From an uncultured Myxococcales bacterium (GTDB taxonomy: Bacteria > Myxococcota_A > UBA9042): 34,333 bases of DNA. Made by a program: the position numbers and the translations under genes. Below, piece after piece: positions 1 through 34,333 of the stretch (positions are counted from its first letter, which is position 1; each line of letters starts with the position of its first letter). Below the pieces are notes generated by a model that saw only the letters and a list, made by a program, of their open reading frames with translations, did not search any database and was not told the DNA's origin. The stretch spans positions 1 through 34,333 of the forward strand of contig CALENB010000082.1 in assembly GCA_937910235.1 (NCBI GenBank). The letters are read 5' to 3'.

Positions 1-857
1 CGAATACCGCGTCGCGACAGCTCAGCAGCGTAGTCGCGCAGCCACTTCTTGTGGATCGTGAACACATCATCCGCGTACCACAGCAGCTCAGGGTCGTAGC
101 GCGCGACGATCGCCTCGACCTCATCGGCGACGTTTGCGGGCGAGCGGCGCCGATGGCTGTGGCCGTACACCGCGTGGCTGCACCACGTGCAATGAAAGGG
201 GCAGCCCCGCGCGGTGATCAAGCTCACCGAGCCCTGACCATGATGTCGTCGCCAGGTGCGCACGTAGGCGTCGATGTCGATCAGGTGTCGAGCGGGGAAG
301 GGCTGCGCGTCCAAGTCGAGCAGCTGTCGCCGCGGTACGTTGCGCAAGATCTCGCCGCTGCCGGCCACCAGCTCGCCCTGCGCGCCGTGCGTCGCGCGCG
401 CACGCCACACCAACCCTGGGATGCCGCTGAGGTCATCGCCCGCCCGGCCGGTGTGCTGCTGCCAGAAGGCCGCCAGCTCCTCCAGCGTCTCCTCGCCCTC
501 GCCAATCGCCACCGCGTCGGCGCCGTGGTCCAGGTACGCCTCCGCCCAGTTGCCTGGATCGGGTCCACCGACCACCACGCGCGCCCCGACCTGCTTGCAG
601 GCCCGGATCATGGGTAGCACGCGCTTGCGTGTCAGCATGTTGGCGTAGATCCCGACCACTAGCGGCCGATGTTCTTGCAGCGCCCGCACAAAATCGCCAG
701 CGCCCATGAACGTGCTGTCGAAGACGCCGACCGCCACCCCCTTCGCTTCGAGGTGGCCGGCGATATAGAGGATGCCAAGCGGTGGGTAGGGCCGCATGGT
801 CTGGCGTTCGTGGGCATCGTCCCAGAGGTGGTAGCCGTGGGTCAGCAAGACGTCCAT
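1..857 (-). CDS. B12-binding radical SAM protein (partial, runs off left edge)
   Basis: The first 285 codons of a cobalamin-binding-domain radical SAM enzyme are present; the 3' end lies outside the window. The N-terminal part carries MRPYPPLG near residue 20, as in the neighbouring paralogue, then a Rossmann-like B12-binding region with VVVGGPDPGNW and GEGEETLEEL. The radical SAM cysteines appear as GCPFHCTWC at about residues 217-225 (CxxxCxxC), the ligands of the 4Fe-4S cluster that cleaves S-adenosylmethionine. The ATG at 857 follows the TGA of the upstream gene after one base, so the two are almost certainly cotranslated. Substrate cannot be inferred from sequence. Family members methylate unactivated carbons or rearrange lipids, hopanoids and natural products. 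The cysteine triad sits at the same residue numbers as in the paralogue, consistent with tandem duplication. Confidence 0.88.
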   Translation of the reverse strand, partial: MDVLLTHGYHLWDDAHERQTMRPYPPLGILYIAGHLEAKGVAVGVFDSTFMGAGDFVRALQEHRPLVVGIYANMLTRKRVLPMIRACKQVGARVVVGGPDPGNWAEAYLDHGADAVAIGEGEETLEELAAFWQQHTGRAGDDLSGIPGLVWRARATHGAQGELVAGSGEILRNVPRRQLLDLDAQPFPARHLIDIDAYVRTWRRHHGQGSVSLITARGCPFHCTWCSHAVYGHSHRRRSPANVADEVEAIVARYDPELLWYADDVFTIHKKWLRDYAAELSRRGI

Positions 858-858
858 G

Positions 859-2403
859 TCAGGCGTCCACCTGCGGCGATGGCGCCGCCGCTTGCTCGGG
901 GCTCTTGTCGCCATGGATCGCCGCCACGCCCACGTGCTGCACCAGCTGCAGCCGCCGCAACGCCCGCTCAGCGAGGGGCAGCGTGGCGCGATCGACGACC
1001 ATGCGCACGGCCTGCCTGAGCGCCGCCCGGCCACTTGGCCATGCGCGTGTCCGCAGCCGCTGCCAGGTCCGCGCGCTGCGGTATTCCTTGTGGATCACCG
1101 TGTGCAGCTGGCGGTAGAACGCCGTCGTGAACGGCCCCTCGTAGAGCATGTCGAGATCGGCGGAGTCCACCCAGTTCTGCTTCGCACCCAGCTGGGTCGA
1201 GACCTTGTCGAAGAACGGCGTGCCCGGCAGCGGATAGCTCACCGAGATGCCAATGTCGTCGGGCTGGCACACACGCACCATCTCTCGGGTCAGCGCGATG
1301 TCCTCTGCGTCCTCGCCCGGGAAGCCGAACTGCAGAAAAAACGCCACTTTCACGCCGTGGCTGCGCAGCTGGCGGGCGGCGTCGTAGATCTGCGTCACCA
1401 ACGTGCCCTTGTCCATGGCGTCGAGCACCTTCTGGCTGCCGCTCTCCGCGCCGATCCACACGATCTCACAGCCTGCCTCGGCCAGCGCGGCGATCTCGCC
1501 CGGTCGCAGCAGCAGGTCGGCGCGGCTCAGGCACTTGAACGGCCGCGCCACGCCGCGCGCCTTCGCGAGCGCACCGTAGCGCTGAAACCAGCCTCTCTTC
1601 AGGCCCATGATGTCGTCCATGAACCAGATGTGATCGGGCGCATAGCGCTCAACCAGCAGGGCCTGAAGCTCGACGATGCGCTCGGGGCTGTGGCTGTTGT
1701 AGCGCTGGCCCCAGATGGGTTTGGCGCACCAGTTGCAGTGGAACGGGCAGCCTCGTGTCGTCACCAGGTTGAGCGAGAACAGGCCGTGATGCGCCAGCCA
1801 CAGCCGGCGATAAGGCTCGATGTCGATCAGATCCCAGGCCGGCACCGGCAGCGCGTCGAGCGCCTTCATCACTGGCCGTGACGGCGTCTGCGCGAGCTGG
1901 TCGTCGGCCAGCCAGGTCAGCCCCAAAATGGCCGAGAGATCCAGCTCCGCAGCGCTTTGACGAACCCGCTCCAGATGCAGCGTCAGCTCCCGCAACGTCG
2001 CGTCGCCCTCGCCGCGGATGACGTAGTCGGCCCCCGCATCCAAGTACATCCGGGCGTGATCGGTCGCGTCGGAGCTGCAGACCATCACGGTCGCGCCGCG
2101 GCGCTTGGCGGCCTGAATCATCGTCAACGCCGCGTCCCGCATGCGGGTCAGGCACATCTTCGAGAGGTAGTTGAAGTTGTCTTCGAAGATCACCGCGTAG
2201 CGCGGCTGCTCTTGGCGCAGGGCCTGCTCGAACTGCGCCTCGCTGTCGGCGAGCATGGCGTCGAAGACCGCGACGTCGAGCCCGAGCTCCCGCACGACCG
2301 CCGCCGCCTGCAAGCTGCCGAGCGGCGGATAGGGCCGCATCGCGTCGTAAAGTTTGGGGTCAAAACGTAGGAAGTAGCTCTGACCAAACAGCACATCACT
2401 CAT
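859..2403 (-). CDS. B12-binding radical SAM protein
   Basis: A 514-aa protein with an N-terminal cobalamin-binding region (MRPYPPLGSLQ near residue 25, DAGADYVIRGEGDATLREL further on) and a radical SAM barrel with GCPFHCNWC at about residues 217-225. IWIGAESGSQKVLDAMDKGT and FFLQFGFPGED are typical later barrel motifs of this family. The ATG at 2403 is chosen over the longer open frame because it overlaps the upstream stop by 8 bases (translational coupling) and begins directly with the conserved region; the 49 residues upstream lie inside the neighbouring gene. The product should use SAM, a 4Fe-4S cluster and probably cobalamin in the cytoplasm. The reaction is unknown. It lies between a nucleotidyltransferase-like gene and a second B12-radical SAM paralogue, which suggests consecutive or paired steps on one substrate. 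Confidence 0.92.
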   Translation of the reverse strand: MSDVLFGQSYFLRFDPKLYDAMRPYPPLGSLQAAAVVRELGLDVAVFDAMLADSEAQFEQALRQEQPRYAVIFEDNFNYLSKMCLTRMRDAALTMIQAAKRRGATVMVCSSDATDHARMYLDAGADYVIRGEGDATLRELTLHLERVRQSAAELDLSAILGLTWLADDQLAQTPSRPVMKALDALPVPAWDLIDIEPYRRLWLAHHGLFSLNLVTTRGCPFHCNWCAKPIWGQRYNSHSPERIVELQALLVERYAPDHIWFMDDIMGLKRGWFQRYGALAKARGVARPFKCLSRADLLLRPGEIAALAEAGCEIVWIGAESGSQKVLDAMDKGTLVTQIYDAARQLRSHGVKVAFFLQFGFPGEDAEDIALTREMVRVCQPDDIGISVSYPLPGTPFFDKVSTQLGAKQNWVDSADLDMLYEGPFTTAFYRQLHTVIHKEYRSARTWQRLRTRAWPSGRAALRQAVRMVVDRATLPLAERALRRLQLVQHVGVAAIHGDKSPEQAAAPSPQVDA

Positions 2404-3442
2404 GTCGCGCCACTGCAGTAGGGTCGGCGCGCCGTACTCCCTGTCTGCCAACCGCCGTGTCGCGGGCTGTCTCGGCGTGATTCGGCCCAGCTTTGCGCTT
2501 GCGCAGTCGCTTGCCCAGCACCTCGTCAAAACGACGCTCCAGCAGCCCAAATCGCTCGAGCGCGTCGCGATACCGGGTCACGATCAGGCCGCGATTGTCG
2601 CTGGTGTGCAGCTTCAGAATCCCGGGGCGCAGCAGCACATCCGCGTCACCGATCGCGGCCGCTTTGTTGCGAATCCGCCGGCCCAGCAGCGCCCGCGAGC
2701 CGCGCTCGACCAGCCACCACTGCGGCCACAGCCCAAGCTCCAGGCCGCGCCGCAGCAGCGGTTCGACGGGCAGCGCTCGCCACAGCTGCTCGCGCTCGCG
2801 AGACGACGCGTTGGGCATCAGCTGCGCCACCCAGCGGTTGTTGTCCACCATGTGCTGCAGCCACGCCTCGCCGACCAAGGGCCGCAGCGCCATGAGCTCA
2901 TGACCCGTGAAGAGATCGCCGCCATCTGGCACGGCGACGTGCACCCGATCGACCAGGTAGTTGGCGCACAGCACCTCGCGGCAGCCGAGCACCCGCGCGA
3001 GCGTGATCATCAGCGCGTACACCGTCCACGCGCGGCCCTTCTCGGCGACGATGAACAAGTCGAGATCATTGTCCTGAATCGAGTTCTTTCGGCTGGTCCC
3101 GCCGGAGAACGCGACCATTCGCACGTAGGGAATCAACGTCAGCAAGCGCAGCACGGTGATGTGCTGCGCGATGAGCGCGTCGGTGCCGTGCTCCTGGCGC
3201 GCGCGATGCGCACACAACGCGCCGCGCCCGTGGAGGTGATAGAGGTCGCCGGTCCGCTCCATTTTGTCGCCCAGCCACGGATCGTCGTTCAGGTGTCGCT
3301 GCACGTCGGCGAGGCTCGCCTGCATCAGCAGCAGCTGGCGGTGGATCTCGTGGGCGTGCATCGGAAAGTCGAACAGATCGGCGTACAGCAAGGCGCGCAG
3401 AATCGCGGCTGAGAGTTCGTCTGGACGATGGTCAGGTGGCAT
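2396..3442 (-). CDS. nucleotidyltransferase-like protein
   Basis: A 348-aa protein from the ATG at 3442. The N-terminal segment (ILRALLYADLFDFPMHAHEI) looks like a small helical or winged-helix region. It is followed at about residue 120 by a polymerase-beta-type nucleotidyltransferase signature, FSGGTSRKNSIQDNDLDLF: a glycine pair followed by D-x-D, the metal-binding acidic residues of this superfamily. The frame stays open up to a TTG at 3538 (380 aa), but the extra 32 residues look unlike a conserved domain, so the ATG is preferred; no clear Shine-Dalgarno sequence decides. The end overlaps the radical SAM start by 8 bases. Family members transfer nucleotides to small molecules, proteins or RNA, and I cannot say which applies here. 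Being locked between carF and the radical SAM genes suggests a role in the same pathway. Confidence 0.8.
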   Translation of the reverse strand: MPPDHRPDELSAAILRALLYADLFDFPMHAHEIHRQLLLMQASLADVQRHLNDDPWLGDKMERTGDLYHLHGRGALCAHRARQEHGTDALIAQHITVLRLLTLIPYVRMVAFSGGTSRKNSIQDNDLDLFIVAEKGRAWTVYALMITLARVLGCREVLCANYLVDRVHVAVPDGGDLFTGHELMALRPLVGEAWLQHMVDNNRWVAQLMPNASSREREQLWRALPVEPLLRRGLELGLWPQWWLVERGSRALLGRRIRNKAAAIGDADVLLRPGILKLHTSDNRGLIVTRYRDALERFGLLERRFDEVLGKRLRKRKAGPNHAETARDTAVGRQGVRRADPTAVARHE

Positions 3443-3559
3443 CGGGACACGCTCAAGCCAGGGCCACTCGGAGCAGCGCGGGTGGTCGACGCCAGTGTCG
3501 CTACCCCCCTCCGCCCTTGGCAAGATCAGCCGCCGCAACCCCGCTGGATTCTAGGCCGC

Positions 3560-4261
3560 TTAGGACTTGAGAAACTTGGGATCTTGGTAGGCTGCGACGC
3601 CCGTGATTTTTTCGATCAGCTGCTCCGTGCGCAGCCAGAACTGGATCTTGTCGAGCGGCGGGTTCAGCCAACCGCTGGTGATGCAGTAGTACTTATCGTG
3701 CGGCGCGGTGTGGTGCACGTTGTGGTGCTCCACGTCGAGCACGAGTCGCGCGCGCTGCAAGGCCGCGATCACGGCCGGAACGTCGTCTTGGTGGGCCCAC
3801 TTGTGGAACTGATTGGTGAGAAACACCCAGAACGCCAAGCTCACCAGCGCGGTGAACAGAAACAGCCCCAGCGTGGTGTCGACGCCGATCAGCCAGGCCG
3901 ACGCCATCATCGGTACGGTCACGATGGAGTTGTTGCCGTTGGTCTCGACGAAGTCGTGATACGTCATCCCCTTCGGGTCGCTGTGATGCTCGCGAAACGG
4001 CTTGACGTAGTTCTGGCCGACGAGGGGCGTCTCCTCGGTGCCGTAGCGATCGGCCATCCAGTGCACAAAACCGGAGCAGAAGTCGGCGAGCACGTATCCC
4101 GTGAAGACCGCGGCCGCGATCCAGCCATACTGGAGCCCTTCGGCCACGCCGAGCGCCCGCCACGCCCCGGCGGCAACCAGCGCAAAAAGGCACGTAATCG
4201 CTGCGATCTCGATCGCGCGATGCGCTGGGGAATAGTCGTAGCTGGGTTTGCCGTCTGCCAT
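3560..4261 (-). CDS. carF: CarF-like plasmanylethanolamine desaturase
   Basis: A 233-aa integral membrane protein of the TMEM189/PEDS1/CarF family. Known members introduce the vinyl-ether double bond of plasmalogens; in Myxococcus xanthus CarF is also needed for the singlet-oxygen response that switches on carotenoid synthesis. The histidine-rich iron-binding motifs are all visible: FVHWMADRYG, FREHHSDP, FHKWAHQ, and EHHNVHHTAPHDKYYCIT near the C-terminus. Hydrophobic stretches at about residues 20-60 and 115-145 fit membrane helices. The length matches the family. The start is preceded by CCGGAGAAACGAGACC, which contains a plausible ribosome binding site. It is the first gene of a minus-strand group leading into the nucleotidyltransferase and radical SAM genes, which suggests an ether-lipid or light/oxidative-stress role for the whole group (inference). 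Confidence 0.92.
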   Translation of the reverse strand: MADGKPSYDYSPAHRAIEIAAITCLFALVAAGAWRALGVAEGLQYGWIAAAVFTGYVLADFCSGFVHWMADRYGTEETPLVGQNYVKPFREHHSDPKGMTYHDFVETNGNNSIVTVPMMASAWLIGVDTTLGLFLFTALVSLAFWVFLTNQFHKWAHQDDVPAVIAALQRARLVLDVEHHNVHHTAPHDKYYCITSGWLNPPLDKIQFWLRTEQLIEKITGVAAYQDPKFLKS

Positions 4262-4519
4262 CTGTTGGTCTCGTTTCTCCGGGCTGCGTCGCCAGCGCAG
4301 GTCACCCCGGCGCGCGTGCTCGGCAAGGCGGCAGTGTACCCTCGCAGGCTCACCTGTAAACCTTGGAGTGGCCGCTCAACAACCTATGGCGCGCGGGTGA
4401 CTGGCCATAACGCGGCGCCGAACACCACCGCCGCCTATCGTCCGGTTCTCGGTGCCGTCTCGAATTGATCGTTTCATTCGTTGGTCGCAACTCATAGGTT
4501 GATCTCCGGGAGCGCGCCA

Positions 4520-5434
4520 ATGGCTCTCATTACCCCGCGAGTTCAGATGGATCTCCTCGCCGCTTTCCGGCAACTCCAGCCCCTGACGCCCGGCCTACCG
4601 GAGAGCCATCGCCGCGTGGTTAGTGAAGCCGCGCAGCTGCTTTTCGCCGAGTTACATCGCATCGCGGGGCGGGATGTCCGTGGGTTCGGCTTCTCTGAGG
4701 CTGACCGCGACAACGTCGTGCAGACCGTGTTGTACAGGATGTTGCAGTCCGGCCCGCGCGGCGTGCGTGAACACGACCCGCAGAGCGCCGACGCCGTCTG
4801 CGGCTGGCTCACTCAGGCCGTGCGCAACGCCATGCGCGATCTCTTTCGCAAGCGAAAACATGTCGTGCAGCCGCGCAGTGTTGGTAAGGATGGACAAGAA
4901 CACGACTGGTTCGCGCAGCAGCCTAGCGACGACAGCGTCGACGATGGTCTGATCGTCGAGCGACTCGAGCGCCGACGCGCGAGTGAGGTGGTGCAGCGCG
5001 CCCGTGTTCGGCTGTGGACCGTGCTTGTGCCACGCGCTGTCGCTCGCAAAGAGCGCCGTTCGCCGGGTGCCGGTGGGCGTCTGCATGTCACCTTGGAGGA
5101 GCTGCGCGCCGCGGTAGCGGAGGGGCTCGATGTCGGCGAGGTCGCGCGGCGATCGCTGGTCGCAGAGGGCATCCCCGCCGTCGCGCCGGCCCTTGGCAAA
5201 CGCCGGACGGCCCTCGACAAGCGGTACCAGCGCGCGCGCGAGGCGATGCTCGCGGTCATCGACGAGGACGCTGACAGCGGCGCCGTTGTGGCCCTCGTCG
5301 GTAAAGCGATGGTCTTGGTCATGCAGGACGAATTGTACCTGCAACGCCGAGAAAACAGCTTGGTCGCGCGCAGTCGGACCGCTGCGATCGAGACCGATCC
5401 TCAAAGCCCACCGGGAGGTCCGCCGATTCGATAG
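4520..5434 (+). CDS. sigma-70-like (ECF-type) RNA polymerase sigma factor
   Basis: A 304-aa protein. Residues 55-125 resemble sigma region 2: SEADRDNVVQTVLYRML followed by WLTQAVRNAMRDLFRKRKH, the pattern of ECF factors in which the WL..VRN..DLFRKR helix contacts core enzyme and the -10 element. A second block near residues 215-250, PALGKRRTALDKRYQRAREA, could be a degenerate region 4 helix-turn-helix. The linker between the blocks is longer than usual. The ATG at 4520 is favoured because GGGAG lies 7-8 bases upstream; a TTG at 4481 is possible. The C-terminal tail is Pro/Arg-rich. The downstream gene is on the same strand 70 bases later. No anti-sigma factor with a transmembrane helix is visible nearby. 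Confidence 0.68.
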   Translation: MALITPRVQMDLLAAFRQLQPLTPGLPESHRRVVSEAAQLLFAELHRIAGRDVRGFGFSEADRDNVVQTVLYRMLQSGPRGVREHDPQSADAVCGWLTQAVRNAMRDLFRKRKHVVQPRSVGKDGQEHDWFAQQPSDDSVDDGLIVERLERRRASEVVQRARVRLWTVLVPRAVARKERRSPGAGGRLHVTLEELRAAVAEGLDVGEVARRSLVAEGIPAVAPALGKRRTALDKRYQRAREAMLAVIDEDADSGAVVALVGKAMVLVMQDELYLQRRENSLVARSRTAAIETDPQSPPGGPPIR

Positions 5435-5504
5435 CGCCGCCCGCGTCGACTGTCAGAGTCGCCGGCGTGCGACGTCATTACCGGTAGCCCAAGGAGGAGT
5501 TCTC

Positions 5505-6623
5505 ATGTCCAGTCACAACGTCCGTCTCTCTCTCGCGCCGGAGGCGCTCACCCGTCTTGGCCTCGATCAAGCGCGTCTAGGTGACGCCGTGCGCGTGTCG
5601 CCGGCAGAGCGTCGCCAGCGTGCGCGCCGCCGCAGCTCTCGTTCACGGCGGGCGTGGGAGCCCGGTTTTGGCGGCGGCCTGTATGAGGAGACGTCCGACC
5701 CTGGCATTGACGTTGCCGGGTTTGAGCTGCGCGCCTGCAGGGTCGCTCACGGTGAGGTCTATCGGCTTATCTGCGACACCGCCGATGTCTCGGTCGACGT
5801 ATCGGGCGCCATCGCGCCCTGGAGCCGCGATCCAAACGACCCGCGCGTCCTCTACATCGAGCCCGGTCCTGACGTCGTCTATCGCATCTCTCGGGCCGAC
5901 GGCACCGGCGTCGTCGTCGTCAGCGAGGCCGGCAAGGGCGCGTTTGCCTATGGCTTCCGGCCCAAGACGGGCATGGTCGATATTCGTCGCCTGCTGCGCA
6001 GCGCCGCGACCTGCCCAGCTGAAGCGTGGCTAGGCGAGGCCGATCCCGATTGGCTCCGTGACCTGGTTCGCACGCGGGCGGCCCGGCAGGGCGCGTTCTC
6101 TGCCGCTGTCGCCGTCGGCGCCTGGATGCGCCTGCATGAGCCGGCCGCCGCGGCGCGGGTCATGAGTCTGGACGCGCTGCTGAGCGGCAACATCGACACC
6201 GTCACCTCCCAGCCGCTGGCCTGGTTCGAGGCGTTGGACCCTGAACACCGCCGCGCCGGGCTCTCAGGTGGGCTAAGTCACACCGGCGCGCTGGGCGAGC
6301 ATCTGGACCTGCTGCGGTCGACGCTCGACGTCGATGACCGGGCGTGGCTCGACCGATTGCTCAGCGTGCTGCACATCCGCGATGATCTTGAAGGCCTGCG
6401 CACGCTGCTGTTACACACCGGCGAGGTGGATCTGCTCGACGCCGATCTCGCCGATTTCGACGCCAAGGGACGCCGCTTTCTGGGCTCGTTGCCGCGTCCG
6501 GTCAGCGTCTGGGACGACCGCCTTCGACGCGTGGCGCAGCTCGATCCGACCGCGTGGTGGGCCGACGTGGCGCGCGAGCGCAACCGCGATGGCACCCGCC
6601 CGCGTATGCGCACCCAGCACTAA
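5505..6623 (+). CDS. hypothetical protein downstream of the sigma-like gene
   Basis: A 372-aa protein of unrecognised family. The ATG at 5505 has a near-perfect ribosome binding site (AAGGAGGAG, 5491-5499) and is therefore preferred to in-frame upstream starts that lie inside the preceding gene. The N-terminus contains an Arg/Ser-rich patch (about residues 28-45), then a beta-rich region of about 100 residues (GIDVAGFELRACRVAHGEVY, YIEPGPDVVYRISRADGTGV), then a helical, leucine-rich C-terminal half. There is no signal peptide and no transmembrane helix, so it is probably cytoplasmic. Its position after a sigma-like gene makes a regulatory partner conceivable, but nothing in the sequence proves this. 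Confidence 0.8.
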   Translation: MSSHNVRLSLAPEALTRLGLDQARLGDAVRVSPAERRQRARRRSSRSRRAWEPGFGGGLYEETSDPGIDVAGFELRACRVAHGEVYRLICDTADVSVDVSGAIAPWSRDPNDPRVLYIEPGPDVVYRISRADGTGVVVVSEAGKGAFAYGFRPKTGMVDIRRLLRSAATCPAEAWLGEADPDWLRDLVRTRAARQGAFSAAVAVGAWMRLHEPAAAARVMSLDALLSGNIDTVTSQPLAWFEALDPEHRRAGLSGGLSHTGALGEHLDLLRSTLDVDDRAWLDRLLSVLHIRDDLEGLRTLLLHTGEVDLLDADLADFDAKGRRFLGSLPRPVSVWDDRLRRVAQLDPTAWWADVARERNRDGTRPRMRTQH

Positions 6624-6627
6624 CGCA

Positions 6628-6677
6628 GCGCGCCGCCTCGACCCGTACCTGCGGCGGTAGGGATCGAGGCGGCGCGC
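6628..6677. terminator. bidirectional hairpin terminator
   Basis: A perfect 14-bp inverted repeat: GCGCGCCGCCTCGA at 6628-6641 and its complement at 6664-6677. The stem extends by CCC/GGG with a single bulged A. It sits between the stops of two convergent genes (plus-strand stop at 6623, minus-strand stop at 6698) and can serve both. No long U-tract follows on either strand. Confidence 0.75.
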
Positions 6678-6697
6678 GATGCCCGGCTGGCGCTGAA

Positions 6698-8629
6698 CTA
6701 GAAGTTCTGACCCAGGTACTCGATGTTGACGTAGCTGGTCGTGCTGCCGCCATAGATCGCGTAGGCCGTGCTGTTGTCCGCGTTCGCCCTCGCCTGAAAC
6801 TCAAGATACTGGCCAGCGGCCATGTACACCGTGGCCAATGTATTCTGCGAGAAGTACTGGTAGGTGCTGTTATCGGAGTCGTAGCTGTACTTCACCACCG
6901 ATCCGTTACGAAGAATGCGCGTGTAGCAGTACGTGTACGAGCGGCAGTAGTTCTTGTAGAGGACCCGGTAGTAGCCGGCTTTCTTGAACGTGATGCGCCC
7001 GGTCTTGTAGGCGTCGGTGTGCCAGTACTTGTCGTAGCTCGTGCTGCTGGAGTCGCCTGTCGGTGGCTTGTAGGTGCTGACTGTGAAGTAGTCCGCCGCC
7101 GTGTTGAGCTCCGTCTTGTCGAGGCAGAAGAAGTTCCAGCTGCTTGAGTAGCGCCGATTGATGGAGCAGTAGCCCTGGTAGATGATCGGCTTGCTCTTGG
7201 CCACAAACCACCCGGCGCCGTCGCAGACCTGCAGGCCGTAAGTCGCGTTCCAGCGCAGCATGCCCTTGTTTACGCTGCTGCAGGCGTTCGTCGTCCCGAT
7301 CTTCACGCCGCCTGAGCTGTACTGGTCGCCGTTGACGGCGATCTTCTGATTGCTGAGCGTCTGGATGGTGATGGACCAGGTCGCGATCCAACCGTCCGTC
7401 TTCTTCACGGCGTCGCAGTACTTGGCGTTGCCGCTGGCCTGAAGGATGCAGAACCCGTTGTCCAAGACCTTGAGGTTCCAGAGCCCCTGCGGGTTTTTGC
7501 CGATCCAGTAGCCGACGTCGCCGCTCTTGGGCTTGGCCGTTGGCGTGAACGTCTTCTTGTAGATCTTGCTGTCTTTGGCGCCGCAAGGGTCACACAGCTT
7601 CCACCCGACCTTCTTGTCGTTCGGCGGCAGGATGACCATGGAGACGACGCTCAGGTCGGTGTTCTCGACGTGCACGGAGACCGAGAAGGTCTGGGCCGTG
7701 CCGATGTTCGGGAAGGTGATGTTGCTGATCGCCTCTTTGCCCTGGAAATCGGGGATCGGCACCAACTTCTGGGTCGTCGTGATCGTGTCGACGAACTGAT
7801 TTGAGATGAGGTCGTTGGAGATCTCGTTGAGGCCGTCCTTCGGCAGCGCCGTCGGGTCGAGCGCCGCGACGCACAGCAGCGTTCCGTCGGCGTTGATGCC
7901 CTTGACCACTTCGCCGGCCTTGGCGCAGCTGCCCTTGGGCATCTTGAGGCCGGTGAGCTTGGAGCCGTCGCCGATGAAGCCGGTGGCGGTGATAGTCGTC
8001 GCGGCGACGTCGCCGGTGAAGGTGCCGTTCTTCGCCTTCAGGCTGTACGCGCCGAGATCGACGTTGCCGTCGAACTTCAGCTCGTTGACCGAGACGCAGC
8101 CGGTGCAGGCCAGGTCGATCGCCGGGCCGCCCTTGTTGGTTGACGCCGCATAGTTGAAGCCGATCTTCGACGCCGAGATGCCGCCATTGGCGAGCGCCGC
8201 ACCACCGACGCAGCTCGTGCACGCCAATCCGTTGGCCTGCTCCGCGACGAGGGCGAAGGGGGTCGCGTGCACACGCTGGCGGGGCAGCTCGGGGTCGGTC
8301 CCGATCGTGATGCCGAGCCACGCCTGCGCCATGCCGGCCAAGACCTTGGCGTCGAGGGCTTTGGTGGTGCCCAACGCGTACGCAAACCGGCCACCCTTGA
8401 CGTCGAGCTTGACGCCAGCCTCGGTCCACGTCGCGGTCTTGGCGCCGAGCGCCGTGTAGAGCGAAAACGTCATGCTGTAGGAGCCGTCAGCCGCAGCGCC
8501 ACCGCCGGCGCTGGTCAGCGCGCCTTCGATCGTGCTGGTCGTCGGAACCGCCGCGCTGGCGTCGACTGCGAGCATCGCGCACAGCGCCGCCGCGATGAGC
8601 GCTACGCTCGTTTTTGTCATCTTTCGCAT
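6698..8629 (-). CDS. secreted stalk/tip protein, copy A (P-domain-like plus jelly-roll-like tip)
   Basis: A 643-aa exported protein. Residues 1-26 form a signal peptide ending in VDASA. Residues 28-270 are a stalk with two CxxC pairs (ACTSC, ACTGC) and short repeats resembling tail-fibre stalks (GNVDLGAYSLKAKNGTFTGD, TATGFIGDGSKLTGL). Residues of about 285-432 resemble a proprotein-convertase P-domain (ITFPNIGTAQTFSVSVHVEN, GLWNLKVLDN, DGWIATWSITIQ). The last 200 residues form a Tyr/Ser/Cys-rich beta domain with C1q/TNF-like spacing (GRITFKKAGYYRVLYKN ... YMAAGQYLEF ... NIEYLGQNF). Residues 22-405 are encoded by DNA that appears identical to the next gene, whereas the signal peptide and tip differ. 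The product is probably a surface or extracellular adhesive protein (inference). The start has CCGGAG 10-14 bases upstream; M4 is an alternative start. Confidence 0.85.
   Translation of the reverse strand: MRKMTKTSVALIAAALCAMLAVDASAAVPTTSTIEGALTSAGGGAAADGSYSMTFSLYTALGAKTATWTEAGVKLDVKGGRFAYALGTTKALDAKVLAGMAQAWLGITIGTDPELPRQRVHATPFALVAEQANGLACTSCVGGAALANGGISASKIGFNYAASTNKGGPAIDLACTGCVSVNELKFDGNVDLGAYSLKAKNGTFTGDVAATTITATGFIGDGSKLTGLKMPKGSCAKAGEVVKGINADGTLLCVAALDPTALPKDGLNEISNDLISNQFVDTITTTQKLVPIPDFQGKEAISNITFPNIGTAQTFSVSVHVENTDLSVVSMVILPPNDKKVGWKLCDPCGAKDSKIYKKTFTPTAKPKSGDVGYWIGKNPQGLWNLKVLDNGFCILQASGNAKYCDAVKKTDGWIATWSITIQTLSNQKIAVNGDQYSSGGVKIGTTNACSSVNKGMLRWNATYGLQVCDGAGWFVAKSKPIIYQGYCSINRRYSSSWNFFCLDKTELNTAADYFTVSTYKPPTGDSSSTSYDKYWHTDAYKTGRITFKKAGYYRVLYKNYCRSYTYCYTRILRNGSVVKYSYDSDNSTYQYFSQNTLATVYMAAGQYLEFQARANADNSTAYAIYGGSTTSYVNIEYLGQNF
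7412..8566. repeat. 1155-bp direct repeat, copy 1 (core of stalk gene A)
   Basis: Comparison with 9584-10738 at a constant offset of 2172 bases shows no mismatch that I could find, including third codon positions. The first differences are at 7411 and 7406 on one side and at 8567 on the other. Beyond them the two genes diverge quickly on the signal-peptide side and gradually on the tip side. Confidence 0.93.
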
Positions 8630-8681
8630 CTGTGATTCACTCCGGTTTTAGGCGACACCGAAGGTCCCGCGTTCGATTTCT

Positions 8682-8697
8682 GGCCCCCATCGTGCCA
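8682..8697 (-). promoter_or_regulatory. possible sigma-54-type promoter for stalk gene A
   Basis: The minus strand reads TGGCACGATGGGGGCC, matching the -24 element (TGGCACG) fully and the invariant GC of the -12 element with correct GG-N10-GC spacing, but not the flanking TT. A start site about 12 bases downstream would leave a leader of roughly 40 bases before the ATG at 8629. Sigma-54 promoters are common in myxobacteria; no enhancer site was identified. Confidence 0.3.
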
Positions 8698-8780
8698 AAA
8701 TGTCGCACAAAAGCTCAAGTTACCTGGGTGAATCTCCCCAAACGGCGATCGGGACGACGTTATCACGGGCCAAAACTGGT

Positions 8781-8812
8781 CGCTCCGCCTCAGGAGGACC
8801 CGAGGCGGAGCG
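8781..8812 (-). terminator. hairpin terminator of stalk gene B
   Basis: A perfect 11-bp inverted repeat, CGCTCCGCCTC (8781-8791) and GAGGCGGAGCG (8802-8812), with a 10-base loop. It lies about 50 bases beyond the stop of the gene ending at 8864. On the minus strand the stem is followed by a short TTTT run within ACCAGTTTTGG. It would separate transcription of the two stalk genes. Confidence 0.6.
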
Positions 8813-8863
8813 ACGCCACGCCGAAGCGCGGATAGACCCTAGACGACGCCGGTCGCGGCGACC

Positions 8864-10807
8864 CTAGTCAGGAAGCGGCCCGACGTACTCGAACGTCACG
8901 CGGCTGTGTGAGCCGTTCGCGTTCCAGAGGTGCCAGTTGTACTGGTTGCCGCAGCCGTCGTGGTACGTCCACGGCTCGATGTAGTCACCGATCTTCAGCG
9001 GCGCGGTGTACTGAAGCTGATGCTGCCGCCAGCCCTGTGCACCGTTCACAGCCGCGTTGTCGTGGCTGCACGCTTTTTGACTGCCATTGACGCGGATAGC
9101 GAGGTCCTGCTGGCCACAACCGTGCTGAATCGCGTAGAATTTCATGCGGTAGAAGCCGGACACGTTAATCGTCAGCCGGCCGCTCGTGCTGCGCGTGAAG
9201 TGCGATTGGCTGTAGTCGTAGTCCACGCCGTTGAGGCAGTACAGGCGCCAGCCACCCTGCTGGTTGTGGCTCGTGCAGCCGCCGGACCAGATGACCGGCG
9301 AAGCCTTCGCCGCCACCCACTTGTACGAGACAGCGCCCGACTTTGGCCAGTTCTTGTGGCAGGCGCGCAGACCGTACTTCGCGTCCCACGAGAGGCTGCC
9401 GAGCGTCGCGGCGCTGCACGTGCCTGGCTTGCCGAGCGTGAGGTTGCCGCCGATCGTGGCGTCTTTGCCGAGGTTGATGCTGCCGGAGTTGTACTGGTCG
9501 CCGTTGACGGCGATCTTCTGGTTGCTGAGCGTCTGGATCTTGATCGACCAGGTCGCGATCCAACCGTCCGTCTTCTTGACGGGGTCGCAGTACTTGGCGT
9601 TGCCGCTGGCCTGAAGGATGCAGAACCCGTTGTCCAAGACCTTGAGGTTCCAGAGCCCCTGCGGGTTTTTGCCGATCCAGTAGCCGACGTCGCCGCTCTT
9701 GGGCTTGGCCGTTGGCGTGAACGTCTTCTTGTAGATCTTGCTGTCTTTGGCGCCGCAAGGGTCACACAGCTTCCACCCGACCTTCTTGTCGTTCGGCGGC
9801 AGGATGACCATGGAGACGACGCTCAGGTCGGTGTTCTCGACGTGCACGGAGACCGAGAAGGTCTGGGCCGTGCCGATGTTCGGGAAGGTGATGTTGCTGA
9901 TCGCCTCTTTGCCCTGGAAATCGGGGATCGGCACCAACTTCTGGGTCGTCGTGATCGTGTCGACGAACTGATTTGAGATGAGGTCGTTGGAGATCTCGTT
10001 GAGGCCGTCCTTCGGCAGCGCCGTCGGGTCGAGCGCCGCGACGCACAGCAGCGTTCCGTCGGCGTTGATGCCCTTGACCACTTCGCCGGCCTTGGCGCAG
10101 CTGCCCTTGGGCATCTTGAGGCCGGTGAGCTTGGAGCCGTCGCCGATGAAGCCGGTGGCGGTGATAGTCGTCGCGGCGACGTCGCCGGTGAAGGTGCCGT
10201 TCTTCGCCTTCAGGCTGTACGCGCCGAGATCGACGTTGCCGTCGAACTTCAGCTCGTTGACCGAGACGCAGCCGGTGCAGGCCAGGTCGATCGCCGGGCC
10301 GCCCTTGTTGGTTGACGCCGCATAGTTGAAGCCGATCTTCGACGCCGAGATGCCGCCATTGGCGAGCGCCGCACCACCGACGCAGCTCGTGCACGCCAAT
10401 CCGTTGGCCTGCTCCGCGACGAGGGCGAAGGGGGTCGCGTGCACACGCTGGCGGGGCAGCTCGGGGTCGGTCCCGATCGTGATGCCGAGCCACGCCTGCG
10501 CCATGCCGGCCAAGACCTTGGCGTCGAGGGCTTTGGTGGTGCCCAACGCGTACGCAAACCGGCCACCCTTGACGTCGAGCTTGACGCCAGCCTCGGTCCA
10601 CGTCGCGGTCTTGGCGCCGAGCGCCGTGTAGAGCGAAAACGTCATGCTGTAGGAGCCGTCAGCCGCAGCGCCACCGCCGGCGCTGGTCAGCGCGCCTTCG
10701 ATCGTGCTGGTCGTCGGAACCGCCGCGCTGGCGTCGACGGCAAAAAGTGCGCAAATGGCCGCGGCTAAAATCGCCGCCCTTTTTCCTCGCATGGGAATGA
10801 ACTGCAT
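8864..10807 (-). CDS. secreted stalk/tip protein, copy B (P-domain-like plus distinct tip)
   Basis: A 647-aa paralogue of the neighbouring stalk protein. The signal peptide (residues 1-28, also ending VDASA) differs in sequence from that of copy A. Residues 24-407 (stalk and most of the P-domain-like region) are encoded by the apparently identical 1155-bp block. Similarity then falls stepwise: NQKIAVNGDQY is still shared, after which the tips diverge. The B tip is Trp/His/Asn-rich (GRLTINVSGFYRMKFYAIQH ... IEPWTYHDGCGNQYNWHLW ... VTFEYVGPLPD). It keeps the same overall jelly-roll-like layout and paired cysteines. The ATG at 10807 is chosen because GGAGAGA lies 8-14 bases upstream and the signal peptide begins there; the longer frame (51 more codons) runs into the promoter region. 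The product is probably secreted or surface-exposed. Confidence 0.85.
   Translation of the reverse strand: MQFIPMRGKRAAILAAAICALFAVDASAAVPTTSTIEGALTSAGGGAAADGSYSMTFSLYTALGAKTATWTEAGVKLDVKGGRFAYALGTTKALDAKVLAGMAQAWLGITIGTDPELPRQRVHATPFALVAEQANGLACTSCVGGAALANGGISASKIGFNYAASTNKGGPAIDLACTGCVSVNELKFDGNVDLGAYSLKAKNGTFTGDVAATTITATGFIGDGSKLTGLKMPKGSCAKAGEVVKGINADGTLLCVAALDPTALPKDGLNEISNDLISNQFVDTITTTQKLVPIPDFQGKEAISNITFPNIGTAQTFSVSVHVENTDLSVVSMVILPPNDKKVGWKLCDPCGAKDSKIYKKTFTPTAKPKSGDVGYWIGKNPQGLWNLKVLDNGFCILQASGNAKYCDPVKKTDGWIATWSIKIQTLSNQKIAVNGDQYNSGSINLGKDATIGGNLTLGKPGTCSAATLGSLSWDAKYGLRACHKNWPKSGAVSYKWVAAKASPVIWSGGCTSHNQQGGWRLYCLNGVDYDYSQSHFTRSTSGRLTINVSGFYRMKFYAIQHGCGQQDLAIRVNGSQKACSHDNAAVNGAQGWRQHQLQYTAPLKIGDYIEPWTYHDGCGNQYNWHLWNANGSHSRVTFEYVGPLPD
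9584..10738. repeat. 1155-bp direct repeat, copy 2 (core of stalk gene B)
   Basis: Partner of 7412-8566, in direct orientation. It encodes residues 24-407 of stalk protein B. Perfect identity next to strongly diverged ends points to recent duplication or gene conversion limited to the core. Confidence 0.93.
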
Positions 10808-10924
10808 GACGTTTCTCTCCGGGTGATGCTGAGACCGTGGCGGACTACGCGGCCGCGTTAGTAGTTGTCGTCCGCGCAGACTGCAAACTCTCGGCGGAAA
10901 TCTCAAGCCCATCCAGATCTTCGG

Positions 10925-10936
10925 AGTCAGCTGACT
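10925..10936. promoter_or_regulatory. 12-bp palindrome, possible operator
   Basis: AGTCAGCTGACT is a perfect inverted repeat in the 253-base spacer between the divergent stalk gene B and kinase genes. It lies about 120 bases upstream of the stalk start and 125 bases upstream of the kinase start. Its size and position fit a dimeric regulator site; no regulator is identified. Confidence 0.35.
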
Positions 10937-10939
10937 GCG

Positions 10940-10969
10940 CCGCACCGCACCGCACCGCACCGCACCGCA
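10940..10969. repeat. pentanucleotide microsatellite (CCGCA)6
   Basis: Six exact copies of CCGCA lie in the divergent intergenic spacer, three bases after the palindrome. Because the unit is 5 bp and outside any supported gene, changes in copy number would alter promoter or operator spacing rather than protein sequence. Confidence 0.9.
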
Positions 10970-11060
10970 GTTCCGGCCACCGCGCGACGATCGTCGCTTG
11001 CGCCTTGCCTCGCCCGTGCTTCACTCTCCGCACGTCGCTACCCTTCCCCATGGAATCGCT

Positions 11061-12389
11061 GTGAGCTCAGAGCCGCCACCCGCTCACTCGTCGTCTGAGA
11101 TGCTGGCCCTCGCCGGCATTCGGCGCGTGGATTTGAACGCGACTGAGCTCGGTGCAGGCGCGCTGCTCGATAACCGCTACGAGGTGCTCGCGCTGATCGG
11201 CGAGGGTGGATTTGGTCGCGTCTACGCAGCGCGGGATCAACTGCGCGGTCGCGAGGTCGCGATCAAAGTGCTCGCGCTCGCCTACGGTGGCGGCGGCGAT
11301 CAGGCCATCGCGCGCTTCGTCCGCGAGGCCGAGATCACGGCCAGTTTGGTCCATGGCAACACGGTGCGGGTGTTCGATTGGGGGATGACACACGACGGTC
11401 AGCTCTTTCTGATCATGGAGCGGCTGCGTGGCGAATCCTTGCGAAACCGACTCGACCGCGCGCGGCTGGACGGCAGAACTCTGGGCGACCACGAGACGCA
11501 CGCGATCGCCATGCAAGTGCTCCAGAGCTTGGCTGAAGCGCACGCCTCCGGGCTCGTGCACCGTGATCTGAAGCCGGGGAACATCTATCTGCATCGCCTC
11601 GCAGGTCGCACCGAGGTGGTGAAAGTCATCGATTTTGGGATCGCGCGCCAATCTGGGAGCGAGATGACCCGCGCGGGCCAAGCGCTCGGCACGCCTACGC
11701 ACATGAGCCCAGAGCAGGCGCAGGGGCACGTGATCGATGGTCGCAGCGACCTCTATTCGCTGGCCGTCGTGATGTACGAGTGCCTTGTCGGCGAGATGCC
11801 GTTCTACGATCCCGACAGCGCGCTTCTGACGATGATGATGCATGTCACCCGCCCGATCCCGGATCTGGTCGCCGAGGCGCCTGTGCCCGTGACCCAGGCT
11901 CTCGCCGCCGTCGTGGTGCGCGGGCTGGCGAAGTCGCCGGACGAGCGTTTGGGCGACGCCACGGCGATGCGCGCCGCGCTCAAAGCCGTCGGCTTACCCC
12001 GCCGCCCGAGCGCGCGTACGGGTGGCGGGCCGCTGCCAGCACGGTATTCGACGCCACGACAGGACCGGGTCGAGCGTCGGCTACCGAGGCGGGTCTCCGA
12101 CGTGGTGTCGACGCGGGCGCGGCCGATTCCCAACGTGACGCCGATCGCGGGGCCGCCCAGCTCCGGCCCGCCCAGCTCCGGCCCGCCCAACTCCGGCCCG
12201 CCCAGCACACAGAGCCCCGGTTCAGGATCACCACCGGCGGTGCCGCCGTTCGCCCCCGTCACGGCGTCTGAGCCGGTCGACGTTGCCGTCGTCGCGTCCG
12301 GTGCCGGCAAAGTGCGGGGCCAGCGCGGTCGCATGCTCCATGCCGCCGACACGCAACGGTTGGTCGATCGCAACGAGAAGGAGAAGTAG
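11061..12389 (+). CDS. Ser/Thr protein kinase
   Basis: A 442-aa eukaryotic-type kinase. In order: Gly-rich loop GEGGFGRVYAARD at about residue 45, the lysine in VAIKVL, helix C FVREAEIT, catalytic loop HRDLKPGNIYL, DFG as IDFGIAR, activation segment GTPTHMSPEQAQG, then SDLYSLAVVMYECL. All catalytic residues (K, E, HRD Asp, Asn, DFG Asp) are present, so it should be active. The C-terminal 120 residues are Pro-rich with GPPSS repeats. There is no transmembrane helix or sensor domain, so it is a soluble kinase. The start is uncertain: GTG at 11061 (weak GGAA upstream) is used here, and ATG at 11100 and TTG at 10998 are alternatives. A gene with a good ribosome binding site follows after 2 bases. 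Confidence 0.93.
   Translation: MSSEPPPAHSSSEMLALAGIRRVDLNATELGAGALLDNRYEVLALIGEGGFGRVYAARDQLRGREVAIKVLALAYGGGGDQAIARFVREAEITASLVHGNTVRVFDWGMTHDGQLFLIMERLRGESLRNRLDRARLDGRTLGDHETHAIAMQVLQSLAEAHASGLVHRDLKPGNIYLHRLAGRTEVVKVIDFGIARQSGSEMTRAGQALGTPTHMSPEQAQGHVIDGRSDLYSLAVVMYECLVGEMPFYDPDSALLTMMMHVTRPIPDLVAEAPVPVTQALAAVVVRGLAKSPDERLGDATAMRAALKAVGLPRRPSARTGGGPLPARYSTPRQDRVERRLPRRVSDVVSTRARPIPNVTPIAGPPSSGPPSSGPPNSGPPSTQSPGSGSPPAVPPFAPVTASEPVDVAVVASGAGKVRGQRGRMLHAADTQRLVDRNEKEK
12151..12208 (+). repeat. 15-bp in-frame tandem repeat in kinase tail
   Basis: About 3.9 copies of a GCCCGCCCAGCTCCG-like unit encode GPPSS, GPPSS, GPPNS and GPPST in the Pro-rich C-terminal linker of the kinase. The 15-bp unit keeps the reading frame if copy number changes. 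Confidence 0.85.
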
Positions 12390-12391
12390 GC

Positions 12392-13486
12392 ATGGCGATC
12401 GACCGCGTCTCGGGGCCTTCGGCTCAACATCGATTTGATCGCGCTGCGCGCGCGCTCGCGCTGCGGCTGGACGGGCGTCCGGCGCACATCGTGAGCCCTG
12501 ACGTCGCGCTGCGGCTCCTAGCTGAGGCCGAGGCGGCTGCCGCGGAGCTGGAGGCGAGCCTGACGGCCGGCGATCGCGGCGCCGCGGTGCCAGCGCAGGT
12601 CGCGCGTCAGCGCATCGCTGGCTGGCGTCCGGCCGTGGAGCGGGCTGTGTTGGCCGCCGAATCGGCCACGACGGCTGACGTCGCGCTCGCAGGGCTGCTC
12701 ACGCGGGCGCGCCTGATGCTGCATCGCTACGCGCGACATTTTGGTGGTCAACATCGTGCTACGCGTGACTTGGGTCGGCTGTCCGAGGCGAGGGTGGGCC
12801 TCGTCGCGTTGACGCGAGCAGCACAACCGCTGGCGGCGGCCGCCACCGACGCAGATTTGAAGCAGGAAGCGCGCGCATTGCCCCGTTTCATCGAGTTTTT
12901 GGTGCAGGAGCAGGGTGAGATCACCGACAACCTCGCAGCGTCTGGACGCCTCGACCAGGCCAGAGCGCTCGGCGCCATCGCCGCCACGCTTGAGGACGGT
13001 TGGTTGGCGGAGGTGCGGCCCGTTCATCGCCTCGCGCGGCGTCCGGCGCTGCTCTTGCGATATCTGCAGTCCGTAGCGGAGGTCCAGGACCGGATGGGCG
13101 CGATTCGGCACGCCAATCTACCCGAGGCCCACGAGCGCGCCATCGCGACGGTGGCGGCGTGGCAAGCGCAATGGCAGGACGAATACGATCAGACCGTCGC
13201 AGCGCAAGCGCGCGCCGGTGACGTCGCCCGCCGTGTCGCGTTGGCGGACCACGCCGCGGCACAATGGCAGGCCGTCGAGGCCGAGTTGGCTGAGGGCGAG
13301 GCCGAGCCAGCGTCGGTGGCGCAGCTGCGGGCGCGGTGCGATCGCCTCGATGAGGTCCTGGTGCAGCTCCAAGAGTGGTCCACGGCGGTCGGTGTAGACG
13401 CGCACGGTGGCCCGGCGCTCGTCGACCTGCGCGACGCGCTGATCTGGCTCGGTCAGCGCTACGACCACCTCGCCGCGCCGGCGTAG
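12392..13486 (+). CDS. helical hypothetical protein, kinase operon partner
   Basis: A 364-aa Ala/Arg/Leu-rich protein predicted to be almost entirely alpha-helical, with coiled-coil-like stretches (LLAEAEAAAAELEASL, VEAELAEGEAEPA). There is no signal peptide or transmembrane helix. The ATG at 12392 has AAGGAGAAG upstream inside the end of the kinase gene, and only two bases separate the kinase stop from it, so the two are surely cotranscribed. I do not recognise the family. A substrate, adaptor or scaffold of the kinase is a reasonable guess, nothing more. Confidence 0.85.
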   Translation: MAIDRVSGPSAQHRFDRAARALALRLDGRPAHIVSPDVALRLLAEAEAAAAELEASLTAGDRGAAVPAQVARQRIAGWRPAVERAVLAAESATTADVALAGLLTRARLMLHRYARHFGGQHRATRDLGRLSEARVGLVALTRAAQPLAAAATDADLKQEARALPRFIEFLVQEQGEITDNLAASGRLDQARALGAIAATLEDGWLAEVRPVHRLARRPALLLRYLQSVAEVQDRMGAIRHANLPEAHERAIATVAAWQAQWQDEYDQTVAAQARAGDVARRVALADHAAAQWQAVEAELAEGEAEPASVAQLRARCDRLDEVLVQLQEWSTAVGVDAHGGPALVDLRDALIWLGQRYDHLAAPA

Positions 13487-13503
13487 CTGGAGCGGGTCGT
13501 CGG

Positions 13504-14319
13504 TCAGACTGCCCTGGGGTCAGCCTCGTGTACGCCGAGTCGCTCCGCGAACATCGCGAGGACGCGGTCGAGGGCTTGGCGGGTCGGGTGCCCAGCCTCG
13601 TCGACCAAATCCGCCGTCAACACCGAGTGAGCCGTGCGCGCGATGCCGTGGCTGTTGCCCGCGCTTGAGTCGATCTCGATGGTCTCGATGGTCTCGCCGA
13701 ACGCGTCACGCAGCGCATCGAAACGCGCGCCGGGCACCAGATGATCGCCCGTGAATCGCAGCGCGATGGGGCCGCAACCCTGCTCTTTGGCCCGGCGCTG
13801 CGCGACACGCAGCGCCTCCGGCGAGATCTGCAGCGCCTTGGCGTGACTGGGCGAGATGACCAGCGGCATCGACGGTTGGCTGAGCACCGGCGCCAACACC
13901 GCCGGCTCGGCCATCATCGCCAGGGCGAAGTTGCCGGTGAAACACATGCCCACAAACCCGACACCGGGTCCGCCATGGGTTTGGTGCAGATCGCGCGCCA
14001 TGGCCCGCAACCAGTCGGTGACCGGTGAGCTACGGTGCCGTGAAAAAGCGGCAAATTCCTTGCGTATGCACGTTTTTGCGAGCTGGTTGAGCAGGTAGCC
14101 ACTCGAGAGCGCACGCCCAGGCACGCCGAAGAGGGAAGGCAGCGCCACGAAGTAGCCAGCGTCCGCGACACGACGGCCGAACTGGGCCACTTCTGGCGTG
14201 ATCCCGGGCATCTCGTGGACGATCAGGATCGCGCGTCCGGCGCCGCGGCTGAAGACAGGTCGTGTGACGCCGTCATACGTGGCCGTGCGCTGGTCGAAGC
14301 CTGGAAGTGTCGTCGTCAT
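13504..14319 (-). CDS. dienelactone hydrolase family protein
   Basis: A 271-aa alpha/beta hydrolase of the DLH family. The nucleophile elbow is GFVGMCFTGNFALAM with Cys at about residue 126. The Glu of IVHEMPG near residue 36, the Asp of FTGDHLVP and the His of GNSHGIAR match the rest of the DLH active-site set. The usual GxCxGG elbow appears here as GMCFTG. There is no signal peptide, so it is cytoplasmic. Family members open lactone rings or hydrolyse esters; the actual substrate is unknown. It converges with the kinase operon (17 bases between stops) and diverges from the DUF938 methyltransferase. The ATG at 14319 is the first in-frame start; its ribosome binding site is weak. Confidence 0.88.
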   Translation of the reverse strand: MTTTLPGFDQRTATYDGVTRPVFSRGAGRAILIVHEMPGITPEVAQFGRRVADAGYFVALPSLFGVPGRALSSGYLLNQLAKTCIRKEFAAFSRHRSSPVTDWLRAMARDLHQTHGGPGVGFVGMCFTGNFALAMMAEPAVLAPVLSQPSMPLVISPSHAKALQISPEALRVAQRRAKEQGCGPIALRFTGDHLVPGARFDALRDAFGETIETIEIDSSAGNSHGIARTAHSVLTADLVDEAGHPTRQALDRVLAMFAERLGVHEADPRAV

Positions 14320-14467
14320 CGGGCGAGCCTAGCAGTCGATCGCCGCGCTGCCCATCCGCCGGCGCCGTGGATCGCCTGCAGAGAGACGCCCCGTATCGCG
14401 CTGCGAGTTGCGCCAGACAGATGCGGCGCCTAGGCTCTCCCGCCCGACCAACCCCGAGAAGGAAGTG

Positions 14468-15076
14468 ATGGTCCCTGGACGCCGCCTCGATTTTCCCGCG
14501 ACCCGACGCAACCGCGAACCCATCTTTGCTGTGCTCGCCGCTCACCTGCCGCCTAGCGGCGTGGTCCTCGAGATCGCGGCCGGATCTGGGCAGCACGCCG
14601 CCGCGTTTGCGCCGCGATTTCCGAACCACAGCTGGCAGCCCACCGACCTGGACCCGGTGCATGTAGCCAGCATCTCGGCCTGGCGGGACGCTCTCGGCAC
14701 CCCGAACTTGTTGCCGGGCGTCATCTTGGACGCGAGCTCCGACACCTGGCCCGTCACAGCTGCCGCCGCGATCTTCTCGGCCAACATGGTTCATATCGCG
14801 CCCTGGTCCGCCTGCGAGGGCCTATTTCGGGGCGCTGAGCGGCTGCTGAGCGTTGGCGGTGTGGTCATTCTGTACGGCCCCTTCCTACGTCGCGGCCACG
14901 AGATCGCCCCGAGCAACGTCGCCTTTGATCAGAGTCTACGCTCGCGCGATCCGGCGTGGGGTGTGCGTGAGCTGGAGGCCGTCGCCGCGCTCGCCGAACG
15001 GCACGGGTGTGTCCTGCGCGACGTGGTCGAGATGCCAGCGAACAATCTCTGCGTCGTCTTTGAGCGGACCCGATAG
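14468..15076 (+). CDS. DUF938 family SAM-dependent methyltransferase
   Basis: A 202-aa protein with the compact DUF938 layout: PATRRNREPIFAVLAAHL at the N-terminus, SAM-binding motif I VLEIAAGSGQHAAAFA at about residue 33, PTDLDP for motif II, FSANMVHIAPWSA (motif IV region) and VVILYGPFLRRGHEIAPSN (post-motif loop). The length is normal for the family. The ATG at 14468 has AAGGA about 5 bases upstream; a GTG one codon earlier is possible. The target molecule of DUF938 enzymes is not established to my knowledge. It is the first gene of the plus-strand stretch preceding the glycosyltransferase cluster, but a 114-base gap makes membership in that operon doubtful. Confidence 0.87.
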   Translation: MVPGRRLDFPATRRNREPIFAVLAAHLPPSGVVLEIAAGSGQHAAAFAPRFPNHSWQPTDLDPVHVASISAWRDALGTPNLLPGVILDASSDTWPVTAAAAIFSANMVHIAPWSACEGLFRGAERLLSVGGVVILYGPFLRRGHEIAPSNVAFDQSLRSRDPAWGVRELEAVAALAERHGCVLRDVVEMPANNLCVVFERTR

Positions 15077-15190
15077 CCCTTACCGGCGGCTTTCGCGGCG
15101 TCGCCATCCTGGTACGCTGTGGCCTTGGTGCGAACGCACGCCCCATGTTGGCCGCCCCGCAGGTGTTGTTGATCGCCCAGGAGTCCGAGT

Positions 15191-15889
15191 GTGAGCGCCA
15201 CCCCGCCGAATCGACATGGTGTCTACATCATCGTCGCTGCGTTCCATGAAGAGCGCGCTGTCGGTGATGTGGTGCGGGGCCTGCGTGTCGCCGGATGGCC
15301 AGATGTGGTGGTTGTCGACGACGGATCTGCCGATCGCACTGCGATGGTCGCGGGCGACGCTGGCGCTCACGTGCTGGTGCATCCGATCAATCGAGGGCAG
15401 GGCGCCGCGCTGCAGACAGGCATCTCCTGGGCCGTCGCGCAGGGCGCTGAGATCATCATCACCTTTGACGCCGACGGCCAACATCGCGAGGAAGATCTCG
15501 ACGCCCTGATCGCCCCGATTCGAGCCGGACACGCCCACGCCGTCCTCGGCTCACGCTTCTTGGAGCACGCCGACGCCGTCCCGCTCGGTCGCCGCCTGCT
15601 GCTGTGGGGCGCCGTCTGGTTCTCGCGCGTGGTATCGGGTGCGCAGCTGACCGACGCCCACAACGGCCTGCGCGCGCTCTCCGCTGAGATGGCCACGCAC
15701 GTCGACATCACCCTTGATCGCATGGCCCACGCCAGCGAGCTCATCGATCAGATCGTGCGCAGCGGGCTACCCTGGCAAGAGGTGAGCGTGCGGGTTCGGT
15801 ACACCGAGTACAGCCGAGCCAAGGGCCAACGAGGCAGCGCGGCCCTGCGCATCGTCCTCGACTACCTGCTCGGTCGGATCTTGCGATGA
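15191..15889 (+). CDS. family 2 glycosyltransferase (DPM-like)
   Basis: A 232-aa GT-A-fold enzyme similar to polyprenyl-phosphate sugar transferases. It has VYIIVAAFHEE at the start, VVVDDGSADRT for nucleotide binding, and FDADGQH as the DxD metal site near residue 97. It ends with conserved SRFL and YTEYSRAKGQ segments. It probably moves a sugar from a nucleotide donor to a lipid-phosphate carrier on the cytoplasmic face. It starts at GTG with AGGAG about 7 bases upstream. The stop overlaps the DUF2304 gene; GT2-DUF2304 pairs are common, with DUF2304 acting as a small membrane partner. It heads the translationally coupled glycoconjugate cluster. Confidence 0.93.
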   Translation: MSATPPNRHGVYIIVAAFHEERAVGDVVRGLRVAGWPDVVVVDDGSADRTAMVAGDAGAHVLVHPINRGQGAALQTGISWAVAQGAEIIITFDADGQHREEDLDALIAPIRAGHAHAVLGSRFLEHADAVPLGRRLLLWGAVWFSRVVSGAQLTDAHNGLRALSAEMATHVDITLDRMAHASELIDQIVRSGLPWQEVSVRVRYTEYSRAKGQRGSAALRIVLDYLLGRILR

Positions 15890-16338
15890 TGGATTGGACC
15901 CTCTTTCAACAGATCGGCGTGCCGCTCGCAGGCGTCTTGGCGGTGCTCTCCGCCGTCCGCTTGGCGCGAAGTCGCGGCGGCCTGCTCTCTGGTCTGTTCT
16001 GGCTCAGCCTCTGGACGGCGGCCGCGGTCGCCATCGCGTTCCCAGACACCACGACCCAAATCGCGCGCACGCTCGGCATCGCGCGCGGCGCTGATCTGCT
16101 CCTGTACTGTGCCGTATTGGCCGGATTCATCGGCTTTTGGATGCTCACCGTGCAGCAGCGTCGCGCCCAGCGCGACCTGACGATGATGGCTCGGGCCGTT
16201 GCGCTGCATCACGCCCGTCGCGGCGGTGATGCCGCCAGCACGGCCGTCTGCGCCGCAGTCGCCCCCGCCGCAGTCGCCCCCGCCGCAGTCGCCCCCGCTG
16301 CAGTCGCCCCCGCCGCAGCCGTTGGAGAGCCTTCATGA
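15886..16338 (+). CDS. DUF2304 small membrane protein with VAPAA repeat tail
   Basis: A 150-aa protein (or 149 if the second ATG at 15889 is used) with three hydrophobic segments at about residues 8-28, 33-53 and 68-88, the last followed by QQRRAQRDLTMMAR, as in DUF2304 proteins that accompany GT2 enzymes. The C-terminal tail is a run of VAPAA repeats encoded by a 15-bp tandem repeat, not a usual part of the family. The start overlaps the preceding stop (ATGA) and its own stop overlaps the next GT2 start (ATGA), so the three genes are translationally coupled. Likely role: membrane partner of the glycosyltransferase. Confidence 0.82.
   Translation: MMDWTLFQQIGVPLAGVLAVLSAVRLARSRGGLLSGLFWLSLWTAAAVAIAFPDTTTQIARTLGIARGADLLLYCAVLAGFIGFWMLTVQQRRAQRDLTMMARAVALHHARRGGDAASTAVCAAVAPAAVAPAAVAPAAVAPAAAVGEPS
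16252..16320 (+). repeat. 15-bp in-frame tandem repeat (VAPAA)
   Basis: About 4.6 copies of GCCGCAGTCGCCCCC; the only changes are one C-to-T base in copy four and the truncated last copy. They encode the C-terminal VAPAA repeats of the DUF2304 protein. The near identity of the copies suggests recent expansion by slippage. Confidence 0.92.
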
Positions 16339-17360
16339 GCCCCGCCGCGACCCATCGAGACGTGACCCTGGTCATTCCCGGCCGCAACTGCGCCGAGTTT
16401 CTCGATGCCTGCCTCGGCGCGGTCGTCCCGATGCTGACGGGGCCGCATCTCGCCGAGATCGTCTTCGTCGACGACGGCTCGACCGATGACAGCGGCGACA
16501 TCGCGCGGCGCCACGGCGTCACCGTCCTGCGCGGACTCGGGCAGGGCGCAGGCGCCGCGCGCAACCTGGGCTGGCGGCACGCCACCACGCCGCTGATCTG
16601 GTTTGTGGACTCGGACTGTGTCGCCGAACCCGACGCCCTGGACCTGCTTATGCCGCACCTCCACGACCCAGCGATCGGGGCGGTCGGCGGCAGCTACGGC
16701 AACATGCGCCCAACCAAGCTGATGAGCTGTCTCATTCACGAGGAGATCGTCGAGCGACACCTGCAGATGGGCGCGGAGGTGGATTTTTTGGCGACCTTCA
16801 ACGTGATCTATCGCCGCGCCGTGCTGGCGCAGGTCGGCGGCTTCGACCCCCGCTTCGTCAAGGCACAAGACGCGGAGCTGGCGTTTCGCGTGCGACGCGC
16901 CGGGTATCGGCTCGGCTTCGAGGTGGCCTCGCGCGTCAAGCATTTTCATCTGGATCGGCTGCTCCCCTATCTGCGCGTGCAACGGCAGCAGGGCTATTGG
17001 CGCGCGTGGCTCTATGACGCGCACCCCGATCGTCTCAGCGGCGACAGCTACTCTGGGTTCGTCGACCACGTGCAGCCACCCTTGGGCTTGGCCGCGTTGT
17101 TGGGGCTGCCGCTGCTGATGACGGGCGCGCCGGGCGTCGCCGTCGAAGGCGGCGTGATCGCGGCGTTGCTCGCCTGCCAAGTGCCCATGACCCGCCGGCT
17201 GCTGCGGCGTACCGGCGACCCACGTTACCTCGCCTTCGCGCCCATGAGCGCGGCGCGCGCGGTGGTTCGCGGCGTCGGCTTTGCCCACGGCGTGACCGAC
17301 GTCACCGCGCGTCGGCTGCTCGGCGGCGGCCCGCTGCGGCGCGCCGCGGCGCCGGCCTGA
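16335..17360 (+). CDS. family 2 glycosyltransferase
   Basis: A 341-aa GT2. It has VTLVIPGRNCAEFLDACL at the N-terminus, VFVDDGSTDDS, FVDSDCVAEPDAL with the metal-binding aspartates near residue 95, and QDAELAFRVRRAG as the catalytic-base region near residue 180. The C-terminal third is hydrophobic (about residues 240-290), suggesting membrane association, as in enzymes that build lipid-linked glycans. The start overlaps the DUF2304 stop (ATGA). The flippase gene begins 14 bases after its stop. Donor and acceptor cannot be told from sequence. Confidence 0.93.
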   Translation: MSPAATHRDVTLVIPGRNCAEFLDACLGAVVPMLTGPHLAEIVFVDDGSTDDSGDIARRHGVTVLRGLGQGAGAARNLGWRHATTPLIWFVDSDCVAEPDALDLLMPHLHDPAIGAVGGSYGNMRPTKLMSCLIHEEIVERHLQMGAEVDFLATFNVIYRRAVLAQVGGFDPRFVKAQDAELAFRVRRAGYRLGFEVASRVKHFHLDRLLPYLRVQRQQGYWRAWLYDAHPDRLSGDSYSGFVDHVQPPLGLAALLGLPLLMTGAPGVAVEGGVIAALLACQVPMTRRLLRRTGDPRYLAFAPMSAARAVVRGVGFAHGVTDVTARRLLGGGPLRRAAAPA

Positions 17361-17374
17361 GTTCGCCGCCCACC

Positions 17375-18658
17375 ATGGCTGAGTCGACCCCACGTCAGGT
17401 GCTGCTCCAACGTCTGTCCCTCGTCGGCGGGACGGGGGGCGGCGCGCTGCTGACGATGATCTGGATGGCTTGGGCCGGCCGCCAGCTCGGTCCCGCCGCG
17501 TCATCCGACTTCTACGCCGCCGTGTTTCTGGTCTTCGCGATCTACATGCTCGGCCACCCGATCAACGGTCTCGCCGCGCGATTTGGCGCGCTCTGGCGAG
17601 CCCAGGGCGCGCAGCACCAGATCTGGCCGCTCTACACCCAGCTTATGCGCGTGCTGCGCTGGATCGCGGCTCCGTGCGTGTTGATCGGCCTGCCGACGCT
17701 CGCCTGGCAGGCCGACTTGCTGCACTTTCAGGAGCCGTGGGCGTTGACGCTCGGGTTGGTCGCCGGTTGGTTGGCGGTCGCTGCCAGCGCCGGCCGCGGC
17801 GTGCTGCGCGGCGTGGGCCGGCTCACCGCCTTTGCCGGCAGCGTGCTCACAGAAGCCGTGATTCGACTCGGGCTCGGTGTCGCGCTGCTAGCCATCTGGC
17901 CCTCCGCCACCGCGGCGATGGTCGCCTACGTGGTCGCCGGACTGGCCACCGTTGGGCTCGGCGAGGTCCTCGTGCGCCGCGCGCTCCCTGAACGAGCGGC
18001 CGCGCTGCCTCCACGAGCGTCGGCCTCGGACGCCACCGGCCACCGTCGCGCGCTGCTCGCCTTTGCCGCGCCGATGTTGCTTATGGCGTTGTGCGACGCC
18101 GCCTACCAGAACCTCGATGTGCTCGTCGCCAAACGCGGCATGAGCCTCGATCTGGCCGGACAATACGGCGCGATCGCGACCCTGACCCGCGCGCTCGGCG
18201 TGTTGGTGCAGCCTTTTGCGCTGCTCGTCATCCCGCTGCTGACGACGAGTCACGCCCGCGGCGAGCGCGTCGGGCGGCAGCTCGCCGGCCTCACCGCCGC
18301 GTTCCTCGGCCTCGCGGCGCTGCCGATGGCGGTGTTTCTCTTCTGGCCGCGGGAGCTTGTCGTGCTGATCTACGGAGAGCCGTTCGCGCCAGCGGCGCCG
18401 TGGCTGGCCGGGCACGCGTTGGCCTCCCTCGCGATGTTCGTCAGCCTCATGCTGGCTCAGGCGTTTGCCGCCGTGGCGCGGTTCGCTTTTCTCTGGATCT
18501 ATCTTGCAGGCGTCGTCGCCCTGGGCGTCGGGTTGGCGCTGTGGCACGCCACGCCGGCGGAGATGATCCGGGTCATGGTCGTCGTGAAAAGCAGCGTACT
18601 GCTGCTCATAGCGGTCTGGTGGGGCGTCTCGATGCGCCTCGCAGCTCGCAGCGCGTGA
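17375..18658 (+). CDS. Wzx-like polysaccharide flippase (MOP superfamily)
   Basis: A 427-aa polytopic membrane protein with about 12 predicted helices and the layout of polysaccharide biosynthesis/Wzx or MurJ-type exporters (LGPAASSDFYAAVFLVFAIY early, GQYGAIATLTRALGVLVQPF in the second half). Such proteins flip lipid-linked oligosaccharides across the inner membrane. The gene directly follows two GT2 genes, which supports this role. The ATG at 17375 lies 14 bases after the previous stop; there is no strong ribosome binding site. It is not a MATE protein by its sequence pattern, unlike the gene at 19537, so the locus has two different MOP-superfamily members. Confidence 0.85.
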   Translation: MAESTPRQVLLQRLSLVGGTGGGALLTMIWMAWAGRQLGPAASSDFYAAVFLVFAIYMLGHPINGLAARFGALWRAQGAQHQIWPLYTQLMRVLRWIAAPCVLIGLPTLAWQADLLHFQEPWALTLGLVAGWLAVAASAGRGVLRGVGRLTAFAGSVLTEAVIRLGLGVALLAIWPSATAAMVAYVVAGLATVGLGEVLVRRALPERAAALPPRASASDATGHRRALLAFAAPMLLMALCDAAYQNLDVLVAKRGMSLDLAGQYGAIATLTRALGVLVQPFALLVIPLLTTSHARGERVGRQLAGLTAAFLGLAALPMAVFLFWPRELVVLIYGEPFAPAAPWLAGHALASLAMFVSLMLAQAFAAVARFAFLWIYLAGVVALGVGLALWHATPAEMIRVMVVVKSSVLLLIAVWWGVSMRLAARSA

Positions 18659-18736
18659 CGCCGCTCGCGCCCCGGGCGAGCTTGCGGCACTCTGCCGCCC
18701 CCGGTTGACCCACACGCCCCAGCCAAGGATTGACGC

Positions 18737-19540
18737 TTGTCCCACGATCGCCCCGGACTTGACGCCGTCGCCGAACCACACGACGACATCCCCGCCTACG
18801 AGCGGCAGAACGCCTCCATGTTGGAGCGTCGCAGCAAGCTGGCGCCCCGATTCGCCCAGCAGATCGCGCTGACGGTCGCCCCGACGCTCGGCCGACCCCT
18901 CTCGGAGTGCGACGTCGTCGACATCGGCTGCGGCTACGGCCACACCGCCCACGCCCTCGCAGCTGAGGCGCGCTCCGTCGTCGGCATCGAGCCAAGCGCC
19001 GCCCTCGCCGCCGAGGCCGACGCGCTGGCTCGCGGGTCAAGTCGCCCGATGCGTGTGCTGCACGGTGGCCACGAGCGCCTGCTGGAGTACCCCGCGAGCT
19101 TCGATCTGGCGGTGATGGACAACGTCTTTGAGCACATCCCCGACCAAGCCGCGGCGCTCCACCACGTCAGCGTCGCACTGCGGCCTGGCGGTTGCCTCTA
19201 CATGCTCGTGCCCAACCGCCTGTGGCCCATGGAGGTGCACTACCACCTGCCTGGCCTGAGCTGGCTGCCGGTGCCACTCGCCAACGCCTACCTGCGCGCC
19301 ACGGGACGAGGCGAGGACTACACCGACGCCTCCTATGCTCCGACCGCCGCTGGTCTCATGGCGCTTTTTGCCGAGCAACCCAGCCTGGAAGCGCGGTTCG
19401 TGTTGCCAGGCGATGTCAGCCTCGCGCAGGGCGTCTCGCCGCTGTACCGACTCGGTGTGAAGGCGATCGGACGTTGGCCGGCCCTGTGGCAGATCAGCAA
19501 GGCCCTGCTCGTCGTGGCGCGTCGTCGGAGCCAACCGTGA
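18737..19540 (+). CDS. class I SAM-dependent methyltransferase
   Basis: A 267-aa protein with motif I VVDIGCGYGHTAHALA at about residue 60, the acidic end of strand 2 at VVGIEPS, motif IV DLAVMDNVFEHIPD near residue 120, and LRPGGCLYMLVPNRLWPMEV after it, the usual Methyltransf_11/23 pattern. The start is TTG at 18737 with AAGGA 8 bases upstream; no ATG or GTG precedes the conserved region in frame. The stop overlaps the MATE start (GTGA). In this setting it could methylate a sugar, a lipid carrier or an aglycone. The C-terminal LSWLPVPLANAYLRATGRGE segment is often seen in methyltransferases of polysaccharide clusters. Confidence 0.88.
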   Translation: MSHDRPGLDAVAEPHDDIPAYERQNASMLERRSKLAPRFAQQIALTVAPTLGRPLSECDVVDIGCGYGHTAHALAAEARSVVGIEPSAALAAEADALARGSSRPMRVLHGGHERLLEYPASFDLAVMDNVFEHIPDQAAALHHVSVALRPGGCLYMLVPNRLWPMEVHYHLPGLSWLPVPLANAYLRATGRGEDYTDASYAPTAAGLMALFAEQPSLEARFVLPGDVSLAQGVSPLYRLGVKAIGRWPALWQISKALLVVARRRSQP

Positions 19541-20913
19541 GCGGTGCGAGCGGTGTGCAGCCCCGTTCCATGGCGCGGCAGCTCGCCTCGCTGTCCTGGC
19601 CCCTGATTGGCCTCAACGTCCTCAACGTGCTCGCGCTCGCCGTCGACACCGCCATGTGTGGTCGTTTGGACGGCGCCGATCAAGTGCTCATCGCCCTCGG
19701 TTTCTCGACCCAACTCATCTTTCTGCTCATGGTCGCCATGATCGGCCTGACCGTGGGCACCGTGGCCACTATCGCCCGGGCGCACGGCGCTGGCGATCGT
19801 GCGCGCGTCGATCACACGCTCGCGCAGAGCTCGCAACTCACGGTAATCCTGGGGCTGAGCATCGGCGTCATCGGCCAGTTTGTCGCTGGGCCTTTTGTGT
19901 CCGCTATGGGTGGCTCCGACGAGGTGCGCGCCATCGCCGTGACGTATCTCAGGCCCCTCCTGGCCGGAACCGCGCTGCCCTATCTCTCGATCCTCTACGC
20001 CGCCGCGTTGCGCGGGGTCGGCAACACACGCCTCGCCTTCGTCGTCGCTTTGGTCATCAACGGCCTGAACGCCTTCTTCAACTACGGCTTGATCCTGGGC
20101 CACTGGGGGATGCCCGCCCTCGGTCTGCGTGGCGCGGCGTACGGCACTGTCCTGGCCTACTTCTTCGGCGTCATCCTCATGATGAGCCTGCTGTTGCAGG
20201 GCCAAGTGCCGGCCCTCGGCCTCCGCGTGCGGCTGGTTGCCATCGATCGACCCATGGCCAAGGAGCTGCTCAGGATCGGCTGGCCCGCCGCGTTTGACAT
20301 GGTGGTGCTGAACGCCGCGTTTCTCTCCATCGTCGGTATGTTGGGTCGGATCGACGAGCTCGCCGTCGCCGCTCACGGCATTGGGCTCCGTGTGCAAGCC
20401 CTCGCGTTTGTGCCCGGCATGAGCGTCTCGCAAGCTACCGGTGCGCTGGTGGGGCAGGCGCTTGGCGCTGGCAACATCGAGCGCGCGCGGCAGGTGTTGC
20501 GGGCGTCGGTGCGGCTGTCCATGGCGATCATGACCACGCTAGGCGCGCTGATTATCGCGGCGGGCGCGCAGATCGTGACGGTGTTTGACGTCGATCCGCT
20601 GTCATCGCTGGGCCAGTTCAGCCTCGATTGGATGAAGCTGCTCGGCTATGGCATGCCGATCGTCGGCTTCTACGTCGCCTACGTCGGGCTGCTCCAAGGC
20701 GCCGGCGCGACGCGTGTGAGCCTGCGCATCAACTTGATGACGACGTTTGGCTTCCAAATACCGCTGTCCTACTTCCTCGGGTTTCCCATGGGGCTCGGCG
20801 CCTGGGGCGTGTGGGCCGCCTTTCCGCTGGCCTTTTTGTTTAAGGCAGCGCTCGCCCATCGCGCCTACAAGACCGACATGTGGGCGGCGCTCGGCAGTCG
20901 AGGTCGACGATGA
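19537..20913 (+). CDS. MATE family efflux transporter
   Basis: A 458-aa, 12-helix MATE protein. It has SWPLIGLNVLNVLALAVDTAMCGRL at the N-terminus, LRGVGNTRLAFVVALVINGLNAFFNY (typical MATE motif) and GWPAAFDMVVLNAAF opening the second half. Its function is H+- or Na+-coupled export of organic molecules. The start is GTG at 19537, which overlaps the preceding TGA; the open frame extends upstream only as a shadow of the methyltransferase gene. The stop overlaps the next start. In this operon it may export a small molecule made by the neighbouring enzymes, but general multidrug efflux is also possible. Confidence 0.9.
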   Translation: MSGASGVQPRSMARQLASLSWPLIGLNVLNVLALAVDTAMCGRLDGADQVLIALGFSTQLIFLLMVAMIGLTVGTVATIARAHGAGDRARVDHTLAQSSQLTVILGLSIGVIGQFVAGPFVSAMGGSDEVRAIAVTYLRPLLAGTALPYLSILYAAALRGVGNTRLAFVVALVINGLNAFFNYGLILGHWGMPALGLRGAAYGTVLAYFFGVILMMSLLLQGQVPALGLRVRLVAIDRPMAKELLRIGWPAAFDMVVLNAAFLSIVGMLGRIDELAVAAHGIGLRVQALAFVPGMSVSQATGALVGQALGAGNIERARQVLRASVRLSMAIMTTLGALIIAAGAQIVTVFDVDPLSSLGQFSLDWMKLLGYGMPIVGFYVAYVGLLQGAGATRVSLRINLMTTFGFQIPLSYFLGFPMGLGAWGVWAAFPLAFLFKAALAHRAYKTDMWAALGSRGRR

Positions 20914-22070
20914 GATCTGCGCCTGTGCCGACGCTCGGCGCCACGGCGACAGCGCAGCTGCGGGACCCACGCGACGCTGAAGTTGCCCTGTTTCAGCGCT
21001 TTCCCGAGCTGATAGGGCGGCTGCCGTGGGCGCCGATCGGGCGGTATCCGACCCCGGTCGAACCCTTCCGACTCGCCGACGTCCCCCATGCGGCAGAGAT
21101 CTGGGTCAAGCGTGAAGACATCTCGGCAGAGCGGTATGGCGGCAACAAGGTTCGCACCCTCGAGGGGCATCTCGGCCGTGCGCTCGCGCGCGGCGATCAC
21201 ACGCTCTGGGCTACGGGCGCGTTCGGTTCGAATCACGCCTTGTGTGCGGCCCTTCACGGCGCTCGCCTCGGGCTGGCGGTCGGGGTGTCGCTCTTTCCTC
21301 AGCCGCCCACCGTGACCGCGAAGGCGAACCTGCGCGCGACGCTGGCGACGACGCCCGCGATCTATGGGATGCCTCACGTCACCCTCCTACCCTGGGCGAT
21401 GGGCCGTCTCATGCTGAGGCGCGGCGAGGCGGTCATGACACCTGGCGGCGCGATTCCAATCGGCGCGCTCGGCCACGTCAGCGCGGGCCTTGAGCTGGCC
21501 GGTCAGATCGCGGCGGGCCAGTGCCCAGCGTTTCGGCATCTCGTCGTGGCGGTCGGGTCGACGTGTACGAGCGCCGGCCTCGTATTGGGTCTGGCCCTCG
21601 CAAAAGCCCTGGGAATCGGGCCCGCCAGCGCGCCGCACGTGCATGCGGTGGGCATCGGCCCGTGGCCGGTCACGTCCAAGGCCGCGATCTTGTGGCTGGC
21701 CCGCCGGACGCTCCGCCATCTCGAGGCGCTGCTCGGCCACCGACTGCCCGTCGCCGCGCGTGAGCTCGGCGCGGGCCTCACCACAGTCGGCGATAGGATC
21801 GGCAAGGGCTACGGTTTTCCAACGCTTGACGGAGCCGCCGCCGCGCGCGCGTTCGCGGCCGCGGGTGGCCCGGCGCTCGACGAGGTCTACACCGCAAAGA
21901 GCGGCGCGGGGTTGCTCGCGCAGCTCGATCTCGACGGGCCGCAGGTGTTCTGGGCGACCAAAAGCACGAGGCCGCTCGCCGCCGCGAGCGCCGACCAAAT
22001 CGCGCGCGCCACCCCACAGATGCGGGCGTGGCTAGCGCGGCCGGAACCTACGTTGGAGCGCGTCAGATGA
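20910..22070 (+). CDS. PLP-dependent D-cysteine desulfhydrase/ACC deaminase-like enzyme
   Basis: A 386-aa fold-type II PLP enzyme. The PLP lysine lies in YGGNKVRTLEGH at about residue 80, preceded by WVKREDIS; GAFGSNHALCAALHGARLGL and VVAVGSTCTSAGLVLGLALA (phosphate-binding Gly/Ser loop) follow. This pattern is typical of the D-cysteine desulfhydrase/1-aminocyclopropane-1-carboxylate deaminase family, which deaminates or desulfurates D-amino acids. The ATG at 20910 overlaps the MATE stop (ATGA) and the stop overlaps the next ATG. The exact substrate is not determinable. Its coupling to a MATE exporter and a methyltransferase suggests amino-acid-derived chemistry. Confidence 0.88.
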   Translation: MRSAPVPTLGATATAQLRDPRDAEVALFQRFPELIGRLPWAPIGRYPTPVEPFRLADVPHAAEIWVKREDISAERYGGNKVRTLEGHLGRALARGDHTLWATGAFGSNHALCAALHGARLGLAVGVSLFPQPPTVTAKANLRATLATTPAIYGMPHVTLLPWAMGRLMLRRGEAVMTPGGAIPIGALGHVSAGLELAGQIAAGQCPAFRHLVVAVGSTCTSAGLVLGLALAKALGIGPASAPHVHAVGIGPWPVTSKAAILWLARRTLRHLEALLGHRLPVAARELGAGLTTVGDRIGKGYGFPTLDGAAAARAFAAAGGPALDEVYTAKSGAGLLAQLDLDGPQVFWATKSTRPLAAASADQIARATPQMRAWLARPEPTLERVR

Positions 22071-22879
22071 GCACGACCCACCGCGCGCCTCGCCGCGTCC
22101 TACACGTCGCGCTGCTTGCGCTCGTGGCGTTCAGCTGCGCCAAGCCGCGACCGCATCCCGCGAAGGTCGCGAGCCGGGCGGACGGCCAGGCGCAGACACC
22201 GACGTCGCCGGCCCCAGCTGCCACGCTGCCGCGCGCCGCGACGGTCGTCGACGGTGACATCCCGGTCGCCTCCACGGCCACCGTGTTGGGCGCTTGGGCC
22301 GCGTCGACGGGGTGCCCGTGGGCAGCGCGAGATGGCAGCGAGGTGCTCTGTTGGCGGCAGCAACACCATGAGGGTGGTCGCCTCACGATCGCGCTACAGC
22401 TGCTGCGGGCCCCCGGCACGGAGGTGCGTCGCTACGTCCTCTATGACGCCGGCGCGCCGGGCTTTGAGCCAGCGGCGGTGCGTGTCAGCGCTGTCGCCTC
22501 GGCCAACGCCTGGATCGCAGCGCGTGGCGCCCGGCGTGGCACGAGCCTGCGCACACCCGTCAAGATCACCCACAATCGCTTCACGCTGCTCTGGCAAGGC
22601 GTCCATTGGGGCATGCCACTTCAGAAGCCCCCGGCCATCGCGCCGACCCCAAAACTCAGCGGCAGAGAAGGACTGTGCTGCAAGTGGCAACCCGCAGACG
22701 CGACGCATTTTGCGCACTGCGGCCTCGTCGCCGTTCGCCTCGTCTTGGTCTGTGACTGGCATCGCGCTCAGCGGGGCGCCAACGACGTCTGTTTCGATTC
22801 GCAGTGGCTCGCCGGACCGTCGCCCCGTGGGCCCACCCACGCCGTTCATTTCATCCCGGTCGGTGGCGCCATTCCATGA
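22067..22879 (+). CDS. putative lipoprotein of unknown function
   Basis: A 270-aa protein. The N-terminus (MSTTHRAPRRVLHVALLALVA, then FSCAKP) is a signal peptide with an imperfect lipobox at AFSC, so lipid attachment at Cys near residue 25 is likely but not certain. It is followed by a Pro/Ala/Thr linker and a domain containing several cysteines and tryptophans (GREGLCCKWQPADATHFAHC). I recognise no family. The start overlaps the PLP-enzyme stop (ATGA), making it the last member of the coupled run. It probably sits in the periplasm or at the inner face of the outer membrane. Confidence 0.75.
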   Translation: MSTTHRAPRRVLHVALLALVAFSCAKPRPHPAKVASRADGQAQTPTSPAPAATLPRAATVVDGDIPVASTATVLGAWAASTGCPWAARDGSEVLCWRQQHHEGGRLTIALQLLRAPGTEVRRYVLYDAGAPGFEPAAVRVSAVASANAWIAARGARRGTSLRTPVKITHNRFTLLWQGVHWGMPLQKPPAIAPTPKLSGREGLCCKWQPADATHFAHCGLVAVRLVLVCDWHRAQRGANDVCFDSQWLAGPSPRGPTHAVHFIPVGGAIP

Positions 22880-22932
22880 CACGACCGACGTGACCCGCAC
22901 CGGTTGACGCGCGCGCATCCCCTTGCCAGCAT

Positions 22933-22950
22933 CGGCGCGCTGTTGCGCCG
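22933..22950 (+). terminator. possible terminator hairpin after the glycoconjugate operon
   Basis: CGGCGC (22933-22938) pairs with GCGCCG (22945-22950) over a 6-base loop in the 140-base gap before the zinc-ribbon gene. There is no T-tract, so this is a weak candidate. Confidence 0.3.
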
Positions 22951-23019
22951 CCCCACTCATCGGATGCGCGGCCGCGCCATCAAGAGAGGGGTCCGCTGAC
23001 CCGCCGGAGGTCCCTGGCT

Positions 23020-24447
23020 ATGACGACGCCCAAGTTCTGTTCCAGTTGTGGTGCCACGCTCTCCGCCGGCGCAAAGTTCTGCACTGAGTGCGGCACGTCC
23101 GTTCCGACGTCGGTCGCGGCTGCGGCGGCGGCGCCCGCCGCGCCCGAGCCCAAGCCCGCGGCTCCCGAAGCGCCGAACCTGTCCGTGCCGGCCGACAAAC
23201 CGGCCGACAAGCAAGCACAGTCCGACGCCGCACCTGCGAAAGCTGCACCTGCGACGGCGGCAGTGGCCAAGAAGCCCTTAGCCGCGACGATGCTCGTCGG
23301 CGGCGACAGCGATGATGACGACCTCAGCGACTACCTGGACCTGCCCGACGATGCGACGGCGACCAAGAAGTCCCTGCCCATCGGCGTTTTTGCGTTGCTC
23401 GGCTTCGTCGCGGTGATGATCGGCGGCGGCGTCTTCATCAGCACCGATGAAGAGCTCACCGCCCGCTTTCGCTGCAACATCATGGGCGACCGCGCCGCCT
23501 GCGTGACCGAGGAAGACAAGCTCTGGGCGCTCGATCAGCAGGAGAAGAAGGAAGAGATGGAGCTGATGGCGCACCACTACGGCGCGTTTGATCTGAGCTT
23601 TACCCCGGAGGCGGAGTCCTCCTTCACGCTCGTGCAGAAGCGCTATGAGGAGAGCCGCGCCGACTTCGTCAAGCGCATCCGCGAGGGCGCTACCGACACG
23701 CGCACGTTTGCCGAGAAGAAAGTGGGCGTGTACTCCACCGGCAAGAGCGTCGAAGGCGTGATCAAGGGCCAGATCAAGTTCAGCAAGAACCCGGCGACGC
23801 CGGTGACATTCAAGCCAGAGCAGGGCAAGGCGCTGGTGCTGCCGCTGAGCCTAGCCGACCTGCCATTGCTGGAGCGCGAGCAGGTCGACGGCAACGGCAA
23901 ACGACTCAACGCCTCCGATATTGAGAAGTTGGAGAAAGAGCGCGACGCACAAGGCGCCAACGCCAGGAAAGACCCGCGTTTCCGGGTCAAGACGAAGGCG
24001 CTCTCAAGCTGGATCTATGAGATCCACATCACGGCGACGGGCTTCAAGCCGCGGTCCGTCGTGTTCTACGAGATGCCGCTGCCGCCCGGTATCGACCAGA
24101 AGAAGCTCGAGACGGAGGGCGCGACGACGTTCCGCGCATTCAAGCGCCGTCCCGACGGTAAGTTCGTCATTGAGAACGCTACGTTTGATCTCCTGCCCGA
24201 GCCGCGCACGCTGTGGACGCGCTACATCCAGGGTCTCAAAGAGGTCCACTGCTTGCAGAAGACCAAGGCCTACGAGGCCCGAGACGAGCAGGGGCGCAAG
24301 GACGCTGAGGGGTTGCTCTGGGAGCAGAAGGCGTTCACGAGCGTCCTCATGGAGATCGCGCGCCAGAACGACGCCGACCCTGAGTGGATCAAATACAAGG
24401 AAGAGCAGTTTAAGGGCTACAAATGCCCGGAGATGGTCGGCAACTAG
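23020..24447 (+). CDS. zinc-ribbon, single-pass membrane protein
   Basis: A 475-aa protein. An N-terminal zinc ribbon has four cysteines, C7-x2-C10 and C21-x2-C24 (KFCSSCGATL, KFCTECGT). An Ala/Pro-rich linker of about 90 residues follows, then an acidic patch (DSDDDDLSDYLDLPDD), one transmembrane helix at about residues 120-140 (LPIGVFALLGFVAVMIGGGV), and a charged domain of about 330 residues outside the membrane. The topology places the ribbon in the cytoplasm and the large domain in the periplasm. The start has GGAGG 9 bases upstream. Beyond the ribbon I recognise no family. It may bridge a cytoplasmic signal and the envelope; the next gene encodes a peptidoglycan lyase. Confidence 0.85.
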   Translation: MTTPKFCSSCGATLSAGAKFCTECGTSVPTSVAAAAAAPAAPEPKPAAPEAPNLSVPADKPADKQAQSDAAPAKAAPATAAVAKKPLAATMLVGGDSDDDDLSDYLDLPDDATATKKSLPIGVFALLGFVAVMIGGGVFISTDEELTARFRCNIMGDRAACVTEEDKLWALDQQEKKEEMELMAHHYGAFDLSFTPEAESSFTLVQKRYEESRADFVKRIREGATDTRTFAEKKVGVYSTGKSVEGVIKGQIKFSKNPATPVTFKPEQGKALVLPLSLADLPLLEREQVDGNGKRLNASDIEKLEKERDAQGANARKDPRFRVKTKALSSWIYEIHITATGFKPRSVVFYEMPLPPGIDQKKLETEGATTFRAFKRRPDGKFVIENATFDLLPEPRTLWTRYIQGLKEVHCLQKTKAYEARDEQGRKDAEGLLWEQKAFTSVLMEIARQNDADPEWIKYKEEQFKGYKCPEMVGN

Positions 24448-24526
24448 CCGCGTTCTCCCGCGTGCATGGGCCACGTCGGCGCATCATTCCTTGTCGTATG
24501 GGGCGGCTGCGTTAGCCTAGCGACCC

Positions 24527-26983
24527 ATGCATCGTGCCTCCGACCACCACTGCAACCATCGCGACCGCTCGCAGCGCCGCTCGCTCGGCATTTGGGTCGC
24601 GCTGGTGGTGACGGTGTCCCTGGTCCCTGGCCCGGCCCTGGCAGAGGACGACGTCTGTCCGCCAGGGGACGTCGCAGCGATCCCCGTCGATCCGCCGAAC
24701 GCAGCCACATACGTGCTGTCGTCGCTTGTGCGCGAAGAGCCCAAACTTCGGGCCTTGCAGGGCGCTCACCTCCATCTTCAAGACGCCAAGATCGCCTCCA
24801 CGGCAGACGCCGTGCTGCGGTCCCCCACGGCCTCGATACAAGCGCGCACGCTCGCCCGCTACGCGCTCGTTCGTAGCGCTGAACGACGCGGCGACACCGC
24901 GCAGACGCAGCGGTGGTGGCGTGCGCTGGCCGCGGAAGGTCCCTTGGTCGATCGCGCCCGACTCGAGCTCGCCCAGCTGGCCGTGGCCCGCCACGATGTC
25001 GCGACGGCGGTCCGGTGGCTCACGCAGGTGCGGCCCAGCCATCCGGAGTTTCCGCGTTCGACCGTGCTGCGCCTGTCGCTGTCACTGGACGTCGGCGACC
25101 TCGCCGCGGCGCGATCAGCGCTGGCGGCGGTGCCGGAAGGCGCCCTCAATCGTCATGAGCGCGCCTGGTTGCGTCTGCGTCGCGGAGACCTTCGCCGCCG
25201 CAGCTCCGATCCGGAGCGCGCCGCGGCGGACTATCTCGCGGCCTGGCACGCCGAGATCGCGCCGTTCTCCGACGCCGCCCTGGAGCGGCTGTTCGTCATG
25301 GGCCGGGCGCCAAGTCGGCTCGATCAGGTGCACGCGCGCCTACGCGACCCGCTGCTGCGCACGACCAGACCGCGCCGCGCGGCGGCCCGCAAGCGCGCCA
25401 AGCTGCTGCTCGCGCTCGAGACCCTCGCCGTCGCCCAGGTCGGTTTGCCGGCCTACGCGCGCGGCCGCGTCGAGGCCCAAGTCCGCGGCACCCGCGAGGA
25501 GGCTGTGCGCTCGCTCCAGAGCGCCGTCACCGACGCCGACGATCCCATCCTGCGGGCGCATGCCCGCTATTATCTCGGCGACCTGTTGGGCCGTCTGAAC
25601 CGTGACGTCGAAGCCATCGCCGCCCTTGAGCCCATCGCTAACAGCACCGGCGGCCACGAGATCGAGGTGCGCGCGCGCTGGCGTCTGCACCGTCTCTATC
25701 GCGCCGTGCGCAAGCCGCTGGAGGCCGAGCGGATGCTGAGCTCTCTCGTCGGCCCGGACGTGGATGGCGCCACTCGCCGGTCTGCGCTCTGGTCGTTGGC
25801 ATGGCGTCGGTATCGGGTCGGTGATCTGCACGAGACCTTGCGTCTGCTCGATCAACTCGACCACGAGGTCGGCACCACCTGCACCACGGGTCGGCAGCCA
25901 TGGCGGGCGCGTTTACGCTACTGGCAGGCGCGCAGCCTGGAGCGACTTGGCGACGCCGCGGGTTCGCGCAGTCGCCTCATCGACATCGCCGCGCGCTGGC
26001 CAATGACCTGGTACGGCATGCTCTCGCTCGACCGCCTCAAGATCGTCGCGCCGGACCAAGCCGCTGCGCTGTTGGGCACCGCGCCACCGTCGGGGCCGGC
26101 GCCAACGATGACCCTGGCCGATGCCAACGTCGCGCGCACCCCCGCGCTCGACGAAGCCATCTTTCTGCTGCGCATCGGCGAGTCGAACGCCGCCCGGACC
26201 AGCTTGCGCGCGCTGCTCGGCAACGGCCTCTCGCGCGGCGGGATCCAGCTGCTCGCTACCCTGTACCTTGAAGCGGGGCGCCATCGGTCGGCGCTCGCGG
26301 TGCTGCAGCGCTTCACCCGCAGCGCGATTCGACCTGAAGGTGGCGCGGTGACGCTCTGGCGGCAGGCCTTCCCCACTCCCTGGCTCAAACTGTTCGGTCG
26401 CGCCGCCGACAACGCCGGGATTCCGCGCTCGTTGCTGTACGCCGTCGCGCGCCACGAGAGCTCGTTTGTGCCTAGCGCGACCTCTGGTGCTGGCGCGATC
26501 GGGCTCGTTCAGCTGCTCCCGGCCGTCGCACGTCGCATCGCCGGGTTGTACGGCACGCGCAAACCCAGACCACGAGCCCTGCGAAAACCAAAGGTCAGCC
26601 TGCCGCTGGGCGCGTGGTACCTCTCCGAGCTGAGTCAGTTTCTTCGCGACAACCACCCGCTCGTGACCGCTGCGTATAACGCCGGGCCCTACGCTGTCCG
26701 CGGCTGGATCAAGCGCATCGGCGTGGTCCCGACCGACGTATTTATCGAGTCGATCCCTTATCGCGGCGCTGCCGCCTACGCGATGCGGGTCTGCACCACG
26801 GCGGCGACGTACGCGTGGTTGTACCCCCAGTGGCAAGAGACCGCCGCGGTTGGTCTTGGCCGCGCGCCGAGCGTTCCGCCGCTGCTCGGACCCTTCATGA
26901 CCGGACCCGGCGGGACCGCCGCAGCGTCGCCGAGCGTCCCCGGTTCAACCGCCACCGTCGGCACGTCGATCGCGCGTCGCTAG
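24527..26983 (+). CDS. lytic murein transglycosylase (Slt-like)
   Basis: An 818-aa secreted enzyme. The signal peptide spans residues 1 to about 39 (LGIWVALVVTVSLVPGPALA). A long helical, TPR-like superhelix (residues 60-590) is followed by a C-terminal SLT catalytic domain. The catalytic Glu is in LLYAVARHESSF at about residue 644; GAIGLVQLLPAVA, LPLGAWYLSEL, VTAAYNAGPYAV and YRGAAAYAMRV follow as in family 1 lytic transglycosylases. It cleaves the MurNAc-GlcNAc bond to leave 1,6-anhydroMurNAc and acts in the periplasm on peptidoglycan. It is longer than E. coli Slt70 because of the extended helical part. An Ala/Pro/Thr-rich tail ends the protein. Confidence 0.92.
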   Translation: MHRASDHHCNHRDRSQRRSLGIWVALVVTVSLVPGPALAEDDVCPPGDVAAIPVDPPNAATYVLSSLVREEPKLRALQGAHLHLQDAKIASTADAVLRSPTASIQARTLARYALVRSAERRGDTAQTQRWWRALAAEGPLVDRARLELAQLAVARHDVATAVRWLTQVRPSHPEFPRSTVLRLSLSLDVGDLAAARSALAAVPEGALNRHERAWLRLRRGDLRRRSSDPERAAADYLAAWHAEIAPFSDAALERLFVMGRAPSRLDQVHARLRDPLLRTTRPRRAAARKRAKLLLALETLAVAQVGLPAYARGRVEAQVRGTREEAVRSLQSAVTDADDPILRAHARYYLGDLLGRLNRDVEAIAALEPIANSTGGHEIEVRARWRLHRLYRAVRKPLEAERMLSSLVGPDVDGATRRSALWSLAWRRYRVGDLHETLRLLDQLDHEVGTTCTTGRQPWRARLRYWQARSLERLGDAAGSRSRLIDIAARWPMTWYGMLSLDRLKIVAPDQAAALLGTAPPSGPAPTMTLADANVARTPALDEAIFLLRIGESNAARTSLRALLGNGLSRGGIQLLATLYLEAGRHRSALAVLQRFTRSAIRPEGGAVTLWRQAFPTPWLKLFGRAADNAGIPRSLLYAVARHESSFVPSATSGAGAIGLVQLLPAVARRIAGLYGTRKPRPRALRKPKVSLPLGAWYLSELSQFLRDNHPLVTAAYNAGPYAVRGWIKRIGVVPTDVFIESIPYRGAAAYAMRVCTTAATYAWLYPQWQETAAVGLGRAPSVPPLLGPFMTGPGGTAAASPSVPGSTATVGTSIARR

Positions 26984-27020
26984 GGCGCGACCGGCTGCCC
27001 CTTCTGGACCGCACTCTGCT

Positions 27021-29054
27021 ATGGTGCGACCCGTGAACAGCTCTCCGACCCACGGCCGAATCCGCCAACTCGACCCCGCCGTCGCCAACCAGATCGCGGC
27101 AGGCGAAGTGGTCGAGCGGCCGAGCAGCGTCGTCAAAGAGCTGATCGAAAACAGCCTCGACGCGGGCGCGACCCAGATCACCATTCGCCTCCAAGAAGGC
27201 GGCCGCGTTGGCATCCAGATCATCGACGACGGCCACGGCATGGGGCCGAGCGACGCGCACCTCGCTTTTGCGCGCCACGCCACCTCCAAAATCGTCGACG
27301 CCGACGAGCTCATGCGCATCGGCACCTATGGATTTCGCGGGGAGGCCTTGGCGTCCATCCTCTCCGTCGCGCGCGTGGTGCTGTGTACGCGTCGCGCCGA
27401 TGACGAGCTGGGCGTGCGGCTGGAGGGGGCCGGCGGCTGCGAGCTCACGGCGCGCGCCGTGTCCTGCCCGGTGGGCACCGACCTGCGTATTGACGACCTG
27501 TTCTTCAACGTGCCGGCGCGACAAAAGTTCCTGCGGACCGCCGCGACCGAGCTGGGCCACATCATCAGGCTGATCGACGCCGTCGCGCTCGCCCATCCGG
27601 GTCTGCGGCTCGAGCTTACGCAGGGCGGCCGACGGATCTGCTTGTACCCTGCCGTGGAAGGACTCGCCGAGCGCGCCGCGGCGGTGTTCGGTGACGAAGT
27701 CGCGCCACATCTCTACGGTGTCACCGGCGCGGAGGACTACGCCGTCGACGGTCAGCTGTCGGCCCCTTCGACGCATCGCGGCAGCGCTACCGGCCTGATC
27801 TTCCTGGTCGATGGCCGCCCGGTGCGAGACCGAACGCTTCAGCACGCCGTCGTCCAGGCCTACGGCGCCCTCCTCAGCAGTCGGCGTTTTCCCGTCGGTG
27901 TGCTGCGTCTCAGGTGCCCGCCCGGCACTGTCGATGTCAACGTCCACCCAGCCAAGACGGAGGTGCGTTTTGTCTCCAGTCAGGCCGTGCACCGCGCGGT
28001 AGGTCGGGCCGTGCGCGGGATGTTGATCGACACGCCGTGGGTTGAACGTGAGGTCGTGGGCGAACGCTCAGCGCCCTACGACCTACACACGCCTAGTCCT
28101 GCCTCTGCGCCGCGTGCGCCACGTGCGTCCGTGCGGCGCCCCAGCGGCGTGTCCAACCGCACAAACAGCCCTCCCCACGCTACGTGGCGCGGGGGAGACG
28201 CGCCGCGCCAGCCTGATCGGGCGTCCACGTCGCCGGCGGCCCTGGCTCCGTCATCCTTAGGCGCGGCAGGCCTCGTGCCCACGGCGACGCCACGCTCCTA
28301 CGCGCCAACGCCGAGCCCGCTGATCGACGACGAATTCGGCGTATCAGCGCGCGAAGTGCCCGCGCAAACGGGCTGGTCGGGACGCATGTGCGACCTGCGC
28401 TACGTGGGACAGGTCGGTCGCCGCTGTCTCGTTTTTGACGACGGCGACGCCATGGTCCTCATCGATCAACACGCCGCCCATGAGCGAGTCCTGCTGGACC
28501 GGTTTGTGGCCGCCTTTCAAACCGGCGGGTTCCCGCGCCAACGCATGCTCATCCCGCGCGTGGTGCCGCTCGGTCCGACGGCTAGCGCCGCGTTGCTAGC
28601 GCAACCGGAGCTGACAGCGCCGCTCGGTTTTGAGTTGGCGCCGGCCGGCGAGCGGGCGGTGATGGTGCGGGCTTTTCCGGACGTGTTGCGGCTCAATCAA
28701 GTCGACGAAGAGATCAGGCGGCTCGCTAGCCTGGTGCTCAACGGCGACAAAGACGGCACAGCTGACGCACGCGACGCAGGCGATGAAGCCGATGCAGGCG
28801 ACACAACCGAGGCACACGACAAAACCGAGGCACGCGACGAAGGCGAGACTGCGGCCGCCCGACTTGCGCGCGCGGCGGCCACGTTGGCGTGCCACGCTGC
28901 GGTGCGCGCTGGCGAGATCGTCACCGCCGCCTGGGTCGATGGCCTCATGCCCAGCCTCGCTGGCGTCGACTTGGCTGCGTACTGCCCGCACGGCCGTCCC
29001 GCCTTGTCGCGCCTGCCCCTCGATGACATCGGTCGGCTCCTCGATCCAAGCTGA
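27021..29054 (+). CDS. mutL: DNA mismatch repair protein MutL
   Basis: A 677-aa protein. The N-terminal GHKL ATPase has all motifs: IAAGEVVERPSSVVKELIEN, DAGA, DDGHGM and GFRGEALASI. KTEVRF and VNVHPAK follow in the transducer domain. A Pro/Ser-rich linker (residues 350-440) leads to a C-terminal dimerisation domain with DQHAAHERVLLD near residue 481, ACHAAVRAG and CPHGRPALSRL. The motif resembles the nuclease motif DQHA-x2-E-x4-E of MutL endonucleases, but the last Glu is Asp here. A repeat-rich acidic insert (about residues 574-613) interrupts the C-terminal domain. MutL links mismatch recognition by MutS to strand incision. miaA follows after 8 bases, a classic mutL-miaA arrangement. Confidence 0.97.
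   Translation: MVRPVNSSPTHGRIRQLDPAVANQIAAGEVVERPSSVVKELIENSLDAGATQITIRLQEGGRVGIQIIDDGHGMGPSDAHLAFARHATSKIVDADELMRIGTYGFRGEALASILSVARVVLCTRRADDELGVRLEGAGGCELTARAVSCPVGTDLRIDDLFFNVPARQKFLRTAATELGHIIRLIDAVALAHPGLRLELTQGGRRICLYPAVEGLAERAAAVFGDEVAPHLYGVTGAEDYAVDGQLSAPSTHRGSATGLIFLVDGRPVRDRTLQHAVVQAYGALLSSRRFPVGVLRLRCPPGTVDVNVHPAKTEVRFVSSQAVHRAVGRAVRGMLIDTPWVEREVVGERSAPYDLHTPSPASAPRAPRASVRRPSGVSNRTNSPPHATWRGGDAPRQPDRASTSPAALAPSSLGAAGLVPTATPRSYAPTPSPLIDDEFGVSAREVPAQTGWSGRMCDLRYVGQVGRRCLVFDDGDAMVLIDQHAAHERVLLDRFVAAFQTGGFPRQRMLIPRVVPLGPTASAALLAQPELTAPLGFELAPAGERAVMVRAFPDVLRLNQVDEEIRRLASLVLNGDKDGTADARDAGDEADAGDTTEAHDKTEARDEGETAAARLARAAATLACHAAVRAGEIVTAAWVDGLMPSLAGVDLAAYCPHGRPALSRLPLDDIGRLLDPS
28760..28846 (+). 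repeat. degenerate repeat encoding acidic insert in MutL
   Basis: A Asp/Ala/Glu/Thr-rich low-complexity tract. It includes two consecutive 18-bp units (28799-28816 and 28817-28834) differing at two positions, and related GACGCA/GATGCAGG elements before them. It encodes a DAGDEADAGDTTEAHD-like stretch in frame. Confidence 0.75.
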
Positions 29055-29062
29055 GGCTCCAC

Positions 29063-30025
29063 ATGCGTTCGGCCAAACCGCGAATCGCCGCGATTGTCGG
29101 TCCCACCGCCTCTGGTAAGACCGCCCTCGCCGTGGCGCTGCGCCACCGCGGACTCCCCATTGAGGTGGTGTGCTGCGACGCGTTGCAGCTCGTCCGCGGG
29201 CTCGATGCAGCCACGGCCAAACCCAGCGCCGAGGAGCGCGCGGCCGTGCCGCACCATCTGGTAGACGTCATCGCGCCAACCGAGGCGGCCGACGCTGGCG
29301 CCTACGCCCTGCTCGCCGACGCCGCGATCGCCGACATCCTGAGCCGCGACGCTTGGCCACTGCTGGTCGGCGGCACCGGGCTCTATCACCGCGCGGTCGT
29401 GCGTGGGCTCGCGCAGCTGCCCGCTAGCGTCCCGTCGGTGCGCGCGGCCCTGGAGCTGGACGCTGCGACCCTCGGCATGGCCGCGATGCACGCGCGCCTC
29501 GGAGACGTAGATCCGGCGTACGCGGACACGACGCCCGTCGCGAATCGTCAGCGCGTGCTGCGGGCGCTGGAGGTTCACACCCTGACTGGGCGGGCGTTCA
29601 GCGCGTTTCACGCGGAGCACGCCGCGCAGGCCGACCGCTACAGCTGCGCGACCGTCGTGCTCGAACCCGAGCGAGAATCACACCTCCGACACGTCGCCGC
29701 GCGCGCGCGGCTGATGGCGCCCGACCTGCTCATTGAGGTGGCGCAGCTGCTCGCCGCCGGCTTGCAGCCGACCGCCCCCGGGATGCAGGCGCTGGGCTAT
29801 CGCCAAGCCGCGGCGATGATCCTGTCGCGCGATACCGATCAAGCCGAGACCAGGACCGCTCAGGACGACAGCGACACGCTCACGGAGGTGCTCACCGTCG
29901 GCCACAGACGCTACGCTAAACGCCAGCGCACGTGGTTCCGCAAAACACCGGCCGCCCTGCGGGTGATGGCGCCGCAGGCCGACGTGGCGCAGGTCGCTGC
30001 GGTCTTGCGTCAGTGGTTTAGTTGA
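29063..30025 (+). CDS. miaA: tRNA dimethylallyltransferase MiaA
   Basis: A 320-aa enzyme that adds a dimethylallyl group to A37 of tRNAs reading U-starting codons. The P-loop is GPTASGKT at residues 13-20. CDALQLVRGLDAATAKP corresponds to the family motif usually written DSxQVYRxxDIGTAKP, and VPHHLVDV, LLVGGTGLYHRAV, ANRQRVLRALEVHTLTG and the C-terminal RRYAKRQRTWFRK (tRNA-contacting) are present. The Ser of the DS motif is Ala here. The length is normal. It is preceded by mutL by 8 bases. Its last 8 bases overlap the stop of the convergent DUF2752 gene. Confidence 0.96.
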   Translation: MRSAKPRIAAIVGPTASGKTALAVALRHRGLPIEVVCCDALQLVRGLDAATAKPSAEERAAVPHHLVDVIAPTEAADAGAYALLADAAIADILSRDAWPLLVGGTGLYHRAVVRGLAQLPASVPSVRAALELDAATLGMAAMHARLGDVDPAYADTTPVANRQRVLRALEVHTLTGRAFSAFHAEHAAQADRYSCATVVLEPERESHLRHVAARARLMAPDLLIEVAQLLAAGLQPTAPGMQALGYRQAAAMILSRDTDQAETRTAQDDSDTLTEVLTVGHRRYAKRQRTWFRKTPAALRVMAPQADVAQVAAVLRQWFS

Positions 30026-30572
30026 CCAACCAGCGCCCTACACGCAGGACGGGCGACGTGTCGACCATGTCCTGCCACGCGCCTGGTTGACTGGCGAACC
30101 AACCGGCGCGCACGACCCAGTAGCTGACCATGACGACCAGCGCGCCCTTGACCAACCAAGCTGGATGACGGGGCGGCTGCAGCCCGCGCCACAAGCGCGC
30201 CACGGCGACGAGCCACCAGAGCGTCAGCCACGTAAACGCCGCTGGCGCGAGCAGGTTGTAGTGCATCGCCACGAACGGGTGACCGTGCGCGATCGCCACG
30301 AAGCCGCGTGTCATGCCGCAGCCGGCGCAAGGCAGACCGCTGCCAAGTCGGAATACGCAGATAATCGGTCCGCTCGTGATCGCGCCGTCGAACGCCGCGG
30401 CCACAAAAAAAACTGCTGGCACCAGCCAGAGCCCGGGGAAGCGGCGAAACACGCGGGCGGTCGGTCTCGACCAGATCCGCGGTCGGTCGGCGCTGGTACC
30501 GAGCGGCGTGGGCGCGGTCTGGGCTTGCGCCTTCGCTGGCGCTGCGTCGGCAGGTGGCGGCTGAGGGGGCAT
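30018..30572 (-). CDS. DUF2752 membrane protein
   Basis: A 184-aa protein. The DUF2752 signature is clear: a Cys at about residue 72 (IICVF), then LPCAGCGMTRGF with Cys82 and Cys85, followed by HGHPFVAMHYN. Hydrophobic helices lie at about residues 47-62, 105-127 and 138-157. The N-terminal 40 residues are Pro/Ala-rich and variable. The function of the family is unknown; it is a small polytopic inner-membrane protein. It converges on miaA with an 8-base overlap of the 3' ends. A longer open frame in another register over the same DNA lacks these motifs and is a shadow. Confidence 0.85.
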   Translation of the reverse strand: MPPQPPPADAAPAKAQAQTAPTPLGTSADRPRIWSRPTARVFRRFPGLWLVPAVFFVAAAFDGAITSGPIICVFRLGSGLPCAGCGMTRGFVAIAHGHPFVAMHYNLLAPAAFTWLTLWWLVAVARLWRGLQPPRHPAWLVKGALVVMVSYWVVRAGWFASQPGAWQDMVDTSPVLRVGRWLVN

Positions 30573-30777
30573 AGGACTCCGATGACGATGATCCGATCAC
30601 GCTGGCCACCTCGCGGTCAACCGGTCGTAGGGTACACAAACCGACCTCCGCAGGAGACGCAACGAATCATCGAAGCTGGCGCCGCGTTCCCCAGGCCGGG
30701 ACGGCGCGTCGCAGGTTGCGGAGGGCCCTGACCGAGACTACCCTGCGCGCTTGGTTGTGCATTTCCCGGGAGCACTG

Positions 30778-31641
30778 ATGCGAGTTCGTTACGCCTTCAT
30801 GAATCGGATTGTGGTCGTGTGCCTGTCGGCGAGCCTCGTCGCCGGAATCTTCGCCACGCCAACGCCAGCTGACGCGGCGGCTCCGACACGCGAGCAAGCG
30901 CTCAAACTCAAGCGAGCCGGCGAATCCGACGACGGCGCCGCGGCGCGTCTGAACGAAGAGGGCAAAGCCCTCGTGCGCCTCGGCAAGTACTATCAGGCGT
31001 TGGACAAGTTCCACGCCGCGCTGGTGCTGTTTCCGATCTCCAACGCGATCTTCAACGTCGGCTCGATGCACTACACGCTGAAGCAGTACGAGGAGGCGTT
31101 TCCCTATCTCGAGCAGACGCTCCGCGCCCCGCTCGCCCCTGAGCAGCGCGCGGTGGTGCTCAAGTACCGGGCGAACGTGCTCACGTTCCTCAAGATGTCC
31201 CACAGAGCCGTGATGGTCCGCACCAACCCGCCCGGCGCCAAGCTCGCGGTCAACGGCGTCGCGCTGCCCTTCGCGGCGCCGACGCGGGTGCTCATCCAGT
31301 TTGGCAGCGTCGATGTCACGGCGACTTATGATGGATTCATGGCGAAGACAGTCGTCGTGAAGTCCAACTCGGCCCAGCCACCGAAAGACCTCGTGGTGCG
31401 CCTCAAGCGCGAAGAGCCCTACTCCAAGGTCACCGTTCGGTGTCCCAAAGGAGCGGATATCTTCATCGACGGCACCATGAGCGGTTTCACCGAGACCCGC
31501 ACCACGCTGCTGGTCGGCAAACACGTCGTGCGATGCGGCAAAACCAACCTTTCAGCGGCCTTCGAGCGCAACGTGGACGTGCTCAAGCGCTCCGATCCGG
31601 CGTTCACCAACACGTTCGACTTCGCTGGCGTCAAAGAATAG
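30778..31641 (+). CDS. TPR/PEGA-domain exported protein
   Basis: A 287-aa protein. The signal peptide covers about residues 1-35 (RIVVVCLSASLVAGIFA, cut near ADAAA). A TPR-like helical part (residues 45-140; NEEGKALVRLGKYYQALDKF, YTLKQYEEAFPYLEQ) is followed by two PEGA-type beta modules: MVRTNPPGAKLAVNG and KVTVRCPKGADIFIDG (PEGA-like PxGAxxxxxG spacing). This TPR plus PEGA architecture is common in myxobacterial envelope proteins and probably binds surface carbohydrate or scaffolds complexes. The ATG at 30778 is favoured by GGGAG 5 bases upstream; a TTG at 30751 is the longer alternative. Confidence 0.87.
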   Translation: MRVRYAFMNRIVVVCLSASLVAGIFATPTPADAAAPTREQALKLKRAGESDDGAAARLNEEGKALVRLGKYYQALDKFHAALVLFPISNAIFNVGSMHYTLKQYEEAFPYLEQTLRAPLAPEQRAVVLKYRANVLTFLKMSHRAVMVRTNPPGAKLAVNGVALPFAAPTRVLIQFGSVDVTATYDGFMAKTVVVKSNSAQPPKDLVVRLKREEPYSKVTVRCPKGADIFIDGTMSGFTETRTTLLVGKHVVRCGKTNLSAAFERNVDVLKRSDPAFTNTFDFAGVKE

Positions 31642-31681
31642 CCGTTCCTACGACTGTCTCGGCCGCGGCCCCGGTCTGTCT

Positions 31682-31777
31682 GTCGGCAGCCGCGCTCGCC
31701 GCCCGTGTTTCCGGTCGGCAGCCGCGCTCCCCGCCCGTGTCTCCGGTCGGCAGCTTCGCTCCCCGCCCGTGTCTCCA
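31682..31777. repeat. 32-bp intergenic tandem repeat, three copies
   Basis: Units begin at 31682, 31714 and 31746 with GTCGGCAGC and run through the CGCCCGTGT core; they differ at a few positions. They are contiguous without spacers, so this is a minisatellite, not a CRISPR array. Confidence 0.85.
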
Positions 31778-32164
31778 GCCGCCGGTCTCTGGGCCCCTGG
31801 GTGCCTGCGTGTCACGTCCGCGCAAGGCTCCGCTCACGGCGGCGAGCGCCCTTCCGGGTGGCGCCTCGGCTGACGCCGCGTGCGGTGGTGCCAGCAGCTG
31901 GCGCGGACGGGGTTCGGCGCGGCTCTCGCCGGCGCGTGGCCGCGGTCCCAATGTCGTGCCTGCCCACCCCCGTGATGCCTGAGCGTCGCCCTGGCGCGTC
32001 GTACGTTGACTCGGGGCCCCCGCATGACCCGACGCGCGTGTCCGCACGACGCCAGCGCCGCCGCGGTCGCCCTGGCGTGGCCCGACGGGCGCAGCGGGGA
32101 TTCTAGGATGGGTGAGCGGCGGACCCGGAGCAGGCAGGCGGTCGAAGGGCTGCTCAGCGGCAGC

Positions 32165-32180
32165 GGCCTACCCGGAGGCC
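32165..32180 (-). terminator. possible terminator hairpin after the OmpA gene
   Basis: GGCCT (32165-32169) pairs with AGGCC (32176-32180) across a 6-base loop, 9 bases past the stop of the minus-strand gene. The stem is short and no U-tract follows, so support is weak. Confidence 0.3.
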
Positions 32181-32188
32181 AATCGGCG

Positions 32189-33391
32189 CTAGTCCTGCAA
32201 GAAGTTGAACTCGACGCGGCGGTTCTTCGCCCAGGCCGCCTTATTGTGGGCCGGATCGAGGGGCTTGTCCTCACCATAGCCAACCGGGATCAGGCGGCTT
32301 CGCGCGATGCCTCGCTCCACAAGGGCCGACACCACGGACTCGGCGCGACGCTGGCTGAGCTTCTTGTTCTTCTTGTCTGAACCACGCTCGTCGGTGTGGC
32401 CTTCGACCTGGACCCGTACGTCGTTGCGCGTCTTGAGCGCGTCCGCGGCCTCGTCGAGGATCTGGAAGGACAACGCACCGACGATCTTCGCGGAGTTGGT
32501 CTTGAACCGAATCTGCTTCTTGAAGATGATCCGATCCTTCTCCACGACGATGTTCTTGTACTCCTTGGGCTTGGGCGGCGCGGCCTTCTGGTCAGGGCAG
32601 CCGTCGTCATCGTCTAGGCCGTTGAAGGTCTCAGGCTTATTCGGGCACTTGTCCTCAGACACCGGATAATCAAGCTTTCCGTCGCCGTCATTGTCGAAGT
32701 CTGGACAGCCGTCCTCGTCGTCGTAGCCGTCCTTGTCCTCGGGCACGTTCGGGCACTTGTCGAGCTTGTCGGGGATGCCGTCACGGTCGTTGTCGAGCTC
32801 CGGACAGCCGTCCTCGTCGAGGAATCCGTCCTTGTCTTCCGCTTCGTCTGGGCAACGATCCTTCTGATCGTGGATGCCGTCGCCGTCACGGTCGTACTCC
32901 GGGCAGCCGTCGGTGTCTTCGTCGCCGTCGAAGTCCTCCGGGTCGTCCGGGCACTTGTCGCCTGCGTCACAGAAGCCATCACCGTCGCGATCTGGGCAGC
33001 AGCCCTTCTTGTCTTTGACCGCGAAGACTTTGGCCGTGTGTTGTTTCGCCAACCGAATGTGCGCCATGGCCGAGATCGTGTCGCCGCGATCCGACTCTAC
33101 TCGCGCAAAATCAATGTGAGACTCCGCAAGCGCGAGATCCCGCGGCGCGCAGTAGTACGCCTGAACTTTGGCCGAGCGCACGATCTCACTCATGCGTTTG
33201 GTCTCATCGGCGACCTTGCGCGACGAGATGCAGCCCGACAGCAACGCCACCGCGGCGAGGCACATCACAGCGACGCCACGGCGCAATGCCAAGCGACTGA
33301 GGCCGTTGAAGCGCCGCATCGGAGCGGCGCTCGTGGTCGCAGCGCCAGAGACGAACGATGGGCCTGGCGGTACCAGGGTGGCGCGGCTCAT
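32189..33391 (-). CDS. OmpA-family lipoprotein with thrombospondin type 3 repeats
   Basis: A 400-aa outer-membrane protein. A lipobox (VALLSGC) puts the lipidated Cys at about residue 54; residues 55-125 contain a helical DUF4398-like segment (RDLALAESHIDFARVESDRG). About five Asp-rich calcium-binding TSP3 repeats follow (DRDGDGIHDQKDRCPDE, DNDRDGIPDKLDKCPNV). The C-terminal OmpA domain (residues 285-400) has the diaminopimelate-binding signature HTDERGS and NKKLSQRRAESVV and NRRVEF. It should anchor the outer membrane to peptidoglycan. The ATG at 33391 overlaps the upstream TGA (ATGA); M25 at 33319 would give a more normal signal-peptide length and may be the true start. Confidence 0.92.
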   Translation of the reverse strand: MSRATLVPPGPSFVSGAATTSAAPMRRFNGLSRLALRRGVAVMCLAAVALLSGCISSRKVADETKRMSEIVRSAKVQAYYCAPRDLALAESHIDFARVESDRGDTISAMAHIRLAKQHTAKVFAVKDKKGCCPDRDGDGFCDAGDKCPDDPEDFDGDEDTDGCPEYDRDGDGIHDQKDRCPDEAEDKDGFLDEDGCPELDNDRDGIPDKLDKCPNVPEDKDGYDDEDGCPDFDNDGDGKLDYPVSEDKCPNKPETFNGLDDDDGCPDQKAAPPKPKEYKNIVVEKDRIIFKKQIRFKTNSAKIVGALSFQILDEAADALKTRNDVRVQVEGHTDERGSDKKNKKLSQRRAESVVSALVERGIARSRLIPVGYGEDKPLDPAHNKAAWAKNRRVEFNFLQD

Positions 33392-33927
33392 CGGCCACCT
33401 CCGCCGGACGGCGTGAAGGAAGGCGGCGCCTTTTTGCCCGGCTTATCGCCAAACTTGGTCTTGCGCTGGCTGCGCTCCTGCGCCAAACGCGCGACTTCCA
33501 CGGCCTTTTCGCTCATGACCCGGCTGCGTCGCGCGTAGGTGCTAGCCTGCTCGTAGAGCCCGTGCCCCTGCAGCTCCTTGGCCTTGTGCAGATAGCTCGC
33601 CGCTTTGGTGTACTCGTACGGCGCATTTTTCTGCCCCTCCAAGCTCTTCACCTCGGAGAGGTCGTGCTCCGCGTCGCTGATGACCGAGGCTGTCGTCACC
33701 GGTCCGCAACCGGCCGTCGTGGCGAACGCCAGCGCGACCAGCGCCAACGACGCCAGCCGGCATGTGGCAGGGGTGTATCGGCATGCGGCAGGGCTGTATC
33801 GGCTTGCGGCAGGGCTGTACCGGCTTGCGCCTGCGATGTGCCGACTCGACGGACGAAGCGGTTGCGAGGACGACTGGGGCCAGCGATCGGCTTTGCGATG
33901 CTGAAGATGGTCTGAATGCGCGCGCAT
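33388..33927 (-). CDS. DUF4398-type lipoprotein
   Basis: A 179-aa protein. A basic, repeat-containing leader (SRYSPAASRYSPAACRYTPA) precedes a hydrophobic stretch and lipobox (LALVALAFATTAGC), followed by a helical domain (ISDAEHDLSEVKSLEGQKN, TKAASYLHKAKELQGHGLYE, YARRSRVMSEKAVEVARLA) typical of DUF4398, and a Lys/Gly-rich tail. The leader before the hydrophobic core is about 50 residues, unusually long for a signal peptide. The ATG at 33927 has AGGAGA about 9 bases upstream. The open frame continues to 34092, but that part looks non-coding. It is translationally coupled to the OmpA/TSP3 gene, and both products probably lie at the outer membrane-peptidoglycan interface. Confidence 0.75.
   Translation of the reverse strand: MRAHSDHLQHRKADRWPQSSSQPLRPSSRHIAGASRYSPAASRYSPAACRYTPATCRLASLALVALAFATTAGCGPVTTASVISDAEHDLSEVKSLEGQKNAPYEYTKAASYLHKAKELQGHGLYEQASTYARRSRVMSEKAVEVARLAQERSQRKTKFGDKPGKKAPPSFTPSGGGGR
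33766..33828 (-). repeat. 21-bp in-frame tandem repeat in the lipoprotein leader
   Basis: Three copies of GGCAGGGCTGTATCGGCTTGC-like units (33766, 33787, 33808), encoding SRYSPAA-type heptads just before the signal-peptide core. The 21-bp unit preserves the frame. Confidence 0.9.
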
Positions 33928-34072
33928 GTATGCCGATCTCCTGGCGGTCTCCGGGGCTGGTGCCGCCGGATCGTCCGGTACTTTCGCGCCCGGTCGAATC
34001 GGTGTCAAGGCAACCACCGGCCCCGCGCTCGGGTCGCGGCATCTGAGGTGTCTTTCCGTCACGTACCTGAGC

Positions 34073-34333
34073 TCAGGAGCGCTTGACCACACCGTACTTG
34101 GTGATGGCGTACAGCGCTCGAAAGCCGTCTTTTACCCCGATTTTCTTGCCTTCTGCGTAGGTCCGACCGTTGTAGGAGATCGGCACCTCCCACACCCGCA
34201 CACCCATCTGCGCGATCTTCGCCGTCATCTCGGGCTCGATGCCAAAGCGATCCTCTTCCAGCACGAGTCGCTGCACCACGTCGCGCCGAAAGCACTTGTA
34301 GCAGGTCTCCATGTCCGTGAGGTTCAGGTCGGT
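34073..34333 (-). CDS. family 2 glycosyltransferase, C-terminal fragment (partial, right edge)
   Basis: The last 86 residues of a gene running off the right edge. [49 protein letters not shown] and [11 protein letters not shown] match the C-terminal half of DPM1/GtrB-like polyprenyl-phosphate glycosyltransferases. The frame is open to the edge, and the ATG at 34312 lies within the conserved region, so it is not the true start. The N-terminal DxD region is outside the window. Confidence 0.88.

Follow-up and report, generated by a model that had tools for sequence, protein, structure and literature searches.

The window analysed here, 34,333 nucleotides in length, is the entire contig C82 of G000, a 7.1-Mb draft genome of an uncultured Myxococcales bacterium in 593 contigs. 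On its minus strand we found two tandem genes encoding secreted proteins, hereafter A and B. Gene A (6698-8629), delimited by its open reading frame and by relatives from genome searches, encoded a protein of 643 aa with a signal peptide, a stalk and a C1q-like head. Its twin B (8864-10807), delimited by its open reading frame and leader alignment, encoded 647 aa when read from the ATG at 10807, and the 698-aa open reading frame starts at an upstream GTG. Directly after the stop of A, a candidate terminator was read from the sequence, an inverted repeat with 22-nt arms (6628-6677, minus strand).

A direct comparison showed that positions 7412-8566 in A and 9584-10738 in B are identical letter for letter, without N, over 1155 bp at an offset of 2172 (DNA match 100%), which confirmed the exact identity, synonymous sites included, that a sequence-only reading of this DNA had claimed. 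This core runs in A from residue 22 to about residue 406 and takes in the end of the signal peptide, an N-terminal beta domain, a linker and most of a P-domain. Read in frame, the match comprises 385 codons, and the absence of any difference at its roughly 282 synonymous sites puts the 95% upper bound of dS at about 0.011. Over the whole alignment of A and B there were 319 mismatches in 1851 aligned sites; when these were shuffled (2000 trials), the longest identical run had a mean of 33 and a maximum of 63, against the 1155 observed. At the 5' edge of the core (8567 upward), inside the signal peptide, identity breaks off sharply, with 14 of the next 34 positions mismatched. The 3' edge is gradual and consists of a 116-bp transition zone at the end of the P-domain (7296-7411 in A, aligned to 9468-9583 in B, minus strand) with 13 mismatches, beyond which the tips are unrelated in sequence. 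The sequence-only reading had described one block with divergent ends; the identical core and the diverged leaders and tips were borne out, but the transition zone had been overlooked. This zone suggests an older layer of homogenisation beneath a very recent one, and it matters because it hints at two ages of homogenisation side by side. No similarity was found between the intergenic and promoter/upstream regions of A and those of B.

Both proteins begin with a leader in which a hydrophobic core and an AxA-type end are visible, and are predicted from this to be exported. The two signal peptides (8549-8629 in A and 10721-10807 in B, minus strand) have diverged to 67% identity of aligned leader bases. 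In A the leader is followed by the N-terminal beta domain (residues ~29-130), a linker that was modelled with low confidence and contains a GDGSKLTGL motif, a P-domain of the proprotein-convertase type (residues ~288-427; 7349-7768, with its counterpart in B at ~9521-9940) and the head. Neither A nor B itself gave a significant Pfam match: P_proprotein (PF01483) stayed below threshold in both, and BclA_C in A reached only an E-value of 0.47. Among 66 family members Pfam recovered P_proprotein in 23 (best E 2.3e-7), COLFI in 18, Fibrinogen_C in 12, CTHRC1_C and TLD in 3 each and C1q in 2. AlphaFold2 models of A and B had a mean pLDDT of 75 and 73 and a low pTM of 0.41 and 0.37, respectively, and are therefore usable for single domains only. 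The P-domain region of A was mostly modelled at pLDDT >90, and the P-domain models of A and B match Kex2, with 1ot5 and 1r64 as Foldseek matches for the region in A. For the heads (A, 6698-7282; B, 8864-9418; minus strand) the monomer models match C1q-domain chains with a TM-score by target of ~0.7-0.8, and both heads are predicted to have a C1q/TNF-like jelly-roll fold of about 130-150 residues. Heads of the C1q type suggest putative trimers. A sequence search of the PDB with A alone returned no matches, and a search with the family alignment gave marginal ones only (e.g. Adiponectin, E 0.17). No known cell-surface anchor domain was detected by Pfam and NCBIfam searches. The terms stalk and fibre for the shared part describe a shape that we infer. 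An earlier description of the proteins as modular ligand-binding fibres is made plausible by the modular heads (C1q, CTHRC1_C, Fibrinogen_C/COLFI and TLDc).

In two relatives (L066:2136-4037 and L076:1262-3187) the same stalk was joined to a CTHRC1 C-terminal domain (E 1.5e-39 and 2.5e-37), which is known chiefly from animals. A further relative (L103:1361-3553) was a secreted bacterial protein with a C-terminal TLDc domain (E 3.6e-28); TLDc is best known from eukaryotic proteins.

The twin genes belong to a large family. The core recurs at many other places in G000, with 66-75% nucleotide identity over the longer DNA matches, and a protein search of the same genome gave 23 match segments, of which some are split or truncated at a contig end. 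More copies of the core carrying different tips, for which the sequence-only reading had proposed a search, were found across G000. Matches occurred in 49 of the 53 genomes searched, with at least 20 in most members of family f1. Phylum-wide, many genomes matched the N-terminal domain only, and long stalk matches were largely limited to the window's own family. A search of genome contigs with a single sequence returned none, and the search with the family alignment gave matches. All genomes compared are draft MAGs, several of the sister genomes being labelled Myxococcales, and the comparison of species rests on one genome per species. Contigs in these MAGs often end inside the core. Contigs C924 (L064:1-127) and C439 (L065:1877-2003) of G003 have an exact 127-mer within the core in common, so that a longer tandem array is probably split over the two. 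In G000, contigs C26 (L074:1-961) and C227 (L078:5754-6758) end within what is apparently one family gene, and their flanks match both sides of a tandem pair on G001:C309.

In sequence comparisons across this family, stalks often clustered by genome and tandem array while heads clustered by orthology. Among the 30 most similar stalk pairs 29 were from within one genome, compared with a within-genome share of 492 in 2389 for all pairs, and within genomes tandem stalk pairs had a median nucleotide identity of 78% versus 63% for non-tandem pairs (p = 2e-5). The first gene on G001:C98 (g1) and the gene on G003:C802, for example, have heads with 87% aa identity and stalks with 73.6% nucleotide identity, and these stalks were 88.9% and 85.2% identical to paralogues from their own genome with unrelated heads. 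Approximately unbiased (AU) tests rejected stalk sisterhood in four of five pairs of head orthologues (p = 0.19 for the fifth), among them B with the first tandem gene of G002:C10 (g1; p = 9e-5) and the pair of G000:C47 and G001:C201, which are syntenic in their downstream flanks. The core tree placed A with B (support 100) and likewise joined the G002 tandem pair (support 100) despite the syntenic loci. A breakpoint analysis of core and tip, also proposed from the sequence, showed that identity in other homogenised pairs falls at the same two breakpoints as in A and B. The syntenic tandem pair on G001:C309 and G000:C26/C227 combined head orthology with an identity of neighbouring stalks that was raised in places. 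Not all members were homogenised, and head and stalk orthology were kept together in C279/C257, C249/C31 and C162/C52. Outside the window's genus, homogenised stalks were not seen in G006, G007, G010, G011 and G014 with two query genes; in single-query searches the stalk matches in these genomes were mostly ~65-75% over longer matches. The idea of gene conversion homogenising the core, first raised for A and B, is thus extended by trees, AU tests and identity ranks to recurrent concerted evolution within the genus.

An identical core might also be maintained, without any recombination, by very strong purifying selection acting on its DNA or protein, and among paralogues the core is indeed less diverged than the heads. 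Between sister species, however, orthologous stalks had a dS of 0.7-1.4 and an aa identity of 66-74%, so that the core tolerates change freely. Plain constraint at the nucleotide level was ruled out by this dS, and we give selection without recombination practically no weight as an explanation.

The heads have a different history. The head of A was 79% identical (aa) to that of a gene on G001:C163, and elsewhere nothing was closer than ~45%. The nearest relative of the head of B was that of the first tandem gene of G002:C10 (45% aa), followed by the group of C201, C47 and C439. The head tree assigned A and B to different groups, both with full support, and a tree uniting them was rejected (AU p = 0.0004). 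On this tree the twin heads split before the species did. The diverged leaders of the twins are likewise old. Among head orthologues dN/dS was 0.10-0.52 for heads and 0.14-0.34 for stalks, and in gene A the head was better conserved than the stalk relative to the orthologue. Heads in three sister species are, as judged by these values, inherited as orthologues under purifying selection. Head variation lies between genes, without rapid change inside a gene, and the set resembles a stable repertoire. Searches with both twin heads recovered no orphan or free-standing head cassettes; heads sit on full genes only. The suggestion that the tips are free to vary is not supported, given the orthologues across species and their dN/dS. 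Hypervariable heads under positive selection are unsupported by the same values. A surface diversification system, as the sequence-only reading had put it, does not agree with the age of the heads and the lack of orphan head cassettes in our search.

Synteny allowed us to ask where homogenisation had taken place. The downstream flank of the twins (3-4270) is syntenic with G002:C10, which has a family tandem pair at the same site and in the same orientation, and the first gene of this pair bears the nearest relative of the B head. The stalk of B was therefore probably overwritten in place. Genes on G000:C47, G001:C201 and G003:C439 have downstream flanks in common and related heads, and the C201 stalk groups with other G001 genes. 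Both cases, C82/G002:C10 and C47/C201/C439, fit stalk overwriting in place. Synteny was absent between gene A and its G001 head orthologue (C163), which indicates that movement of genes or heads has also occurred in the family. In the trees the A/B stalk groups with the stalk of the A head orthologue in G001 (sister support 98 in one tree, 81/66 in the other), which makes A the probable donor. Raw identities slightly favour some G003 genes with other heads (77-79%, versus 75.6% to the A head orthologue), so that donor and direction are uncertain and the direction lacks firm resolution.

A recent tandem duplication, followed by replacement of head and leader in one copy through recombination in the stalk, would likewise yield an identical core with different ends. 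The orthologue of the A head at another G001 locus shows that heads or genes do move, and the two signal peptides, alike at 67% of leader bases, are related. Against this, B was probably present earlier, as the nearest relative of its head is the first tandem gene at the syntenic G002 site. The leader, promoter and intergenic region have also diverged, so that a duplication needs two separate replacements, and swapping of heads is at odds with the lack of free-standing head cassettes. The conflict between stalk and head moreover repeats at other, syntenic loci, which argues against simple duplication. We consider this explanation unlikely.

The assembly itself might have produced the identity by giving slightly different real cores one consensus or by expanding a loop in error. 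The G000 draft is split into 593 contigs, an exact repeat of 1155 bp is longer than usual short-read k-mers, and a G003 contig end has exactly 127 bp in common with another member, resembling a break in a de Bruijn graph. The unique leaders, tips and intergenic stretch nevertheless join both copies in one contig and require two genes whatever the consensus. In the separately assembled sister genomes stalk pairs were near-identical (89-96%) and non-identical, and homogenisation is therefore real in kind. Contig ends inside family genes of G000 had no k-mer in common with the other contigs tested. An assembly effect is in our judgement very unlikely. The strong homogenisation can be trusted, and its exactness, as opposed to near identity, is less sure because all genomes are draft MAGs in which an assembler could write one consensus twice.

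The identical core of the twins is thus probably the result of segmental concerted evolution by gene conversion in a large stalk-and-head family. The shared stalk would consist of the N-terminal beta domain, the low-confidence linker and the P-domain, and the C-terminal head would probably set the ligand. Homologous recombination between paralogues, mostly tandem neighbours, would write one stalk over another, with conversion tracts bounded by the limits of homology, which lie in the signal peptide and at the P-domain end, and each gene would thereby retain a leader, promoter and head of its own. The last conversion in the window would be very recent; the B head would have stayed put, and A and B now have one stalk. 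The members may act as recognition proteins with a common stalk for export and assembly and with stable, differing ligand specificities. Gene conversion has also been proposed for mollusc FREPs.

Segmental concerted evolution is already known from outer-membrane adhesins of Helicobacter pylori, homA/homB and segment 3 of babA/babB (PMC2795765, citing Pride and Blaser 2002). As described there, one segment of the paralogues groups by strain and is homogenised through recombination within genomes while the other diverges, as in the family studied here. By the same account the H. pylori case concerns two to three outer-membrane paralogues within a species, whereas the myxobacterial family has at least 20 secreted paralogues in each genome, with homogenisation over the N-terminal two thirds and a set of unrelated folds in the rest. 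Polymorphic toxin systems (Rhs, CDI and others) combine a constant N-terminal delivery region with a C-terminal domain exchanged by recombination (PMC3482391), and thus resemble the family in having a constant carrier and differing C-terminal domains. Unlike these toxins, the family has no toxin domain, no immunity gene that we could see and no orphan C-terminal cassettes in our searches, and its heads are binding domains of animal type inherited as stable orthologues. The single toxin-type Pfam match among the 66 members (E 0.006) was below its cut-off, and with heads on full genes only we rejected the polymorphic-toxin reading. Bacterial C-terminal domains of CTHRC1 have been reported before (PMC7058181), and BclA and bacterial CTHRC1-like proteins similarly bear a C1q-type jelly-roll head at the C-terminus of an exported protein. 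Where the partner domain of described bacterial C1q/CTHRC1-like proteins is known, it consists of collagen-like repeats rather than a beta domain and P-domain, and in the family the same stalk also bears fibrinogen, COLFI and TLDc heads. Mollusc FREPs are secreted multigene families with fibrinogen-type recognition heads on a common scaffold (PMC3313920, PMC7588048). They differ in being animal immune genes with an IgSF scaffold, which is non-homologous to that of the family, and somatic diversification. The stalk-and-head family appears undescribed in the papers searched: in literature on myxobacterial fibrinogen, C1q and TLDc families and on bacterial CTHRC1, with thin coverage of subscription papers, we found no account of the family or its concerted evolution, nor of several animal-type heads borne on a P-domain stalk.

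This family is a bacterial case, and a tractable one, of proteins with one half evolving in concert among the members and the other half carrying inherited, fixed specificities. Requirements common to all members (export, anchoring, assembly with siblings) can in this way be told apart from the property that has to differ, the ligand. The occurrence of several animal-type extracellular recognition domains on one bacterial scaffold also bears on the origin of such domains. We tentatively propose, as a possibility with the odds somewhat against it, that genomes of this lineage each encode tens of secreted recognition proteins as a germline repertoire, with animal-type heads (C1q, CTHRC1_C, fibrinogen/COLFI and TLDc) on one stalk. 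Gene conversion might keep the stalks compatible, e.g. for mixed assembly or for a shared export or anchoring partner, and supply homology for the movement of heads between loci, which would make the repertoire a bacterial counterpart of invertebrate repertoires of the FREP type. Homogenisation may also explain why contigs in MAGs of this group often break off within family genes, with the risk that copies are undercounted.

Some further features were observed around the twins. Open reading frames at 4481-6623, one of which had a weak match to sigma-70 region 2, lie between the twins and the syntenic flank; in G002 only ~190 bp separate the pair from the flank, so that there was either an insertion in the window or a deletion in G002. 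Upstream of gene B we observed a short run of GGTGC-type repeats (10938-10970; minus strand gcggtgcggtgcggtgcg), and a divergent gene for a Ser/Thr protein kinase (10998-12389) starts ~190 bp from the start of B.
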